From Gemmatimonadota bacterium (GTDB lineage: Bacteria; Gemmatimonadota; Gemmatimonadetes; Gemmatimonadales; GWC2-71-9), in the NCBI GenBank assembly GCA_016874005.1, contig VGVQ01000007.1:1-64000 (forward strand): 64,000 bases of DNA, read 5' to 3'. A program made the position numbers and the translations under genes. Positions 1 to 64,000 of the stretch are shown here, one piece after another (the stretch's first letter is position 1; each line of letters starts with the position of its first letter). The notes beneath the pieces are model-generated. The model worked only from the letters and a program-made list of their open reading frames with translations. It made no database searches and was not told where the DNA came from.

Positions 1-82
1 GGGCTCGGCCCGTCCGGCTTCGGGTGCGTCGCTCCAATTCGGTCCGCTCGGCGGGCGTCAAGGCGATCGGCTGGGTGTCCAT
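1..82 (-). mobile_element. IS630-type transposase, N-terminal fragment at window edge
   Basis: An ATG on the minus strand at 82 opens a frame that runs off the window after 27 codons. The visible peptide (LTPAERTELERRTRSRTGRA) resembles the N-terminal helix-turn-helix lead-in of IS630/Tc1-like transposases, which typically read LTxEERxxLExxxRSRT. The rest of the gene lies outside the window, so intactness cannot be judged. The 40 nt between this start and the neighbouring permease stop are unusually AT-rich for this DNA and may include the element terminus. Family assignment rests on a short segment only. Confidence 0.5.
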
Positions 83-123
83 ACCAGCCAATATAGCACT
101 AAACACTTATCTGGTACAGTCCA

Positions 124-2517
124 CTAGTCCGCCCGCAGCGCGACGATCGGATCCACCCGAGTGGCGCGGTGCGCGGGCACCAGCGAGGCCGCGAACGCGG
201 CCCCCAGCAACGCGGCCGTCACGCCCCCGAAGACCACCGGGTCGAAGGGGCTGACGCCGTACAAGAACGTCGCCAGGCCCCGTGATGCCAGCGACGCCAA
301 CGCCACCCCGACGACCGCTCCGATGCCACAAACCGTCATGGCCCCGGCCAGCACCAGCCGGGTGATGTTGGCCGACCCGGCACCGAGCGCCCGGCGGATC
401 CCCATCTCTTGGGTTCGTTGCGCCACGGCGTAGGCGATCACCCCATACACGCCGATGACGGCCAGCAGCAGGGCCATCGCCCCGAACACCGTGAGGAGGG
501 TGGGCATCACCGTGATGTTCTGGAGACTCTCGCGAAAGTGGGCCTCCATGGTCTTCACTTCATAGATCGGCTGAGCCGGGGCCAGCGCCCGAACCTCCTC
601 TCGAACCGCCGGAACGAAGTCTGCCGGCGGCCGCGACGTCTTGACCACGAAGCTGAGCCGACGGAAGACCGACTGGGCCACGGGCAAGTAGGCCACCGGC
701 GGCGCCGGATCGTCGAGGCCGAATTCTCGGGTGTCCTGCACCACACCCACGATCGTCCACCACTGCCCATACACCCTGATCCGATTCCCGAGCGGCTCCC
801 GTTCGAGCCAGTGCCGCCGTGCCAGGGTTTCGTTGATGAGCATGACCCGGCCAGCCTCGAACCGATCGGCGTCGTTGAAGTCCCGGCCGCGCTTGAGGGT
901 CACGCCGATCGCTTGGAGGTAGCCGGGGGTAATGCCCCGAACCTGCGTGATTGGACTCCGCCCCGGCTCCGGCTCGGGCTCACCCTCCACCAAGTACCAT
1001 CCTGCCGAGCCGCCGGAAAAGGGCAACCCGCTCGTCGCCCCGACCGCGGTGACCCCCTCCAGTCCCGCCAGCCTCGTTCGCAATTCATCCTGGAATCGGA
1101 GCACTCCGAGGCTGTCCGGATACTCCTTCTCCGATAACGCCGTCCGGAACGAGAGCGCGCTCCGGTAGTCGAACCCTGCCTCGACCGACTGGACGGCGAT
1201 CGACCCCTTGATCAGTAGCCCGGCGGAGATCAGCAGGACCAACGCGAGGGCAACCTCGAACCCGACCAACCCCGCCAGCATCCTGCCGTGCCGCAACCCA
1301 GTCAGGCCCCGGCCTCCGTCACGGAGCGAGACGGCCAGGTTCGGCTTGGCGGACCGAAGGGCCGGCGCGATCCCGAACAAGAGGCCCGAGGTCGCGCTCG
1401 CGGCGACGGCGAAGCCGAACGCCACCCAGTCGATCGTCAGCAGGTCGAGTCCCGGCGCGTCCGCCGGAACCACCCCGCGCAGCCATCGGATTCCCGCGAA
1501 GGAAAGTCCCAGCCCCAGCAACCCGCCCACCGCCGCGAGCACCATGCTCTCGGTCATCAACTCGGTGATCAGCCGAGTCCGATCGGCCCCCAGCGCCGAC
1601 CGCACGGCTAGCTCTCGGTCCCGGCCGGCGGCCCGGGCCAGGAGCAGGTTTGCGACGTTGGCGCAGGCGATCAAGAGCACGAAGAGCACCGCGAACATGG
1701 TGATCGTCGCGGCCTGCCGGGGAGTGTCCTCCACGACCTCCCGGATCATCGGGATGACCTTTCCCGAGATACCCGCGTTGCTGGCGGGATGCTCGGCGGC
1801 CAGATGCGCGGTGGTTCGGACCAGCGCCGCGCCGAGCCGTTCGATCGGAACACCGTCGTCGAGCCGTCCGATGACCCTGAGGTAACGGGTGCCCCGCGGC
1901 TCGCCCGGGTTGGCGACGAGCGGCACGAAAACCTCGGCCGAGTTGTCGCCCCACCGAAAGCCTGGGGGCATCACCCCGGCAACCTGGTAGGGCTCGCCAT
2001 CGAGCAACACGGCCCGGCCCACCAGCGCGCTATCCGATCCGAACCGCCGACTCCAGAATCGATGGCTGAGCACCACGACCCGCCCCGCCCCGGGGGTCTC
2101 GTCCGCCGCGGCGATCCCCCGGCCGAGCATCGGGCGGCTGGACAGGACCTCGAAGAACCCGGCCGAGACCCGCTCGCCGAAAATCCGCTCCGGCCGGTCC
2201 CCCTCCGCGAAGTTGAAGCTGGTTCCGCTGTTCGCCGCGAGGCGGGCCCCGTCGAGCTGGCGGCGCCAATCGAGAAAATCGGCCACCGAGATGGACATCT
2301 GGTCGAAGCCGCGGGTCGAATCGGTCCCCCACAGTTGGACCAGGCGGTCCGGCTCCGGAAAGGTCAGTGGATTCCAGATCAGCCGGTTGATCGCGGTGAA
2401 GATCGTGACGTTCGACGCGATACCTAACGCCAAGGACAGCGAGGCCACCGCCACCAGCCCGGGGCTGCGCCGGAACGATCGCACCGCATACCGCAGGTTG
2501 CGCCACACCGTGTCCAT
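124..2517 (-). CDS. ADOP-type ABC transporter permease (MacB/FtsX family)
   Basis: This 797-residue protein has the duplicated architecture of the Acidobacterial duplicated orphan permease (ADOP) group. There is an N-terminal membrane helix (about 20-45), a MacB-like periplasmic domain (about 50-245) and an FtsX domain with several helices (about 275-400). A second helix, periplasmic domain and FtsX domain follow (about 420-797). The N-terminus (WRNLRYAVRSFRRSPG) and C-terminus (RVDPIVALRAD) are family hallmarks. No ATPase gene is adjacent, as is usual for these orphan permeases. A GGAG lies 9 nt before the ATG. Substrate is unknown; macrolide or lipoprotein export by analogy with MacB/LolC is only a guess. 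The stop codon sits at the edge of the AT-rich IS630-linked segment. Confidence 0.9.
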   Translation of the reverse strand: MDTVWRNLRYAVRSFRRSPGLVAVASLSLALGIASNVTIFTAINRLIWNPLTFPEPDRLVQLWGTDSTRGFDQMSISVADFLDWRRQLDGARLAANSGTSFNFAEGDRPERIFGERVSAGFFEVLSSRPMLGRGIAAADETPGAGRVVVLSHRFWSRRFGSDSALVGRAVLLDGEPYQVAGVMPPGFRWGDNSAEVFVPLVANPGEPRGTRYLRVIGRLDDGVPIERLGAALVRTTAHLAAEHPASNAGISGKVIPMIREVVEDTPRQAATITMFAVLFVLLIACANVANLLLARAAGRDRELAVRSALGADRTRLITELMTESMVLAAVGGLLGLGLSFAGIRWLRGVVPADAPGLDLLTIDWVAFGFAVAASATSGLLFGIAPALRSAKPNLAVSLRDGGRGLTGLRHGRMLAGLVGFEVALALVLLISAGLLIKGSIAVQSVEAGFDYRSALSFRTALSEKEYPDSLGVLRFQDELRTRLAGLEGVTAVGATSGLPFSGGSAGWYLVEGEPEPEPGRSPITQVRGITPGYLQAIGVTLKRGRDFNDADRFEAGRVMLINETLARRHWLEREPLGNRIRVYGQWWTIVGVVQDTREFGLDDPAPPVAYLPVAQSVFRRLSFVVKTSRPPADFVPAVREEVRALAPAQPIYEVKTMEAHFRESLQNITVMPTLLTVFGAMALLLAVIGVYGVIAYAVAQRTQEMGIRRALGAGSANITRLVLAGAMTVCGIGAVVGVALASLASRGLATFLYGVSPFDPVVFGGVTAALLGAAFAASLVPAHRATRVDPIVALRAD

Positions 2518-2664
2518 GTCGAGATGCTCCAGCGAGGTTACCGGGAACAGGCTGGCCTACGGCCGGGCGATGCCCCCGGTTTCGGGGTGCTGCCTTGGCC
2601 CGGTGCAACCTTTCCCGGCCAAACGGCATCCAAACGAGTACCAACGCGGCAGTGGAACGGCGCC

Positions 2665-2850
2665 ATGACGACTAAAGCCACTAACGATCGATTCGAGACC
2701 TACGAGGTGTTCGACGAGCGCGGCCGCTCGGTGGGCCGGGTCATCCTGCCCCGCTCCCGGCGGATGTTCGGGGCGGAGAAAGGCACCGTCCTCCTCACCC
2801 GACAGCCTCCGAAGACCAGCCCGGTGCCGGTCAAGCCGCGAGCCGCCTAA
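2665..2850 (+). CDS. small conserved-looking protein, unknown function
   Basis: The 61-residue frame starting at ATG 2665 (MTTKATNDRFETYEVFDERGR) has normal composition for the region, whereas the in-frame extension upstream to 2524 looks like non-coding shadow. The middle reads like a short beta-rich domain (GRSVGRVILPRSRRMFGAEKGTVLL) with a Pro/Lys-rich tail. No signal peptide, membrane helix or cysteines are present. It is divergent from the ADOP permease and 37 nt upstream of the transglycosylase gene, with which it could be cotranscribed. I do not recognise a family. Confidence 0.6.
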   Translation: MTTKATNDRFETYEVFDERGRSVGRVILPRSRRMFGAEKGTVLLTRQPPKTSPVPVKPRAA

Positions 2851-2887
2851 CCGACCGGACCGATCGGGGCGGGTATAGATTCAATCC

Positions 2888-5152
2888 GTGCCCCGATCGT
2901 TCCTGCCGCGCGCCCGCTGGGCGATCGACGCAGAGCTGACCCTCGCCGGCAGCCTTTTCGCCCTCCAGCCCCCACTCGCCGACAACCTGACACCCGATGC
3001 GGCGGCCGATGCCGCCCGACAGGCCCTCGACAAGGGCCTTCCCTGGCAGGCCACCAGACTCCTCGCCCCACTGGTCCACAACCCGGAAACGACCGCGCCC
3101 GGATCCCTCTTGCTCGCCAGCCGCGCGGCGGCGCAATGGGAGGGCTGGGGAACCGTCACCCGACTCCTGATCCGACGCCCCTGGCTCGATCTCGACTCGA
3201 CCGGTGAAGGGCATGCCCTCCTCGGTCGGGCCTTGCTGGAGCGGGGCGAGGCGCCGCTGGCGCTCCGCCACACCCGCAAGGCGGTAGCCATGGCAAGGGC
3301 CGCCCCCAGGGGCGAACGCTGGGTCTGGCACGCCCGGGCACTGGACCGCCTTGGGCAGCTCGATTCGGCCGAGGCGGCCTACCGAGCCGCCGCGGACGCG
3401 CTGCCTCAGCTCGCGGAGTGGCTCTGGCTTCGGGCCGCGGGCGTCGCCGCCGACTCCGCCGCCCGAAAGGAGCTCTACGACCGGCTCCGAACACCGGCCG
3501 CCCGGAGCCGAATCGCTTGGACCGAGGCGCTTGCCTGGGAACGCCGGGGAGATTCCGTCAGGGCCGCGCGTCGCTACCGGGCGCTCGGCGCCCGGCTGGC
3601 CGCCGCCAGGCTCGATCTCGGCGGCGACAGAACCGCGAGACGCCAGGCCCGAACCGAACTCCTCGCCTTGCTCGCTCCGGGACGGCCCCCGGAGGAAACC
3701 GCCGAGGCGATCGTGCTGCTCGACCGCACCGGACGGCTCGGACCCCAGGACGGCCTTCGGGTGGCACGTCGCGCTGCCGCGATCGACCTCCTCGAACGGG
3801 CCGCTCGCGGATTCGAAGCGCATCCCACCGGATTGAGCGACCGCGATCGGTTCAGCTACGCCACGGTCCTTTCCCGGCTCGGCAGGTTCGAGGAGGCTTT
3901 GCCGCTGTTCGACGCGGTCAGAACCCCCGACCTCATGGGCGATGCCCAGTACCAACGGGCTCGAATGCTGATCCGCAACGGCCAGACCGACCGCGGCTTG
4001 GCGGCCCTCCGGACCATTCCGGCACGTTTCCCCGCCGATTCCGAGCCGGCCGCATCCGCCCTTTTTCTTCTCGGCGACCTCCACGCCGATCGCGGCGCCG
4101 ACGACTCGGCCCGCCGCCTGTTTCTCGAGGCGAGCCAGCGGTATCCGTCGACGCCGTTCGGCCAGCGGGCCGGCCTGCAGGCCGCCATGATCGCCTGGCT
4201 CGACGGGGACAACCGAGCCGCGATCGAGGAGTTCGATCGGATCGCCAACGCGCCCAACCACTCGGAATCCCTGGCGGCGGCGTTTTGGGCGGCCCGGAGC
4301 GTGGCGCGGCTCGGGGACAGCGCCCAGGCAAGCCGGCGGTTCGCCGCGGTCATCCGGCGGGCCCCCGAGAGCTACTACGCGGCCCGGTCGATCGGGCGGC
4401 TCGGGAGCAGGTCGCCGATCGACCGGGGAGCGCAAGTCGATCGCGGCGATCCGATCTCGCCCGCGCTGGCCCGGGTTCGAGCGTTGGGTGCCCTGGGGCT
4501 CCGACTCGAGGCCCGCTTCGAACTCGAAGCCATCCTCGGCAATCCGGGATCCGGAGGCGAAGCGATGATCGCGACCGCCCGGGAGCTCGCTCGAGCCCGG
4601 TGGCACGCCGAAGCCCTCCGGGTGGCGTTGCGAGCGCAGGCGGCGGGGGGGTCGGGGTCTGGAGCGATTTGGGAGCTGCTCTACCCGCTTCCCTTCAGCG
4701 ACCTCCTCCACGCCAGCGCGGGCCGGAGCCGAGCCTCGATGTCGCTCGTTGCGGGCGTCATCCGGCAGGAGTCGCGGTTCGACCCGGCGGCCCGAAGCTC
4801 GGCGGACGCACGCGGCCTGATGCAGGTCCTTCCCTCGGTCGGGGCGGCGGCGGTCAGACCACTCGGGATCGAATGGGATCCCTCCCTCCTCTACCAGCCC
4901 GACCTCAACATCGACCTCGGGGTTCGCCACCTCGACGAAGCCCTGGCGCAACTCGATTGGCCGGAACGCGCGGTCGCCGCCTACAACGGCGGCATCGATC
5001 GGGTTCGCCGCTGGCAGTCGATCCGGGGCACCCGGGACGATCCCGAGGTGTTCGTCGAGCGGATCCCATTCACCGAGACCAGGGACTACGTCCGCAAGGT
5101 GCTGGCCAACCAGGCGATCTACGCGGCGCTCTACCCCGAAACATCGCGATGA
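2888..5152 (+). CDS. slt: soluble lytic murein transglycosylase with TPR-like superhelix
   Basis: The protein has 754 residues from a GTG start. Most of it (about 30-590) is an Ala/Arg-rich alpha-solenoid with TPR-like repeats, as in Slt70. The C-terminal lysozyme-like SLT domain (about 610-745) carries the catalytic Glu at residue 628 in RQESRFDPAARS, followed by GLMQVLP and the AYNGG motif, all typical of family 1 lytic transglycosylases. The enzyme cleaves the MurNAc-GlcNAc bond of peptidoglycan in the periplasm, forming 1,6-anhydromuropeptides. The predicted N-terminus is only weakly hydrophobic, so the export signal is unclear and the true start may differ. The stop overlaps the next gene start by 4 nt (ATGA), implying coupling. 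Confidence 0.88.
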   Translation: MPRSFLPRARWAIDAELTLAGSLFALQPPLADNLTPDAAADAARQALDKGLPWQATRLLAPLVHNPETTAPGSLLLASRAAAQWEGWGTVTRLLIRRPWLDLDSTGEGHALLGRALLERGEAPLALRHTRKAVAMARAAPRGERWVWHARALDRLGQLDSAEAAYRAAADALPQLAEWLWLRAAGVAADSAARKELYDRLRTPAARSRIAWTEALAWERRGDSVRAARRYRALGARLAAARLDLGGDRTARRQARTELLALLAPGRPPEETAEAIVLLDRTGRLGPQDGLRVARRAAAIDLLERAARGFEAHPTGLSDRDRFSYATVLSRLGRFEEALPLFDAVRTPDLMGDAQYQRARMLIRNGQTDRGLAALRTIPARFPADSEPAASALFLLGDLHADRGADDSARRLFLEASQRYPSTPFGQRAGLQAAMIAWLDGDNRAAIEEFDRIANAPNHSESLAAAFWAARSVARLGDSAQASRRFAAVIRRAPESYYAARSIGRLGSRSPIDRGAQVDRGDPISPALARVRALGALGLRLEARFELEAILGNPGSGGEAMIATARELARARWHAEALRVALRAQAAGGSGSGAIWELLYPLPFSDLLHASAGRSRASMSLVAGVIRQESRFDPAARSSADARGLMQVLPSVGAAAVRPLGIEWDPSLLYQPDLNIDLGVRHLDEALAQLDWPERAVAAYNGGIDRVRRWQSIRGTRDDPEVFVERIPFTETRDYVRKVLANQAIYAALYPETSR

Positions 5153-6372
5153 GCCACGACCCCTATCTCGCGCTCCGCTCGAGCGGGTTCCGCCGCTACC
5201 TGAGCGGTCACGTCCTCGCGGTGCTCGGTCAGGGCATGTTGGCGGTGGCGGTGGGCTGGGAGCTGTATGAACGGACCCGGTCGCCGTTTGCGTTGGGCTT
5301 CGTCGGGCTGGCTCAGGTGCTCCCCCTGGTGACCCTGATTCTCCCAGCCGGCCAGATGGCCGATCGCCACGATCGCCGGAAGCTGCTGATCGCCGCGGAG
5401 GCGACCATCGCCATCGCGGCCCTCGGCCTCGCCGCGGCGTCGGCTACCGCCGCTCCAATCTGGGTCTACTACCTCGCCCTCGTGGTGCTCGGCATCGGGC
5501 GGACTTTCCAGCTCCCGACCAAGCAGGCGATCATGCCGAACCTGGTCCCGAGCGAGGCGCTCACCAACGCGATCGCCTGGAACAGCGGCGGTTGGCAAGC
5601 CGCGGACGTCATTGGCCCGGCTCTCGGCGGGTTGGTGCTGGCCTGGACCCGGTCGGCGGTGGGGGCCTACCTGGCCTGTGCCGTCGCCGCGCTGGCCTTC
5701 GCCGCCCTCCTGGCCCGCTCCACGGTGATCCGTCACTCGCCCCCCAGTACGCCACCCCGGTGGGCCGACTATCTCGAGGGTATCCGTTTCGTTCGGCGCT
5801 CGCCGACGTTGCTGGCCGCCATGTCGCTCGACCTGTTCGCGGTGCTCCTCGGCGGCGCCGTCGCCCTCTTGCCGATCTTCGCCAAGGACATCCTCCACGT
5901 CGGTCCCGCCGGATTGGGCTGGCTTCGGGCGGCCCAGTCCCTCGGCGCGGTCAGTATGTCAATCGCGTTGGCTCACCAACCGCCGTTTCGGCGAGCCGGG
6001 CCGGCGTTGCTGGCGTCGGTCGCGGCGTTCGGGGTCGCCACGCTGGTCTTCGGGCTCTCGAAGAGTTTCCCGCTGTCGCTCGCGGCGCTATTTCTCGCCG
6101 GGGCTTTCGACGCGGTGAGCGTGGTCATTCGGCTGGCCCTGGCCCAGATCACCACGCCCGACGCCCTCCGAGGCCGGGTGTCGGCGATCAACACCCTGTT
6201 CATCGGAATGTCGAACGAGCTCGGCGAAGCGGAGTCGGGGTTTCTGGCCGGCCTGATCGGCCCGGTGGCCGCGGTCGTGGTGGGCGGCGTCGGGGTGATC
6301 GCGGTGGTCGGCGTGGTCGCCCGGACCTGGCCGGAGATCCGCCGGCTCCGACACGTCGGCTCGGCGGCGTAG
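5149..6372 (+). CDS. MFS exporter (EntS/MFS_3-like)
   Basis: The 407-residue protein starts at the ATG overlapping the transglycosylase stop. A much longer open frame extends upstream but lies out of frame within the slt gene. About 12 hydrophobic helices are visible, with MFS motif A between helices 2 and 3 (GQMADRHDRRKLL). The N-terminal stretch (ALRSSGFRRYLSGHVLAVLGQGM) is typical of the enterobactin-exporter/MFS_3 group. Substrate is unknown. Coupling to a murein transglycosylase could hint at export or salvage of cell-wall products, but this is inference. The gene is convergent with gluQ, with 33 nt between them. Confidence 0.85.
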   Translation: MSHDPYLALRSSGFRRYLSGHVLAVLGQGMLAVAVGWELYERTRSPFALGFVGLAQVLPLVTLILPAGQMADRHDRRKLLIAAEATIAIAALGLAAASATAAPIWVYYLALVVLGIGRTFQLPTKQAIMPNLVPSEALTNAIAWNSGGWQAADVIGPALGGLVLAWTRSAVGAYLACAVAALAFAALLARSTVIRHSPPSTPPRWADYLEGIRFVRRSPTLLAAMSLDLFAVLLGGAVALLPIFAKDILHVGPAGLGWLRAAQSLGAVSMSIALAHQPPFRRAGPALLASVAAFGVATLVFGLSKSFPLSLAALFLAGAFDAVSVVIRLALAQITTPDALRGRVSAINTLFIGMSNELGEAESGFLAGLIGPVAAVVVGGVGVIAVVGVVARTWPEIRRLRHVGSAA

Positions 6373-6405
6373 TCAGGCCCCACTATTAGTTATTGGGCCG
6401 CCGGC

Positions 6406-7323
6406 TCAGCCGAACAGCTCTCCCAGTCGGTCCGGCGCGAGCGGCCGGTCTCGGTCCAGCAGGCCGGTTGCCTTGGCCGCCATGCCAAGGACTTCGCCGG
6501 GCGAGAGTCCGGCTCGCCTCAGGTCGTCGAGGCCGGGCGCGCCGTCGCGCTTGCTCAGCTTCTGCCCCGTCGGGGCCATGATCAACGGGTGATGGAGAAA
6601 TCGGGGCGGCTGCCGGCGACCCAGCATGGTCCCCAGCATGATCTGCCGGCCGGTCGAGGCCAGCAGGTCATCGCCCCGAACCACCAGGTCCACTCCGTGC
6701 GCCTGGTCGTCCACCACGACGCAGTACTGGTAGGTCCAGTTACCCACACCGTCCCTGACCAAGAGATCGCCGCACTGTCGAGCGGGGTACTGAGTGACGG
6801 GGCCATGTCGAAGGTCCTCGAAGCTCACCGTCTCGTCCGGCAGCACCACTCGTGTCCCTCGGCCGGGCCCGGCCGGGAGGTTCCTCGTTCGGCAGGTGCC
6901 CGGGTATCTCCGCTCCGCTCCGCTCGCCGCCGGACCCGCGGCCTCGGCGATGGTCCGGCGGGAACAGCCGCAGTGGTAGAGCGAACTGGCGGCGCCGAGG
7001 CGGTCGAGCGCCGCGGCGTATCGCGCCTCGTTGTCGCTCTGGCGGAATTCCGACGTCGTCTCGGTCAGCAACGAGGATATCGATCGCGGCTCCGCCTCGA
7101 GGCCCAGCCAAGCCAGGTCCTCGACGACCGATGCCTCGAACTGTTTCCGGGACCGGCCCCGATCGTGATCCTCGATGCGAAGAATCACCCGCCCGCCTCG
7201 AGCCGCCGCGATGCCCCAAGTCCAGACGGCGTTTGCCACGTGGCCCAAGTGGAGCCGGCCAGTCGGGCTGGGCGCGAAGCGGGTGACCGGCTTGGCGGGA
7301 AGGCCGTTCAGGTCGATCTTCAT
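6406..7323 (-). CDS. gluQ: glutamyl-Q tRNA(Asp) synthetase
   Basis: The 305-residue protein matches the GluRS catalytic core without the anticodon-binding domain, which is the size and form of GluQ-RS. The HIGH-type motif is SPTGRLHLGHV (about 17-27) and the KMSKS-type motif is GQKLSKRD (about 250-257). Between them lie the Cys-rich zinc positions (YHCGCSRR and YPGTCR) characteristic of this subfamily. The enzyme activates glutamate and attaches it to queuosine at position 34 of tRNA(Asp). A QueD-like gene is elsewhere in the window (37399), compatible with queuosine synthesis in this organism. Confidence 0.93.
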   Translation of the reverse strand: MKIDLNGLPAKPVTRFAPSPTGRLHLGHVANAVWTWGIAAARGGRVILRIEDHDRGRSRKQFEASVVEDLAWLGLEAEPRSISSLLTETTSEFRQSDNEARYAAALDRLGAASSLYHCGCSRRTIAEAAGPAASGAERRYPGTCRTRNLPAGPGRGTRVVLPDETVSFEDLRHGPVTQYPARQCGDLLVRDGVGNWTYQYCVVVDDQAHGVDLVVRGDDLLASTGRQIMLGTMLGRRQPPRFLHHPLIMAPTGQKLSKRDGAPGLDDLRRAGLSPGEVLGMAAKATGLLDRDRPLAPDRLGELFG

Positions 7324-7440
7324 CGATTCACGAACGGGGCACCCGGCGAGCGCCGGCCCGGGTCTGCAACCTGGGGCCGGTTTGGCGCATCCTGCCGTGA
7401 CACAGAGATGACCATGAATCCGTCGTCAGGAGTCACCACC

Positions 7441-8595
7441 GTGCGAACGTTCCTTGCCACCGCGGCAACTCTCCTGGCCACCAGTCCTCTGGTTGCCCAG
7501 ACTTCCGTCGCGCTCACCAAGCCCGATGCGGAGCTGGCCGAACCGTTTACCAGAATCCGGAGCATTCGGGAAACCCCGAGCGGGAAACTGCTGGTGAGCG
7601 ACATGCAGGACAAGGTCGTCCAGCTGGTCGATTTGGGAGCCGGCACGGTGACGAAGGTCGGCCGGGAGGGTCAGGGCCCCGGCGAATACGCCCTTCCGTC
7701 GGACCTCTATGCCATGCCGAACGGCGAAACCTGGCTCAACGACCTCCTCGGTCGACGTTTCCTGGCCATCGACGCGAGCGGCAAACCCGGAAAGAACTTT
7801 CCCCTCCCAGGCAGCGGGGGCAACGGTCCCGGCATCGTGATCGGACTCACCGGCGGTGGCAGCGACGGGGCTGGCCGGATCTACTACCAGGCTCCACCGT
7901 TCAACCCCGCGAATCCCAACGGCCCCTCTCCCGACTCCCTGGCCGTCCTGCGTTGGGACCCGGCCGCGGCGAAGACCGACACCGCCGCCTGGATCAAAGG
8001 CCCCCGCGCCGAGGTCACCTCGAGTGGATCGGGTAGCGGGGCCCGGTTCACGATGCGATTTGGCACCTCCAAAGTGTTCGCGCCGCAAGATGCCTGGGGC
8101 GTCGCGAGCGACGGTGCCATCGCTCGGGTCACGCCCAACCCCTATCGAGTCACCTGGTACCACAACGGCAAGCCGGTCGCGGGGCCCCCGGTGTCGTACA
8201 CCCCGCTCAAAGTCACCGAGGAGGACAAGCAACAGGTCATCGAGGCCCGCAAGCGGGGCCCCCGCCCGACCATGATCGCGATCGGCGGCGACAGACGGGC
8301 CGTGAACCCCGGCGACATCCGACTTCCGGATCCCGAGTTCGAGGAAACCAAGCCCCCGTTCAGCGGAAACAACAGCGTCCTGGTGACGCCCGAAGGCGAG
8401 GTATGGGTGCTTCGGACCAGGCCCGCCAGCGACAAGACGCCCAGCTACGACGTGTTCGACCGGACCGGCAAGCTGACCCGCAAGGTGACGTTGCGGCCCA
8501 GCAGCGCGGTCGTCGGCTTCGGGAAGGGCACCGTCTACGTGGTGCGGACCGACGACGACGACGACCTCCAGTATCTGGAGCGGTATCGACGTTAG
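7441..8595 (+). CDS. exported 6-bladed beta-propeller-like protein
   Basis: I choose the GTG at 7441 because CAGGAG stands 8 nt before it and it yields a clean signal peptide (VRTFLATAATLLATSPLVAQ). In-frame ATGs at 7408 and 7414 would place extra polar residues before that signal. The mature 365 residues show repeated blade-like segments such as IRSIRETPSGKLLVSDMQDKVVQLVDLGAG and VGREGQGPGEY, like the NHL/6-bladed propeller proteins common in Bacteroidota and Gemmatimonadota. No catalytic motif is evident; a ligand- or carbohydrate-binding role outside the cytoplasm is a guess. The C-terminus is acidic (DDDDDLQYLERYRR). Confidence 0.8.
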   Translation: MRTFLATAATLLATSPLVAQTSVALTKPDAELAEPFTRIRSIRETPSGKLLVSDMQDKVVQLVDLGAGTVTKVGREGQGPGEYALPSDLYAMPNGETWLNDLLGRRFLAIDASGKPGKNFPLPGSGGNGPGIVIGLTGGGSDGAGRIYYQAPPFNPANPNGPSPDSLAVLRWDPAAAKTDTAAWIKGPRAEVTSSGSGSGARFTMRFGTSKVFAPQDAWGVASDGAIARVTPNPYRVTWYHNGKPVAGPPVSYTPLKVTEEDKQQVIEARKRGPRPTMIAIGGDRRAVNPGDIRLPDPEFEETKPPFSGNNSVLVTPEGEVWVLRTRPASDKTPSYDVFDRTGKLTRKVTLRPSSAVVGFGKGTVYVVRTDDDDDLQYLERYRR

Positions 8596-8604
8596 GCACA
8601 ACTC

Positions 8605-8637
8605 GGCGAGGGCCCGCCGCCCGAGGGCGGGCCTCGC
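8605..8637. terminator. GC-rich hairpin between convergent genes
   Basis: A long stem (left arm GGCGAGGGCCCGCC, right arm GGCGGGCCTCGCC, one bulged base, 6-7 nt loop) fills the gap between the stops of the propeller protein and the S9 peptidase. There is no U-tract on either side, so it is at best a non-canonical bidirectional terminator or an mRNA-end stabiliser. Confidence 0.6.
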
Positions 8638-8646
8638 CGCGCGCCG

Positions 8647-10704
8647 TCAGCCACCATCGGCCCGCGGAGCGCCCCCCGACCAGCGCTTGAACCACTCCAT
8701 CAGGTACACCTGGGTTCGCATCCAGTTCGAGGGTTTCGATCCGGTGCCGTGGTACTCTCCCTCGAATCGAACCAGGGCCGTCGGGATCCCCCGGACCTTG
8801 AGGGCGGTGAAGTATTCCTCAGTCTGCCCCATCGGGGTGCGCAGATCGAGTTCGCCCGTCATCAGAAGGGTCGGCGTCTTGACCTTGCCGACGTGGAACA
8901 AGGTCGACTGTTTGAGCCACGGCATCGGATCTTCCCAATAGGGCTTCTCGAACCAGTTGAACCCGAACAGCGGGATGTCGGCGGTGCCGGCGAAGCTCAT
9001 CCAGTTGGTAACCGGACACAGCACGGCCGCCGCCGCGAACCGATCCGTGTGCGCGATCGTCCAGCTGGTCAACACGCCTCCGCCGCTGCAGCCGGCCACG
9101 AACAGCCGCTTCTCGTCGATGTAGCCCCGCCCGATCAGACTGTCGACCCCCGCCATCAGATCGTCGTAGTCGACGCTCGGGTACGCCTTGTCGATCGCGT
9201 TCCCGAAATCGGTGCCATAGCCAGTGCTGCCCCGTGGATTGGTGTACAGGACGACGTAGCCGTTCGCCGCCAGCGCCTGGTAGCTCGGGTTGAAGGCGAC
9301 ATTGTACATCCCATGCGGGCCGCCATGGATCTCGAGCAACATCGGCCACTTCCGGTCCGGCGTGAACGACGGCGGCTTGACGATCCAACCCTGAACCCGG
9401 GTCCCGCCGCTCGACCGATACCAGATCTCTTCGACCTCGCCAAGCCGTGTCCCGGCCAGGAGATCGGCGTTGACGCTGGTGAGTTGGACGATCTGCGACG
9501 GCTTCTTGAGATCGATTCGAATCACGTCGGGTGGCGCCTGAGAGTGGGTCCGCACCGCGACCGCGGTTCCCCGTCTGGAGAGCGACACGCCGGTCACCAT
9601 GTGGGTCCCGACCGTCAGTTGCCGAATCGGTCCATTGGGCGGCGCCAAGTACAGGTTCGAGGTACCCCGGTCGTCAGCGGTGAAGTAGAGGCCGCTTTGA
9701 TCCACCCCCCACGCGAGCCCGGCCGGCGTCCGGTCGAACCCCTGGCTCCGAAACGTTGCTGGCCCGCCGCCAGCCGGCATGGTGTACAGATCGGCGACCC
9801 GGTACGTCTGCTTGGTGAACGGGAAGCCGAGGAACGCGATCGTCTTGCCGTCGGGCGAAACTGTCGGGCTGGTCCAGAAACCATGGGTGGTCGTGAGCCG
9901 TTTCCGCTCGAGCGTCGCCAAGTCGACCCAGTACAGGTTGGAGACTTGTCGCTGCCGCTCCGCGTCGGGGTCGTCGTTCCCATCCACCACCAGCGCTCGG
10001 CCGTCCGGTAACCAGTCCCACCCCACCGTCCCCGGGAGACCGATCCCCCGGGCCCCGACGTTCCACTCCCCGCTGGTCACCTGCCGAGGGGTCCCCCCGG
10101 TGGCGGGCACCACGAAGAGATGGGTATAGCCGTCGACCAGCCAGCCGCGGCCGTCGGCCCGCGAATGGAGCTTCTCGACCAGCCGAGGCGCCTTGGTCCA
10201 GGTCGCGCCGGCAGGCGGGGTGGGCAGCCGGACGTTCCAACTGGGCCCGGTCGGCACGACCATCGAGAACCCGAGCCACTGGCCGTCGGGAGACCACTTC
10301 ACGTCGCCAGGCGGCTGGTCGAGTCGGGTGACTTGGGTGATGGCCCCCTCGGCATCCATGGTCCGCACGAAGATCTGGGTCCCGGCCGGCTCGCCTTGCG
10401 CGAGATAGGCCAGCCGAGTCCCGTCCGATGACCATCTCGGATCCGAACCGCGAACGAGGAAACGGAGGTTGGTTCCATCGCCATTCATCAGCCACAACGT
10501 CGATTCCCAACTGTCCTTGCTCTTGTCGACGGTGCGCCTGGCAAAGACGACCAGATTGCCGTCGGGCGAGATCCGAGGCGCGGCGACTTGTTCGTAGTCG
10601 AGGTACCGTTCGACCGTGAAGAGGGTGTCGGCCGGTCTGACCTGGGCGGCAAGCGACGCCGCCATCGATACCGCGCTCAGAACCGTGATGCTCCATCGAA
10701 CCAT
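8647..10704 (-). CDS. exported S9 family peptidase (dipeptidyl-peptidase/acylaminoacyl-peptidase type)
   Basis: This 685-residue protein has a signal peptide (about 1-20, ending SLAAQ). A WD40/TolB-like propeller follows (about 25-410, with recurrent SPDG motifs), then an alpha/beta-hydrolase domain. The catalytic triad is visible: Ser in AGCSGGG, Asp in GELDLRTPMG and His in GEYHGTG. The HGGPHGMYN segment supplies the oxyanion region. Enzymes of this type remove dipeptides or acylated residues from peptides entering the central cavity. It is the last gene of a minus-strand run that includes a pirin and a second S9 enzyme. Length is typical. Exact specificity cannot be read from sequence. Confidence 0.9.
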   Translation of the reverse strand: MVRWSITVLSAVSMAASLAAQVRPADTLFTVERYLDYEQVAAPRISPDGNLVVFARRTVDKSKDSWESTLWLMNGDGTNLRFLVRGSDPRWSSDGTRLAYLAQGEPAGTQIFVRTMDAEGAITQVTRLDQPPGDVKWSPDGQWLGFSMVVPTGPSWNVRLPTPPAGATWTKAPRLVEKLHSRADGRGWLVDGYTHLFVVPATGGTPRQVTSGEWNVGARGIGLPGTVGWDWLPDGRALVVDGNDDPDAERQRQVSNLYWVDLATLERKRLTTTHGFWTSPTVSPDGKTIAFLGFPFTKQTYRVADLYTMPAGGGPATFRSQGFDRTPAGLAWGVDQSGLYFTADDRGTSNLYLAPPNGPIRQLTVGTHMVTGVSLSRRGTAVAVRTHSQAPPDVIRIDLKKPSQIVQLTSVNADLLAGTRLGEVEEIWYRSSGGTRVQGWIVKPPSFTPDRKWPMLLEIHGGPHGMYNVAFNPSYQALAANGYVVLYTNPRGSTGYGTDFGNAIDKAYPSVDYDDLMAGVDSLIGRGYIDEKRLFVAGCSGGGVLTSWTIAHTDRFAAAAVLCPVTNWMSFAGTADIPLFGFNWFEKPYWEDPMPWLKQSTLFHVGKVKTPTLLMTGELDLRTPMGQTEEYFTALKVRGIPTALVRFEGEYHGTGSKPSNWMRTQVYLMEWFKRWSGGAPRADGG

Positions 10705-10726
10705 GAATGGCCCCCGGGTAAATTGC

Positions 10727-11626
10727 TCAGTCGCTCTTGATGAAGCTACCGTCCTGCAACTCCCGAAGCGCCTGCCGAAGCTCGCTCTGAGTGTTCATCA
10801 CGATCGGACCGTACCACGCTACCGGCTCCTTGAGAGGCCGACCCGAGACCAAGAGAAACCGTACCCCGCTCGGTCCCGCCTGGACGGTGACTTCGTCGCC
10901 GCTGTCGAACACCACCAGCGAACGGTTGCCCACTTCGTCCCTGACGATGGAATCGTCCGGCCGCTCGACCAGCACGCCAAATGGCTCCGAGGCGCCCCGA
11001 AAGGACGCGGTGCCCTCGAACAGGTAGGCAAAGGCGTGGCGATAGGTGTCGATCGGCAGGGTACGACGAACGCCCGGCGGTACGAACACGTCCAAGTAGC
11101 TCGGCTCCGACGCGATGCCGTCCACCGGGCCGGTCTTGCCCCAAAAAGTGCCACAGACCACCCGCACCCTGGTCCCGTCATCGTCGACGATCTCGGGAAT
11201 CGCGGCGGAGCCCACGTCCTGATATCGTGGCCTGGTCATCTTGAGGGAACTGGGCAAGTTGGCCCAGAGTTGAAACCCGTGCATCCGCCCGGCGGGGTCG
11301 CCCTTCGGCATCTCCTGGTGGAGAATGCCGCTCCCCGCGGTCATCCACTGGACGTCGCCGGCTCCCAGCGTGCCGACATTACCGAGGCTGTCGCCGTGCT
11401 CCATTGTTCCGGCGAGGACGTAGGTGATCGTCTCGATCCCGCGGTGAGGGTGCCACGGGAAGCCAGCCTGGTAGTCCTTCGGCCGCTCGTTGCGGAAGTC
11501 GTCGAACAACAGGAAGGGATCGAATTCGGAGGTATCGCCAAAGCCGAAACCGCGCCGGAGCTTGACCCCGGCACCTTCCAGGGTCGGCTGGGCTTCCACG
11601 ATTCGTTTGACCGGACGAATGGACAT
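10727..11626 (-). CDS. pirin family protein
   Basis: The 299-residue bicupin shows the classic N-terminal pirin signature: FDPFLLFDDF, then PWHPHRGIETITYVLAG and MTAGSGILHQE. The His-x-His plus His/Glu set forms the Fe/Zn site of the first cupin. The C-terminal pirin_C domain (about 180-290) is complete. GAGG lies 5 nt before the ATG. Members include quercetin-2,3-dioxygenases and regulators of central metabolism, so the exact role is open. It lies between two S9 peptidase genes on the same strand, only 22 nt upstream of the first, suggesting cotranscription. Confidence 0.92.
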   Translation of the reverse strand: MSIRPVKRIVEAQPTLEGAGVKLRRGFGFGDTSEFDPFLLFDDFRNERPKDYQAGFPWHPHRGIETITYVLAGTMEHGDSLGNVGTLGAGDVQWMTAGSGILHQEMPKGDPAGRMHGFQLWANLPSSLKMTRPRYQDVGSAAIPEIVDDDGTRVRVVCGTFWGKTGPVDGIASEPSYLDVFVPPGVRRTLPIDTYRHAFAYLFEGTASFRGASEPFGVLVERPDDSIVRDEVGNRSLVVFDSGDEVTVQAGPSGVRFLLVSGRPLKEPVAWYGPIVMNTQSELRQALRELQDGSFIKSD

Positions 11627-11705
11627 CGGAACCTCGCGTTCGAACGTTCCTCAAGCGTAGGCAATCCGCCGTCCCGTCGCAAATTGGCCAGCCGCGCCGG
11701 CTACC

Positions 11706-13760
11706 TCACGGGGTCTGCGACCGGTATTTCGCGAACCACCCGTGCAAGGTCGTCATCTTGGCCATGGCGTGGCTTGGCCGACCCCAGATCCCGTGCGCCT
11801 CGCCGGGAACCCGCACCAGCACCGACTCCACCCCGCGCAGCTTGAGCGCCTTGTAGTACTGCTCCGACTCCGACATCGGGGTCCGGTAGTCCTCCTCCCC
11901 GGTCATGATCAGGGTCGGGGTGGTGACGTTCTTCACCACGGACAGCAGCGATCGCTTCTCGTAGTGCTCGACGTGATCCCAGGGAAACCCCGGGAACCAG
12001 TGCGAAACCCCCATCGCGGACATGTCGGCGGTCAGCACGAAGGAATACCAGTTGATCACCGGGTAAAACGCCAAGGCCGCCTTGAACCGGTTGGTGTTTC
12101 CGATCATCCAGGCTGTCAGCACCCCACCGCCACTCCCGCCGGTCACGAAGAGGTTGTTGTCGTCGACATAGCCTTTCGCGATCACCGCGTCCACCCCGGA
12201 GTTCAAGTCGAAGAAGTCATCGCCGGGGTAGGCGTGGTGGATCAGGTTGCCGAACTCCTCGCCATAGCTGGTGCTGCCACGAGGATTGGTATAAAGCACG
12301 ACGAAACCCTCCGCCGCCATCAGTTGCTTCTCGACGTCGAACCGGGGCCCGTAGTTCGCGAAGGGACCACCATGGATCTCGAGGATCAGCGGGTACTTCC
12401 GGGCCGGGTTGAAGCCAGGCGGCTTGATGATCCAGCCCTGGATCCGGCGCTGGTCCTTGGAGGAATTCCACCAGAGTTCCTCGACTTGGCCCAGCTCCCG
12501 GCCCGCGATCAGGTCGGCGTTGAGCGCGGTCACGTTCCGCTGGGCTCCGCCCGGCCGGATCACCGCCACGTCGCCAGGCACCTGAGGGGTGCTCACCGTC
12601 ATCGCGATGCTCCCGTCGCGGGCCGTGGAGAAGGTGCCGCCGCCGTACCCGCTGCCGCCGGTACCGAGGTCCCGGCCCAGAACCCTGAAGCTGCCGTCCA
12701 GGGCCATCAAGGCCACCCGGGTCACGCCCTGCTCATCGTAACTCAGATAGATCCCACGCCCATCGGCCGCCCACTCGATCTCGTTGATGCTGTTGTCGAT
12801 TCGGCTCGAAAGGACCCGCCTGGCGGTTCCGTCTCGGTTCATCAGGTACAGCAAGGTGTTCTGGTAGCCCTGCTTTCGATCGTCGAATCCGGTGTAGGCG
12901 ATGGTCCGTCCGTCCGGCGAGATCGCCGGGGACTGGTCCGGCCCGAATCGATCGGTCAGCTGCTTGAGTTGGCCGTCCGCCACCGATACCTCGAACAGCT
13001 CGCTTTCCAGCATCGTCTTTTCGGCGTCGGCCTTTCGACGGGCCGGGATCACGATGGCTCGACCGTCCGGGGACCAACTCGGCGATCCGACCCCGAACCC
13101 ACCGCCGCCGTGATGGTAGTTGCCGCTGGTGAGCTGGCGCGCGGTCCCGCCTTCGGACGGCACCACGAACAGGTGGGTGTAGCCCGGCGGAATTTCGCCG
13201 ACGCCATCGAACCGAAACACCAACTTGTCGGTGTACTTCGCCGGGGGCGCCCACTGGGCGCCGGCCGGCGGCGGCGGCAGCTGACCGATGACGAGCGGCG
13301 CCTCGGAGACCAGCTTGAAGAAGGCAATCCAGCTGCCGTCCGGCGACCAGGCCAGCCCGCTGGGCGGCTCCTGGATCCGAGTGATCGCCGCGGTTTGTCC
13401 GTCGTCCATCCAACGGACGTAGATCTGGGGACTGCCCTCCCGATTGGAGACGTAAGCCAGACGCTTCCCGTCCGGCGACCACCGCGGCGACCCATCGTTG
13501 TACTTGCCGGTCGTGATCGGGCGGTTGTCCGTCCCGTCCGACTTGACCAGCCACAGGTTCGAGTAGCGGCGGTCCGTCATCACGTCGAAGTACTCGCGGA
13601 CGTAGACCACCGACTGCCCGTCGGGCGAGATCATCGGGCTCGAGGCATACTCGAGCTGGAAGACGTCCATCGGGCCGAGCTTGGTTTGCTGAGCGGCGAG
13701 ACCAGCCGCGGGCCAAAGCCCGAGGGCGGACCCGACCAGGATCAAGCGAGCGAACGTCAC
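11706..13760 (-). CDS. exported S9 family peptidase
   Basis: Start chosen at GTG 13760, which is preceded by GGAGG at 6 nt and begins a good signal peptide (VTFARLILVGSALGLWPAAGLAAQ). The open frame extends a further 19 codons upstream without such signals. The mature protein has an N-terminal propeller (about 30-420) with SPDG repeats and a Gly-rich loop (LGTGGSGYGGGTF). The C-terminal hydrolase domain carries Ser in TGGSGGGVLT, Asp in GEEDYRTPMS and His in GEAHGIWGRPSH. It resembles bacterial dipeptidyl/acylaminoacyl peptidases of about 680 residues. It probably cooperates with the other exported peptidases in peptide degradation. Confidence 0.9.
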   Translation of the reverse strand: MTFARLILVGSALGLWPAAGLAAQQTKLGPMDVFQLEYASSPMISPDGQSVVYVREYFDVMTDRRYSNLWLVKSDGTDNRPITTGKYNDGSPRWSPDGKRLAYVSNREGSPQIYVRWMDDGQTAAITRIQEPPSGLAWSPDGSWIAFFKLVSEAPLVIGQLPPPPAGAQWAPPAKYTDKLVFRFDGVGEIPPGYTHLFVVPSEGGTARQLTSGNYHHGGGGFGVGSPSWSPDGRAIVIPARRKADAEKTMLESELFEVSVADGQLKQLTDRFGPDQSPAISPDGRTIAYTGFDDRKQGYQNTLLYLMNRDGTARRVLSSRIDNSINEIEWAADGRGIYLSYDEQGVTRVALMALDGSFRVLGRDLGTGGSGYGGGTFSTARDGSIAMTVSTPQVPGDVAVIRPGGAQRNVTALNADLIAGRELGQVEELWWNSSKDQRRIQGWIIKPPGFNPARKYPLILEIHGGPFANYGPRFDVEKQLMAAEGFVVLYTNPRGSTSYGEEFGNLIHHAYPGDDFFDLNSGVDAVIAKGYVDDNNLFVTGGSGGGVLTAWMIGNTNRFKAALAFYPVINWYSFVLTADMSAMGVSHWFPGFPWDHVEHYEKRSLLSVVKNVTTPTLIMTGEEDYRTPMSESEQYYKALKLRGVESVLVRVPGEAHGIWGRPSHAMAKMTTLHGWFAKYRSQTP

Positions 13761-13832
13761 GGCATTCCTCCGGTATGATGGCGAAGCGACTGCGGGAGCC
13801 GTTGAGATTGTATCCAATTTGACCGCTCGGGG

Positions 13833-14462
13833 CTAGACGCGTCGCCGGCCCAGTTCCATGAAGACCCGCGCCAGGATCATGTCGATGCCGACTTGGTTGC
13901 GACCGCCCTGGGGGAGGATGATGTCGGCGTACCGCTTCGACGGCTCGATGAAATCGAGGTGCATCGGCCGGACCGTCTCGAGATACTGCCGAATCACCCC
14001 TTCCATCGTTCGGCCCCGGTCCGCTACGTCGCGCTCCAGCCGGCGGATGAACCGGATATCGTCCGGGACGTCGACGAAGACCTTGATGTCGAGGAGCTCC
14101 CGAAGGCGCGGATCGACGAAGAGCATCAGGCCATCGACGATCAAGATCTCCTTGGGTTCGACTCGCTCGGTGGTCGCGGCCCTGGTGTACCGGGCGAAAT
14201 CGTAGCTCGGTTTGTCGATGGCCCGGCCTTCCCGAAGCGCGGTGAGGTGGGCCACCAGAAGCTCGGTGTCGAAGGCATCGGGATGGTCGAAGTTGACCAG
14301 GCGGCGCGCCTCGAGCGACAGATGGGCCAGATCGAGGTAGTAGGCGTCTTGGTCGAGAAAGGCCGCGTCGAGACCGAGCGCCTCGAGAATGGCTCGGGCC
14401 ACCGTCGTCTTTCCGGAGCCCGAGCCACCCACCACGCCGATCGTCAGCGGCCGAGTCGTCAC
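13833..14462 (-). CDS. udk: uridine kinase
   Basis: The 209-residue protein is full length for Udk. The P-loop is GVVGGSGSGKTT (about 9-20). It is followed by DQDAYYLD, the substrate region NFDHPDAFDTELL, the KPSYDFARYTR segment, and DGLMLFVDPRLRELLDIKVFVD. The enzyme phosphorylates uridine or cytidine with ATP or GTP for pyrimidine salvage. It starts at GTG, 3 nt after the stop of the EF-G-like gene, so the two form an operon. The C-terminal part (RNQVGIDMILARVFMELGRR) is also typical. Confidence 0.92.
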   Translation of the reverse strand: MTTRPLTIGVVGGSGSGKTTVARAILEALGLDAAFLDQDAYYLDLAHLSLEARRLVNFDHPDAFDTELLVAHLTALREGRAIDKPSYDFARYTRAATTERVEPKEILIVDGLMLFVDPRLRELLDIKVFVDVPDDIRFIRRLERDVADRGRTMEGVIRQYLETVRPMHLDFIEPSKRYADIILPQGGRNQVGIDMILARVFMELGRRRV

Positions 14463-14465
14463 GGG

Positions 14466-16514
14466 TCAGTCGTCGGCGTGCCTGAGCCGATCCTTGTTCT
14501 CCGCCGCGACCTTGGCCGCCACCTCGCCCGGTGCCTCGGCGTACCCGTGGAACTTCTCGCGGTGAGTCCCGCGGCCATGAGTCATCGAATGGAGCGCGGT
14601 GGAGTATTTGAACAGCTCGGCCTGCGGCACCAAGGCGTTGACCTTGGTGAGCCGGCCGGAGGTGTCGGTCGAGAGGATCTGGGCCCGTCGAGGCGAGAGA
14701 TCGCCCAGCACGTCGCCGAGCATCTCGCTCGGCGTGAAGACCTCCACCATCATCACCGGCTCGAGCAGCACCGGGCGAGCCTTGGGCGCCACGTTCCGGA
14801 AGCCGAGGATCCCGGCCATCTTGAACGACATTTCGTTGGAGTCGACATCGTGGTAACTGCCGTCGAAGCACTCGGCCCGGAAGTCGACCAACGGAAAACC
14901 GGCCAGGGAGCCACGGGCCGCGGCTTCCTGAATGCCCCGATCCACGGCCGGAATGAACTTGTTGGGAATCACCCCACCGACGATGCTGTCGACGAATTCG
15001 TAACCGGACCCACGGGCCAACGGAGCCAAACGGATCCAGCAGTCGCCGTACTGACCGCGGCCTCCCGACTGCTTCTTGTGTTTGCCTTGGCCTTCGGCCA
15101 CGCCCTTGAGCGTTTCCCGGTAGGCCACCTTCGGCCGGCCAAGTTCGGCGTGGACGCCATACTTTCGCTGTAACCGCCCGAGCAAGATGTCGAAGTGGCG
15201 CTCGCCCATGCCGTGAATCAGCGTCTGGCCCAACTCCGAGTTGTATTCGAAGTGGAAGGTCGGATCTTCTTCGTGGAGTTTGTGAAGGCCGGCGGCGAGC
15301 TTGTCTTCCTCGCCCCGCTGCTTGACGATCACCGCCATGGTGGCCTCGGCCTCCGGGAACTCGATCGGGGGCAGGTGCACCGGGTGATCCTTCCGGCAGA
15401 AGGTGTCGTTGGTGTGGGTGTCCTTGAGCTTGGCGACCGACCCGATGTCGCCGGCGAACAACTCCGGCACTTCGAACCGCTCGCGCCCCTGCTGGACCGA
15501 CAGGTGACCGAGCTTCTCGGTGACGCTGTGCTCGTGGTTCCAGACCTCCTCACCGTTCTTGAGGTGACCGGTATAGAGCCGGAACAGGCTGATGTCGCCG
15601 ACGTGCGGCTCGGAGACGATCTTGAAAACCCGGCCGACGAGTGGGGCATCGATCGGCGTCGGCACTTCGGCCGGCGAGGGGAACAACTCCACCATCTCCG
15701 TCAGCAGGGTCCGGACGCCGAAGAGATGTTCGCCGCTGCCGCAGAACAGCGGCACGATCTCGCCCGCGGCCATGGCCCGCTTCATCGCGGGAACGACCTC
15801 GTCTCGCGACAACGGTTCCCCGCCCAGGAACTTTTCGATCAGCTGATCGTCCGTCGCGGCGACCGCCTCGGTGAACTGGTCGGCGTATCTCGAAAACACC
15901 TCCTGATACTCGGGCGGAACGGGTCCTTCCTCGAACTCACCGGTCTTCGAACCAGCCTTGAACATCTGGCACGTTCCGGTGAAGAGGTTGATGATCCCGT
16001 GGAAATGCGGTCCGTCGCCGACCGGGATCTCGACCGGGAGGACCTTCGGGGTCAGGTGTTCTTTGACGTCGTCGAACACCTTCTCGAAGTTGGCGTGCTC
16101 TTTGTCCATCTGCGACACGAACAGGATCCGGGGCAGGTGCCGATGGTCACAGGCCTCCCACACCTTCTCGGTGCCCACCTCGACTCCGCTGGTGCCACTC
16201 AGGACCACGACCGCGGCATCCGCCACCGACAGCGCGGACGCCACTTCACCATGGAAATCGAGGAACCCCGGGGTGTCGAGCAAGTTGACTTTGGTATCCA
16301 TCCACTCGGCGAACGCCGCGCCGAGGCTGATGGTGTGCTTGCGGTCGATCTCGTCCGGTGAGGTATCGGTGAGCGTGGTGCCGTCTTTGATGCTGCCGTG
16401 GCGCTTGCTGGAGCCCGCCACGAAGGCGAGCGCGTCGACGAGGGTGGTCTTCCCGGCGGAACCGTGGCCGACGAACGCCACGTTCCGGATCGCACCCGTG
16501 CCATAGGTCTTCAT
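14466..16514 (-). CDS. EF-G-like translational GTPase (paralogue)
   Basis: The ATG at 16514 is preceded by AAGGAGG at 5 nt and gives a 682-residue protein. The frame extends 16 codons further upstream without an RBS. All five EF-G domains are present by length. G1 is GHGSAGKTTL and G3 is DTPGFLDF. The switch-I RGITI motif is replaced by DRKHTIS, and the NKxD motif reads SQMDKE. These deviations mark the EF-G2-like/FusA2-type group rather than the housekeeping FusA, which normally sits with rpsL/rpsG and tufA. It probably binds the ribosome, but its role in elongation or recycling is uncertain. Confidence 0.87.
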   Translation of the reverse strand: MKTYGTGAIRNVAFVGHGSAGKTTLVDALAFVAGSSKRHGSIKDGTTLTDTSPDEIDRKHTISLGAAFAEWMDTKVNLLDTPGFLDFHGEVASALSVADAAVVVLSGTSGVEVGTEKVWEACDHRHLPRILFVSQMDKEHANFEKVFDDVKEHLTPKVLPVEIPVGDGPHFHGIINLFTGTCQMFKAGSKTGEFEEGPVPPEYQEVFSRYADQFTEAVAATDDQLIEKFLGGEPLSRDEVVPAMKRAMAAGEIVPLFCGSGEHLFGVRTLLTEMVELFPSPAEVPTPIDAPLVGRVFKIVSEPHVGDISLFRLYTGHLKNGEEVWNHEHSVTEKLGHLSVQQGRERFEVPELFAGDIGSVAKLKDTHTNDTFCRKDHPVHLPPIEFPEAEATMAVIVKQRGEEDKLAAGLHKLHEEDPTFHFEYNSELGQTLIHGMGERHFDILLGRLQRKYGVHAELGRPKVAYRETLKGVAEGQGKHKKQSGGRGQYGDCWIRLAPLARGSGYEFVDSIVGGVIPNKFIPAVDRGIQEAAARGSLAGFPLVDFRAECFDGSYHDVDSNEMSFKMAGILGFRNVAPKARPVLLEPVMMVEVFTPSEMLGDVLGDLSPRRAQILSTDTSGRLTKVNALVPQAELFKYSTALHSMTHGRGTHREKFHGYAEAPGEVAAKVAAENKDRLRHADD

Positions 16515-17175
16515 ACGGGCCTCCTTCACCGGTCTGGGGTCTCGTGATAGTGGCCGCGGCATCGGGCCTTGTCAAATCGACCGGCGCAGGACCGTTCAGC
16601 GGTTCGGGGGGCCCGGGGTAGACGGAAGGCCGGCTTGGGGACGTGCTCGAAGACCAGGTGGGTCGCCAGGCGAACCCCGCCTCGGTGGCCTTCGCCTCCA
16701 GGATGGCGGCGCTGACCGCGGCACTGCTCGCTGCCCGGCAAGACGGCCGGCCGGTGGTCGCCAGGCGGCCCCCCGGGTTGCCGGGCCGAGACCCACTCGG
16801 TCTCGTGGGCACCTGAATGGATGGCGCCTGGGCGGTCGGGGCGTTGGAACCGATCGGAGCAAAGCGCGGCCGCGGAGGACATCCTCGCCGGCACTCAGGC
16901 GGTCAGCCTGGGATCGACCGACACCCTCATCCAGCGCCCCGCCGCCCTGACCCATCACCTCGTCGAACCGTCGACCCGGGCCGCGGCCGGAATCTTCGCC
17001 CGGCCTGTTGCGGCTGTCGGCGGACTCGCGCACCACCAGGATCCCTGGTCCGATCTCGAGCGAGCGTTAGGCACCGCCCGTCGGGGCGCTCCCCCTCCGA
17101 CCTCCCCCGACCGCTGAACCGGCCGGATCCGGCGACTCTATCGAGGGAGTGACCGGGCGGCTATTGTTGACGGCC
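16515..17175. other. 660-nt stretch without a convincing gene
   Basis: No full gene is supported here. Two plus-strand segments have protein-like composition. One is frame 16643-16816 (58 codons, with FASRMAALTAALLAARQDGRPV). The other, in a different frame at about 16850-17117, contains AEDILAGTQAVSLGSTDTLIQ and HHLVEPSTRAAAG. Together they could be a decayed, frameshifted gene. No recognisable family, RBS or terminator was found. A GCGTTAGGC nonamer lies at 17064-17072. The left end holds the leader of the EF-G-like gene. Confidence 0.45.
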
Positions 17176-18126
17176 ATGCCCAAAGCCGCCGGCAAGAAGA
17201 CGAAGCCAGCCGCTGCCCGGGACCCGCGCGGACTCGCGGCCACGGCCCTGGTCGAGCCGGCCCCGCCGGCCGAGGTCGCCCGGTTGATCGCCGTCATCGA
17301 GACCGACGGCGGCCGGGTCATCGGCAGCTACCGCGACCCGCTCGGTGGACACTGGCAAGTGCTCGCGGGCCTGCCGATCGACAAGGTCGCGCCAACCCCC
17401 TATCAACGGGACCTCTCCGAGACCCACGTCGCCCGGCTCGCCGACGCGATCGAGCGGCTGGGCCGGTTTGTCGACCCCATCGTCGCGGTCCGCACGGACC
17501 ACGGCGGCTACTGGACCCCAAACGGCAACCACCGCCTGGCCGCGATGCGGAAACTCGGCGCCAAGGCGGTGGTCGCGCTGGTCATGCCGGACCGCCAGAT
17601 AGCCCACCGCATCCTCGTGCTCAACACCGAAAAGGCCCACAACGTGCGGGAGCGGGCCATGGAGGTGATTCGGCTCGCCGAGGCCCTCGTGGACCTCGAT
17701 GATCGCCCGGAGCGAGACTACGAGACCGAGTTCGAGGAACCCTCCCTGCTCACCCTCGGCCTCTGTTACCAGCGCAACGGCCGGTTCTCTGGCGGGGCCT
17801 ACCATCCGATTCTCAAGAGGACCGAGCAGTTCTCCACCGCCACCCTTTCCAAGGCCCTGCAGCGGCGCCGGAACCGCGCCGACCGCCTCATCGCCCTGGA
17901 CACGCTCGTCGCGAAGGCGGTCGCGGCGCTCAAGGAGCGGGGTCTCGAAAGCCCGTATCTCAAGGCGTTCGTGATCGCCCGCCTGAATCCGCTCCGGTTC
18001 AAGCGGGGGGCCAAGGCCGATCCCGACGATGTCATCGAGCAGATGACGACCGCCGCGGCAAAGTTCGATGTGTCCAAAGTGAAACCCGGTCAGATTGCCG
18101 CCGCCGGCGGGCCGCCCGACGAGTGA
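17176..18126 (+). CDS. ParB/Srx-fold N-terminal domain protein
   Basis: The 316-residue protein from ATG 17176 has a Lys/Ala-rich leader. A ParB-type nucleotide-binding domain follows (about 60-170: IDKVAPTPYQRDLSETHVARLADAI, then DPIVAVR and GNHRLAAMRKLG). The last of these corresponds to the GERRxRA box of ParB CTPases. A helical C-terminal half follows (ATLSKALQRRRNRADRLI). No ParA gene or parS-like cluster is adjacent, so this is probably not the chromosome-partition ParB. A GTG at 17149 is an alternative start but has no properly spaced RBS. The role is unknown; nucleoid-associated or regulatory functions occur in this fold. Confidence 0.72.
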   Translation: MPKAAGKKTKPAAARDPRGLAATALVEPAPPAEVARLIAVIETDGGRVIGSYRDPLGGHWQVLAGLPIDKVAPTPYQRDLSETHVARLADAIERLGRFVDPIVAVRTDHGGYWTPNGNHRLAAMRKLGAKAVVALVMPDRQIAHRILVLNTEKAHNVRERAMEVIRLAEALVDLDDRPERDYETEFEEPSLLTLGLCYQRNGRFSGGAYHPILKRTEQFSTATLSKALQRRRNRADRLIALDTLVAKAVAALKERGLESPYLKAFVIARLNPLRFKRGAKADPDDVIEQMTTAAAKFDVSKVKPGQIAAAGGPPDE

Positions 18127-18154
18127 CCCTTCCACCGCGAACGACTTCCATCCG

Positions 18155-19393
18155 ATGACTAGCGATCAGCGTGGCATTCGGCTCGCCGTGCTCGTGGCGG
18201 CACTCGGCTACTTCGTCGACATTTACGACCTCCTCCTCTTCAGCATCCTCCGAGTTCGAAGCCTGATCGACTTGGGTGTCGCCGCCGCCGGCACCGCGGG
18301 CGGCGGGCCGGACGTGCTGACGGTCGGGGTCCGGCTGATCAACCTGCAGATGGCGGGCATGCTGGTCGGGGGCGTCCTCTGGGGGATTCTCGCGGACAAT
18401 TTCGGCCGCCGATCGGTCCTGTTCGGCTCGATCATCATGTATTCGCTGGCCAACATCGCGAACGCCTTCGTCCAGACGGTCGATCAATACGCCTGGCTCC
18501 GCTTCATCGCCGGGATCGGGCTGGCCGGTGAACTGGGCGCGGGGATCACCCTGGTCGCGGAAATCATGTCGAAGGAGGGTCGCGGCTGGGGAACCACCTT
18601 GGTTGCGAGCCTCGGCCTGCTTGGAGCCGTGGCCGCGGGGTTGGTCGGCGACCTCTTCCCTTGGCGGACGGCGTATCTGATCGGCGGCGCGCTCGGACTC
18701 TCTCTCTTGGCGCTGCGGATCGGGGTCCGCGAGTCGACGATGTTCGAGCAAACCAAGCGAACCGCCACGAACAAGGGAAATCTGCTGCTGCTGTTCACCG
18801 ATCGAAGTCGATTGGTGCGGTACTTCGGCATCATCCTGGTTGGGGTGCCGCTGTGGTACGTGATGGGAATCCTGGTCACCTTCTCACCCGAGTTGGGCCA
18901 GGCCATCGGGCTGCCCTCGGCGCCCAATCCGGGCCGGGCGGTGCTGTTCGCCTACCTGGGCGCCACGGTCGGAGACCTCGTCTGCGGGTTCTTGAGCCAG
19001 CGTTATCGCAGTCGGCGCCGGGCCATTGCCACCTTTCTGGTCTGCTGCATCGCCGGAGTCGTCGTCTATTACCTGATCGGGGGCCGTTCGTTCACGATGT
19101 TCTATGCGGCCTGCTGCCTGGTGGGCGCGCTCTCGGGCTATTGGGCGGTGCTCGTCACCATGGCGGCGGAGCAGTTCGGGACCAACCTCCGCGGAACGGT
19201 GGCCACGACCGTTCCGAACTTCGTTCGGGCCTCGCTGATTCCCGTCACCTGGCTCTTCCAGGCGTTGAAGACGCCGCTCGGCGTGGCCAACAGTGCGATC
19301 GCCGTGGGAATCGTGGTGTTTCTCACCGCGTTCCTGGCCCTGGCTTCCCTCGACGAGACCTACGGTAAGGATCTCGATTACGTCGAAAGCTGA
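18155..19393 (+). CDS. MFS transporter, metabolite:H+ symporter type
   Basis: The protein has 412 residues from ATG 18155. About 12 transmembrane helices are visible, with motif A after helix 2 (GGVLWGILADNFGRRSVLFGS) and an MHS/sugar-transporter-like start (ALGYFVDIYDLLLFSILR). The family imports carboxylates, shikimate, proline/betaine or aromatic acids with protons. The next gene, 33 nt downstream on the same strand, is a 4-coumarate-CoA-ligase-like enzyme. An aromatic or other carboxylate substrate that is then CoA-activated is therefore a reasonable inference. The last residues (DETYGKDLDYVES) are typical of the family tail. Confidence 0.85.
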   Translation: MTSDQRGIRLAVLVAALGYFVDIYDLLLFSILRVRSLIDLGVAAAGTAGGGPDVLTVGVRLINLQMAGMLVGGVLWGILADNFGRRSVLFGSIIMYSLANIANAFVQTVDQYAWLRFIAGIGLAGELGAGITLVAEIMSKEGRGWGTTLVASLGLLGAVAAGLVGDLFPWRTAYLIGGALGLSLLALRIGVRESTMFEQTKRTATNKGNLLLLFTDRSRLVRYFGIILVGVPLWYVMGILVTFSPELGQAIGLPSAPNPGRAVLFAYLGATVGDLVCGFLSQRYRSRRRAIATFLVCCIAGVVVYYLIGGRSFTMFYAACCLVGALSGYWAVLVTMAAEQFGTNLRGTVATTVPNFVRASLIPVTWLFQALKTPLGVANSAIAVGIVVFLTAFLALASLDETYGKDLDYVES

Positions 19394-19426
19394 AGCGAGC
19401 TTGCCCTGACCGACCGGAGCAAAACG

Positions 19427-20998
19427 GTGATCTACCAAAGCCGCTATCCCGCAATCGCCCTCCCCGATGTCCCGTTGCACCAGGCGATCTTTTCCGCGAT
19501 GGGTCGGGCACCGGACCATCTGGCCATGACCTCGGCCGCGACCGGTGCCACGGTGACCAACGCCGAGTTGATCGACCGAAGCCGTCGGTGCGCTGCCGGG
19601 TTACGGGCCATCGGGTTTTCGGGCGGCGACTGCCTCGCCGTCATCGCGCCCAATTGCCTCGACTACCCGGTCGCCGTTCTCGCCACCTCGGTACTGGGCG
19701 GCCACGCCGCGCTCCCGAATCCGCTCGGCACCACCGAGGAGTTCGCCGGCCAGCTGAGCCGAACCAAGGCTCGGCTCGTGATAACCGTGGCGCCGCTCCT
19801 CGAGCGAGTCGCCCCGGCGGCCCGGGCGGCGGGGATTGCCGACATCGTCGTCATCGGCGACGCCCCCGGCGGGATGAGGACCTTTGCCAGCCTGCTCGCC
19901 AACGCCCCGCTCGACCCGCTCCCGGATGTCGACCCGGGCAGCCTGGTCGCGTTGCCGTTTTCCAGTGGCACCAGCGGCCGCCCCAAGGCCGTGAAGTTGA
20001 CCCACCGTAACCTGATCGCCAACATGCATCAGTTCGCGGTCGGGATGCCCCAGGCGGACGGCTGCCGAGTCCTCGCGGTCCTGCCCTACTTTCACATCTA
20101 CGGCCTGGTCCTCATTCTATTCACCAGCCTCTGGCGAGGGCGCCCCCAGGTGGTGATGCCGCGCTTCGAGCTGGAGGGGTTCCTCGAGACGATCGCGAAA
20201 TACCGGGTGGAACTGGCTCCGTTGGTACCGCCGATCATGGTGGCCCTCGCCAAACACCCGCTGGTGGACCGGTACGACCTCTCCCACCTCCGGTATGTCA
20301 TGACGGGAGCCGCACCGTTGGGCGGCGAAGTCGAGCGCGCGGTTGCAAAGCGGCTCGGTGTCGTGGTCGGCCAGGGCTACGGGATGACCGAGGTGTCTGG
20401 CGCCTCGCACCTCCCCCAACTCGACCCGGCCCTGTTGCGCTCCGGGACGGTGGGCTTCCTGGTCCCGAACATGGAAGCGCGGATCGTCGACCCGACCACC
20501 AGCCAGGACCTTCCCGCCGGCGAGCGGGGAGAACTGTGGCTGCGAGGGCCCAATGTCACCGCCGGTTATCTCGACGACCCGGACGCCACCGCGAAGACGC
20601 TGACCGCCGATGGCTGGCTCAGGAGCGGAGACATCGCGGTCGCCGACTCGGACGGGTATTTCTCCGTGGTCGATCGCCTCAAGGAACTGATCAAGTACAA
20701 GGCCCACCAAGTGGCCCCGGCGGACCTCGAGGCGGTTCTGTTGACCCACCCCGACATCGCCGACGCCGCCGTCATTCCGAGCCCCGACGACGAAGCCGGG
20801 GAGGTCCCCAAGGCGTTCGTGGTTTCTCGGAGTCCGCTGACCGCCGAGGCGGTCATGAGCTACGTCGCCGAACGGGTCTCGCCGATGGACAAAGTTCGCC
20901 GGGTGGAATTCGTCGACTCGATCCCGAAATCTCCATCCGGGAAGATCCTCCGTCGGGTACTGGTCGAGCAGGAACGGCGGCGGCACGGCGCGGCCTGA
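19427..20998 (+). CDS. AMP-forming CoA ligase, 4-coumarate-CoA-ligase-like
   Basis: The 523-residue enzyme starts at GTG with CGGAG 7 nt upstream. It carries the full ANL-superfamily signature: P-loop FSSGTSGRPKAVKLTHRN, YGMTEVSGASH, DGWLRSGDIA, the hinge RLKELIKYKAHQVAP and the catalytic Lys in PKSPSGKILRR. The enzyme adenylates a carboxylate with ATP and transfers it to CoA. Similarity in the hinge (KELIKYKAHQVAPADLE) is to plant 4CL and luciferase-like ligases, so an aromatic or medium-chain acid is likely. It probably forms a pathway with the preceding symporter. Confidence 0.9.
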   Translation: MIYQSRYPAIALPDVPLHQAIFSAMGRAPDHLAMTSAATGATVTNAELIDRSRRCAAGLRAIGFSGGDCLAVIAPNCLDYPVAVLATSVLGGHAALPNPLGTTEEFAGQLSRTKARLVITVAPLLERVAPAARAAGIADIVVIGDAPGGMRTFASLLANAPLDPLPDVDPGSLVALPFSSGTSGRPKAVKLTHRNLIANMHQFAVGMPQADGCRVLAVLPYFHIYGLVLILFTSLWRGRPQVVMPRFELEGFLETIAKYRVELAPLVPPIMVALAKHPLVDRYDLSHLRYVMTGAAPLGGEVERAVAKRLGVVVGQGYGMTEVSGASHLPQLDPALLRSGTVGFLVPNMEARIVDPTTSQDLPAGERGELWLRGPNVTAGYLDDPDATAKTLTADGWLRSGDIAVADSDGYFSVVDRLKELIKYKAHQVAPADLEAVLLTHPDIADAAVIPSPDDEAGEVPKAFVVSRSPLTAEAVMSYVAERVSPMDKVRRVEFVDSIPKSPSGKILRRVLVEQERRRHGAA

Positions 20999-21033
20999 GT
21001 CCACCTTATCCACTCGCTTCCGAGGGTCTTTCG

Positions 21034-21381
21034 ATGCCGATCATCGATTGGGCTTACCTTCGCCCCGGTTGAATCACCTGCAAGCGAACGCAAGGGTTCC
21101 TTGCGAAGAGTAAGACAACCGTCGCGACGACCGTCGACGCCAAGAAACGGACCATTCCCGGCAAGGACGCGCTCAAGGTCCTGGATGGGGTGGACCACCT
21201 CTACGCGGCCAAGGGCAAGAAGGTGGCGCACCTGGATCTCACGACCGGCAACGCCACTCGTGCCGAGATCGCAGCGCTGATCATCGGTCCGAGCGGCAAT
21301 CTCCGGGCGCCGACCGTTCGGACGGGGCGCACGGTGTTGGTGGGGTTCGACGAGGGGACCTACGCCAAGATCGTGAAGTAG
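21034..21381 (+). CDS. selenocysteine-containing ArsC/Spx-like thioredoxin-fold protein
   Basis: An ATG at 21034 with GAGGG 7 nt upstream opens MPIIDWAYLRPG, then an in-frame UGA (21070-21072). The same frame continues for 102 codons to TAG. Read as Sec, the protein has 115 residues with U13-I-T-C16 followed by KRTQGFL. This aligns with the CxxC and following helix of Spx/ArsC proteins (for example CTSCRKARAWL of Spx). The C-terminal part (GVDHLYAAKGKKVAHLDL) fits the fold. A hairpin with a G-starting loop lies about 23 nt after the UGA, as expected of a bacterial SECIS. An ArsC family with Sec-containing members is known. The role is probably redox. Without Sec reading only the 63-codon tail from 21190 would be called. 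It lies 35 nt after the CoA ligase. Confidence 0.85.
21089..21105 (+). promoter_or_regulatory. bacterial SECIS-like hairpin
   Basis: CGCAAGG (21089-21095) pairs perfectly with CCTTGCG (21099-21105) around the loop GUU. The loop begins 23 nt after the last base of the UGA at 21070-21072. Bacterial SECIS elements are short stem-loops inside the coding region, with the apical loop roughly 16-37 nt downstream of UGA and a G at the start of the loop, recognised by SelB. This matches in position and form. Confidence 0.75.
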
Positions 21382-21382
21382 C

Positions 21383-21877
21383 TCAGAGCTGGCGGATGGT
21401 CGTGGCAAGCTGGCCGACGTGCCGATAGGCATGTTCGGCGGCGTGGAAGAGACACCCGATCACGGTCGTCGGCAGCTGGGCCCGCCCGATGGCTCGTGGT
21501 TCGGTGAGGCTCGCGGTCGCGGTCGCCTCGAGTTGGACCAGGCCGGCTTGAAGCACCGCTTTGGCCCGCGCCAGTAGCTCGGCCACCGAGGCGGCCGGAT
21601 CGTCGTGCGATTCCGCGGTGAGGCGGGCCTTCTGCTCATCGCTGAGCTGCTCGCCCCGCGCGTAGCTCATCAGCCGATCGGTTGAGCCGGCCAAGTGCTT
21701 TAGGTGCCAACCGATCGACGCCGCCCCACCCGGCTTGGTCCACAGCGCGTCGGCGGGAATCAATGGTGCCAGCCGGTCCAACTCCTCGCGGCTGTGCAGC
21801 AGGGAATGGGCCGCCGGCTGCAACATCGGATCGATACCGGGGACTGGACCGCGCAGCCAAGAATCCGGGTGCGTCAT
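21383..21877 (-). CDS. DinB-family (DUF664-like) metal-dependent protein
   Basis: The 164-residue four-helix-bundle protein carries the spaced histidines of DinB/YfiT proteins: one in IGWHLKHLAGS (about residues 55-65) and two in LFHAAEHAYRHVGQL near the C-terminus. These would bind a divalent metal. Members include bacillithiol or mycothiol S-transferases and many uncharacterised proteins. The stop is 1 nt from the selenoprotein stop (convergent). The upstream gene (PLP lyase) is encoded just after it on the same strand with a 4-nt overlap, so the lyase is the downstream partner in one transcript or vice versa. Confidence 0.82.
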   Translation of the reverse strand: MTHPDSWLRGPVPGIDPMLQPAAHSLLHSREELDRLAPLIPADALWTKPGGAASIGWHLKHLAGSTDRLMSYARGEQLSDEQKARLTAESHDDPAASVAELLARAKAVLQAGLVQLEATATASLTEPRAIGRAQLPTTVIGCLFHAAEHAYRHVGQLATTIRQL

Positions 21878-22824
21878 GACGGAAGTTCGCCTTTCAGGAT
21901 TGTGGTGAAACGGTCGCTATCGATGTTGCCACCAGAGACGATCGCGACGACCCGTTGGCCGGAGTATCGACCTTGCCGGGCGGCCGCGAGCGCGAGGGCT
22001 CCGGCGCCTTCGGCGACCAAGCGGGCGCGCTCGGCCAACACCCGCACGGCGGCGGCCGTGTCGGCCAGCGTCGCGGTCTCCGCGCCCGCGAGCAGCCGGC
22101 GGGCCAGCGGCCACATCTCGGGCAGGACCGATTTCCCTCCGGCCCCGTCGACGAAACTGGGCCGGTAATCGATGCCGCGCGGTTCGCCGGCGGACCACGA
22201 GGCGGCAAGCGGCGCCGCCGTCTCCGGTTCCACCGCGACCACCCGGGCCCGCGACCCAGCGGCCGCCAGGCCCGCGGCCACCCCGCAACTGAGCCCACCC
22301 CCGCCGAACGGGGCCAGCACGACGTCGACGTTAGGCAGGTCTGCCGCGATCTCCCAACCGATCGTGGCGTTGCCGGCGATCACGGCCGGGTCGGACACCG
22401 GGTGCACGAACAGGCCGTCGGCGCCCTCGAAGCGGCGATCCTGCAAGACCCGCCACCACCGGTCGAACGGCACTTTGTGGATCTTGGCGCCCAGCCGTTG
22501 GATCGCGGCGATCTTGGTGGTCGGGGCATGGTCGGGCACGACGACCGTGCACGGAATTCCCCGCGCCCGAGCGCACCAGGCCACGCCCTGGGCCATGTTC
22601 CCCGCGCTCGCGGTGACGACGCCGCTAGCCAGGGCCCCGGGGTCGGCGGCGCCCAGCGCGTTCCCCGCCCCCCGGATCTTGAACGATCCGATCGGCTGGA
22701 GCGACTCCAGCTTGAGCCAGACCTCGCCGGAGCCGTCGTCGAAGCGAATCAGCGGCGTTCTGACCGCCAGGTCGGCGAGCCGCCCGGCGGCCGCCAGGAC
22801 GCCGTCCCGGGTGGGCTCGACCAC
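21874..22824 (-). CDS. threonine/serine dehydratase-like PLP enzyme
   Basis: The 316-residue fold-type II PLP protein has the cofactor Lys in PIGSFKIRGAGNAL, the SAGNMAQG phosphate-side motif, and a Gly-rich phosphate-binding loop (VLAPFGGGGLSCG). This is the arrangement of threonine dehydratase, serine racemase or related ammonia-lyases without an ACT domain. It would deaminate Thr/Ser or act as a racemase or threo-hydroxyaspartate dehydratase; the sequence does not decide. It starts at GTG 4 nt after the S9 peptidase stop, and its stop overlaps the DinB start (ATGA). The RBS abuts the start and is poorly spaced. Confidence 0.87.
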   Translation of the reverse strand: MVEPTRDGVLAAAGRLADLAVRTPLIRFDDGSGEVWLKLESLQPIGSFKIRGAGNALGAADPGALASGVVTASAGNMAQGVAWCARARGIPCTVVVPDHAPTTKIAAIQRLGAKIHKVPFDRWWRVLQDRRFEGADGLFVHPVSDPAVIAGNATIGWEIAADLPNVDVVLAPFGGGGLSCGVAAGLAAAGSRARVVAVEPETAAPLAASWSAGEPRGIDYRPSFVDGAGGKSVLPEMWPLARRLLAGAETATLADTAAAVRVLAERARLVAEGAGALALAAARQGRYSGQRVVAIVSGGNIDSDRFTTILKGELPS

Positions 22825-22827
22825 TCC

Positions 22828-24861
22828 CTAACGACCGCCTGCGTTGGCGTCCGCCGTTTCTTCCACCGGGATCGGGATATCCTCGCCCCACAGGTACTTC
22901 CCGAACCACGACCAGTTGTGCCATACGGCGGCCAATTGCTCCTTCGGCTTGTTGATCCCGTGACCGAACCCCTTGTAAATGATCAACTCGGTCGCGACGC
23001 CCTGGTCCTGAAGGCCCTGGTACAGTTCGTAGGCGTTCTGGGTCGGCACCCGCTGATCGAACTGACCGTGCTGAATCAGGGTTGGGGTCCGAGCCCGTCG
23101 GATGGTCGTCATCGGCGAGGTCTTGAGGTAGATCGCCGGATCGTCCCAGGGGGTGGCCTTGAGGTATTGGCGGGTGAACGGGTGAATGTCGGTGCTGACA
23201 TAGTACGTCACCCAGTTCGAGATCCCGGCCCCGACCGAGATCGCCTTGAATCGGTTGGTGTTCGTGGTCAGGAACGCCGAGATGTACCCGCCCTGACTCC
23301 ACCCCATCGCGCCCATGCGCGCCGAGTCGGCGACGCCCTCCTTGATGAGAAAATCCACCCCCGACATCACGTCCCACATGTCGCCGACACCCAGGTTGCG
23401 AACGTTGAGCGAGCGAAAGGCCTCTCCGTAGCCGGCCGACCCCCGGTAGTTGGGCCGGAGCACCACCGCCCCCTTCGCGACCCATTGGGGAATCGGATAG
23501 ACGTAGAACGGCACCGGCTGCGGGAAGTCGATCCCGGTCGGTCCGCCGTGGATCACCACGAGCAAGGGGTATCGCTTCGACGGGTCGTAATCGCGGGGCT
23601 TGTGGAGCACGCCTTCGATCACCGTTCCGTCGCGGCTTGGCCAGCTGACGACTTCGCTGGAACCCAGTTCCCAACCGGCGATCTGAGCGGTGAGGTCGGT
23701 CGCCCGGGTCGGCTCACCGCCGAGCATGTCCACCTGCCACAGTTCGGAGAGCGTCATCGAGTTGGCTTGAGCCGTCACCACGGCCGTCCGACCGTCCGCG
23801 GCGAAGTCGATACCCTGAACGAAGCCAAGCCCCTCGCGGCCGGGGATGACGTCTCCACCATCCGGATCGACGCGGTAGACGTGTCGCTCGGTCCGGTCGA
23901 ACCCGACGAACCAGAGACCCTGCGCGGTCCACGACAAGTTGCCAATCTGCTCGTCGAAGCCAGTCGCCAGGCGGGTGGGTGGACCGCCCGTCGCGGGGAC
24001 CTTCATCAGCTGATTGTTCCTGAAGAAATTGGCGGTCGTATCCCCGGCGTTGGTCGTGAAGGCGACCCACTGGCCGTCCGGCGACCACACCGGCCCGCCG
24101 TCGAAGCCCGGCCGGTTGATCAACGGGATGACCGTCCGATCCGCCACCGTCACGATCGAGATATCCGCGGTCGACGCACTGGTCACCAGCGGATCGCGGC
24201 GATGCTCGTAGGCAATGCGATCGCCTTGCGGCGACCAGGCGAACCCGCTCACCGTGCCCGCGCCAGCGTCGGTCAGCCGAGCCGGCTTGGGCAACGAAGC
24301 CGAATCGCCGACCCAGCGGGTTGGGTCGGCGTCGACGACCCAGAGGTGACTCCGGCGGTATTCGGTGTCCTCGATGGCCCATTCGCCGTAGAGGGACTTG
24401 AGCTTCTTGACCTGGTCACTCTCCGGTTCGAGCGCGAGCAGCGCGATCCGGCCCCCGGCCGGCGACCATCGGAAGTCGGCGACCCCGTCCACCAACGAGG
24501 TGACCTTGATGGCCTCTCCCCCCGCGGCCCGCATCACGTAGAGCTGTTGCTTATCGCCCCGGTCGGCCAGGAAGCCGAGCCATCGGCCGTCCGCCGACCA
24601 CCGCGGGGAGGTGCTGCTTCCTTTCGCGGTCCTGGTCAACTGAATCGCGCCATCGCCCTGGCGCCATAACCACACCTCGGTGTCGAAGCGGTTCTCCTTC
24701 CAGTCGGTGCCGCGGACCGTGTACGCGATCGCCCGGCCGTCGGGCGAAATCGCCGCCGCGCCGACGGCGGCCAGGTCGATCACCTGGCGGAACGACGGTC
24801 CGGGGACCTGGGCCTCGACCTGGGTCACGGCCAAGACGACGAGCCAGGCGACGTTCCTCAT
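22828..24861 (-). CDS. exported S9 family peptidase
   Basis: The 677-residue protein begins with a short signal peptide (MRNVAWLVVLAVTQVEAQ) and GGAG 5 nt before the ATG. The propeller (about 25-400) contains several SPDG/SPxGG motifs. The hydrolase domain has Ser in MGWSQGGYIS, Asp in GQFDQRVP and His in GFGHGINKP. VIHGGPTGIDFP is the oxyanion-hole segment. It is the third exported S9 enzyme of the window and belongs to the acylaminoacyl-peptidase-like group. Its start overlaps the stop of the preceding serine hydrolase gene by 4 nt, so the two are translationally coupled. Confidence 0.9.
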   Translation of the reverse strand: MRNVAWLVVLAVTQVEAQVPGPSFRQVIDLAAVGAAAISPDGRAIAYTVRGTDWKENRFDTEVWLWRQGDGAIQLTRTAKGSSTSPRWSADGRWLGFLADRGDKQQLYVMRAAGGEAIKVTSLVDGVADFRWSPAGGRIALLALEPESDQVKKLKSLYGEWAIEDTEYRRSHLWVVDADPTRWVGDSASLPKPARLTDAGAGTVSGFAWSPQGDRIAYEHRRDPLVTSASTADISIVTVADRTVIPLINRPGFDGGPVWSPDGQWVAFTTNAGDTTANFFRNNQLMKVPATGGPPTRLATGFDEQIGNLSWTAQGLWFVGFDRTERHVYRVDPDGGDVIPGREGLGFVQGIDFAADGRTAVVTAQANSMTLSELWQVDMLGGEPTRATDLTAQIAGWELGSSEVVSWPSRDGTVIEGVLHKPRDYDPSKRYPLLVVIHGGPTGIDFPQPVPFYVYPIPQWVAKGAVVLRPNYRGSAGYGEAFRSLNVRNLGVGDMWDVMSGVDFLIKEGVADSARMGAMGWSQGGYISAFLTTNTNRFKAISVGAGISNWVTYYVSTDIHPFTRQYLKATPWDDPAIYLKTSPMTTIRRARTPTLIQHGQFDQRVPTQNAYELYQGLQDQGVATELIIYKGFGHGINKPKEQLAAVWHNWSWFGKYLWGEDIPIPVEETADANAGGR

Positions 24862-26315
24862 TTGCGCTCCTTCCGCACCATCCGAAGACCCCCAATCGCG
24901 ATCGCCGTCACCGTCCCCTCGGCGTCACGAACCGTGGCGAACACGTTGCCGTTGTCGAGACTGATCAGGGTATCCAGCGCGGTGAACGCCAACTCGCCCT
25001 GACTCCCACGGCCGACCAGATCCGCGGTGAGCCGGCTACCCTCACGGCTGATCTTGAACTCGAACTGGAACGCCTCGCCCTTCAACTCGTAGCTGCCGGC
25101 AACCTTGTCGAGAGCCGCGGTATCCATCGCCAGCACCGTGATCTCCTTGGGCCCGAAGTCCGGCCACTGGTAGACGGCGGCGATTCCCTGGAGGATCTCG
25201 GAGATCAGGTCACCTCCCTGCTCCCCGTTCGCCATCACCGCCGCGCCCTGCCCGGTCTCTGGGAAATAGAGCAGCTCCGCCTTGAATCCCTCGTTCGACC
25301 CGCCATGACTGAACCGGAATGCGCTCCTGGTTCCTTGCAGCATCGGTCCCAAACCGGACGATTCTTTCTGTTTCGTGAGCATCTCGCGGGCCATGTCGCG
25401 ACCGAGCAGGCCACCCTCGGCGTTTCGTCGCGACGCCGCGATCGCCATGGCCCATTTGAGCAGGTCGGTTGGCGTGGTCCAGAGGCCCGCGGCCGCCAAC
25501 TCGGGGTAGACGTGGGCCCGGCCCGGGATGACGCTGCCATCGGCACCGTGCCCGGCCGCGGCCACGCTCTCGAGGGCCGCGGGCAACGGCTGGTCATACC
25601 CGCTGTTGTTCATTCCGGCCGGATCGAGCACCAGCCGTTTCGCCGTCGCCTCGAACGGCTCCTTGGTCACGTCCATGACCACCAACTGCATCACGGTCGT
25701 GCCGCCACCGGAATACCGCCATCGCGAGCCCGGCACGGTATCGACTCGGACCGGGCCGGTATTCGCCGGCCGCCGGCCGTCGAGAATCTCGGGCACCGTC
25801 GGAATCGAGTCGCCCGGCCGATAACCCGGAAACCCGTGGACCGTCAGGCCCGCGCTGTGAGAAGCCAGACGCCGCAGCGTCACCTTGTGCTCGCTGGTGA
25901 ACCGGTTCTCCGGGACTTTCCAACTGGTGAGGTAGCTGTTGACGTCCTGATCGAGGTTGAGCACCCCTTGCTCGACCAGCCGCAGCATCGCGGTGGCGGC
26001 GACCGGCTTGCTGATCGACGCCGCCTGGAAGCGAGTGGACGGGGTAACCGAGTCCGGCCGGTCCGCGGCGGCCAGTCCGAAGCCCCGCGCCCACACCAGG
26101 CGCCCGCTGTCCACCACCGCGATCGAAACCCCGGGCACCTTGTACCTCGCCATCCGATCGACGAGTCGATACGGACTGGGAGTCGTTCCCGCGACCCGCA
26201 CCGGCGACCACAGTTCCGCCGCGACCCGATCGGCCGCGCGCTGGGCGAGCTCGTCCGCGGAGGGTGCCCGGGCGCACCCGGCCAACGCCAGCAACGACCA
26301 AAACCGAGCTCTCAT
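24858..26315 (-). CDS. beta-lactamase-fold serine hydrolase, lipoprotein
   Basis: ATG 26315 (CGGAG 7 nt upstream) gives 485 residues; the longer open frame upstream is not supported. The N-terminus MRARFWSLLALAGC has a lipobox, so the protein is probably a lipoprotein. The Beta-lactamase/class C-like domain has the SxxK motif ASISKP (about residue 97) and a YSG motif (RWRYSGGG) in place of YxN. A C-terminal lipocalin-like beta domain follows (about 380-485). Relatives include D-aminopeptidases, esterases and PBP-like proteins such as EstB. It is coupled to the downstream S9 peptidase, so a peptide substrate is plausible. Confidence 0.86.
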   Translation of the reverse strand: MRARFWSLLALAGCARAPSADELAQRAADRVAAELWSPVRVAGTTPSPYRLVDRMARYKVPGVSIAVVDSGRLVWARGFGLAAADRPDSVTPSTRFQAASISKPVAATAMLRLVEQGVLNLDQDVNSYLTSWKVPENRFTSEHKVTLRRLASHSAGLTVHGFPGYRPGDSIPTVPEILDGRRPANTGPVRVDTVPGSRWRYSGGGTTVMQLVVMDVTKEPFEATAKRLVLDPAGMNNSGYDQPLPAALESVAAAGHGADGSVIPGRAHVYPELAAAGLWTTPTDLLKWAMAIAASRRNAEGGLLGRDMAREMLTKQKESSGLGPMLQGTRSAFRFSHGGSNEGFKAELLYFPETGQGAAVMANGEQGGDLISEILQGIAAVYQWPDFGPKEITVLAMDTAALDKVAGSYELKGEAFQFEFKISREGSRLTADLVGRGSQGELAFTALDTLISLDNGNVFATVRDAEGTVTAIAIGGLRMVRKERK

Positions 26316-26356
26316 CGCAATGCTCCGCGGAACGAAAGGATGCCTGACCTGAGAAG

Positions 26357-28930
26357 CTAACGCCGTCGACCACCGGGGCGAGGGATCCTCCGCCCGCCCC
26401 CTTTCCGGTGACGGTGGGGATGGACCCGGTGCCCCGCCCTGAGCAACGCCCTCACCGCGTCCAACGACTCGGCATCGATCGGCGGCTCCCCGCCCCGAAT
26501 CACCCGAAACCGGACTGGGCGGTCGAACGGAGGCAGGTCGGCGATGTCGAGTCGGCGCGCCTGGCCCTCCCGAAGACGGACCCGGACGACGCCAACGCCC
26601 CGCTCGATCTCGTAATCGAGCGCGGTGGCATCGCCCAAAAGCGGGATCGCCGAGGGGAGCGCATCGAGTCGGGCCTGCTCCGGCGGCGGCACGAATCGAT
26701 CGACATCGAGATCGAAGCGACCGCCCTGGAACGACGCCCAGCTGCCCACCCCCGCCATCGACTCCACCAATGCCTGGCGCACCGCCTCCGGCGAACCGCC
26801 CGCGATCCGACCTCCCGAGCGGCGATACCACTCGTCGACCCGCTGGGCCGCCCGCCGAATTCTGCCGTGGTCCGGGTGCGCCACCGAACCGTCGAGCAGC
26901 CCGTTCGCGAGCACCTCGCGGGCGCTGCCGAGCAGCTCCGGCGGAATCGAGCCGGGGATCGGGACATCCGCAGCCTCGAGTTCGAAGCCGAAATAGGTCA
27001 CCCGGTACCGGGCCACCAGGCCCTGGTGCTTCCGTGGTCCAGCCACCGCCACGGTTGGCGGGCCGCGGCGGGCATATCGCCGCACCGCGTCGTAGGGAAT
27101 GGTGGTCCCGTCGATCGACGCCCGCGGGGTGCCGAACCGATCGGCGAAGAACCGGAGCGAGCCCGCCACCGCGCCCCACCCGGAGGCAAGCGACGACTTG
27201 CCGACCCGCACCTCGTAACCATCGGCGGTATGCTCGTCGATGACGAGGTCGAATGGCATCACCCGCGCGACCAGCTCGATGAAAGCCGCCTTGAGCTGGG
27301 TGCTGGCGTACGGCAGTCCTCGAGGCAGGGTGAGGTCGAGCGATCGGACCACCGAGGCCATCCCCATCGCGGCATCCTCGATCGACTTGATCAACACGCC
27401 GCGCTGCTCGCCCCAATCGGTGATTTCCGGCGCGAACAGGTGCCGGGGGAGACCATGAACCGCCCCGACCGTTCCAAACCGGTTGACCGCCTCGGCGTAG
27501 AGGTTGTATACGGTGAGGTGGTCGCTCCCTTGGATGGCGACGCCCCGGAGATCCCGCTCCTCCCTCGTCATCCGGTGCAGCGAATCGACGTTCGACGCCA
27601 CGGCCAAGACCGGAATCAGCTCCGCCTCGGCCTGGACCAGCAGCTCCCCCCAGGCCCGGTCGACCGGCATCGCCTCGACCTCGCGGCCAAACGGGGTCAG
27701 CCGGCCCTCGGACACGAGGCCTCGCTCAGTGAGCGTGGCAACCGCGGCCCGGTAGGCCGGCCGATCGAGCGGTACCGGGAGGTCGAGATCCGTCGCGTCG
27801 ACGCCGAGAGCCGCACAGGTGAGCGCCACTCGCTCGGCGTCGCCGGCGAGCTGAAACTCCGGCGGCGTCGGTCGGAGGTCGTCGAAGCGAAGCGGCCGAT
27901 CGGTCAGCACGGTGACCTCGCCGCGGGCCACCCGGCCGTGGACCCGGCCAGCCATCTGGAGTATCTCATTGGCGCCGAGATACAGCCGATGGAGCACGTT
28001 ACGACCCCGGTCGACCACGTTGCCATACCGGGCGTCGTAGATCACCACGGTGTCGAGACCGGGAATATTGAGAGCCGACTGTCCCGCGGCGGTCATGGCG
28101 AGGAGAAAGGGTTTCTCGACCTGGCCCTCGAGAAAGGGTCGGATCGCCCGGATCGGCTCCCCGCCGTGATAGAAGGCGGCGTTGAGCTTGTTCCACCGCA
28201 CCCCGAGGTCGGCCGCCAGCCGTTCGACCTCGGCCCGCGTCGGAACGAACACCGCCACGCCCCGGCGTTCCTTGATCAATCGGCGGATGTAGCGGTCGTC
28301 GAGGAACTCCCCGACGTCCTTCGGCACCACCTCGACTCGCGCCTTGAGGGCCGGATCGAACGCGCTCGATTCCAGCACGTGGGCGCTGGCGAGGTAGCTG
28401 GCGTAGAAGGCCGGGTCAACCGTGGCCGAGAGCCAGATGAACCGACACCCGGCCCGCTTGCCTAACGCGAGACACAGCTCGAGTTCGGCCGAGGTCTGGT
28501 GAATCTCGTCGACGATCAGGGTATCCCGAGCCGTGATCAGGTCGTCTTGAAACCACCGTCGGGCGATCCCGGTGGTCACGACGACGACGTTCCACGATGG
28601 GGTCTCGGGCGTCGCCTCCCGCTCGCGATTGACCACGCCGTATCGGAGCGTCTCCCCCAGAATGGCCTGGGCGATTACCCGACACGACAGCGTCTTGCCG
28701 GTCCCGGTGCCGGCGACGATCCCAAAACCGGCTCCCGCCGCCGCCCAGGAGACCAGTTCCCGCCCGTGCTCCCGAACCAGGAGGGTCTCGATCTCGGTGC
28801 CCAACGCCAGTTCGATCGTCTCGCAGGCCGCTCGGGTCGGCGCGATGATGATGACCCTACCTCTCGGGTGGATGGCGGCCCGATACGCGGCCGGGTCGAC
28901 CGGAAGGTGGTGATCGCGGCGCGGATGCAC
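26357..28930 (-). CDS. DEAH-box-like helicase (HrpA/HrpB-related)
   Basis: The 857-residue protein shows Walker A GTGTGKT (about 74-80), motif II DEIH in LIVDEIHQT, motif III SATVD, and motif VI QMAGRVHGR. These define a superfamily 2 DEAH-type helicase. The middle has the winged-helix/ratchet region usual in HrpA/HrpB (LLVQAEAELIPVLAVASNVDS). The N-terminus differs from HrpB: a segment with RGRVIIIAPTRAACETIEL precedes the Walker A motif. The C-terminal 25 residues are Arg/Gly/His-rich and could bind nucleic acid. RNA unwinding is likely. It lies downstream of a DinB and a RidA gene on the same strand. Confidence 0.83.
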   Translation of the reverse strand: MHPRRDHHLPVDPAAYRAAIHPRGRVIIIAPTRAACETIELALGTEIETLLVREHGRELVSWAAAGAGFGIVAGTGTGKTLSCRVIAQAILGETLRYGVVNREREATPETPSWNVVVVTTGIARRWFQDDLITARDTLIVDEIHQTSAELELCLALGKRAGCRFIWLSATVDPAFYASYLASAHVLESSAFDPALKARVEVVPKDVGEFLDDRYIRRLIKERRGVAVFVPTRAEVERLAADLGVRWNKLNAAFYHGGEPIRAIRPFLEGQVEKPFLLAMTAAGQSALNIPGLDTVVIYDARYGNVVDRGRNVLHRLYLGANEILQMAGRVHGRVARGEVTVLTDRPLRFDDLRPTPPEFQLAGDAERVALTCAALGVDATDLDLPVPLDRPAYRAAVATLTERGLVSEGRLTPFGREVEAMPVDRAWGELLVQAEAELIPVLAVASNVDSLHRMTREERDLRGVAIQGSDHLTVYNLYAEAVNRFGTVGAVHGLPRHLFAPEITDWGEQRGVLIKSIEDAAMGMASVVRSLDLTLPRGLPYASTQLKAAFIELVARVMPFDLVIDEHTADGYEVRVGKSSLASGWGAVAGSLRFFADRFGTPRASIDGTTIPYDAVRRYARRGPPTVAVAGPRKHQGLVARYRVTYFGFELEAADVPIPGSIPPELLGSAREVLANGLLDGSVAHPDHGRIRRAAQRVDEWYRRSGGRIAGGSPEAVRQALVESMAGVGSWASFQGGRFDLDVDRFVPPPEQARLDALPSAIPLLGDATALDYEIERGVGVVRVRLREGQARRLDIADLPPFDRPVRFRVIRGGEPPIDAESLDAVRALLRAGHRVHPHRHRKGGGRRIPRPGGRRR

Positions 28931-28937
28931 TGCGCCG

Positions 28938-29426
28938 TTACACTCCGAGCGCTTTGCGCAGCAAGCTGATCTGCCCCAGGTGATAGGCGTCGTGCTGGAC
29001 GATCCCGTGAAGCGTCTGCCACTGGGTCAGGCCGGTCCCGCTCTCGCGGTTGCGCTCGTCGCGGACCGGGTGGTGGAGTTGCGCCGGCGACGATCGCCGT
29101 ACCAGGGCAACCAGATGCTCGTGCACCCGCGTCATCCGAGCAAGCTCGTCGCGCCAGGCTTCCTCGGTCGCCGCGCTCGGTGGCGCGGGCCAATCCCCCT
29201 CCGCCGGAGTTCCGGCCGGCTCTCCGCGGAGCCGGGCCAGGACTTCGCCCTTCCACGCGGTCATGTGGCGAACCAACTCCCAGATCGAATGGGCTCCCGC
29301 GATCGGGGACCTGGCCGCCGCCGCGGCGGGCAGGCCATCGAGGATCGACAGCACCGAGGACCCGAACCACGGGTCGCCCCGGTAGGCCCGCTCGAGCTGA
29401 TCGACGATCTTGTCGGCTTCCGTCAC
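28938..29426 (-). CDS. DinB-family protein
   Basis: The 162-residue protein from GTG 29426 is the in-frame C-terminal part of a longer open frame whose upstream half is a shadow of the RidA gene. Metal-binding histidine positions are SIWELVRHMTAWK, LHGIVQHDAYHLGQI and the helix VHEHLVALV. These are typical of DinB/YfiT bundles of this length. The start overlaps the RidA stop (GTGA), giving translational coupling, and the stop is 7 nt from the helicase start. Function is unknown; thiol S-transferase is one possibility. Confidence 0.82.
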   Translation of the reverse strand: MTEADKIVDQLERAYRGDPWFGSSVLSILDGLPAAAAARSPIAGAHSIWELVRHMTAWKGEVLARLRGEPAGTPAEGDWPAPPSAATEEAWRDELARMTRVHEHLVALVRRSSPAQLHHPVRDERNRESGTGLTQWQTLHGIVQHDAYHLGQISLLRKALGV

Positions 29427-29950
29427 GGCTCGACCTCGACGACCATCTCGATCTCCACCGAGATGTTCCTTGGCAACGAAACCATCCCGACCGCGGAGCG
29501 GGCGTGCTTGCCCGCCGGTCCGAACACCTCGACCAGCAGATCGGAGCAGCCGTTGATGACCTCGGGGTGCTGGCCGAAGCCAGCGGGCGCGTTGACCATC
29601 CCGAGCACCTTGACGATCCGCCGAACCTTGGCCAGGTCGCCGATTTCCGCCTTGAGCGACGCGAGCAGGTTGATGGCCACGTTCCGGGCCGCCTGGTAGC
29701 CCTGTTCCACGGTGAGATCCCGGCCGACCGTCCCCGTGGCCGTCGGTCCCCACGGCTGCGCGGGCCCGTGGCCCGCCAGGAATACCAGATTGCCGGTCCG
29801 GACCGCCGAGACATAGTTGGCCAGGGGCGGACCGACCGCGGGCAAAGTGATTCCCAGTGCCTGGAGCCGGGCCTCGGGAGTGGACTGGGCGGCGGCGAGC
29901 CCCGTCACGACGAGGGCCGGCGACAACGCCACCAGAACGCGAAACCGCAT
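29423..29950 (-). CDS. RidA/YjgF-family protein with signal peptide
   Basis: This 175-residue protein begins MRFRVLVALSPALVVTGLAAAQ, a Sec-type signal, followed by a full RidA domain (about 25-175). Domain features include YVSAVRTGNLVFLAGHGP, RNVAINLLASLKAEIGDL and GMVSLPRNISVEIEMVVEV. Cytosolic RidA hydrolyses reactive enamines and imines from PLP dehydratases using an Arg near the C-terminus. That catalytic RxxxxxxxLP position reads AVGMVSLPRN here, so classic activity is uncertain. An exported RidA is a known subgroup of unclear role. It is the first gene of the RidA-DinB-helicase run. Confidence 0.86.
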   Translation of the reverse strand: MRFRVLVALSPALVVTGLAAAQSTPEARLQALGITLPAVGPPLANYVSAVRTGNLVFLAGHGPAQPWGPTATGTVGRDLTVEQGYQAARNVAINLLASLKAEIGDLAKVRRIVKVLGMVNAPAGFGQHPEVINGCSDLLVEVFGPAGKHARSAVGMVSLPRNISVEIEMVVEVEP

Positions 29951-30009
29951 CGAAGAACCATCGCGAAGAAGGGATTACCAATGCTACCTCCACCGGCTCG
30001 GGGCGAGAA

Positions 30010-30029
30010 GTGTCCTCGTCCGAGGACAC
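30010..30029 (+). promoter_or_regulatory. perfect palindrome, probable activator (enhancer) site
   Basis: The arms GTGTCCTCG and CGAGGACAC (9 bp each, 2-nt spacer) are perfectly complementary. The centre lies about 85 nt upstream of a sigma-54-like promoter at 30105-30120. A near-identical palindrome is at 35458-35477 beside a second such promoter. Dimeric sites at this distance are typical of NtrC-family enhancer-binding proteins. It might also serve the divergent RidA gene. Confidence 0.65.
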
Positions 30030-30104
30030 CGATTTCCCGACGACGAACCGCGCGCCAACACCCTATCCGGCGAAACCCCAACCGGTTAGGGACGCGGCCG
30101 GCTC

Positions 30105-30120
30105 GGGCACGGTCGCTGCA
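30105..30120 (+). promoter_or_regulatory. sigma-54-like -24/-12 promoter
   Basis: GGGCACGGTCGCTGCA matches the consensus TGGCACG-N4-TTGCA at all but two informative positions, with the invariant GG and GC spaced by 10 nt. Transcription would start near 30132, leaving a leader of about 25 nt with GGAGG before the GTG at 30157. Confidence 0.65.
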
Positions 30121-30156
30121 ATACCGGCGAACGTCAACAACGGTTCGGAGGGTCTC

Positions 30157-30615
30157 GTGCGTGCCTCATTCTTGTTGCTGTGGATCGCGGTGATTTCGTC
30201 CGATGTCGCGGCGGCTCAGCCCCGATCGGATGCCCGCCGCCCGCGCCCTGGCTACCCGGCCGTCGAGTCCGCGGAAAGCGCTTTCAACTTCGGCCCATGG
30301 TTCCGCTACCGCTATTCGGCCGATGGAGATCAAGAGACCTTCCGATCGTACTTCTCGAGGATCAGCTGTGGCAGCTGCCGATTCGGGCGTTGCTCCGATC
30401 GCGAGTGGGAGGCGACCCGCCGCTGCCAGGAACGGGCCCGGGAGATCGAAAAGAAGGAAGCCGAATGGCGGAGGGACGCCGAGCACCGCCGCGACGAGTT
30501 CGAGCGCGACATGGCGAAACGGGAACGCGAGTTTCGGAGGAAGGAAGCGGAGCGCTACCGAAGACACGAACGCGAAATGGCCGAGCGCTGGCGAGAGTTC
30601 GAATATCGGCGATAG
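30157..30615 (+). CDS. small secreted Arg/Glu-rich coiled-coil protein
   Basis: GTG 30157 is preceded by GGAGG at 5 nt and starts a signal peptide (VRASFLLLWIAVISSDVAAAQ); codons further upstream are not supported. The mature protein (about 130 residues) has an aromatic segment (FGPWFRYRYS) and a four-cysteine patch (SCGSCRFGRCSDREW plus RRCQER). A long helix very rich in Arg, Glu and Asp then continues to the end (repeated RRKEAER/RRHEREM). No enzyme motif is visible. A periplasmic or surface scaffold or polyelectrolyte is possible. Expression probably depends on sigma-54 (sites at 30010 and 30105), shared with the protein at 34786-35343. Confidence 0.75.
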   Translation: MRASFLLLWIAVISSDVAAAQPRSDARRPRPGYPAVESAESAFNFGPWFRYRYSADGDQETFRSYFSRISCGSCRFGRCSDREWEATRRCQERAREIEKKEAEWRRDAEHRRDEFERDMAKREREFRRKEAERYRRHEREMAERWREFEYRR

Positions 30616-30647
30616 ATTGACGGCTCGTTCACGACCCGAGTCGAGCG

Positions 30648-31682
30648 ATGCTCCGTCCGTCGATGCTGGCGGCGGCACTAGCCGCCGCCAGTTGCGCTCC
30701 ACCGCCCCCCAGCTCGCCCGCGAACGCCCCGGGTGGCTATCACGACAACAGCGGCCGCGACGATGTCCTGTCCGGCGGCGTCAAGCTGATTCCGATCACC
30801 ACCCCCAAAGGCAATTTCAAGGTGTGGACCAAACGGATCGGCAACAACCCGCGGATCAAAGTGCTGCTGCTCCATGGCGGGCCCGGTCTGACCCACGAGT
30901 ACTTCGAAGCCTTCGACAGCTTCTTTCCGGGCGAAGGGATCGAGTACTACTACTATGACCAGCTCGGATCCTATTACAGCGACCAGCCGAAGGACCCCGA
31001 CCTGTGGGAGATCCCGAGATTCGTGGAGGAAGTGGAACAGGTCCGGAGCGCGCTGGGCCTAACCCGGGACAATTTCTATCTCCTCGGCAACTCGTGGGGT
31101 GGGCTACTCGGCATCGAGTACGCCCTCAAGTATCAGGACAACCTGAAAGCGCTCGTGATCTCGAACATGATGGCGAGCATCCCGGCGTACAACGACTACG
31201 CCACCAACGTCCTGATGCCGGCGATGGACCCGGCCGTCCTCGCCGAGATCAAAGCCATCGAGGCGCGGAAGGACTACCAGAACCCGCGTTACATGGAGCT
31301 ATTGCTCCCCCATCACTACGCCAAGCACATCCTCCGGTTGCCGGTCGACCAGTGGCCCGATCCAGTCAACCGGGCGTTCAAGCACCTCAACCCCGACGTC
31401 TACATCCCAATGCAGGGTCCGAGCGAGTTGGGCGCCAGTGGGAAGATCCTCACCTGGGACCGAACCAACGACCTGGCCAAGATCACCGTCCCGACGCTGG
31501 TCATCGGGGCTCTCCACGACACCATGGACCCCAAGCACATGCGATGGATGTCGGAGCAGCTCCCCAAGGGTCGGTACCTGGAGTGCCCGAACGGCGGGCA
31601 CTTGGCCTGGTACGACGACCAGGCCGTCTACTTCGACGGCCTGATCAAGTTCATCCGGGAGGTCGACGGCGGAGGGCCGTAG
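30648..31682 (+). CDS. prolyl iminopeptidase-like alpha/beta hydrolase, lipoprotein
   Basis: The 344-residue protein has a lipobox (MLAAALAAASC) and a Pro-rich linker. A proline iminopeptidase domain (S33) follows: oxyanion HGGPGLTHEY, DQLGSYYSDQP, nucleophile GNSWGG, Asp in GALHDTMD and His in NGGHLAWY. These enzymes release N-terminal proline or related residues from short peptides. The signal indicates action at the membrane on the periplasmic or outer face. It lies 32 nt after the secreted coiled-coil gene, and could be read from the same sigma-54-like promoter. It is convergent with cysN (4 nt gap). Confidence 0.88.
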   Translation: MLRPSMLAAALAAASCAPPPPSSPANAPGGYHDNSGRDDVLSGGVKLIPITTPKGNFKVWTKRIGNNPRIKVLLLHGGPGLTHEYFEAFDSFFPGEGIEYYYYDQLGSYYSDQPKDPDLWEIPRFVEEVEQVRSALGLTRDNFYLLGNSWGGLLGIEYALKYQDNLKALVISNMMASIPAYNDYATNVLMPAMDPAVLAEIKAIEARKDYQNPRYMELLLPHHYAKHILRLPVDQWPDPVNRAFKHLNPDVYIPMQGPSELGASGKILTWDRTNDLAKITVPTLVIGALHDTMDPKHMRWMSEQLPKGRYLECPNGGHLAWYDDQAVYFDGLIKFIREVDGGGP

Positions 31683-31686
31683 CGAC

Positions 31687-32940
31687 TCAGCCGGCGCCCA
31701 GGATCATCCCGGCGCCGACGGTGGCGTTCGTCGCTTCGTCGATCAGAATGAAGCTTCCGGTGGTGCGGTTGCGGCGGTATTCGTCATACAGCAGTGGGAC
31801 GGTGGTCCGAAGCGAGACCCGGCCGATGTCGTTCATCGCCAGGTGGGTGGCGCTTTCGTCTCGCGACAGGGTGTTGACGTCGAGGCGATAGCGCAGCGCC
31901 TTTACCTGACACCGGGCGGCCCGGCTGGTGTGCTTGATGGCGAGTGTCGTCCGCGCCGTGAGGGTCCGTTCCGGCGAGAACCAGCAGATCATCGCCTCCA
32001 CGTCCTGGGATTGGGTCGGCATGTTGTTCGGCCGGCAGATCATGTCGCCGCGCGAGATGTCGATCTCGTCGGCCAGCCGCATCGTCACCGACTGCGGTGG
32101 GAACGCCTCCTCGAGCGAAACGCTGGCGGAGTCGATCCCCGCCACCGTGGTCCTGAAGCCCGACGGCAGCACCACCACCTCATCGCCGGGACGGAAGATC
32201 CCACCGGCAACCTGTCCGGCATACCCGCGGTAATCGTGGTACTCGTTGGACATCGGGCGAACGACGTACTGCACCGGGAAGCGGGCGTCGATCAGATTGC
32301 GGTCACTGCCGACATAGACGTTCTCGAGGTGCCAGAGGAGCGTCGGACCGCTGTACCACGGCATCTTGGCGCTGCGCTCGGTCACGTTGTCGCCATCGAG
32401 CGCGGAAATCGGAATGAAGGTCAGGTCGGCAAACTCGAGTTTGGCGGCGAACTCGGTGAACTCGGCCTTGATCCGCTCGAATACCTCGACCGCATAGTCG
32501 ACCAAGTCCATCTTGTTGACGCACACCACCAAGTGGCCGACTCGGAGCAACGACGCGATCACCGCGTGACGGCGGGATTGCTCCAGCATGCCCTTTCGGG
32601 CATCGATGAGAATCAATGCCAGATCGGCCGTCGAGGCGCCCGTCACCATGTTCCGGGTGTACTGCACGTGTCCCGGGGTGTCGGCGATGATGAACTTGCG
32701 CTTCGGGGTCGAGAAGTAGCGGTAGGCGACGTCGATGGTGATCCCCTGCTCCCGTTCGGCCCGAAGGCCGTCGGTGAGCAGAGCGAGATTGACGTAGTCG
32801 AACCCGCGATCCCTGCTGGTTCGCTCCACTGCCTCGAGCTGGTCTTCGAAGATCTGCTTGGCGTCCAACAGCAGTCGACCGATCAGGGTACTCTTGCCGT
32901 CGTCGACGCTGCCCGCCGTGGCGAACCGGAGGAGTTCCAT
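31687..32940 (-). CDS. cysN: sulfate adenylyltransferase subunit 1 (GTPase)
   Basis: The 417-residue translation-factor-like GTPase has G1 GSVDDGKSTLIGRLL, G3 DTPGHVQYTRNM and G4 NKMDLVD, then EF-Tu-like domains 2 and 3. The length corresponds to CysN without a fused APS kinase (CysC) domain. With CysD it makes adenosine 5'-phosphosulfate from ATP and sulfate, driven by GTP hydrolysis. The start overlaps the cysD stop by 1 nt (TGATG), so subunits are cotranslated. No cysC, cysH or sulfate permease gene is nearby. Confidence 0.96.
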   Translation of the reverse strand: MELLRFATAGSVDDGKSTLIGRLLLDAKQIFEDQLEAVERTSRDRGFDYVNLALLTDGLRAEREQGITIDVAYRYFSTPKRKFIIADTPGHVQYTRNMVTGASTADLALILIDARKGMLEQSRRHAVIASLLRVGHLVVCVNKMDLVDYAVEVFERIKAEFTEFAAKLEFADLTFIPISALDGDNVTERSAKMPWYSGPTLLWHLENVYVGSDRNLIDARFPVQYVVRPMSNEYHDYRGYAGQVAGGIFRPGDEVVVLPSGFRTTVAGIDSASVSLEEAFPPQSVTMRLADEIDISRGDMICRPNNMPTQSQDVEAMICWFSPERTLTARTTLAIKHTSRAARCQVKALRYRLDVNTLSRDESATHLAMNDIGRVSLRTTVPLLYDEYRRNRTTGSFILIDEATNATVGAGMILGAG

Positions 32941-33845
32941 CAGAAGTACCCCTCCTTCTTGCGGTTCTCCATCCCGGCCTCACTGATCCGGTCGTCGGCC
33001 CGGGTGGCGCCCCGTTCCGTGAGCCGGGATGCCGCGACCTCTTCGATGATCGCTTCGATCGTCACCGCGGGCGATTCGACCGCGCCGGTGCAGCTGGCGT
33101 CGCCAACCGTTCGGAAGCGCACCGTACGTCGCTCGACCGCCTCGGTCGGCAACACCGTCACGTACGGCGTGACGGCGAGCCACATCCCGTCCCGCTTGAA
33201 CACCTCCCGTTGGTGAGCGTAGTAGATCGACGGCACCTCGATCCGCTCGCGGGCGATGTACATCCAGACGTCCATCTCGGTCCAGTTCGACAGCGGGAAC
33301 ACTCGGATGTGCTCGCCCTTCTTGTGACGGCCGTTGTAGAGTTGCCAGAGTTCCGGTCGCTGGTTCTTGGGGTCCCATTGACCGAACTCGTCCCGAAAGC
33401 TGTAGACCCGCTCCTTGGCCCGCGCTTTCTCCTCGTCCCGCCGCCCACCGCCAAACACCGCGTCGAAGCGGTGCTCCTCGATCGCGTCGAGCAAGGTGGT
33501 CGTCTGGAGCCGATTGCGACTCGCCTTCGGGCCGGTTTCCTCGACGACTCGACCCCGATCGATCGACTCCTGGACCGACGCCACCACCAGTCGCACCCCG
33601 GTTTCCGATACCCGACGATCGCGATAGGCGATGACCTCGGTGAAGTTGTGCCCGGTGTCGACGTGCATGATCGGGAAGGGCAGCTTGGCGGGCCAGAATG
33701 CCTTCTCGGCCAGGTGGAACATCACGATGGAGTCCTTGCCCCCGGAGAACAGCAGCACCGGACGCTCGAACTCGGCCGCGACTTCCCGCATTATGAAAAT
33801 CGACTCAGCCTCGAGGGCATCGAGGTGGGAGAGCTGGGTCTTCAT
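32940..33845 (-). CDS. cysD: sulfate adenylyltransferase subunit 2
   Basis: The 301-residue PP-loop ATP pyrophosphatase has the signature FSGGKDSIVMFHLAEKAF (about 33-50), HVDTGHNFTEVIAYRD, the FGGGRRDEEKARAKER segment and NWTEMDVWMYI. It is full length and typical of CysD/NodP. It binds ATP and sulfate and works as a heterodimer with CysN, encoded immediately downstream with a 1-nt overlap. The ATG is 174 nt downstream of the thioredoxin-like gene. No riboswitch was recognised in that leader. Confidence 0.96.
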   Translation of the reverse strand: MKTQLSHLDALEAESIFIMREVAAEFERPVLLFSGGKDSIVMFHLAEKAFWPAKLPFPIMHVDTGHNFTEVIAYRDRRVSETGVRLVVASVQESIDRGRVVEETGPKASRNRLQTTTLLDAIEEHRFDAVFGGGRRDEEKARAKERVYSFRDEFGQWDPKNQRPELWQLYNGRHKKGEHIRVFPLSNWTEMDVWMYIARERIEVPSIYYAHQREVFKRDGMWLAVTPYVTVLPTEAVERRTVRFRTVGDASCTGAVESPAVTIEAIIEEVAASRLTERGATRADDRISEAGMENRKKEGYF

Positions 33846-34019
33846 GAGCCCTTTGGTTCGGTCACTCGTCGCCTACGGACGCCTCGGACACCCCTGCAAG
33901 CATCGGGCCTGACCGGCATGACGGGGTGAGCTTCGATCCCGACCGCGGTGCCAGCTCCAGCTTGGTCCAGCGATGGCGACATAAGACGTTGTGGTACATC
34001 ATCTTACCATCGTAGAGCC
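33846..34019 (-). other. cysD leader region with a possible 46-codon ORF
   Basis: This 174-nt gap between the thioredoxin-like gene and cysD contains a minus-strand frame 34002-33862. It begins with two ATGs and reads MMYHNVLCRHRWTKLELAPR and so on for 46 residues. The CRHRW start looks protein-like, but there is no well-spaced RBS and no family match. It could be a small gene or chance. No hairpin resembling a SAM or cobalamin riboswitch was recognised. Confidence 0.25.
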
Positions 34020-34622
34020 TCACCGACTCCTGGCGAATGCCTCGATCATCTCGACTACCTCGGCGACGGTGGACCGACCGCGGTCTTCTCGGTACCACTT
34101 CATCTTCCCGGCCTGGAACTCCTCGTCAGACAGTTTGGGCTTGTGTTCCGCCACCCAGTCCCGAAGCGGGGCCGGCCTCTCGATGAACACTCCGACTTGA
34201 GCATCCCGCTCGTCGAGGATGACGATCGTCGGGGTGGCGGCCCGTCCGTCCTGGGTCCGGTGCCTCTCCATCACCCATTTCCCCTTCTTCGAGTCCACGA
34301 TCCGCAGCTCCAGATTGGGCGCTTGCTCGACCAGTCGAGCCAAGTAGGGCACCGTGTTGGCGGAGTCCCCACACCAGTCCTCGGCCACGGCGAGGATCCG
34401 CCATTGGCCCGACACGGCGGCCACCCGCGCCACCATGGCGGAGTCGGGAAGGCCGTTCTGGTAATTCTCTCGCCACATGTCTTTGCGAGCCTTGGCCGCA
34501 TCGAAGAACTCGGCCCAGGTTCGCCCGCCCTTGTGGAGATCGATCAGCGAGTCGGCTGGCTCCCGGGTCGGTGCCACCGCGAGTGGGGTGCAGGACAACG
34601 CGAGAGCGAGCAGCATCGGCAT
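34020..34622 (-). CDS. thioredoxin-like lipoprotein with CGDS active-site motif
   Basis: The 200-residue protein starts MPMLLALALSC, a probable lipobox. A thioredoxin-family domain (about 75-185) follows: EDWCGDSANTVPYLARL in the active-site helix and AATPTIVILDE with the cis-proline. The second active-site cysteine is Ser (Cys-Gly-Asp-Ser), a pattern of the Thioredoxin_9-like group. It would not form an intramolecular disulfide; a monothiol or glutathionylation-type activity is possible. It is upstream of cysD on the same strand. A terminator for the next upstream gene lies at 34666-34692. Confidence 0.83.
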   Translation of the reverse strand: MPMLLALALSCTPLAVAPTREPADSLIDLHKGGRTWAEFFDAAKARKDMWRENYQNGLPDSAMVARVAAVSGQWRILAVAEDWCGDSANTVPYLARLVEQAPNLELRIVDSKKGKWVMERHRTQDGRAATPTIVILDERDAQVGVFIERPAPLRDWVAEHKPKLSDEEFQAGKMKWYREDRGRSTVAEVVEMIEAFARSR

Positions 34623-34665
34623 CTCCAGGAGTTCGAGTCGCGGAATTTCTCAGCCTCGGGCCCTG

Positions 34666-34692
34666 AAAACAAACAACCCCGCCGTCGCGGGG
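34666..34692 (-). terminator. Rho-independent terminator
   Basis: On the minus strand, CCCCGC-GACG-GCGGGG is followed by TTGTTTGTTTT. This is a textbook intrinsic terminator, placed about 95 nt after the stop of the secreted protein gene at 34786-35343. Confidence 0.85.
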
Positions 34693-34700
34693 CTGTCTGC

Positions 34701-34776
34701 AACCCGGGCTGGGAGCCTGGGTATCGGGACCGGCCGAGTCTCAGCAAGGGGGCTGAGGAAGGAGGGTGGCCGGTCC
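34701..34776 (-). ncRNA. structured 3'-UTR element (two hairpins)
   Basis: Upstream of the terminator, two further inverted repeats are visible. The first is a nested pair: outer arms GGACCGGCC (34727-34735) and GGCCGGTCC (34768-34776), inner arms CTCAGC (34740-34745) and GCTGAG (34752-34757) with a 6-nt loop. The second is ACCCGGGCT/AGCCTGGGT (34702-34722) with a 3-nt loop and one mismatch. On the minus strand the first asymmetric internal loop contains ACCCTCCTTC, which could pair with Shine-Dalgarno sequences. It may be a 3'-UTR-derived small RNA or only a stabilising structure. Confidence 0.45.
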
Positions 34777-34785
34777 AACTTCCTG

Positions 34786-35343
34786 CTAGTGGTCGTGCTC
34801 CCACTCGCCGTCGTGGTCATCCCGGCGGGTGCGGTCGTCCCGATCCCAGTCGCGGTCGCGGTCGCGCCGGTAGTCGCGGTCGTACTGGTCGTACCGGTCG
34901 TACCGGTCGTTCCACCGGCCGCGCCGGTCGTAGCGGTAACGATCGTCGTCCCGATCGCGATAGTCGTCGTACCAGAAGTACCGGTCGTTGTCATGGAGGA
35001 CTCGCACCTCCTCGAGGCCCCGGCGATAGCGATCGAAGTAGAGCCCGCAGTGACGGTCGTAATAGACGACGACCAATCGGGCGTTGCGATGCTTGCGAGG
35101 GTTCCAGCCGTGACGACGTTCCACCGCGATTCGGGTCGGGTAGACATGTACGACCCGGGGCCGCGGGCGGCCGTAATAACCGTAGCTTCGATAGTAGGGC
35201 CGGTCGCCAATCCGAATCGTTCCCACCACCGGACCGGCCCCGATGTGAATGTCGGCACCAACCCGCTGCGCCTGAGCCGACTCGACACCACCGACTAGCA
35301 TCGCCGCCAGTCCACAGCCGAGTATCTGGGTCTTCGCTCTCAC
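34786..35343 (-). CDS. secreted Asp/Arg/Tyr-rich protein
   Basis: GTG 35343 has GGGAGG 6 nt upstream and begins a signal peptide (VRAKTQILGCGLAAMLVGGVESAQAQ). The mature part starts with a short glycine/beta segment (GADIHIGAGPVVGTIRIGDRPYYRSYGYYG) and a conserved-looking core (LVVVYYDRHCGLYFDRYRRGLEEVRVLHDND). The last 65 residues are almost only D, R, Y and W with DRYDRYD-type repeats, mirrored in the DNA by short tandem repeats near 34860-34960. No catalytic motif is recognised. It has its own sigma-54-like promoter and palindromic upstream site, plus an intrinsic terminator, so it is a monocistronic, regulated unit. Confidence 0.78.
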   Translation of the reverse strand: MRAKTQILGCGLAAMLVGGVESAQAQRVGADIHIGAGPVVGTIRIGDRPYYRSYGYYGRPRPRVVHVYPTRIAVERRHGWNPRKHRNARLVVVYYDRHCGLYFDRYRRGLEEVRVLHDNDRYFWYDDYRDRDDDRYRYDRRGRWNDRYDRYDQYDRDYRRDRDRDWDRDDRTRRDDHDGEWEHDH

Positions 35344-35388
35344 CGCTGGCCTCCCGTTTTCGTGGACCGCGCCTCCGTTCGACTGCGT

Positions 35389-35404
35389 TGCCAGGACTGT
35401 GCCA
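35389..35404 (-). promoter_or_regulatory. sigma-54-like -24/-12 promoter
   Basis: On the minus strand TGGCACAGTCCTGGCA matches TGGCACG-N4-TTGCA except at two positions, with the essential GG and GC 10 nt apart. The start would fall near 35377, giving a leader of about 35 nt before GTG 35343. Confidence 0.68.
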
Positions 35405-35457
35405 CCATCTAAGTGTTATTGTTTCAAAAGGTTATACCAGAACAACCCGCTGTCTGA

Positions 35458-35477
35458 GTGTCCTTGCCCGAGGACAC
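35458..35477 (-). promoter_or_regulatory. palindrome GTGTCC-N8-GGACAC with extra half-site
   Basis: Arms GTGTCCTTG and CGAGGACAC pair with one mismatch. An additional GGACAC half-site follows at 35483-35488. The centre is about 65 nt upstream of the -24 element at 35404. The near-identical palindrome at 30010-30029 has the same relation to another sigma-54-like promoter, so both are probably bound by one NtrC-type activator. Confidence 0.65.
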
Positions 35478-35534
35478 TTCGGGGACACTCGCGGACCTTG
35501 GCGCCCGAGGCACCTCGGCTGCGACCGAGGTACC

Positions 35535-35747
35535 ATGAAGGAGAATCGGGACCCCGGACTGGTTGGCCCGCCGGCACCCCGGCAATACCTTTGGCCCCAA
35601 CTCGCCCCTCGAGCGTACCAGGAGTGCAGCGACACCTTTTTCGAATCGGACCACGAGCTGTTCCGGAACGCCGTCTGGGCGAAGGCCGGCGCTCGAGGAT
35701 TCCTTGGCCTGGACGTCGTCGGGCGCAGGTTGGTGGCCGGTGACTGA
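35535..35747 (+). pseudogene. acyl-CoA dehydrogenase remnant with internal deletion
   Basis: The 70-codon frame from ATG 35535 reads FFESDHELFRNAV and then directly WAKAGARGFLGLDV. Both blocks are hallmarks of the N-terminal domain of acyl-CoA dehydrogenases, but in intact enzymes about 30 residues separate them. Everything after LGLDV, including FAD-binding and catalytic regions, is missing. The stop overlaps the following MFS start by 8 nt (GTGACTGA), so the original 3' junction with the next gene seems preserved while the middle was lost. It is non-functional as a dehydrogenase. Confidence 0.55.
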
Positions 35748-37068
35748 TTCCGAGGCGGCGCGGCGCGAGCGGTACGGGTGGTACGTCGTCGCCGTCCTGA
35801 TGCTGGCGTACGTCTGCTCGTTCATCGATCGACAAATTCTGGCGCTGATGGTCGGTCCGATCCGGCGGGACCTCGGCATCAGCGATACCCAGATCAGCCT
35901 GCTGATGGGGCTGTCGTTCTCCCTGTTCTACAGCGTCCTGGGCCTCCCGATCGGCCGGTTGGCCGACCGTGCCAATCGGCGCAACATCATCGCGGCGGGG
36001 ATCGCCGTCTGGAGCGTCATGACGGCGCTCTGCGGGGCCGCTCGGAACTACTGGCAGTTGTTCCTGGCCCGCGTCGGGGTGGGCGTCGGTGAGGCCGCGC
36101 TTTCGCCGCCGGCGTATTCGATGATCGCGGATTGGTTCCCCAAGGAGCGGCTTGGCACCGCCATCGGCGTCTATTCCCTCGGGATTTATCTCGGCAGCGG
36201 CATCGCGATGATGCTCGGCGGCTGGATTACCGGAGCGGTCGCCGGTGACCAGAGTTGGACCTTGCCACTCGTGGGTGAAGCCCGGCCGTGGCAGGTGGTC
36301 TTCTTCGTGATCGGCCTCCCGGGGCTCCTGCTGGCGGTCTGGGTCGGCACCCTCGTCGAGCCCGCCCGGGGAGCCACCAGTGACACCGTGGTGACAGCGG
36401 AGGCCGCGAGCCTCGGGTCGGTTTGGGGTTACGTTCGCCAGCACGCCGGCGCGTTCGCCGGCCACAATCTCGGCTTCGCCTTCATCGCCTTAGTGAACTA
36501 TGCCTGGGCCTATTGGGTTCCGACCTGGCTCCAGCGGGCCCACGGCCTCACGGTCCAACACATCGGCCTGGTGTACGGGCTGTGGACCGCGACCTTCGGC
36601 GTGGCCGGCGTCGTGGCGGGCGGCTGGCTTGGCGATCGGTTGGCGAGGGCCGGCTACCGCGATGCCAAGCTCCGGGTCGGCCTGATCGGTATCGCCGGTG
36701 AATTGGCCTCGGCGCTCTTCCTGTTCGCGCCAACCGACATCGTGATGATCGCGATCATCCCCTCGACGTTCTTCGCGTCGTTCGGCTTCGGGGCGGCGGC
36801 GGCCGCGATTCAGGAGATCTCCCCGGTACCGATGCGGGCCCAGACCTCGGCGATCTATCTCTTCTCCATCAACCTGATCGGGCAAACCATCGGTCCGTTC
36901 GCGGTTGCCAGCCTCACCGACTCGGTTTTCCGGGATGATATGGCCATCGGGAAATCGATTCTCTGGGTCACCGTCGTTGGGCTGATCATCGCGGCGATCA
37001 CCTTCCTGGCCGCGCTGAAACCCTTCCGCAGAGCGGCTCTCGCCGTCAGAGAATGGCGTCCAACGTAG
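35740..37068 (+). CDS. MFS transporter, Spinster-like
   Basis: The protein has 442 residues from GTG 35740; the open frame extends upstream but without membrane-protein character. It begins RYGWYVVAVLMLAYVCSFIDRQILALMVGPIRRDLGISDTQ and has motif A LPIGRLADRANRRNII, as in Spinster-type sphingolipid/organic-anion transporters (MFS_1). Twelve helices are visible and no deletion is apparent. No strong RBS is present, and translation may be coupled to the overlapping upstream remnant. Flanking remnants of acyl-CoA dehydrogenase and acyl-CoA synthetase suggest it once belonged to a lipid or carboxylic-acid uptake operon. Confidence 0.86.
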   Translation: MTDSEAARRERYGWYVVAVLMLAYVCSFIDRQILALMVGPIRRDLGISDTQISLLMGLSFSLFYSVLGLPIGRLADRANRRNIIAAGIAVWSVMTALCGAARNYWQLFLARVGVGVGEAALSPPAYSMIADWFPKERLGTAIGVYSLGIYLGSGIAMMLGGWITGAVAGDQSWTLPLVGEARPWQVVFFVIGLPGLLLAVWVGTLVEPARGATSDTVVTAEAASLGSVWGYVRQHAGAFAGHNLGFAFIALVNYAWAYWVPTWLQRAHGLTVQHIGLVYGLWTATFGVAGVVAGGWLGDRLARAGYRDAKLRVGLIGIAGELASALFLFAPTDIVMIAIIPSTFFASFGFGAAAAAIQEISPVPMRAQTSAIYLFSINLIGQTIGPFAVASLTDSVFRDDMAIGKSILWVTVVGLIIAAITFLAALKPFRRAALAVREWRPT

Positions 37069-37409
37069 CCGGCGCCGATTCGGGCCTCGAGCCGATGCCC
37101 TTCGTGACCCCCGCCGACATCCTGGCGGGCCATGCCGAGTTCATCGGCGACAAGACCGCCATCGTGGCCGGAGCCGTTCGGCTGACGTGGCGGGAACTCG
37201 ATGCCAAGGTGTCGCGGGTCGCCAATGGACTGGTGGCGGTGATTCCTCGACCGGGTCGCCACCCCGATCCGAAGGTGCTGCGGGCATGGATCAACGATCG
37301 AGTCACCAGACCCCAGCGGGTATCGCGAGTGCGGTTGGTCGATCAATTCCCGCGAAACGCGTTAGGCAAGATTCTCAAGAAAGAGCTGCGAGCGACGTAT
37401 GCCCCATAG
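37053..37409 (+). pseudogene. acyl-CoA synthetase remnant: N- and C-termini fused by internal deletion
   Basis: This 118-codon frame joins the first part of an AMP-forming acyl-CoA synthetase (ADILAGHAEFIGDKTAIV, RLTWRELDAKVSRVANGL) to its last part. The latter reads HPDPKVLRAWINDR, RVRLVDQFPRNALGKILKKEL and contains the catalytic C-domain Lys. The fusion lies near residue 63. About 400 residues, including the P-loop and acyl-binding domain, are absent. The reading frame is intact, and overlaps with the MFS gene (16 nt) and queD (11 nt) persist. It cannot adenylate a substrate. It could be a recent in-frame deletion, or an assembly artefact. Confidence 0.72.
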
Positions 37410-37899
37410 CGTCTCGGTCTCCAAGGACTACCTCACCTTCTCGGCGGCGCACTTCCTGACCATCCCTGGCCACAAGTGCGAATCGCTCCACGGCCACAAC
37501 TACGTCGTGTCCGTCACGGTGCACGGCCCGGTCGACGAGGCTACCGGGTTCGTGGTGGATTTCGCGGTGCTCAAAGCCATCCTGCGGCCGGTCATCGACG
37601 GCCTCGACCACCGGGTTCTGGTGCCCGGTCGTAACCCGGCGGTGGTGGTCCGTGAGGAGGGGACCATGACGTCGGTGGAGTACCGCGGCGACCGCCGGTT
37701 CATGTTTCCGACGGCCCACGTTGCGGTGGTGCCGATCCGCGATACGACCGCGGAACGGCTGGCGGAGCTGCTCGCCGACGCGGTCGTGGCCGGACTCGCG
37801 GCGCACGGTTGCCGGTCGGCCGCGGCGGTGCTGGTCGAGGTCGAAGAGAGTCCCGGCCAAAATGGCCGCTACGAACGAAGAATCTCGGAGGGACGATGA
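37399..37899 (+). CDS. queD: 6-pyruvoyltetrahydropterin synthase / 6-carboxytetrahydropterin synthase family
   Basis: The 166-residue T-fold protein has the zinc histidines in FSAAHFLTIPGHKCESLHGHNY and the FVVDFAVLKAIL and GLDHRVL segments. The Cys in GHKCESLHGH is the catalytic cysteine position. QueD converts 7,8-dihydroneopterin triphosphate to 6-carboxytetrahydropterin for queuosine; PTPS-type activity for biopterin is the alternative. The next gene encodes a pterin-4a-carbinolamine dehydratase, overlapping by 4 nt, which favours a pterin role. GluQ in the window favours queuosine, so the assignment is split. Confidence 0.83.
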   Translation: MPHSVSVSKDYLTFSAAHFLTIPGHKCESLHGHNYVVSVTVHGPVDEATGFVVDFAVLKAILRPVIDGLDHRVLVPGRNPAVVVREEGTMTSVEYRGDRRFMFPTAHVAVVPIRDTTAERLAELLADAVVAGLAAHGCRSAAAVLVEVEESPGQNGRYERRISEGR

Positions 37900-38243
37900 C
37901 GGCTGCTGACTCCCCATTCGACGGCCCGGCGATCGCCGCGAGCCTCGCCGCGCTCCCCGGCTGGGAGCATGTCGACGGCGTGATCCGCCGGACCTACCAG
38001 ACCGGCGGTTGGCGCGGCTCGCTGATCGTGGCCAACGCCATCGGATTCATCTGCGAGGCGGCCGATCACCACGCCGATGTCCTGGTGACCTGGCCCCGGG
38101 TGACGGTGTCCCTTTCGACCCACAGCGCGGGCGGAATCACCGCGAAGGACTTCGAAGTCGCCCAGCGAATCGAGCGACACTTGACCTGGAAGCCGGCGCT
38201 GGATTCGAGCCTGACCGGGCCAGTGGAGCCGTTGGTTCGTTAG
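37896..38243 (+). CDS. pterin-4a-carbinolamine dehydratase
   Basis: The 115-residue protein begins at ATG 37896 (GGAGGG 4-5 nt upstream, ATGA overlap with queD). It carries the PCD signature: LPGWEHVDGVIRRTY and ICEAADHHADVLVTWPRVTVSLSTHSAGGITAKDFEVA. The EAADHHAD and TH positions supply the active-site histidines. It dehydrates 4a-hydroxytetrahydropterin formed by aromatic amino acid hydroxylases. No phenylalanine hydroxylase gene is adjacent. It ends 22 nt from the pfkA stop (convergent), across a TCGTTAGGC motif. Confidence 0.9.
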   Translation: MTAADSPFDGPAIAASLAALPGWEHVDGVIRRTYQTGGWRGSLIVANAIGFICEAADHHADVLVTWPRVTVSLSTHSAGGITAKDFEVAQRIERHLTWKPALDSSLTGPVEPLVR

Positions 38244-38264
38244 GCGGCCGGCCGGCCGGTGGGA

Positions 38265-39413
38265 TCAGTCCCCGAAAGAGATCCCGAGGTTCCGGGCGGT
38301 GAGAATGATGCCGCCATCGAGCGGCACCAGCTTCTGACGACCCATGACCTCCGCGATCGGGATCCGGCCCACCGTCGGCGGCGTGAACACCACCACCTTG
38401 CCGAAGTCGCCGTCCCCGATGGCCCGGACCGCGGCCGATCCGAAGCGAAGGGCCAGGAGTCGATCGAAGGTCGTTGGCGAACCGCCCCGCTGAAGGTGGC
38501 CCAGGACCAGGCTCCGGGTCTCCTTGCCGGTGCGCTCGCGAATCGCTTCGGCCACCTGAGCCGCGATCCCGCCGAGGCGCTCCACCGCGCCGGTCTTCGC
38601 GGCCTCCAACAAGGCCACCTTCCCGTTCGCCGGCTTGGCTCCCTCCGCCACGACCACGATGGAAAAATGCCGACCCGCCGCTTCGCGGGCTCGGATCTTC
38701 TCGCAGACCTTCTCGATCTCGAAGGGGATCTCCGGAATCAAGATGACGTCGGCGCTGCCGGAGAGGCCGCTGTGGAGCGCGATCCAGCCGGCATAGCGGC
38801 CCATCAGTTCGACGACCATCACTCGATCGTGGCTTTCGGCCGTGGTGTGGAGCTTGTCGAGCGCATCGGTCGCGGTCGCCACCGCCGTGTCGAAGCCGAA
38901 GGTTGACTCGGTACCAACCACGTCGTTGTCGATCGTCTTGGGAACCCCGACCGTGGGAATTCCCTTCTCCCAGAGGTGGTGGGCGATCGTCAGGCTCCCG
39001 TCGCCTCCGATCGCCACCAAGGCATCGAGCCCGTGCCGGCGGAAGGAGTCGACCAGTTCCTGGGAGCGATCGACCTCGAGCACCGAGCCATCCGACTGCC
39101 GGGTCGGCCATCGAAAAGGATTGCCGCGATTGGTGGTGCCGAGGATGGTGCCGCCGAGGTGGGTGATGCCCCGCACCTGCGCCGGGCCGAGTGGCATCAG
39201 TCCACCGCTTGGCGACCCCCGTCGGCGGTCGGGACCGTCGTACTTCTGGCCATAGGCGAAGGAGTAGCGCCCGCCCCGTTCGTAGAGACCGTCGTAGCCA
39301 CGCCGAATCCCAAAACACACCCAGCCACGCTGGTGGGCCGACAACACCACGGCTCGAATCACCGCATTGAGGCCCGGTGCATCGCCGCCGCCTGTCGAGA
39401 TACCTATCCGCAT
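38265..39413 (-). CDS. pfkA: 6-phosphofructokinase, group III type
   Basis: The 382-residue kinase starts MRIGISTGGGDAPGLNAVIR and contains IGGDGSLTIAH, GVPKTIDNDV and MGRYAGWIALH. GGDGS (Gly at E. coli position 104) indicates ATP use, whereas PKTIDND (Lys at position 124) is usual in PPi-dependent forms. This combination defines the long ATP-PFK group of mixed signature. It phosphorylates fructose 6-phosphate in glycolysis. A GGGGGG tract 6 nt upstream serves as RBS. The SelW-like gene ends 40 nt upstream on the same strand and is probably cotranscribed. Confidence 0.93.
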   Translation of the reverse strand: MRIGISTGGGDAPGLNAVIRAVVLSAHQRGWVCFGIRRGYDGLYERGGRYSFAYGQKYDGPDRRRGSPSGGLMPLGPAQVRGITHLGGTILGTTNRGNPFRWPTRQSDGSVLEVDRSQELVDSFRRHGLDALVAIGGDGSLTIAHHLWEKGIPTVGVPKTIDNDVVGTESTFGFDTAVATATDALDKLHTTAESHDRVMVVELMGRYAGWIALHSGLSGSADVILIPEIPFEIEKVCEKIRAREAAGRHFSIVVVAEGAKPANGKVALLEAAKTGAVERLGGIAAQVAEAIRERTGKETRSLVLGHLQRGGSPTTFDRLLALRFGSAAVRAIGDGDFGKVVVFTPPTVGRIPIAEVMGRQKLVPLDGGIILTARNLGISFGD

Positions 39414-39453
39414 CGCACGCCCCCCGGACGTCTCGGGATTCGCTGCCTCGTGC

Positions 39454-39672
39454 TCAGGCCAAGAGCCGGACGATCTCGCCCGGCTCGGCGTGGCGCTTGA
39501 GCGCTTTCTTCGAGAAAACCAGCCTCCCGTCGGCCGTCACCTCGAAGACACCCCCACTACTGGGGACCATCTTGATATCGACGTCGGGGTACGCCTCCTT
39601 GAGTTCAGCCGCCACCCGGGCGGCTCGCGGGGCGTAGTTTCACTGAACGCAATACTGGATCGAAACCTGCAT
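39454..39672 (-). CDS. SelW/Rdx-family selenoprotein
   Basis: From ATG 39672 (GGGAG 5-6 nt upstream) the minus strand reads MQVSIQYCVQ, then UGA (39642-39640), then NYAPRAARVAAELKEAYPDV and so on to TGA at 39454. Taken as Sec, the 72-residue protein has C8-V-Q-U11 followed by the whole Rdx fold, including GGVFEVTADGRLVFSKKALKR and the EPGEIVRLL end. This is the SelW/SelT/SelH motif and length, in which CxxU is the redox site. A stem-loop about 21 nt after the UGA fits a bacterial SECIS. Ordinary gene calling sees only two fragments shorter than 65 codons, so the gene is easily missed. The redox partner is unknown. Confidence 0.88.
39607..39625 (-). promoter_or_regulatory. bacterial SECIS-like hairpin
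   Basis: On the minus strand AGCCGCC (39625-39619) pairs with GGCGGCT (39613-39607) around the loop CGGGU. The stem starts 14 nt and the loop 21 nt after the UGA at 39642-39640, with G at the second loop position. This spacing nearly equals that of the hairpin in the first selenoprotein gene. Confidence 0.75.
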
Positions 39673-39784
39673 CGCTACTCCCGGTAATTGTCTCTGGGGA
39701 CGCTCAATGCTAGTCGACCGCGCCAGCCGGGCCAAGGTGGCAGATCGCTTGTCAGGGCAGCCTAAGTCTCATATCTATAACACC

Positions 39785-40516
39785 ATGCGCCTCTGTGTAG
39801 CGGCGGCCGCTCTGCTCGCAATCGCGACACCGGCGGGAGCGCAGAGCGCCGGGACCCTCGAGTTCTCGGCCCTCGGCGTCTGGCACAACAAGACCACCAC
39901 GATGGACGCCCTTCGCGGCTTCGGGTTCGGCTCGCGAGTGGGGGTCTGGCTACCAGCCGGCTTCGAGCTGGAAGGTCAGGCCGATGTCACCCTGCCGGCC
40001 AATTCGATCGTGGTCAATCGCTTCAAGTTGTACCACCTGGCCGGCAGCCTGGTGTTCAATGTCCCGGCCGGGTCGGCGAGTCTGTACCTCCGGGGAGGCT
40101 ACGGCAAGCTTCTGCCGAGGGGCTGCACCTTCAATGGCCCGTGCAGCTCACATGGCGCCGCCACCGGTGGGGCCGGGTTTCGGGTCCCTCTTGGCGGCGG
40201 CCTCTTCCTCCGAGCCGAGGGGATGTATCGCACCCGGACCGTTTACGACTATCGCAGCTTCGGCGGCAGTGTGGGCTTCAGCCTGTTGTCCCGAAGCGCC
40301 GGGCCCACTGGACTCGGACCCGACGACGATGGCGACGGGGTGGCCAACCGGCGCGACCGGTGTCGTGACACACCCCGAGGGGCGCTGGTTGACACTCGCG
40401 GCTGCGCCACCGATAGCGACCGGGATGGCGTCGTCGACGGCGTCGATCGCTGCCCGGCAACGCCGGCCAACACCGAGGTCGACCGGTTCGGGTGCCCGGC
40501 GCGCCGCCCAGATTGA
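39785..40516 (+). CDS. outer-membrane-like beta-barrel with thrombospondin type 3 repeats
   Basis: The ATG at 39785 begins a good signal peptide (MRLCVAAAALLAIATPAGAQ) and a 243-residue protein. Residues 25-180 look like an 8-stranded porin-type barrel with alternating strands (FGSRVGVWLPAGFELEGQADVTL, GGGLFLRAEGMYRTRTVYDY). The C-terminal part has calcium-binding type 3 repeats (DDDGDGVANRRDRC, DSDRDGVVDGVDRC). An OmpA-like domain usually follows such repeats but is absent, so the protein is short. No RBS is visible; TTGTCA (39749) and TATCTA (39772) suggest a promoter placing the start near the ATG, so the transcript may be leaderless. Confidence 0.75.
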   Translation: MRLCVAAAALLAIATPAGAQSAGTLEFSALGVWHNKTTTMDALRGFGFGSRVGVWLPAGFELEGQADVTLPANSIVVNRFKLYHLAGSLVFNVPAGSASLYLRGGYGKLLPRGCTFNGPCSSHGAATGGAGFRVPLGGGLFLRAEGMYRTRTVYDYRSFGGSVGFSLLSRSAGPTGLGPDDDGDGVANRRDRCRDTPRGALVDTRGCATDSDRDGVVDGVDRCPATPANTEVDRFGCPARRPD

Positions 40517-42255
40517 CCCTTCCGCGGCGGGTCGCCTGGCTGGCGGGGGTCGGTTGGTTGCTCACCCTTCCCGCTGCCGCCGTCGCTCAGCCGGCCGGTC
40601 GATCGACATCCTCCCCCGACTGGGCTCACCCGGGCCGGGACCATTCCCTCACCCGGTTCAGCCCGCTCGCGGAATTGACGCCCGCCACGGTCACGGGCCT
40701 CCGGCCACTCTGGGCCTTCAGCACCGGCACGCTCCGGGCCCACGAGGGGAACCCCTTGGTCGTTGGCAGCACGATGTTCGTCCAAAGCCCGTTTCCTAAC
40801 TCGATCTTTGCCCTCGACTTGGCCCAACCGGGCGGGCCGGTCATCTGGACCCACTCGGTCCCCACCGCGGTGGCCCGGCTGCCGATGCCGGCCGGGTGTT
40901 GCGACGTCGGCAATCGCGGCCTGGGCTACCACCCGAGCGGGAAGATCCTGGCCACCCTGCTCACGGGAGACCTGATCGCGCTCGACGCCAAGACCGGACG
41001 GGAGCTGTGGCGGACCAAACACGCCGATCACCGAGTGGGCGCCACCGCGCCGGGACCTCCGCTCGTGGTCAAGGACCTGGTGATCGTCGGCACTGGCGGC
41101 GCGGAGTACGGGGTTCGCGGCTACCTGGCGGCCTATGACGTCACCACCGGGCAGCTGAAATGGCGCGGGTACCACACCGGGCCGGACGCCGAGATTCTCC
41201 TCGAGGGCGACGGCAACAATCACTACCCCAGCCACCGGGGGCGAGACCTCGGGGTCAGCACCTGGCCCGGCGACGAATGGAAGCGGGGCGGCGGGACCGC
41301 GTCCGGCCCGATCTCGTACGACCCCGAGCTCAACCTGATCTTCTACGGCACCGACCACCCGGGCAGCTACAATCCCGCGGTGCGGGCCGGCGACAACAAA
41401 TGGACCGCGGCGATCTTCGCTCGGGTGCCGGAGACGGGCCGGGTGAAGTGGATCACCCAGCTCACGCCTCACGACGAATGGGGCTACGATGCCTCGAACG
41501 AGAACATCGTGGCCGACCTCGCCATTGGCGGCGTGGCAACCAAGGCCTTGGTCCACTTCGACCGGAACGGGTTCGCCTACGTCATCGACCGGGCGTCCGG
41601 GAAACTCGTCAGCGCCGAACGGTTCGGCCCGGTCAACTGGGCGACTCGGATCGACCTTCCCACAGGGGTGCCGATTCGAGAGAGCCGGTTTCGGGTCTCG
41701 ACGACCAAGACCACCGGAGTGTGCCCCGGAGCGATCGGTGCCAAGGGTCTTGCCCCGTCGGCTTTTTCGCCGGTCGCGGGCCTGTTCTTCGTACCGATCC
41801 TGAACGTCTGCATGGACATCCAGGCAACCCCGGTCAGCTACACGCCCGGCCGGCCTTACACCGGCGCCACGATCCGCTTCAGCCGCGGGCCTGGACCGCA
41901 GTTGGGGCGACTGGTTGCCTGGAGCGCGGCTACGGCCACCGTGGCATGGCAGACGACCGAGGCGCTGCCGGTGACGAGCGGGGTGCTCGCGACAGCGGGT
42001 GGTCTGGTGTTTTACGGAACCATGGAGGGATGGCTCAAGGCGCTCGACGCCAAGACCGGGCTCGAGCTTTGGCGGTTCAAGACGCCCTCCGGCATCGTCG
42101 GCAATCCGATCACGTTCGCGGGCCCCGACGGGCGGCAGTACGTCGCGGTGCTATCGGGGATGGGAGGCTGGCTCGCCACACCAGGCAACGGACTCTTCTC
42201 CACCCTGGCAGGCATCACCAATCCCGGCGGCGTCCTCACGGTCTTCGGTCGCTAG
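40492..42255 (+). CDS. PQQ-dehydrogenase-like quinoprotein with altered active site
   Basis: The 587-residue exported eight-bladed propeller resembles MxaF/XoxF methanol dehydrogenases. It has HEGNPLVVG, the vicinal Cys pair in GCCDVGNRG (136-137), the conserved Glu in GGAEYGVRG, PGDEWKRGGG, and FDRNGFAYVIDR. The motif PHDEWxYD reads PHDEWGYDASNEN: the catalytic Asp (D299 in XoxF) is Gly331, while the lanthanide-associated Asp two residues on (D333) is kept. A metal-ligand Asn in the GSGNPxPWN motif is replaced (GTDHPGSYN). Dehydrogenase activity is therefore doubtful. It starts at GTG overlapping the previous gene by 25 nt; TTG 40513 (TTGA overlap) is an alternative. No cytochrome c gene adjoins it. 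Confidence 0.82.
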   Translation: MPGAPPRLTLPRRVAWLAGVGWLLTLPAAAVAQPAGRSTSSPDWAHPGRDHSLTRFSPLAELTPATVTGLRPLWAFSTGTLRAHEGNPLVVGSTMFVQSPFPNSIFALDLAQPGGPVIWTHSVPTAVARLPMPAGCCDVGNRGLGYHPSGKILATLLTGDLIALDAKTGRELWRTKHADHRVGATAPGPPLVVKDLVIVGTGGAEYGVRGYLAAYDVTTGQLKWRGYHTGPDAEILLEGDGNNHYPSHRGRDLGVSTWPGDEWKRGGGTASGPISYDPELNLIFYGTDHPGSYNPAVRAGDNKWTAAIFARVPETGRVKWITQLTPHDEWGYDASNENIVADLAIGGVATKALVHFDRNGFAYVIDRASGKLVSAERFGPVNWATRIDLPTGVPIRESRFRVSTTKTTGVCPGAIGAKGLAPSAFSPVAGLFFVPILNVCMDIQATPVSYTPGRPYTGATIRFSRGPGPQLGRLVAWSAATATVAWQTTEALPVTSGVLATAGGLVFYGTMEGWLKALDAKTGLELWRFKTPSGIVGNPITFAGPDGRQYVAVLSGMGGWLATPGNGLFSTLAGITNPGGVLTVFGR

Positions 42256-43149
42256 GTGACCCCGCTTCGGGCCGTCCTGGCCCTCGCCGCCATCGGGACG
42301 CTGGCCCAGCATTGGCCCCAGCTCTCGCGGTCCAACGTCAGGCACCCCGGAGTGTTTCGAGCACCGCCGCTAGCCGAGAGTTCCGGCGCGGCCCGTAGCG
42401 CGGCCCATCCGGGGTTCTTCTGGTCGATCAACGACTCCGAGAATCCAGCCTCCCTGTTCTTGGCCGATACCCTTGCCCGGGTCCGCGGATTCGTGCGCCT
42501 GGCGGCACCGAACCACGACTGGGAGGCGGTGGCCGTCGGCCCTTGCCCGACCGGAACCTGCGTCTACATCGGCGACCTCGGCGACAACCGGGCGATTCGC
42601 CGCACGGTGACGGTGTACCGCGTCCCGGAACCCTCGATGCGCGAGGTCGACGACCACCCCACCATCGTGCCGGAGTCGCTTCGGGTCCGGTACCCGAGCG
42701 GCCCTGACGACGCCGAGTCCCTCGTGGTAACGGGTGCCGGGGACCTGGGCATCGTCACCAAAGGCCGGGCCGGGCGACCGCGGCTGTGGCGGGTCGGCGC
42801 CTCGGCTTGGGCCAACGGTGAAGGAGTCGCCGAGTTTGTCGCCGACCTCCGGATTCCGACCAGCCTGCTCCTGGGTCACCTGGTGACCGACGCGGCGTTG
42901 AGCCCGTCCGGGGACACCATGGCGGTTCGGACCTACCGGAACCTCTACCTGCTGGGTCGCGCCGCCGGCCGCCCGCTCCCGACGGAGCCGCTCGGCGTCT
43001 GCCCAATCGGCGGTCTCGACCCCCAGGGCGAGGGAATCACCTGGTGGAGCAAGGGCACCTGGCTGATGACCAGCGAGGTCACCCGATTCGCCCCCGGCTC
43101 CATTACACTGTTGGAATGTCATGGTTCCGCGCCCGGTGGTGGTGGCTAG
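42256..43149 (+). CDS. exported beta-propeller-like protein, unknown function
   Basis: The 297-residue protein begins at GTG directly after the quinoprotein stop. The N-terminus (about 1-20) is a short hydrophobic segment, perhaps a signal anchor. Segments such as HPGFFWSINDSENPASLFL, NHDWEAVAVGPCPTGTCVYIGDLGDN, GPDDAESLVVTGAGDLGIVTKGR and LSPSGDTMAVRTYRNLYLLG resemble blades of esterase-like/phytase-like propellers. No catalytic residues can be assigned. It ends in GGGG and overlaps the next hydrolase gene by 34 nt. Cotranscription with the quinoprotein is likely. Confidence 0.7.
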   Translation: MTPLRAVLALAAIGTLAQHWPQLSRSNVRHPGVFRAPPLAESSGAARSAAHPGFFWSINDSENPASLFLADTLARVRGFVRLAAPNHDWEAVAVGPCPTGTCVYIGDLGDNRAIRRTVTVYRVPEPSMREVDDHPTIVPESLRVRYPSGPDDAESLVVTGAGDLGIVTKGRAGRPRLWRVGASAWANGEGVAEFVADLRIPTSLLLGHLVTDAALSPSGDTMAVRTYRNLYLLGRAAGRPLPTEPLGVCPIGGLDPQGEGITWWSKGTWLMTSEVTRFAPGSITLLECHGSAPGGGG

Positions 43150-44027
43150 CGCTGTTGGCGGCGGTGTTGGCGATCGGCCTGGTCGAGCGCCCCCGCTCAC
43201 AGCGGCCACCCCATCGGGCTGAATGGCTCGAGGCCGATGGGATATCGCTCAGGACGGTCCGGGCCGGCCGCGGAGATACCACCCTTTTCCTGATCCACGG
43301 ATTCGGAGAATCGCTCTTCACCTGGCGGGCGGTCTTCGATCAACTCGCGGGCCGGCATCGGGTGGTCGCGGTCGACCTGCCGGGTTTCGGCGGGAGTGAG
43401 AAGCCGGACTCCGGGTACACTCTCGACTCGATGACGGACCACCTGGCCGCCTTTGTCGACCGGTGGCTCGACCGGCCCCTCGTCCTCGTGGGCCATTCGA
43501 TGGGCGGCCAATTGGCTGCCTCGCTCGCCGCCAAACGACCCGACCGCGTTGCGGCGGTGATATTGATCGCGCCGGCCGGCTGGGCGGTCGGCCTCGGCGG
43601 AATCGCCGACACGATCAGTCCAACGAAGGCTCGGGCAATCGGCTGGTATTTGTCGAGCCGGGCTTTTCTGCTGCCGGAGCACGACCTCGATTGGCTGGAG
43701 GAGCCGCCCGGTCGTGCCGACTACAGCCTGATGACCGACCCGGCCTACCGGCGATCCACTGAGCGGGTATTGGGCGATTTCGACTTCAGCGGGCTCCGAG
43801 ATCGGTTTCGACTGCTGACTCAGCCAGTCCTCTTGGTGTGGGGTGAGCTGGACCCCGTGATTCCCTACGGCATCGCCGACTCGATTCGGGGCCAGCTTCG
43901 CTGTTCCAAACTGACAAGTTTTCCGACAGCTCTCCATAGGCCACAAGTCGAACTTCCTGACACTACCGCGAGCGCCATCCTCTCGTTCGTCGCCAATCCG
44001 AGCTGCATCCCTAGTATTCGCGATTGA
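43116..44027 (+). CDS. membrane-anchored alpha/beta hydrolase
   Basis: The 303-residue protein from ATG 43116 has an N-terminal membrane helix (WFRARWWWLALLAAVLAIGL) and then an alpha/beta-hydrolase fold. Motifs are IHGFGESLFTWR (oxyanion), DLPGFGGSEKP, nucleophile GHSMGGQ, Asp in GELDPVIP and His in TALHRPQVELPD. It resembles bacterial esterases/epoxide-hydrolase-like enzymes of the BioH or MenH group. The substrate is unknown. Overlap with the preceding propeller gene suggests one transcript. The C-terminus (SFVANPSCIPSIRD) is longer than usual. Confidence 0.85.
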   Translation: MSWFRARWWWLALLAAVLAIGLVERPRSQRPPHRAEWLEADGISLRTVRAGRGDTTLFLIHGFGESLFTWRAVFDQLAGRHRVVAVDLPGFGGSEKPDSGYTLDSMTDHLAAFVDRWLDRPLVLVGHSMGGQLAASLAAKRPDRVAAVILIAPAGWAVGLGGIADTISPTKARAIGWYLSSRAFLLPEHDLDWLEEPPGRADYSLMTDPAYRRSTERVLGDFDFSGLRDRFRLLTQPVLLVWGELDPVIPYGIADSIRGQLRCSKLTSFPTALHRPQVELPDTTASAILSFVANPSCIPSIRD

Positions 44028-44092
44028 CAACTACTATTTTCGCGCCGTTTTCGAGGCTCGTCAGATCGGACCACCAATCGCGGGAGTGACCC

Positions 44093-45196
44093 CTGGACAT
44101 TCCTACCCACCATCGAGTTCCGCTCTCGTGGCTCCTCGAGCACGGTAACGACACGATCCGCTTGCGGGCCCAGCAGGAGTTCGCGCCGGGCGGCCTGACG
44201 CCCGAGGCGGCCGATGGGCTGGGAACGGCGATCGCCGAAGCCAAGCTCAACGCGGCCCTGATCAAGAAGCAGAAGGACAACGGCCTGTGGGGCGGGAACC
44301 TGTTGGCCTTGGCGCCATCGGCCAAGGACGGAATCAAGGACATCGGGACCGTGCCGCAGTACCGCCGCCTGGTGCAACTGGGCGTCCCCAAGACGGGCAG
44401 GGCCTTCAAGCTGGCCGAGCGAGTCTTGTTTCGCCTGTTGTCGCGGGACGAAGATCCGTTTTTGCAGTTCGAGTTTGCCAGGCTCGCGAAAGAGGGCGGC
44501 ACCGTCATGGAGTGGGCTCGCGAGCACATGCGCGAGGCCGCGACCGCCGCACTCGCGGAGGCGGGCTATCTCGAGGATCCCCGGATCCGTGGCGCGGCCC
44601 ACCGGGTCGCCAGCAACGTCTCCGCCTTTCTGCGGAGCCCGACCGCCGACAAACCCTTCGTGCGCTCCGGGGCCAAGACCATCCTCGATCCGGAGGCCCA
44701 CCCACCAACCTGGTACTCGGTCGCGATGATCGCGGCGCTGCCAAACCTGCAGCGCGAACGGGCCGGGTTCACGGAACGACTTGGTCAGTACCTCTCGGCG
44801 CCAGCGCCCAAGAAGGCGTTCGTCGTCCAGGCGGGGAAGAAGTCGATCAAGCCCGACTATCTCCTTCTCGGCGACCCGATCGAGGCGGACTCGAAGGGCA
44901 ACGCCAAGGACATCCCGGTGGCTCTCTACGTGATCGAACTGTTGGCCCGGCTCGGTGCGCTCCATACCGCCCCGGTTGCCACCAAGGTTCTGATCCGCCT
45001 GCTCGGCGATTGCGACGGCAACGGCGTGTGGTTGCCAAAGGGCCTCAAGAGCTTGCCCAAGGCGAGTCACAAGGCAACGTATCACTGGTATCCGCTCAAC
45101 CCCGAAACGAAGGCTCCGGAGTCGCGATCGGTCGACATCACCTTCCGCCTAGCCCTGGTCGCCAAACTCCTGGGCTGGCACCTCGAGATCCGCTAG
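44093..45196 (+). CDS. squalene-cyclase-like alpha-toroid protein, possible CTG start
   Basis: The frame is open from 44090 to 45196. The first ATG/GTG/TTG-type start is TTG 44162, which lies inside the conserved-looking segment SWLLEHGNDTIRLRAQQEF. A CTG at 44093 with GGGAG 6 nt upstream gives a complete N-terminus (LDIPTHHRVPLSWLLEHG) and 367 residues; ATT 44099 is another option. Helical repeats (WLLE, LVQLGV, AAHRVASNVSAFL, YVIELLARLGAL) resemble prenyltransferase/squalene-cyclase alpha-toroids found in uncharacterised bacterial proteins. No DxDD cyclase motif is present. Function unknown. The next gene starts 3 nt after its stop. Confidence 0.72.
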   Translation: MDIPTHHRVPLSWLLEHGNDTIRLRAQQEFAPGGLTPEAADGLGTAIAEAKLNAALIKKQKDNGLWGGNLLALAPSAKDGIKDIGTVPQYRRLVQLGVPKTGRAFKLAERVLFRLLSRDEDPFLQFEFARLAKEGGTVMEWAREHMREAATAALAEAGYLEDPRIRGAAHRVASNVSAFLRSPTADKPFVRSGAKTILDPEAHPPTWYSVAMIAALPNLQRERAGFTERLGQYLSAPAPKKAFVVQAGKKSIKPDYLLLGDPIEADSKGNAKDIPVALYVIELLARLGALHTAPVATKVLIRLLGDCDGNGVWLPKGLKSLPKASHKATYHWYPLNPETKAPESRSVDITFRLALVAKLLGWHLEIR

Positions 45197-45199
45197 GAC

Positions 45200-45889
45200 A
45201 TGCCCGGCAACCTCGATCTGACCGGTTTTGGCTTCACCCCGACGGAGAGCCTGGTCTACGAGGTTCTGATCCGCCACGGGCCCGGCACCGGGTACGCCAT
45301 TGCCCGCTCCGCCGGTCTGGCGCGGGCAAACGCCTACAGCGCCCTCGAGGGCCTGGTGCACAAGGGCGCGGCCCGAGTCGAGGAGGGGCGGCCCAAGCGC
45401 TATCGGCCGGAGCCACCGGCGACCCTGATCGCTCGAATCGTGGAGCATCAGGGCCGCTCGCTGGATCAACTCAGTGCTGTCCTGGCCGAGGTTTCGACAC
45501 CTCCGAGCCCCACCCTGGTCGAGTTGACCTCGCTGCGCGGAACGGCTCAGCTGGTTTCCCACGAGATTGCTCGGGCCACGAGCCGGGTCGGACTGGTCGC
45601 CCCGGCCGACCTGTTTCCCGGTCTGACGCCGGCCTTGCGAAAGGCGGCCGCCGCCGGCGTGGCCCTTTCTTTGGGATCGACCCGCGGAATCGACCTGGGC
45701 TTCGGACAAGTCGTCGAAATGGCTCGCTCAATTCGCTGGCCGGGTGAGCCGATAGTGTTGGTGGTGGACGGGCGAGGCGCGATCCTGGCGGCCCGGCTGG
45801 ACGGATCCGACCGGGTTGTCGGCCATTGGGGAACGGATCCGGTGCTCGTGGCCGCAGCGGAATCGGTGGTCGATTTGCTCCGGGGGTAG
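45200..45889 (+). CDS. TrmB-family-like transcriptional regulator
   Basis: The 229-residue protein has an N-terminal winged helix (GFTPTESLVYEVLIRHGPGTGYAIARSAGLARANAYSALEGLVHKGAARVEEGRPKRYR), as in TrmB/HTH-type sugar-responsive regulators. A sensor domain of the phospholipase-D/TrmB-like type (about 100-225: VELTSLRGTAQLV, RVGLVAPADLFPGL) follows. It probably represses or activates nearby genes in response to a small ligand. It follows the alpha-toroid protein by 3 nt and precedes the GGDEF gene by 4 nt, forming a three-gene unit. No operator was identified. Confidence 0.78.
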   Translation: MPGNLDLTGFGFTPTESLVYEVLIRHGPGTGYAIARSAGLARANAYSALEGLVHKGAARVEEGRPKRYRPEPPATLIARIVEHQGRSLDQLSAVLAEVSTPPSPTLVELTSLRGTAQLVSHEIARATSRVGLVAPADLFPGLTPALRKAAAAGVALSLGSTRGIDLGFGQVVEMARSIRWPGEPIVLVVDGRGAILAARLDGSDRVVGHWGTDPVLVAAAESVVDLLRG

Positions 45890-45893
45890 TGTT

Positions 45894-47501
45894 GTGACCT
45901 CACCCAGCCCAGGCGGCGCGGCCGAGTTCTTCGAGGAACTCCGAAAGGAGTATTTGCTCGAGGCGCCAGCTCGGCTCGGCGAGATTCGGAAGGATCTCGA
46001 CGCCCTCAAGGGTGGGGAACCGGACGCCGCGAGGTCGCTCAAAGTTCGTTTTCACCGACTGGCCGGATCCGGGGGCAGCTACGGGTTCCCCGACATCAGC
46101 TCCTCGGCCCGCCGCGCGGAACTGTGGGTCATGGCCCACCCGGATGCGACCGCCGCGAACAGCGCCGTTCTCGGCGAGATGGCGGTCGAGATCGCCCTGG
46201 CGTTCGATCGTGCAGCCGAGACACTCGGGCTTCCGACCTCGGCGCCCAAGCCTGCCGCGTTTGGCTGGACGGCCGCGGTCGTTGGCCACTTGGGAGACCT
46301 GGCGGATCGAGTCGAGGCCGCGCTGGCCGACGCCCAATACACGGTTCGGCGATATTCGGAGGACGTGGGGCCCGGCGATCGGCCCGTCAGTGAACGCCCA
46401 GACGTGATCGTGATAGTGGCTGGAACCGAAAAAGAGACGACCGACGCCGTCCAACGCTGGACCCGCGGCTCGCCCCGACCGATCGCGGTCTTACTGGTCG
46501 GATCGCTCGATGCCATCGACCCGCTCCGGCACCCGTACTCGGCGCTCGATGACTTGATCTCGCCGGACCGTGTCGAGACCGACTTGCTGGCGAGGGTCCG
46601 GGCCCTGGGTCGGTCCGAGTCGACCCCACGCTCGGTCCTGATCATAGGCCAGGACCGGGAGCCGGTGACGGGGCTGGTTCGGGCCCTCGAGGGCAGCCAG
46701 GTTCGAGTCGAGCTGAGGCAGGGAGGGGTCGCCGCCCGCGATTTCCTCACTCGCCAGGCACCCGAGTTGATCGTGGTGAGCTCCGACCTTCCCGATACCA
46801 CCATGCCGGCCATTGTCCGCTGGATCAGGCGGCAGCCGAACCTGCGGCTGACGCCAATCGTCGTGTCCGAGGTCGCACCGAGCGGCCAGGTGCGGCTGGC
46901 CGCGATCCGAGCCGGCGCGGACGACGTGGTGTCCCTGCAGGAGCCGGCGGAGGCCACGACCCAAGTCCTCCTCGCCCGAATCGAGCGAAGCCGCGACGTC
47001 CGCAGAACGGCTCACCGGGACGACCTCACCGGGCTGCTCAACCACGAGGCGATGATGGAGGAGCTCGACCGGGCCCTGAGCCTCGCTCGTCGTACCAACG
47101 AGACGCTGGCATTTCTCACGATCGACTTGGATCATTTCCGCCGAACAAACGAGGAGTTTGGGGCGGCGGCCGGCGACGCGGCGTTGATCCACGTGGGGCG
47201 GGTCATCGCCGGCTCGGTTCGCTCGAGCGATCTGATCGCCAGAATGGGTGGCGAGGAGTTCGGGGTACTGGTCCGGCGCTGTCAAGCCGAGGATGCCGGG
47301 CGGGTCGCCGACAAGATCCAAACCGCGATCCGAGATACCCCTTGCCTGTATGGTGGCGAGACAATCGCGGTCAGAGTGTCACTCGGGGTCGCCTGCCATC
47401 CTGAGCACGGATTCGGGGCCGCTGAACTCCTCCGAGCCGCCGAGCGGGCGCTCGCGGCCGCCAAAGCGGCCGGCCGCGATCGAACCGTGGTCGCGAGCTA
47501 G
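45894..47501 (+). CDS. diguanylate cyclase with HPt-like and receiver-like domains
   Basis: The 535-residue protein starts at GTG 45894, 4 nt after the regulator. The N-terminal HPt-like domain has a His in FHRLAGSGGSYGF (about residue 54). Two receiver-like domains follow (about 125-235 and 245-365); the second has Ser where the phosphorylated Asp should be (SSDLPDTT), so both may be degenerate. The C-terminal GGDEF domain (about 370-535) is intact: DLTGLLNHEAM, MGGEEF, and an inhibitory RxxD site RSSD 5 residues upstream. It should make cyclic di-GMP with product inhibition. The stop overlaps the lon stop by 3 nt. Confidence 0.86.
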   Translation: MTSPSPGGAAEFFEELRKEYLLEAPARLGEIRKDLDALKGGEPDAARSLKVRFHRLAGSGGSYGFPDISSSARRAELWVMAHPDATAANSAVLGEMAVEIALAFDRAAETLGLPTSAPKPAAFGWTAAVVGHLGDLADRVEAALADAQYTVRRYSEDVGPGDRPVSERPDVIVIVAGTEKETTDAVQRWTRGSPRPIAVLLVGSLDAIDPLRHPYSALDDLISPDRVETDLLARVRALGRSESTPRSVLIIGQDREPVTGLVRALEGSQVRVELRQGGVAARDFLTRQAPELIVVSSDLPDTTMPAIVRWIRRQPNLRLTPIVVSEVAPSGQVRLAAIRAGADDVVSLQEPAEATTQVLLARIERSRDVRRTAHRDDLTGLLNHEAMMEELDRALSLARRTNETLAFLTIDLDHFRRTNEEFGAAAGDAALIHVGRVIAGSVRSSDLIARMGGEEFGVLVRRCQAEDAGRVADKIQTAIRDTPCLYGGETIAVRVSLGVACHPEHGFGAAELLRAAERALAAAKAAGRDRTVVAS

Positions 47502-50029
47502 TGCGGGTAGCTCACCGATAGCGGGGTAACATCCCTCGGGTTGTCGTCGCCGAAGAGCAGCCGGCCTTCCTTGAACGAGGCCCCCCGTAGCGTCAGGGCG
47601 AGCACTTCGCCCAGCTCGCTGACCGGATGGATCTCGATCTTCTTGCGAACCTCATCCGGCAGGTCGACCAAGTCGGCCTCGTTCTCTTTCGGAATCACCA
47701 CCTTGGTGATCCCAGCCCGAACGGCTCCGAGCACCTTCTCCTTCAGTCCGCCGATCGCAAGGACTCGGCCGCGGAGGGTAATCTCCCCCGTCATCGCGAT
47801 GTCGTGCCGGGCCGAACGACCGGACAGGGCCGACACCAACGCGGTGGCCATGGTGACGCCAGCGGACGGTCCGTCTTTCGGGATCGCGCCGGCGGGCACG
47901 TGGATGTGAATATCCCGATCGAACATGTCCTCCCCGATCCGAAGACCCGCGGCGTGGGAGCGGGCATAGGTCCACGCCGCCCTCGCCGATTCCTTCATGA
48001 CGTCGCCCAGTTGGCCAGTGAGGACCAGCTCGCCTTTGCCCCGCATCGTCGAGGCCTCGACGAACATGATGTCGCCGCCGGCGGGAGTGTAGTACATGCC
48101 GGTGGCAACGCCGACCGCGTCCTCCCGGGCCGCCTTCTCGGGGTGGACCTTGGCCCGACCCAGGAAATCGTCGACCATGTCCTTGGAAATGGAGATCGGA
48201 CCTGAGGCCTCCTGAGCCGCGATCTTGCGGGCGACCTTGCGGGCCACCTTGCCGATCTCCCGCTCGAGTTGGCGGACACCGGACTCGCGGGTGTACTCGC
48301 TGATGACCACGCCGAGGGCATCGTCGTCGATGGTGACCGGCCGCCCCGTGAGCCCATTCTCCTCAAACTGACGGGGGATCAGGTACTTCTGGGCGATGAT
48401 CCGTTTCTCGCCTTCGGTGTAGCCCGAAAATTCGACGCTCTCCATTCGGTCGTGGAGAGGACCGGGGATGTTCTGGACGAAGTTCGCGGTGCAGATGAAG
48501 AGGACCTCGCTCAGATCGAACGGCACCCCGACGTAGTGATCGACGAAGCTGTCGTTCTGCGCCGGGTCGAGGACCTCGAGCAGGGCCGAGGCCGGGTCGC
48601 CCTGGAAGGAAACGCCGAGCTTGTCGACCTCGTCGAGGAGGAAGACCGGGTTCTTTGTCCCGGCCTGTTTCAGGCCCTGAATGATCCGTCCCGGCATCGC
48701 GCCGACGTAGGTGCGCCGGTGACCGCGAATATCGGCCTCGTCGCGGGCGCCCCCCAAGGAGATCCGGACGTACTTGCGCCCCATCGAACGAGCAATCGAC
48801 TTCGCCACCGAGGTCTTGCCGACGCCGGGCGGGCCAATGAACAAGAGAATCGGGCCGCGAGCCTTGTCGTCGGGGTTGCCGGCGACGGGCTTGGCGAGCT
48901 TGGCGGGTTCGAACTCGCCGGTCATCGTGGTGTCGCCGTCGGCCGCGGCCGCGACCTTGTCGTCCCGGGCGCTCTTTTCCGCCTGCTCGGCTCTCTCCTG
49001 GGCCTGCTTGAGCTGGCGGACCGCCAAGAACTCGAGCACTCGGTCCTTGACGTCGCCTAGGGCGTAATGGTCGGCCTCGAGAATCTCGGCCGCCGCGTTC
49101 AAATCGAGATGCTCGTCACTCCTGTTGTTCCACGGCAGTTCGGCGATGGTCTCGAGATAGGTCCGAATGACCTGGGTTTCCATCGACTCCCGCCCGATCC
49201 GCTCCAACCTGCCGAACTCACGGTCGACTTCCTTGCGTGCTTCCGGTGGAAGGTCGAGGGCAGCGAGTTTGGTACGGAGTTCCTCGAGCTCATCGGACTC
49301 GTCCTCCTCACCCAATTCCTTGCGGATCTGTTTCATCTGCTCTCGCAGGAACATTTCCCGCTGGCGTTCCCCGAGCTCTTCCTGGACCTGGGACTTGATC
49401 TCTTCCTGGGCGTCCAGAACGGAGATTTGCCGCTGGACGTGCACCAAAACCCTTCGGAGCCGCTCTTCGACCGACAACGTTTCGAGGAGCACCTGGCGCT
49501 GGTTCGCGTTGACGTCGATATACCCGGCGACCAGATCGGCGAAGCGGCCAGGCTCGGTCGCGGAGCTCAAGACTTGCTGTACCACCTCTTCGGGAAGCCC
49601 CGACTTCTGGCCCAGTTCCGCCGCCCGCTGGCGCACTTCCCGATGGAGAGCAAGGAAGGCCGGATCTTCAGGGTTGAGGGGGGCCAGCTCGTCGGCCTCG
49701 CGGACGATCGCCTCCAGGTAGCCGTCTTTTTCCCCAAGGTGCAAGGCGATGCCCCGGCGCTCGCCGGAGAGCAGCACCTGCATTCCGGACAAGCCCCTCG
49801 TCAGCTGACCAATCCGGGCGATGGTCCCGATGGTGTAGAGCCCGTCGGACGAGACGGCCTCGGTGTTGTCGCGTTGGCAGAGTGTGAAGATCAATTTTTC
49901 GGGATGGTTCAGCGCCGCTTCGATTGCGCGGACCGTCCCCGGCCGGCCGGCCCCGATCGGCGTGGTGATCCCTGGGAACAGGACCAACTCGCGGAGAGGC
50001 AGCACCGGTAGAGTGAGGCGTTCGGTCAT
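47498..50029 (-). CDS. lon: ATP-dependent Lon protease
   Basis: Start chosen at ATG 50029 (MTERLTLPVLPLRELVLFPG), 17 codons inside the longest open frame, giving 843 residues. The N-terminal substrate-binding domain (about 1-200) is followed by a coiled-coil/AAA module with Walker A GPPGVGKTS and Walker B FLLDEVDK. The C-terminal Ser-Lys protease domain has Ser in KDGPSAGVTMA and Lys in GLKEKVLGAVRAG. An insert of low complexity (QAQERAEQAEKSARDDKVAAAADGD) lies just before Walker A. The enzyme degrades misfolded and regulatory proteins in the cytoplasm. No heat-shock-type operator was recognised in the 345-nt leader. Confidence 0.95.
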   Translation of the reverse strand: MTERLTLPVLPLRELVLFPGITTPIGAGRPGTVRAIEAALNHPEKLIFTLCQRDNTEAVSSDGLYTIGTIARIGQLTRGLSGMQVLLSGERRGIALHLGEKDGYLEAIVREADELAPLNPEDPAFLALHREVRQRAAELGQKSGLPEEVVQQVLSSATEPGRFADLVAGYIDVNANQRQVLLETLSVEERLRRVLVHVQRQISVLDAQEEIKSQVQEELGERQREMFLREQMKQIRKELGEEDESDELEELRTKLAALDLPPEARKEVDREFGRLERIGRESMETQVIRTYLETIAELPWNNRSDEHLDLNAAAEILEADHYALGDVKDRVLEFLAVRQLKQAQERAEQAEKSARDDKVAAAADGDTTMTGEFEPAKLAKPVAGNPDDKARGPILLFIGPPGVGKTSVAKSIARSMGRKYVRISLGGARDEADIRGHRRTYVGAMPGRIIQGLKQAGTKNPVFLLDEVDKLGVSFQGDPASALLEVLDPAQNDSFVDHYVGVPFDLSEVLFICTANFVQNIPGPLHDRMESVEFSGYTEGEKRIIAQKYLIPRQFEENGLTGRPVTIDDDALGVVISEYTRESGVRQLEREIGKVARKVARKIAAQEASGPISISKDMVDDFLGRAKVHPEKAAREDAVGVATGMYYTPAGGDIMFVEASTMRGKGELVLTGQLGDVMKESARAAWTYARSHAAGLRIGEDMFDRDIHIHVPAGAIPKDGPSAGVTMATALVSALSGRSARHDIAMTGEITLRGRVLAIGGLKEKVLGAVRAGITKVVIPKENEADLVDLPDEVRKKIEIHPVSELGEVLALTLRGASFKEGRLLFGDDNPRDVTPLSVSYPH

Positions 50030-50374
50030 CTCTCGTTCGTACCTCGAGTGAATCGTCGACTCCGACAAGGTTAGAGACAACCAGGGGAGCCGGCTACCCT
50101 TTGGGCATCCGGTGTGCCAGGGCGCGGGTCTCTGAGGCTAGCTCGTTTTCGGGCAACAATTTACGACTGAAAGACTCGGATTACTGGGGCCGCGGCGCGG
50201 CACGGGGCCTGCCCAAGCGCCAGGAGCCGTTCGCGTGATCGGCCAGAATGGCCGGTTGGGGCCGGGACCATTGGAGTCGTCCGGCGCCGGCTTGGGCGTT
50301 GCCCCGAAAGCCCACCTGCGCCAGATTGGTAAGCTCTTGCGGCTTCACATTTTCGAGGGTTCCAGACTCCAGGG
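50030..50374. other. 345-nt intergenic region between divergent lon and kinase genes
   Basis: No gene is supported here; the short frames on both strands have shadow-like composition. The region should hold the promoters of lon (minus) and the kinase (plus), but no convincing -35/-10 pair was found. An imperfect inverted repeat (GAGTgaatcgtcGACTC) lies near 50047-50063, in the lon leader. GC-rich inverted segments around 50190-50300 (GGCCAGAATGGCCGG) may form structure. No tRNA was recognised. Confidence 0.5.
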
Positions 50375-52324
50375 ATGACCGAGCCGATCGATTCCGGAGA
50401 CCGACCTCTTGCCCAGCGCTTGAAGGATGCGCTCGGCGACGCGTACACGATCGAAGGGGAGATCGGGCGCGGTGGAATGGGCGTGGTCTATCGTGCTCGC
50501 GATGAACGCCTTCATCGTCGGGTGGCGATCAAGGTCTTGCCGCCAGAACTGGCCTTTCAGAAGGACATCCGCGAGCGGTTCACCCGGGAAGCGCAGACGG
50601 CCGCCCGGCTGTCCCACCCCCATATCGTCCCGATTCACGACGTCGGCACCGGCAGCGGCTTGGTGTACTTCGTGATGGGCTATGTCGAAGGCGAGTCACT
50701 GGCGTCGCGCATCAAGCGACGGGGCAAGCTGCCATCCGAGGAAGCTCGCCGGATCATGCGGGAGACGGCCGACGCGTTATCGGCCGCCCATGGGCTTTCG
50801 ATCATTCATCGCGATATCAAGCCGGACAACATCCTCCTGGAGGGGACCCGGGGTCGGGTGATGGTGACCGACTTCGGAATCGCCAAGGCGGCTTCCTCCA
50901 GTTCCGGGGCGACCCTGACCGGCGTTGGGGTCGCGATCGGGACACCACAGTTCATGAGCCCCGAACAGGCTGCCGGGGAACGAGAGATCGATGGTCGGTC
51001 CGACATCTACAGCTTGGGAGTCGTGACCTATCAGATGCTCACGGGCGAGCTGCCCTTCAACGCCCCGACGGTCGCCGGTATCCTGATGAAGCAGATTACC
51101 GAGCCGGCGCCAGTGCTGCACACCAGTCGGACGGACGTGCCCGAGGATCTTTCGCTGGCGGTGGCTCGCTGCCTGGAGAAGGATCCGGAGAACCGCTGGC
51201 CGACCGCCGATTCACTGCGCCGGTCGCTCGAGAGCCGCACCGTAGGCAACTACCGGCCGACGAACACCGGAATTCGGGCGGCCGAGCGCCCGAGCACCAG
51301 AACGAGCGCGACCCGCCCTCGTCCAACCTCCGACCGTGGCCGGTCAAGCCGGGCTGGGCTGCCGGCCCCGGCGGCACCCCGGGGAGGCCGCGCTCCGTTG
51401 GCTCCGCGCCCGGCCGGGTCGGCCCGGCCGGCATCACTGGCCGGCGGGCAATGGGTTCGCAATGACCGGGGCGAATGGGTTCGCGCGCCCGGGAACGAAG
51501 AGAGCCCCATTCCGGATACCGGCGAACCGAGAATCGTCCAGAAAGTCAGAGACCAGTTCGCCCGCTGGGCCGCGGTCTCCGGCGGCTGCTTCTTGCTCAA
51601 CGTCGCCACCGGGCTCGATGTACCCTGGTTCCTGTTCGTCGCCGGCGGGATGGGCATCCCATTGCTCAAGAGCTACGCGCAGCTGTGGCAGGCCGGATAC
51701 AGCTGGCGAGACGTGCTCAACCGACCGCCGGCGCCCGACGCGATCCAGGCACCCGGCGGCAAGGGCTCGAAACCCCGCCGGAGCCTGGCCGCCCCGCGTG
51801 AGGCGGACCACGGTGGCTATTTCGAAAAAGTACGGCAGGTGCACTCCGACCGGGCGGCGATTCTGGCGCTGATGGAGAAGCTCTCGCCGGCCGACCGGGA
51901 GATGCTACCCGAAGTCGTCGAGACGACCGACGCGCTGTATTCCCGCGCCCTCGATCTGGCGAGGACCCTTCACGATCTCGATCAGGGCCTCGACCTCGAG
52001 GCGCCGGATCGCATCAAGGCCCGGATGACCGAGCTGTCCGACCAGCCACAAAGCGAAGAGCGCGACCGGCAATTCCGGATGCTCGAGCAACAGTTCCGGA
52101 CCGCGTCGGAGTTGAACGGCCGCCGGCAGGCGATTGCCGAGCGGTTCGAATCGAGCGTCTTGGCGATCCAAAACGTCCGCTACGACCTGATTCGAGTCCG
52201 TTCGTCGGGTGTGGGTGGCGTGATCGGCACGCTCACCCAGGCCACTCAGGCCGCCCGGGCCCTTTCCCGTGATGTCGACCACTTGATCGAGGCGGCGGCC
52301 GAGATCAAAGAGGCGACGAGTTGA
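50375..52324 (+). CDS. Ser/Thr protein kinase with C-terminal membrane segment
   Basis: The 649-residue PknB-like kinase has the Gly loop GEIGRGGMGVVYRARD and the Lys in VAIKVLP. The catalytic loop is IIHRDIKPDNILL, with DFGIAKA and the activation segment GTPQFMSPEQAAG. It is complete (about 25-290) and active by motif. An Ala/Pro/Arg-rich linker (about 300-380) leads to a hydrophobic segment (about 405-435, VSGGCFLLNVATGLDVPWFLFVAGGMGIPLL), then a helical region that is probably coiled-coil (about 490-649). Phosphorylation of a partner sensed by this domain is plausible. Its stop overlaps the methyltransferase start (TTGA). Confidence 0.9.
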   Translation: MTEPIDSGDRPLAQRLKDALGDAYTIEGEIGRGGMGVVYRARDERLHRRVAIKVLPPELAFQKDIRERFTREAQTAARLSHPHIVPIHDVGTGSGLVYFVMGYVEGESLASRIKRRGKLPSEEARRIMRETADALSAAHGLSIIHRDIKPDNILLEGTRGRVMVTDFGIAKAASSSSGATLTGVGVAIGTPQFMSPEQAAGEREIDGRSDIYSLGVVTYQMLTGELPFNAPTVAGILMKQITEPAPVLHTSRTDVPEDLSLAVARCLEKDPENRWPTADSLRRSLESRTVGNYRPTNTGIRAAERPSTRTSATRPRPTSDRGRSSRAGLPAPAAPRGGRAPLAPRPAGSARPASLAGGQWVRNDRGEWVRAPGNEESPIPDTGEPRIVQKVRDQFARWAAVSGGCFLLNVATGLDVPWFLFVAGGMGIPLLKSYAQLWQAGYSWRDVLNRPPAPDAIQAPGGKGSKPRRSLAAPREADHGGYFEKVRQVHSDRAAILALMEKLSPADREMLPEVVETTDALYSRALDLARTLHDLDQGLDLEAPDRIKARMTELSDQPQSEERDRQFRMLEQQFRTASELNGRRQAIAERFESSVLAIQNVRYDLIRVRSSGVGGVIGTLTQATQAARALSRDVDHLIEAAAEIKEATS

Positions 52325-53112
52325 CCGAAGGCTTCCAAGCCGATCAGTACTGGGAGCGACGCCTTCGAGATCACTTCAGTCTCGAGGGCGTCGGGTATTT
52401 GCGGCTCGGCCGCCGCTTCAACGAGTGGATGTACCGGGTTCGGGGGGAGGTGTTCGACCGCATCGTCGAGGAGCTCGCCCTCCCAGCGGGCGCCCGGGTG
52501 CTCGACGTTGGCTCGGGCACCGGCTTCTACGTCGATCGATGGCTGCGCCGCGGATGCCGGGTCACCGGCGTCGACCTGACCGATATCGCCGTGACTACGC
52601 TCGCCAGCCGGTTCCCCGGCGCCGAGTTCGTCCGAGCCGACATAGGCGACGACTTGCCGCCGGCCCTGGCGGGGGAGCGTTTCGACGTGGTGAGCGGCTT
52701 CGACGTCTTCTTCCACATCGTCGATGACGGGCGATTCCGCCGGGCGATCGGCAACGTCGCCACCCTCCTCCGACCGGGTGGGGTCTTTCTGTGGTCGGAC
52801 AACTTTCTCCATCACGGAACGGTTCGGGTTGCCCACCAAGTGAGCCGGCAGTTGGTCGACATCGAGCGGGACCTCGGTGCAGCCGGGTTCGAGATCGAGC
52901 GCCGAGTCCCGATGTTCGTGCTGATGAACTATCCGGCCGATACGAGATCGCGGCTGAGGCAATGGACTTGGACCGCGCTGATGATGCCCGCGATGGTCAG
53001 TGATCGTTTGGGCGGGGCGCTGGGCGCTCTCCTGTATCGGATCGAGCGCCGACTCGTGGCCCGAGCAGCCGAGAGCGCCAGCACGGAATTGATGGTCTGC
53101 CGGCGGCGTTAG
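52321..53112 (+). CDS. class I SAM-dependent methyltransferase
   Basis: The 263-residue protein uses TTG 52321, whose TGA overlaps the kinase stop; coupling makes the rare start credible. Motif I is VLDVGSGTGFYVDRWL, motif II VTGVDLTD, and motif III FDVVSGFDVFFHI. The C-terminal helical part (LRQWTWTALMMPAMVSDRLGGALGALLYRIERRL) may form a membrane-associated cap. The substrate is unknown; a lipid or small molecule is possible. Tight coupling to a kinase is unusual, and phosphorylation-dependent regulation is a hypothesis. Confidence 0.84.
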   Translation: MTEGFQADQYWERRLRDHFSLEGVGYLRLGRRFNEWMYRVRGEVFDRIVEELALPAGARVLDVGSGTGFYVDRWLRRGCRVTGVDLTDIAVTTLASRFPGAEFVRADIGDDLPPALAGERFDVVSGFDVFFHIVDDGRFRRAIGNVATLLRPGGVFLWSDNFLHHGTVRVAHQVSRQLVDIERDLGAAGFEIERRVPMFVLMNYPADTRSRLRQWTWTALMMPAMVSDRLGGALGALLYRIERRLVARAAESASTELMVCRRR

Positions 53113-53339
53113 CTCGGCCCGCCCTTCTGGGGCTTCCACCACATCGGCACCCCAGTGACCGCCTGAACCGCGAAGGCGGCGGAACAGATCACCCCAGGAT
53201 CGGCGTGGCGATCAAGCCCGGCCACCGGTGGGTCCACAGCCACAACGTCCCGCATGACGGTGCTATCGGGGTCGAGCACCTCGGGCCAGGAATCCGGCCA
53301 GACCCGATGGTTCCTTGGCGAGGGCTTCGATGTCGGCAA
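53109..53339 (-). pseudogene. possible PepSY-TM-like C-terminal remnant
   Basis: A minus-strand frame overlapping the end of the aminopeptidase gene reads GLDRHADPGVICSAAFAVQAVTGVPMWWKPQK before a stop at 53109. This is faintly like the final helix of PepSY-associated TM proteins (VTGxxMWWxR). It has no proper start, starts inside another gene and may be chance. It fills most of the 150-nt gap between the methyltransferase and aminopeptidase stops. Confidence 0.2.
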
Positions 53340-54753
53340 TCTCGATCGGGATGGAACGACTCAGCCACTCGTGCCCCGACTCGGTGACGACGAGATCGTC
53401 TTCGAACGCGGCATGGGGTGCGTTAGGCGGGAATACCCCTTGCTCGATCGAGAGCGCCATCCCGGCCTGAAGGGGCTGATCGTAGTCGCCCTCGTCGTGA
53501 ACGTCCATCCCGATGAAATGGCCGATGCCGTAACGATAGTACTTGTCGTAGCCACCGCTTTCTCGCAAGATCCGCTCGGCGAGCCGGTGCAGCTGCCACC
53601 AGGTGACGCCTGGCCGCACCGAGTCGATCACCGTCTTCTGGACCCTGAGGGCGATCTGGTAGATCTCTCGCTGTCTCGGCGAGAGCCGTCCGTCCACCGC
53701 GATGTTCCGTTGGATATCGGCCGAGAAGAAGTTGAACTCGGCCCCGGTGTCGGTGTGGATCACGTCGCCGGACCGGATGGTGTCGCCGGAGGACCGCGAC
53801 TGATACTGGATGAAGCCCTCCGGGATTTCGGCCCGTTCCACCGGACCACCAGGCGGATACCGTTTGACCTCGGTCGGGAACCCGAGGTCGGCCCCGTGGA
53901 AACGGTAGACGAAGTCCATCACCTCCATCACCTGGCTTTCGGTCACGCCCGGCTTGGCGGCACGGAACCCCTCCTTGATCCCCTCGCCGGTGATCCACAC
54001 CGCGTGCCGCAAATTGGCCAGGGCCCAAGCGTCGTGGAACATCCGGATCGGGTCGAGCAGATCGGAGGCGTCGCGGAGATCCATCTCCGGCGAAAACCTC
54101 CGAAACCGATCGAAGATCGCCAGCCGTTCGGGCTCCGGCATCCCGAGGAGGAAGAACCGAGGGTAGTTGAGGTAGAGGGTCTTGGTGGTGTTACCCCATC
54201 GTTTGGCCAAGGCCCGTGGCAGCGGCCAGCGGCGTTGCTGGGTGATCCGCCAATCCCGAATGTCCGTCATCGCGACCGAGAGGTCTTGTTCCAAGGCGGT
54301 CAGAGGCCGGACCTCGGCGATTCCGGTGACCCGCTTGGCGGCGGCGAGGTCGCCGGCCGTGTAGAGGACCACCCACTCGGGCTCCTCCGTCGTACCGGGC
54401 ACCAGCAGCAGGGCCGACTCGACACTCGCGAGCCCGGCCATCCCGGTGAGATAGGTGAAGTCGTGGTTGTCGCTGGCGGGGACCTGAAACTCGAGCCGGC
54501 GGGGCTGAACCGTCTCCACTGAATAGACAAGCATGGCACCTGACGGAATCGACTGGAGGACCCGGGCGCGCCGCCGCCCGAGAATCTCCCGGAGCACCGC
54601 CGGATCGGGGTTCTTGACATCGATCAAGCGCGAGAGGGAGTCCTCCCGCCGGAAGTCGTACCCAGGCGGTGGGCGGCGCTCCGCCGGCGCGGGGCGGTGT
54701 CCCGCCCCGCCGAGGGTTGCGGCGGCGACCGCCAGGACGGCGAGCTTGCTCAT
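53263..54753 (-). CDS. Xaa-Pro aminopeptidase-like M24 peptidase, exported
   Basis: The 496-residue protein starts at ATG 54753 (MSKLAVLAVAAATLGGAGH), a signal peptide; ATG 54762 gives three more residues. The N-terminal creatinase-like domain (about 40-220) is followed by the pita-bread M24 domain. Metal ligands are visible: Asp in HTDTGAEFNFFSADI (two), His in GIGHFIGMDVHDEG, Glu in ALSIEQGV and Glu in FEDDLVV. It removes N-terminal residues before proline using two metal ions. Its start overlaps the GNAT gene stop (ATGA). With the exported S9 enzymes it fits extracytoplasmic proline-peptide breakdown. Confidence 0.9.
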   Translation of the reverse strand: MSKLAVLAVAAATLGGAGHRPAPAERRPPPGYDFRREDSLSRLIDVKNPDPAVLREILGRRRARVLQSIPSGAMLVYSVETVQPRRLEFQVPASDNHDFTYLTGMAGLASVESALLLVPGTTEEPEWVVLYTAGDLAAAKRVTGIAEVRPLTALEQDLSVAMTDIRDWRITQQRRWPLPRALAKRWGNTTKTLYLNYPRFFLLGMPEPERLAIFDRFRRFSPEMDLRDASDLLDPIRMFHDAWALANLRHAVWITGEGIKEGFRAAKPGVTESQVMEVMDFVYRFHGADLGFPTEVKRYPPGGPVERAEIPEGFIQYQSRSSGDTIRSGDVIHTDTGAEFNFFSADIQRNIAVDGRLSPRQREIYQIALRVQKTVIDSVRPGVTWWQLHRLAERILRESGGYDKYYRYGIGHFIGMDVHDEGDYDQPLQAGMALSIEQGVFPPNAPHAAFEDDLVVTESGHEWLSRSIPIEIADIEALAKEPSGLAGFLARGARPR

Positions 54754-55571
54754 CGAGCCCATTTGATCCTCGTGTAAGCGATTCGAAATCCGTGTCGTTC
54801 GGCGTTGCGCTGCGAACCGCCGCCGGGCGCCGCCACCATCATGGCGAGGTCGCATCCCAGCCCGGCAGCGTGACCGAGCCGGGCGCCGAGCAGCGCCAGT
54901 TGGGCTCCCCGCCGGCGGGCCGACGGAATGGTGCTCGCCCCGGCCAGCAGCGCCACCCCGTCCACCAGGATCATTGCACCCGTCGCCACCGGGACCCCGG
55001 CGTGCTCCGCGAGGAAATTGGCGCCGCTTTCGCGGTAGGCGGAGACCCTGGCGAGACCCTCCATGACGGCACCGAACTCGGTGAACTCGCTCCAGCCCTC
55101 GACCGAAAGAGCGGCCCATCGATCGCGTTCGCTGTCGTCGGCGAGGCGGGCGGTGGTGGCAGCGTCGGGTGGCGACGGCCACCGATCGGTGGGGGCGATC
55201 GGTCGGTACAGCACGCTCGAGTACTCGATCGGCCGGTAGCCGCGCCGATGAAGGAGGGCCGGCAGATTGCCTAACGCGATGGGGCAGGTCTCGTGATGGA
55301 CCGGGGCGCCGTGGCGGTGGTAAAAGGCCTCGATGTGGTTCAAGTCATCGTCGGTCGGCGCCCGCCGCATTCCCAGACCGAAGGTCTGGGTACACGGCGA
55401 GTCGACGCCGTCGAACATGGCAGAGACGCCCCCGCGTTCGATCCACTCAGCGCCCGACTCGGGGAACAGCTTCGCTCTGGCCTCGACGAACCGGGCGTTG
55501 GCTGCCGCCTCGGCGCCCTCGAGCCGGCGGGCGAGGGCGAGATCGGCGAACACGGCCGTCGAGGTCACCAC
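54750..55571 (-). CDS. GNAT-like acetyltransferase domain protein
   Basis: The 273-residue protein starts at tandem GTG GTG, 2 nt after the dehydrogenase stop (55574). The N-terminal half (GAEWIERGGVSAMFDGVDSPCTQTFGLGM, IEAFYHRHGAPVHHETCPIAL) and the C-terminal half have the GNAT fold. The acetyl-CoA loop is visible as ARRRGAQLALLGARLGHAAGLGCDLAMM, and the protein ends in RNAERHGFRIAYTRIKWAR. This is a double-GNAT layout. The acceptor is unknown. The coupling to a 2-oxoacid dehydrogenase and to an aminopeptidase gives no clear functional clue. Longer upstream frame parts are a shadow of the dehydrogenase. Confidence 0.82.
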   Translation of the reverse strand: MVTSTAVFADLALARRLEGAEAAANARFVEARAKLFPESGAEWIERGGVSAMFDGVDSPCTQTFGLGMRRAPTDDDLNHIEAFYHRHGAPVHHETCPIALGNLPALLHRRGYRPIEYSSVLYRPIAPTDRWPSPPDAATTARLADDSERDRWAALSVEGWSEFTEFGAVMEGLARVSAYRESGANFLAEHAGVPVATGAMILVDGVALLAGASTIPSARRRGAQLALLGARLGHAAGLGCDLAMMVAAPGGGSQRNAERHGFRIAYTRIKWAR

Positions 55572-55573
55572 GG

Positions 55574-57697
55574 TCAGAACCGGAGCAACGCCTCCACGGC
55601 CGCCTTGATGCCCTCGGTCTGCGGAATGGTTACGTCCTCGATCTCCGGGGCGTACGCCACGAAGGTGTCGGTCGCGGCCACTCGCCGGACCGGAGCATCG
55701 AGCCAGGCAAAGGCTTCGTCGGCGATCCGGGCCGCGATCTCGGCCCCGTAGCCCCACGAGATGGAATCTTCGTAGACGACGACCACCCTGCCCGTCTTCC
55801 GGACCGAGGCGTACACCGTTTCCCAATCGACCGGTGACAAAGTCCGGAGATCAATTACCTCGATACTGCGGCCGTGCTCCTCCTCGAGCGCCTTGGCCGC
55901 CACCAGGGACCGCTGCACCGTCGCTCCGTAGGTCACCACCGTCAGATCGGTGCCCTCCCGCACGACCTTGGCCTTGCCGAACGGGATCATGAAATTCGGC
56001 CCGGGGTTCGGGGCCTTGTTGTAGGTCTGCCGATAGAGGTGTTTGTGCTCGAGGAACAGCACCGGATCTTCCGACCGGATCGCGGTGCGGAGCAGCCCGT
56101 TGGCATCGAGCGCGGTGGCCGGGCAGACGACTCTGAGGCCCGGGACACCGGTGAAGATCGCCGCGCCGGTTTGCGAGTGGTACGGGCCGCCGCCTTTGAG
56201 GTAGCCGCCGTAGGTCACCCGCACCACGACCGGAGCGGGCCAGGCGTTGTTGGACCGCCAGCGAAGCGTCGCCAACTCGTTGCGGAGCTGCATGTATGCC
56301 GGCCAGATATAGTCGAAGAACTGGATCTCGACGACCGGCTTGAGTCCTCGGGTGGCCAGCCCGATCGCGCGCCCAATGATGTTGGCCTCGGCGAGCGGCG
56401 AGTTATAGACCCGGTTGCTCCCGAACGCTTTCTGGAGCCCGTGGGTGACCTTGAAGACACCGCCCTTGCCCTTGACCTGACCCAAGTACTGATCCCGGCT
56501 GACATCGGCGACGTCCTCGCCGAACACCAGAATCCGGGGGTCGCGGGCCATCTCATCCTTCATACAGATGTTGAGGAGATCGACCATCGTGGTCGGCTCG
56601 CCCGAGAACTTGGGATCGTCTTCGGTGTCGAATTGTTCCGAGGTCGGGTCGACATCCGGCGAATAGACGTAGCGGTGGACCGTCTCGGCGGCCGGCTGGG
56701 GCGAGGCGAGCGCGGTGGCGGTGGCGACCTCGACTTCGTCCTCGACCTCTTGTTTGATCCGCTCGATTTCGGCCTCGGTGGCGATGCCTTGGACGATCAG
56801 ATACTTGGGGAAGGTGACGATCGGATCGCGGCTCGCCTCTTCGTCCCGCTCGCCCGGCGGCTTGTAGTTCACCTCGTCGTCGGAGAGGGAGTGACTGTAG
56901 GGCCGAATGACGTGGGCGTGCACCAGCGCCGGTCCCTTTCGCTGCCGGGCGTAGTCGACGGCCTTCTGGAGCACGTCGTAGGACGCCAGCGGGTCGCAGC
57001 CGTCGACCTCTTGAATGAACAGCCCGGGAAAGCCGGTCAGCAGCTTGGACACCGACCCTCCCGCCGTGTTGACCTCGACGGGCACCGAGATGGCGTACTC
57101 GTTGTCCTCGACCAGGTAGACCATCGGGAGCTTGAGGTTGCAGGCCGTATTGAGCGACTCCCAGAACTCGCCCTCACTGGTGGTTCCATCACCGGTGGTG
57201 ACCAAGACCACTTCGTCACCGTGGACCGGCCTGTCCCCATCCGGAAGCGTGCTGTTGGAGTAGCGGAGCCAGGCTTCGGCCGCGCCGACGGCCTGAAGGA
57301 ACTGGGTCCCGGTCGGGCTCGAGGTGCTGACGATGTTGAGCGATCGGTGACCCCAGTGCGAGGGCATCTGCCGGCCGCCCGAGTTGGGATCGTCGGCCGC
57401 GCCGACCGAGGACAGGAGCATCTCAGTGGCGGTCATCCCCATGCCGAGGCAGTAGGCGCGATCGCGGTAGTAGAGATACGACCAGTCGTACCCGGGCCGA
57501 AACACCTTCGCCGCGGCGGCCAGCACCGCCTCGTGCCCGGCGCCGGAGATCTGGAAGAAGATCTTGTTCTGTCGCTTGAGTTGGACTTCCTTGTCGTCGA
57601 TTCGGCGCGAGAGCAGCATCACCCGATAGAGGTCGAGCAGATCGGCCTTGTCGAGTCGAGCGGCAGTCCGGGCGCGAGCGCTGGTTCGGGTCGCCAT
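55574..57697 (-). CDS. fused 2-oxoacid (branched-chain) dehydrogenase E1 alpha-beta
   Basis: The 707-residue polypeptide combines both E1 subunits. E1 alpha (about 1-330) has [27 protein letters not shown] and the thiamine-diphosphate motif [26 protein letters not shown]1 beta (about 370-707) includes [53 protein letters not shown] and [16 protein letters not shown]. Such fusions occur in several phyla for 2-oxoisovalerate/pyruvate-type complexes. With E2 and E3, encoded elsewhere, it decarboxylates 2-oxo acids to acyl-CoA. Sequence favours the branched-chain type. It is first in a run with GNAT and aminopeptidase genes. Confidence 0.93.
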
Positions 57698-57742
57698 GAG
57701 TGATCCGAAGGGTGAAAGACTGGTTGAAATATTGGCTGGAAT

Positions 57743-58306
57743 TTAGTCGTCCCCCGGGGGGACCGCGACCCGGGGCGAGGCCTCAGCCGCCGCCGGTGGC
57801 CGGCGCCGAGCGGCGCCGAGGAGAACGGCGAGCAGGACGAGCAGGGGCACCGGGGGCACCAGGCCCGGGACCCGGGCGAGTGACGCGAGGCCAATCAGCA
57901 CCGGCCCCGTCGCCAGGGCCACCGCGACACCGCCTAACGCCGCGGCGGCCGCCGACCGGCGCAACCCGATGCCGGCGCCGAACAGGAGGGTCGCCGGCAG
58001 GAGGCCCGCCAACGTCTGCAGCTCGCGGCTTTCGGCCAGCATCGCGACCGTCGGCCACCCGGTCGCCCCGGCATGACGAAGCCGCACGGTCGCCAAGGCC
58101 GCCGCCGCAAGGGAGGCCGCCGCGCCTCCCACCAGCCCACCGATCGGCGATCCGAGCCCCCCGCCAGCAAGGCGGCGGCCCCAGAACCCGAGCAGCAAGG
58201 CGAACGGGCTCAGCACCAGCGCCGCACCCGTCGGCCCCGTCCCTCCCACCCATGCCAGGCCCAGGCCAGCGAGCACGGCCGCCAGGCCAAGGACGATCGG
58301 CGCCAT
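57743..58306 (-). CDS. hydrophobic membrane protein, unknown
   Basis: The 187-residue protein starts at the ATG directly after the stop of the preceding small gene. It has about five hydrophobic segments rich in Ala, Gly and Leu (APIVLGLAAVLAGLGLAWVGG, GAALVLSPFALLLGFW, LAGLLPATLLFGAGIGL, VPPVPLLVLLAVLLGAARRR) and a Pro/Ala tail. There are no recognisable motifs. It may act with the 82-residue partner upstream. It is 45 nt upstream of the E1 gene, so it may share its transcript. Confidence 0.68.
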   Translation of the reverse strand: MAPIVLGLAAVLAGLGLAWVGGTGPTGAALVLSPFALLLGFWGRRLAGGGLGSPIGGLVGGAAASLAAAALATVRLRHAGATGWPTVAMLAESRELQTLAGLLPATLLFGAGIGLRRSAAAAALGGVAVALATGPVLIGLASLARVPGLVPPVPLLVLLAVLLGAARRRPPAAAEASPRVAVPPGDD

Positions 58307-58555
58307 TCAGCGCATCTTGGTGAGGCGTCGAATGGCCTCCAGTCGCTCCAGGGCGCTGGTGCCCGGCTTGGGGGCGGCGGGAGTCACCATGAACAGGTCG
58401 CGGATGTCGAGCAGCACCTCCATCGACAGCTGATCCCGCACGAACGCGCAGTCCAGGTCCGCCATCCGGCGTTCGTCGGCGGTTTCCCTGGCCCGGTCGT
58501 AGGACTCTCGATAGATGGTTTCCAGGTTGGCGAGAATCTGATCGCGAGAACGCAT
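58307..58555 (-). CDS. small cytosolic helical protein, unknown
   Basis: The 82-residue protein from ATG 58555 (MRSRDQILANLETIYRESYD) is helical and charged, without signal or membrane segment. The middle (ADLDCAFVRDQLSMEVLLDIRDLFMV) and end (ALERLEAIRRLTKMR) look like a small helical bundle. It directly precedes the membrane-protein gene (adjacent TGA/ATG), so they are likely cotranslated. No family was recognised; the longer upstream frame is a shadow of the opposite-strand gene. Confidence 0.65.
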   Translation of the reverse strand: MRSRDQILANLETIYRESYDRARETADERRMADLDCAFVRDQLSMEVLLDIRDLFMVTPAAPKPGTSALERLEAIRRLTKMR

Positions 58556-58645
58556 CGAAGTTCCCTGGTCCGATGAAGTGGGAAGGGCCGGGATATGTTT
58601 CAGGCCTGGTCGGTAAAGATACCAGTTCCCCGAGTCGGAGGTGTC

Positions 58646-59161
58646 ATGTCTCTCGAAGGAAAGAGCATCCTCTTTTTCGCAGCCCCCTGGTATGAGGATC
58701 TCGAGCTGTGGTACCCCAAGATCCGGCTCGAGGAAGAGGGAGCGGAGACGGTGGTGGCCGGCCTGGGCGAGAAGACCTACCAGGGCAAGCGCGGCTACCC
58801 GGTCACCGCCGACGCCAACGTCGATGACCTCGATGCCGCCGACTTCGACGCCCTGGTGATACCCGGCGGGTACGCGCCCGACATCCTCCGGCGATCGGCC
58901 AAGGTGCTCTCCCTCACCCGGGAGATCAATGCCGCGGGCAAGCCGGTGGCCTTCATCTGCCATGCCGGATGGGTCCCCATCTCGGCCGGGATCGTTCGGG
59001 GAAAACGGGGAACCAGCGTCGGGGCCATCCGCGACGACCTCGTCAACGCCGGGATGCTCTGGGAAGACAGCCCCGTGGTGGTCGACGGGAACCTGATCTC
59101 CTCCCGGACCCCCGCCGACCTTCCCCAGTTCTCCCGCGCGATTCTCGCCGCCCTGCGATAG
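58646..59161 (+). CDS. DJ-1/PfpI-family protein
   Basis: The 171-residue protein starts at ATG 58646 with GGAGG 5 nt upstream; the frame extends 17 codons upstream without an RBS. It has the PfpI/YhbO fold: ILFFAAPWYEDLELWYP with the conserved Glu, DALVIPGGYAPDILRR, and the nucleophile elbow FICHAGWVPISAG with Cys-His-Ala-Gly. Relatives are glyoxalases/deglycases or proteases acting on stressed proteins. The short form lacks further domains. It begins a plus-strand run with MazG and a methyltransferase (8 nt and 1-nt overlap). Confidence 0.88.
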   Translation: MSLEGKSILFFAAPWYEDLELWYPKIRLEEEGAETVVAGLGEKTYQGKRGYPVTADANVDDLDAADFDALVIPGGYAPDILRRSAKVLSLTREINAAGKPVAFICHAGWVPISAGIVRGKRGTSVGAIRDDLVNAGMLWEDSPVVVDGNLISSRTPADLPQFSRAILAALR

Positions 59162-59169
59162 GACCAGCC

Positions 59170-59490
59170 ATGTCGCTTCGCGATTGTCAGACCCGGGTCG
59201 ATGCCTGGATCTCACGATTCGAGGAGGGGTATTTCCACCCGCTCACCAACATGACCCGCTTGACGGAAGAGGTCGGCGAGTTGGCGCGGGAGGTCAATCA
59301 CCGGTTCGGGCAGAAGACCAAGAAACCCGACGAACCCGAGGGCGACCTCGGGATGGAGATGGCGGATGTCCTGTTCGTGATCATCTGCATGGCGAATCGG
59401 GAGGGGATCGACCTGACGGAGGCGTTCGACCGGATGATGGCCAAGGTCGATCAGCGGGACACCACCCGTTGGACCTTGAAACAGCCCTGA
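59170..59490 (+). CDS. MazG-like nucleotide pyrophosphohydrolase
   Basis: The 106-residue all-alpha NTP-PPase domain shows LTEEVGELAREVNHRFG and LGMEMADVLFVIICMANREGIDL. These carry the ExxE and ExxD metal-binding motifs of MazG/dUTPase-like enzymes. It would hydrolyse a nucleoside triphosphate to monophosphate and PPi, for cleaning damaged nucleotides. Single-domain length is typical of this subgroup. Its TGA overlaps the ATG of the next gene by 1 nt. The preceding DJ-1-type gene is also damage-related, suggesting a house-cleaning cluster. Confidence 0.87.
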   Translation: MSLRDCQTRVDAWISRFEEGYFHPLTNMTRLTEEVGELAREVNHRFGQKTKKPDEPEGDLGMEMADVLFVIICMANREGIDLTEAFDRMMAKVDQRDTTRWTLKQP

Positions 59491-60200
59491 TGCGACTCTA
59501 CTCCGAATTCGCCCAGTGGTGGCCGCTGCTTTCCCCGCCGAGCCATTACCCCGAGGAGGCGGCCCACCTGCTCAGCCTGCTGCCGCCGCCCGACGGCAGT
59601 CGCCCGACCCTCCTCGAGCTGGGTTCGGGCGGTGGCAGCCTCGCCCATCACCTCCGGTCGCGATACCGGCTCACGTTGACCGATCTATCGCCCGAGATGT
59701 CGGCCGTCAGCCGAGCGGTCAATCCCGAGGTCGAACACCTGGCCGGGGACATGCGAACCCTTCGGCTCGACCGGCAGTTCGACGTGGTCCTGATCCACGA
59801 CGCCATCGGCTACATGCTCGATCGAGGGGCACTCGACGCCGCGATCGGTAACGCGGCCCGGCATTGCCGGCCCGGGGGCACGGTTGTGGTGCTTCCGGAC
59901 GAAACCAAAGAGACCTTCGAGCCGGGTACCGAGTCTGGCGGCGAGGATGTCGAGGACGGGCGAGGCCTTCGCTACCTCGAATGGTGCTGGGATCCGGACC
60001 CATCGGACACCGAATACCGTGTCGCCTACGCGCTGGTGTATCGGGAGGCGGACGGGACGGTCCGCCACGGGTTCGATCTCCAGCGACACGGGTTGTTCTC
60101 CAAGGCCGAATGGGACGCGACCTTTGCCGCCAACGCCCTGGCGGTTCGCTCGGTGATCGACCCCTGGGACCGCATGGTGTTCGTCGGGACCAAACCGTGA
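59490..60200 (+). CDS. class I SAM-dependent methyltransferase
   Basis: The 236-residue protein starts at ATG 59490 (TGATG overlap). Motif I is LLELGSGGGSLAHHL, motif II LTLTDLSPEM, and the post-II region FDVVLIHDAIGYML. The active-site loop VVVLPDETKETF differs from NPPY-type nucleic-acid enzymes. A C-terminal beta meander (YALVYREADGTVRHGFDLQRHGLF) completes the fold. A small-molecule substrate is likely. It is the third gene after the DJ-1-type and MazG genes, and is convergent with rsgA. Confidence 0.86.
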   Translation: MRLYSEFAQWWPLLSPPSHYPEEAAHLLSLLPPPDGSRPTLLELGSGGGSLAHHLRSRYRLTLTDLSPEMSAVSRAVNPEVEHLAGDMRTLRLDRQFDVVLIHDAIGYMLDRGALDAAIGNAARHCRPGGTVVVLPDETKETFEPGTESGGEDVEDGRGLRYLEWCWDPDPSDTEYRVAYALVYREADGTVRHGFDLQRHGLFSKAEWDATFAANALAVRSVIDPWDRMVFVGTKP

Positions 60201-60206
60201 GCCGCG

Positions 60207-61106
60207 CTACTCCCACTTCCGAGGCGAGGAGGTGAGTTCCTTCAGAAGGATCCGGTAGCCGTCGTAACGGGAGGGCTCGACCCGACCCACCTCGACGGCA
60301 AGCCGCACCGCACAGCCGGGTTCGGCGAGGTGCTGGCAGTCCGGAAATCGGCAGCGGTCGACCAGCGGGCGGAACTCGGGAAAACACCGGGCCAGCTCCC
60401 GCGGCTCGATTCCCCAGAGCCCAACGTCGCTGAAGCCGGGCGTGTCGACGAGGTAGCCGCCACGCTCCAGCGGCACCATCACGGCCGTGACGGTGGTGTT
60501 CTTGCCCCGCTGGATCTTGGCCGAGATCTCGCCGGTGCGCTGCGGCAAGCCGGGCTGGATCCGATTCAAGAGGCTCGATTTCCCGACACCCGAGGGCCCG
60601 GTCAGCAGGGTGACATGGCTGCCGATCTCCCGCGCCAGCTCGTCGACCCCCTCGCCGGTCCGGACGCTCACCGGCCATACCGGATAGCCCGCCGAGCGGA
60701 AGCGGTGGCTCAGGTCGGCGTGGCTGATGAGGTCGATCTTGGTGATCACGATCCCGGCCGGGATGTCGTTGGCTTCGGCGATGACCAGCAGCCGGTCGAT
60801 CAGGCCGAGGTTCGGCTTGGGGCTCGCCACCGAGGCGAGGACCAGGACCCGGTCCAGATTGGCCGCCACGGGCCGGGCCCCTCGGCGATTGGGACTGCGC
60901 CGCTCCAGCACGTTTCGGCGCGGTTCGATCGCCACGATACCGGCCACGCCATCGGGCCGGTCCAGGGTGACCCGGTCGCCGACGACGACTCGGTCGCGAT
61001 CTTCCTGCTTGGCCTTGCCGCGGAGGACGGCGTTGAGAACGCCGGTGGCCGTCGCGACCCGGTAGCTCGACCCCGAGCGGGCCAACACCAAACCGCGGCG
61101 GGCCAC
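60207..61106 (-). CDS. rsgA: small ribosomal subunit biogenesis GTPase RsgA
   Basis: The 299-residue protein begins at GTG 61106, 2 nt after the preceding stop, with GAGGG 8 nt upstream. It has an N-terminal OB-fold, then a circularly permuted GTPase. The order is G4 (VITKIDLIS), G1 (GPSGVGKSSLLNRI), G2 (KNTTVTAVMV) and G3 (VDTPGFSDVG). The C-terminal zinc finger is CRFPDCQHLAEPGCAV. The enzyme binds the 30S subunit late in assembly and checks the decoding centre. All motifs are intact and the length is standard. The GTG follows directly on the preceding gene's TAA, so both are cotranscribed. Confidence 0.95.
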   Translation of the reverse strand: MARRGLVLARSGSSYRVATATGVLNAVLRGKAKQEDRDRVVVGDRVTLDRPDGVAGIVAIEPRRNVLERRSPNRRGARPVAANLDRVLVLASVASPKPNLGLIDRLLVIAEANDIPAGIVITKIDLISHADLSHRFRSAGYPVWPVSVRTGEGVDELAREIGSHVTLLTGPSGVGKSSLLNRIQPGLPQRTGEISAKIQRGKNTTVTAVMVPLERGGYLVDTPGFSDVGLWGIEPRELARCFPEFRPLVDRCRFPDCQHLAEPGCAVRLAVEVGRVEPSRYDGYRILLKELTSSPRKWE

Positions 61107-61107
61107 C

Positions 61108-61395
61108 TTACCAGCCCTCGGGTCGGGCGCGGATGGCCTCGTCCAGCGCCGCCTTGACGTCGAACAGCGACAGCGCCCCGAGCCGGGCCTCCGCCTCCGC
61201 TGCCGTCGCCCCGAACGCCAGGTACGGCGTTTCGACGTGGCCGATGGGGTGGGCTCCGGCGGCGTCCCAACGGATGAACAACAGGGCAGCGCCGAAACGG
61301 CCCTCGCGGTCCGGCTCTTCGGCCACATAGGGCGCGCAGGAGTAGGCGTGGCCGTCGACCCCGCCGAACGCCGCGGCCCGGTCGTGCTTGGCCAT
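61108..61395 (-). CDS. hypothetical 95-residue protein
   Basis: ATG 61395 with GGAGG 4 nt upstream gives 95 residues (MAKHDRAAAFGGVDGHAYSCAPYV). The frame is open far upstream, but that part is a shadow. Motifs such as GRFGAALLFIRWDAAGAHPIGHVET and ARLGALSLFDVKAALDEAI look like a small alpha-beta domain of unknown family. There is no signal or membrane segment, and one Cys. A sigma-70-like promoter lies 71 nt or more upstream (61473-61500). It is probably cotranscribed with rsgA. Confidence 0.66.
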   Translation of the reverse strand: MAKHDRAAAFGGVDGHAYSCAPYVAEEPDREGRFGAALLFIRWDAAGAHPIGHVETPYLAFGATAAEAEARLGALSLFDVKAALDEAIRARPEGW

Positions 61396-61472
61396 ATAGC
61401 CTCCGAGGGTCAGGTCCCGAGGCGCGACCACGTCGATACCTTCACCCGGTAGCCCATGGTAACTCGTTGCAT

Positions 61473-61500
61473 AGTATAAGTTTAATCGATCTGTTGTCGA
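61473..61500 (-). promoter_or_regulatory. sigma-70-like promoter for the small gene and rsgA
   Basis: On the minus strand TCGACA (61500-61495) and TATACT (61478-61473) are separated by 16 nt, each differing from consensus at one position. The local AT-rich stretch stands out in this GC-rich DNA. It lies at the 3' end of the truncated histidine kinase sequence. Confidence 0.55.
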
Positions 61501-61777
61501 GGCAGCGTGAGCCGAGCCTCGGAGCCGACCCGGTCCGTCCGGTTGGCCAGGGTCAGAAACCCGTTGTGCGCCTCGGCAACCTGCCGACACAATACGAGCC
61601 CGATCCCCGATCCGTTGGGTTTGGTGGTGTAAAATGGCACGAAGAGGTTGGTGGTCGAGGAAAGGCCTGGACCCTCGTCTCTGACCACCACCTCGACGGT
61701 GGCCTGGTGATCGGACCATCCGATCGACACGGCGCCGGCACCGGCCTCGAGGGTTGCCTCGACCGCGTTCTTGACGC
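61482..61777 (-). pseudogene. histidine kinase C-terminal ATPase fragment
   Basis: The minus-strand frame contains the second half of a HATPase_c domain: N-box VKNAVEATLEAG, G1 box VVRDEGPGLS, FVPFYTTKPNGSGIGLVLCRQ and the ending GSEARLTLPRQQ. Upstream of the N-box, homology stops abruptly at about 61777 where a plus-strand LuxR-type helix-turn-helix begins. The dimerisation domain and sensor are missing, so the kinase is inactive. The remnant has no own start. Confidence 0.65.
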
Positions 61778-61968
61778 CGCAGGAGCGGCGGATCGTGGCG
61801 CTGGTGGCCGACGGACTGACCAACAAGGAAATCGCCGCCGCCCTGGAAATCTCTCCGAAAACGGTCAAGAACTACCTCTACCACATCTTCGAGAAGCTCG
61901 GGATCCAGCGCCGATCGCAGGCCGCGGCCCTTCACGCCAAGCGGCAGCTGCGCCAGGTTCAGGAGTAG
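61771..61968 (+). pseudogene. LuxR-type DNA-binding domain fragment of a response regulator
   Basis: From TTG 61771 the plus strand encodes TPQERRIVALVADGLTNKEIAAALEISPKTVKNYLYHIFEKLGI, a NarL/LuxR helix-turn-helix, followed by a normal C-terminus and a stop at 61968. No receiver domain precedes it; instead the sequence changes to the kinase remnant on the other strand. The fragment is probably the 3' half of a divergent response regulator gene. It overlaps the FadJ-like stop by 10 nt. A functional stand-alone DNA-binding protein is conceivable but has no RBS. Confidence 0.62.
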
Positions 61969-64000
61969 TATCGCGACCCACCTCGGGCGTGCTCGAGGAG
62001 TGCCTCCGCCGGGGCGAACCGAGGCCCCAGTCTCGCCGTGAGGCCCTCGAGCCTCGCGACGATCCGATCGGCACCTTCCTGGTCGATCATTCGGAGCGGC
62101 CCACCGCGGAACGGCGGGAACCCGATTCCGAACACGGCGCCGATATCTCCGTCGCGGGGACAACGGATCACCCCTTCGGCGTGAGCGCGGGCCGCCTCGT
62201 TCAAGAGGACGGAGACCAGACGCTCGGCGAGCCCGCCTGGCTCCACCGCGGCGAGCGGCTTGACCCCGATGAGCCGGTAGACCGCGGGGTCGGGATCAGC
62301 CTTCTTCCCATCGCGGTAGAGATAGAAACCCGAGCCCGTCTTCCGGCCGAATCGCTTGGCGGCGAGGAGGGTTTCGACAGCCGGCGACGAGGCCAAGCGG
62401 TCGCCGAAAGCCTCCCGCATCACCCCTCCTCCCTTGGCGGCGACATCGAGTCCAACCTCGTCCAGCAGAGCCAGGGGACCGACGGGAAACCCGAAGCGGA
62501 CCATGGCCCGGTCGATTACCTCGATCGGAACACCCTCAGCGAGGAGATGGCCGGCCTCGACGATATAGGGCGCCAGGATTCGATTGACCCAGAAACCGGG
62601 GCGGTCCCCCACGACGATCACGGTCTTGCCCAGCCGCCGGCCGAATCGGACGGCCGTGGCAATGGCCTCGGGGTCGGTTGGCGCCGCCGGAATCACCTCG
62701 AGGAGCGGCATCCGGTCGACCGGCGAGAAGAAGTGCATCCCGAGCACCCGCTCCGGATGGCGGGCGGCCTCGGCGATCCGAGCGATCGGAATGGTCGAAG
62801 TATTGCTGGCGATCACCGTCCCCGATGGCACGACCGACTCCAGCTCAGCGACGACCTGGCGTTTGACCGAGAGATCCTCGAACACGGCTTCGATTACCAG
62901 ATCGGCGGCGGAAAACCCGGCATAGTCGGTCCCGCCGGAGACCAGCGCGGCGATCCGCTCGTACTCGAACTTCGAGATTCGCCGGCGGCCGAGCTGTGCT
63001 CTTGGGATTGCCAGCGCCGCCATGATGCCCTTCCCGACTCGTGCCAGGTCGGCGTCCTTGAGACGGACCTCCGCCTTGGCCGTCCCGATCGCGGTTCCCG
63101 CGATGCCGGCACCCATGAACCCCGCCCCGACGACGCCGAGGCGGCTGACCTCGCGCGCGGCCGTCCCGGCCGGCACGCCGTCGTCTTTCTTGAGGGCGTT
63201 GGTGGCAAAGAAGATCCCGACCAACTCCCGGGAGACCGGCGACACCGCGAGGGCGCCGAACGCCTTCGCCTCAGCGGCCAGTCCTGCCGCCATGCCTCGC
63301 TCCATGCTGGTCGCGACCACCTCGATCGCCGCGAGCGGTGCGGGATAGTGCCCCTGGGTCTTGGCGAGCACCTGCCGCCGAGCCATTCGGTACACCAGCA
63401 GGCGCCCTGGCAGTGACCGATCGAGCAGGGCCCCGGCGAGGCCGCCCCGCCGCCGGCCTCGAATCGCCTCGCCCGCCGCGAGTCGCTTGGCCGCCCGGAA
63501 GGCGGTTTCGAGCAGGATGCTCTCCGGCACCAGTTCGTCGACCAACCCGAGCGTAAACGCCTTGGCGGCCCGCTCGCTCTTGCCCGCCAGGATGAGATCG
63601 AGCGCGGCCCGCAGCCCGATCAACCGGGGCAGTCGGCTGCAGCCCCCCGCCCCGGGAATGATCCCGAGTTGCACCTCCGGCAATCCGAGCTGGGTCTTGG
63701 GATGGTCGCTGGCGACCCAGTAGCGGCAAGCCAGGGCCAGTTCGAGGCCGAGCCCGAGACAGGTGCCGTGGATCGCCACGACCACCGGCTTGGCGAACCC
63801 GGCCACGCCGTCGAGAAAGGCGTGGCCCTGGCGGCTGGCTGCCTCGGCCTCGGCCGCGCTGGTGAAGGCGACGAAGGCGTTGATGTCGGCGCCCGCGACG
63901 AAGCTGTCGGGCTTGCCCGAGCGGAGGACCACGGCCTCGACCCCGGCCTCGGAACGGAGCTCATCGAGCACCGCCTGCAATTCGGCCGCCGCGCCCGGAC
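61959..64000 (-). CDS. 3-hydroxyacyl-CoA dehydrogenase/enoyl-CoA hydratase (FadJ/FadB-like), 5' end outside window
   Basis: The frame is open to the window edge and therefore lacks its N-terminus; about 680 residues are visible. The enoyl-CoA hydratase part contains DSFVAGADINAFV and PEVQLGIIPGAGGCSRLPRLIG, with both acid positions (EVQLGIIPGAGG). The NAD-binding domain follows with GVVGAGFMGAGIAGTAI, NTSTIPIARIAE and ERVLGMHFFSPVDRMPLLEVI. A dehydrogenase domain comes last, ending near RGGSRYYS. It catalyses hydration and oxidation in beta-oxidation. The thiolase partner is not in the window. Confidence 0.93.
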   Translation of the reverse strand, partial: PGAAAELQAVLDELRSEAGVEAVVLRSGKPDSFVAGADINAFVAFTSAAEAEAASRQGHAFLDGVAGFAKPVVVAIHGTCLGLGLELALACRYWVASDHPKTQLGLPEVQLGIIPGAGGCSRLPRLIGLRAALDLILAGKSERAAKAFTLGLVDELVPESILLETAFRAAKRLAAGEAIRGRRRGGLAGALLDRSLPGRLLVYRMARRQVLAKTQGHYPAPLAAIEVVATSMERGMAAGLAAEAKAFGALAVSPVSRELVGIFFATNALKKDDGVPAGTAAREVSRLGVVGAGFMGAGIAGTAIGTAKAEVRLKDADLARVGKGIMAALAIPRAQLGRRRISKFEYERIAALVSGGTDYAGFSAADLVIEAVFEDLSVKRQVVAELESVVPSGTVIASNTSTIPIARIAEAARHPERVLGMHFFSPVDRMPLLEVIPAAPTDPEAIATAVRFGRRLGKTVIVVGDRPGFWVNRILAPYIVEAGHLLAEGVPIEVIDRAMVRFGFPVGPLALLDEVGLDVAAKGGGVMREAFGDRLASSPAVETLLAAKRFGRKTGSGFYLYRDGKKADPDPAVYRLIGVKPLAAVEPGGLAERLVSVLLNEAARAHAEGVIRCPRDGDIGAVFGIGFPPFRGGPLRMIDQEGADRIVARLEGLTARLGPRFAPAEALLEHARGGSRYYS

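Follow-up and report, generated by a model that had tools for sequence, protein, structure and literature searches.

A SelW-like selenoprotein gene with an in-frame UGA upstream of pfkA in a Gemmatimonadota bacterium

On the minus strand of a 64,000-nt stretch of Gemmatimonadota DNA (the window), a short frame upstream of pfkA is interrupted by a single UGA, which raises the question of whether this codon is read as selenocysteine (Sec) or ends the protein. The original prediction described a SelW/Rdx-like protein with the motif C-V-Q-U, a UGA at codon 11 and a complete domain, and the frame, coordinates, motif and Pfam match all agree with that description (Table 1). Translated from the ATG at 39672 to the terminal TGA at 39456-39454, the frame reads MQVSIQYCVQ-U-NYAPRAARVAAELKEAYPDVDIKMVPSSGGVFEVTADGRLVFSKKALKRHAEPGEIVRLLA, the UGA being its sole interruption. 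For profile matching, Cys was put in place of the UGA residue. The curated cut-offs for the SelW-like/Rdx family were exceeded over the full domain with Pfam Rdx PF10262 (E=7.4e-22, 77.8 bits, cut-off 22.6), NCBIfam NF041051 'SelT/SelW/SelH family (seleno)protein' (106.5 bits, cut-off 88) and TIGR02174 (67 bits, cut-off 34.2). A genome-wide six-frame search identified selW as the single Rdx locus, holding exactly one TGA, and revealed no Cys paralogue. The expectation that ORF finders would miss the gene held for a plain table-11 ORF listing, from which selW is absent, but not for NCBI, which curates a (seleno)protein model that selW passes. Upstream of selW, a scan for one promoter type, sigma-70-like, found no match.

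Table 1. Coordinates of selW and of the other features discussed; positions are those of the window except for the SelD gene.
Feature	Position	Strand	Details and basis
selW-like selenoprotein gene	39454..39672	minus	72 aa, CVQU; frame reading, profile matches and orthologues with intact CxxU frame
In-frame UGA, putative Sec codon	39640..39642	minus	Codon 11; TGA in relatives, TGC in G128, which lacks the Sec machinery
Bacterial SECIS hairpin AGCCGCC-CGGGU-GGCGGCU	39607..39625	minus	7-bp stem, 5-nt loop; fold and synonymous-site covariation
GGGAG, Shine-Dalgarno-like	39678..39682	minus	Just 5' of the selW ATG at 39672; seen in the sequence
pfkA-type phosphofructokinase	38265..39413	minus	PF00365, E=1.7e-104; start 40 nt past the selW stop
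ArsC-family (seleno)protein, UITC motif	21034..21381	plus	UGA at 21070; NCBIfam NF041106, 128 bits, cut-off 85
SelD gene, one in-frame TGA near start (HGAG-U-ACK)	L022 1501-2415 = G000:C14:80596-81510	minus	Frame reading

The predicted structure is that of the family. AlphaFold2 was given nine orthologues with Cys in place of Sec, and the resulting SelW model had a pLDDT of 93.9 and the order beta-alpha-beta-beta-beta-alpha, which in this predicted model is the thioredoxin-like SelW fold. CVQU occupies residues 8-11, with a predicted strand at residues 2-8 and a helix starting at residue 14, which puts CxxU in the loop that follows the first beta strand. When the model was searched with Foldseek, the solved SelW-related structures 2oka, 2fa8 and 2obk ranked first (TM 0.91), and mouse SelW (2npb) matched with a TM of 0.78. 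Weak PDB matches to gp120 were dismissed as chance. The Cys-containing SelW-related proteins 2fa8, 2oka, 2obk, 3dex and 2p0g share the predicted fold of SelW (TM about 0.9) but have CxxC in place of CxxU, no Sec, greater length and about 26-35% identity. Mouse selenoprotein W is likewise a CxxU selenoprotein of the same fold family, although its sequence similarity to SelW is low (E=5e-4). Its SECIS, of the eukaryotic kind, is placed in the 3' UTR.

The original prediction held that the organism decodes Sec, and named a genome without Sec machinery as the finding that would count against it. A search for sel genes instead recovered the machinery in the same genome: a tRNA-Sec (68.4 bits, above the gathering score; ARAGORN anticodon tca), SelB (303 bits), SelA (517 bits) and SelD (371 bits). 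With these four components present, decoding of UGA as Sec is expected in this organism. SelD, whose own frame has an early TGA, is a probable selenoprotein itself. The other selenoprotein gene predicted in the window proved genuine as well, being a member of the ArsC family with a UxxC motif and a hairpin past its UGA. Thus at least three genes (selW, selD and the ArsC-family gene) appear to use UGA as Sec.

A stem-loop resembling a SECIS element had also been predicted after the selW UGA; folding found it, and covariation across 61 loci backs it. The hairpin starts 21 nt past the UGA and has G at loop position 2. The model for bacterial SECIS elements specifies a loop of 3-9 nt, an upper stem of 4-16 bp, a G in the first two loop positions and a distance of 16-37 nt from the UGA (PMC13188914), and the selW hairpin agrees with it in each item that can be checked. 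Single-sequence folding was mildly better than that of shuffles (z=-2.0), which is weak by itself, and the decisive evidence for the stem-loop in selW is comparative. The seven stem pairs are formed in 50, 57, 60, 60, 51, 61 and 61 of the 61 loci. Three of them link third codon positions, where the base is not fixed by protein conservation. At these three, 171 of 183 possible pairs are formed, compared to 79.5 +/- 6.6 (maximum 103) in 1000 runs of a null in which codons were resampled for the same amino acids, although the exact size of this excess is inflated because the sequences are related yet were treated as independent. Direct switches between pairs do not depend on that null: the outermost pair alternates between G-C, A-U and C-G across loci, and pair 20-32 between C-G, G-C and U-G. 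Covariation at pairs 17-35 and 20-32 exceeded that in all 2000 shuffles. At codons 7, 8 and 9 past the UGA, the third base is invariant wherever the commonest residue is present, in contrast to other selW codons. Of the 61 loci, 60 have RGUYU or RGGYU as their loop, and CGGGU occurs solely in the selW of this window; with this unusual loop, decoding efficiency could differ.

The 61 loci comprise the window and 60 loci with flanks, which were picked from TGA-bearing Rdx matches in the phylum. The U of the CxxU motif is present at 61/61 loci, a count that is partly built in because the loci were chosen among TGA-bearing matches. Not built in by the sampling is that the frame is open and conserved over the whole domain, with no further stop, at all 61. 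Close relatives with a truncated frame would have spoken against the gene; close relatives instead keep the UGA-containing frame, four genomes of the same genus among them. In a separate public collection, searched with two patterns, one of which ignored the codon at the Sec site, the best selW matches were Gemmatimonadetes/Gemmatimonadota MAGs. The next matches, from Calditrichaeota, Caldilineaceae, Desulfobacterota-type genomes, Planctomycetota and Bacillota, keep the UGA too. One Bacillota genome (L181) apparently has two tandem UGA-selW copies, with UGA at about 2027 and 2341. In G013, whose genome is 99% complete and has SelA, SelB and tRNA-Sec, the UGA-selW frame (L126, from 1501) lies directly before pfkA and lacks the central GGxFEV part, with the SECIS-like hairpin kept; this copy has probably undergone an internal deletion or is decaying.

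Rdx matches were found in 193 of 395 sampled Gemmatimonadota genomes and SelA in 282. Both were present in 175 genomes, Rdx only in 18, SelA only in 107 and neither in 95 (Fisher p=2e-17, counting genomes without phylogenetic correction). Among the matches listed, a single TGA is present at every Rdx locus but the five with the highest scores. The phylum also has a second Rdx subfamily with CxxC (YCxxCRWLLRA; L026-L030), which occurs in a few genomes and is separate from the UGA form; the five top-scoring matches, in G363, G212, G052, G195 and G071, belong to this CxxC subfamily and were rejected as replacements of selW. Fifteen of the 18 Rdx genomes without a SelA match have the UGA form. All 15 keep SelB and/or tRNA-Sec (for example tRNA-Sec in G354 and G390, SelB in G038 and G348), so they were rejected as counter-examples, and SelA was probably missed there, whether through incomplete assemblies or in the search itself. 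The remaining three, G128, G320 and G052, have Rdx without UGA, and lack SelA, tRNA-Sec and any SelB above the cut-off. In G037, of the same genus as the source, Rdx, SelA, tRNA-Sec and SelB above the cut-off are jointly missing. The genome of G128, which belongs to the same order, is complete in a single contig. Its frame reads IDIALCVG-C-NYQPRAAALAATLREAYP...; the Sec codon is TGC there, and the innermost SECIS pair is broken, G standing opposite G. By sequence comparison, G128 holds an orthologue with Cys where the Sec machinery is absent, and the same Sec/Cys pairing is seen in the PDB homologues with Cys. The UGA form of selW, as judged from gene content, tracks the Sec machinery across the phylum.

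These data bear on what the UGA means. Were it a true stop, the downstream frame would be open by chance or belong to a pseudogene, and the omission of selW from the plain ORF listing fits that reading. However, amino-acid conservation runs on beyond the UGA throughout the phylum, the Pfam match spans the whole frame, the Sec machinery is complete and the SECIS covaries; the conserved downstream frame effectively refutes a stop, to which we give next to no probability. It is very improbable that the UGA is instead read as Cys or Trp through suppression or a changed code. Cys homologues at this site are known, yet selW itself ends in TGA, so UGA still terminates in this organism; moreover, the UGA form goes with the Sec genes, and both hairpin and loop are conserved. 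The frame, family, predicted fold, SECIS conservation, machinery and Sec/Cys exchange were each computed for selW, and we hold with great confidence that 39454-39672 encodes a bacterial SelW-like selenoprotein with Sec from UGA. Insertion at residue 11 almost certainly occurs. SelB on the hairpin just past the UGA would deliver Sec-tRNA(UCA) to the ribosome, which would place Sec at this residue rather than terminating. The product would be thioredoxin-like, 72 residues long and marked by a CxxU redox motif; judging from motif and fold, it is most likely a small thiol/selenol oxidoreductase. The selW gene is probably transcribed together with pfkA.

As originally described, selW lies directly upstream of pfkA on the same strand. 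A conserved PFK start motif follows selW at 2-112 nt on the same strand at 42 of the 61 loci, often implying an overlap of stop and start, and where the genes adjoin, they are likely to be cotranscribed. On the other side of selW, a divergent plus-strand ORF (39707-40516) has DxDxDG-type repeats near its end which, by eye, recall thrombospondin type 3 or OmpA-linker repeats. One reading of the adjacency is a functional module of SelW and PfkA, with phosphofructokinase controlled or protected by the selenoprotein; this reading adds to the selenoprotein explanation rather than replacing it. The frequent adjacency is consistent with this, as is its retention in G128, where the Cys-form gene occupies the same place and its stop overlaps the pfkA start. 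However, 19 of the 61 selW loci have no pfkA neighbour. The link is absent from the eleven loci sampled in families f5, f7, f8 and f9 and from the matches from other phyla in the separate public collection; it is confined to part of the phylum. Either gene can also be found alone: for example, G015, G076 and G110, all within the source's family, and G050 have selW and no close match to this pfkA, and G044, G163, G295 and G319, again within that family, have pfkA and no selW, with no selW remnant found before pfkA in G044. A functional unit is not established, and we consider the module unlikely. It is likewise quite improbable that the Gemmatimonadota have a selenium-dependent SelW, in one operon with phosphofructokinase, by which glycolytic flux is tuned or protected in response to redox or selenium status.

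In the Sargasso Sea set, SelW-like CxxU selenoproteins formed the most abundant family (PMC1088965). The GOS set has 427 such genes, more than for any other family (PMC2398784). A 2006 survey tabulated ten bacterial SelW-like genes and raised the possibility that Sec is the original form (PMC1794560). Bacterial SelW-like selenoproteins are thus a family established in 2005-2008, one of the longest known and most abundant among the selenoproteins of bacteria, of which selW is a solid new example and no new phenomenon. With the known bacterial members (NF041051 SelTWH_Campy, TIGR02174, PF10262) it shares the position of CxxU, a whole-length profile match, a SECIS directly past the UGA and the SelW fold. 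It differs from them by its CGGGU loop, and both the adjacency to pfkA and the wide use in Gemmatimonadota are undescribed in the literature searched. In a partial search, which is weak evidence of absence, the term Gemmatimon* did not occur in PMC1794560, PMC5029168 or PMC13188914, and an equally partial search found no paper that joins SelW, bacterial selenoproteins and phosphofructokinase.

Collectively, these results describe a selenoprotein that is well supported, unusually so by comparative evidence, from a phylum for which we found no description of selenium use in the literature searched. SelA is present in 282 of the 395 sampled genomes, and most of the 193 Rdx genomes have a SelW of the Sec type. 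G128 shows Sec/Cys exchange cleanly in a natural setting, and in selW a SECIS within the coding region has left a clear signature at synonymous sites. Such genes go missing when UGA is treated as a stop.
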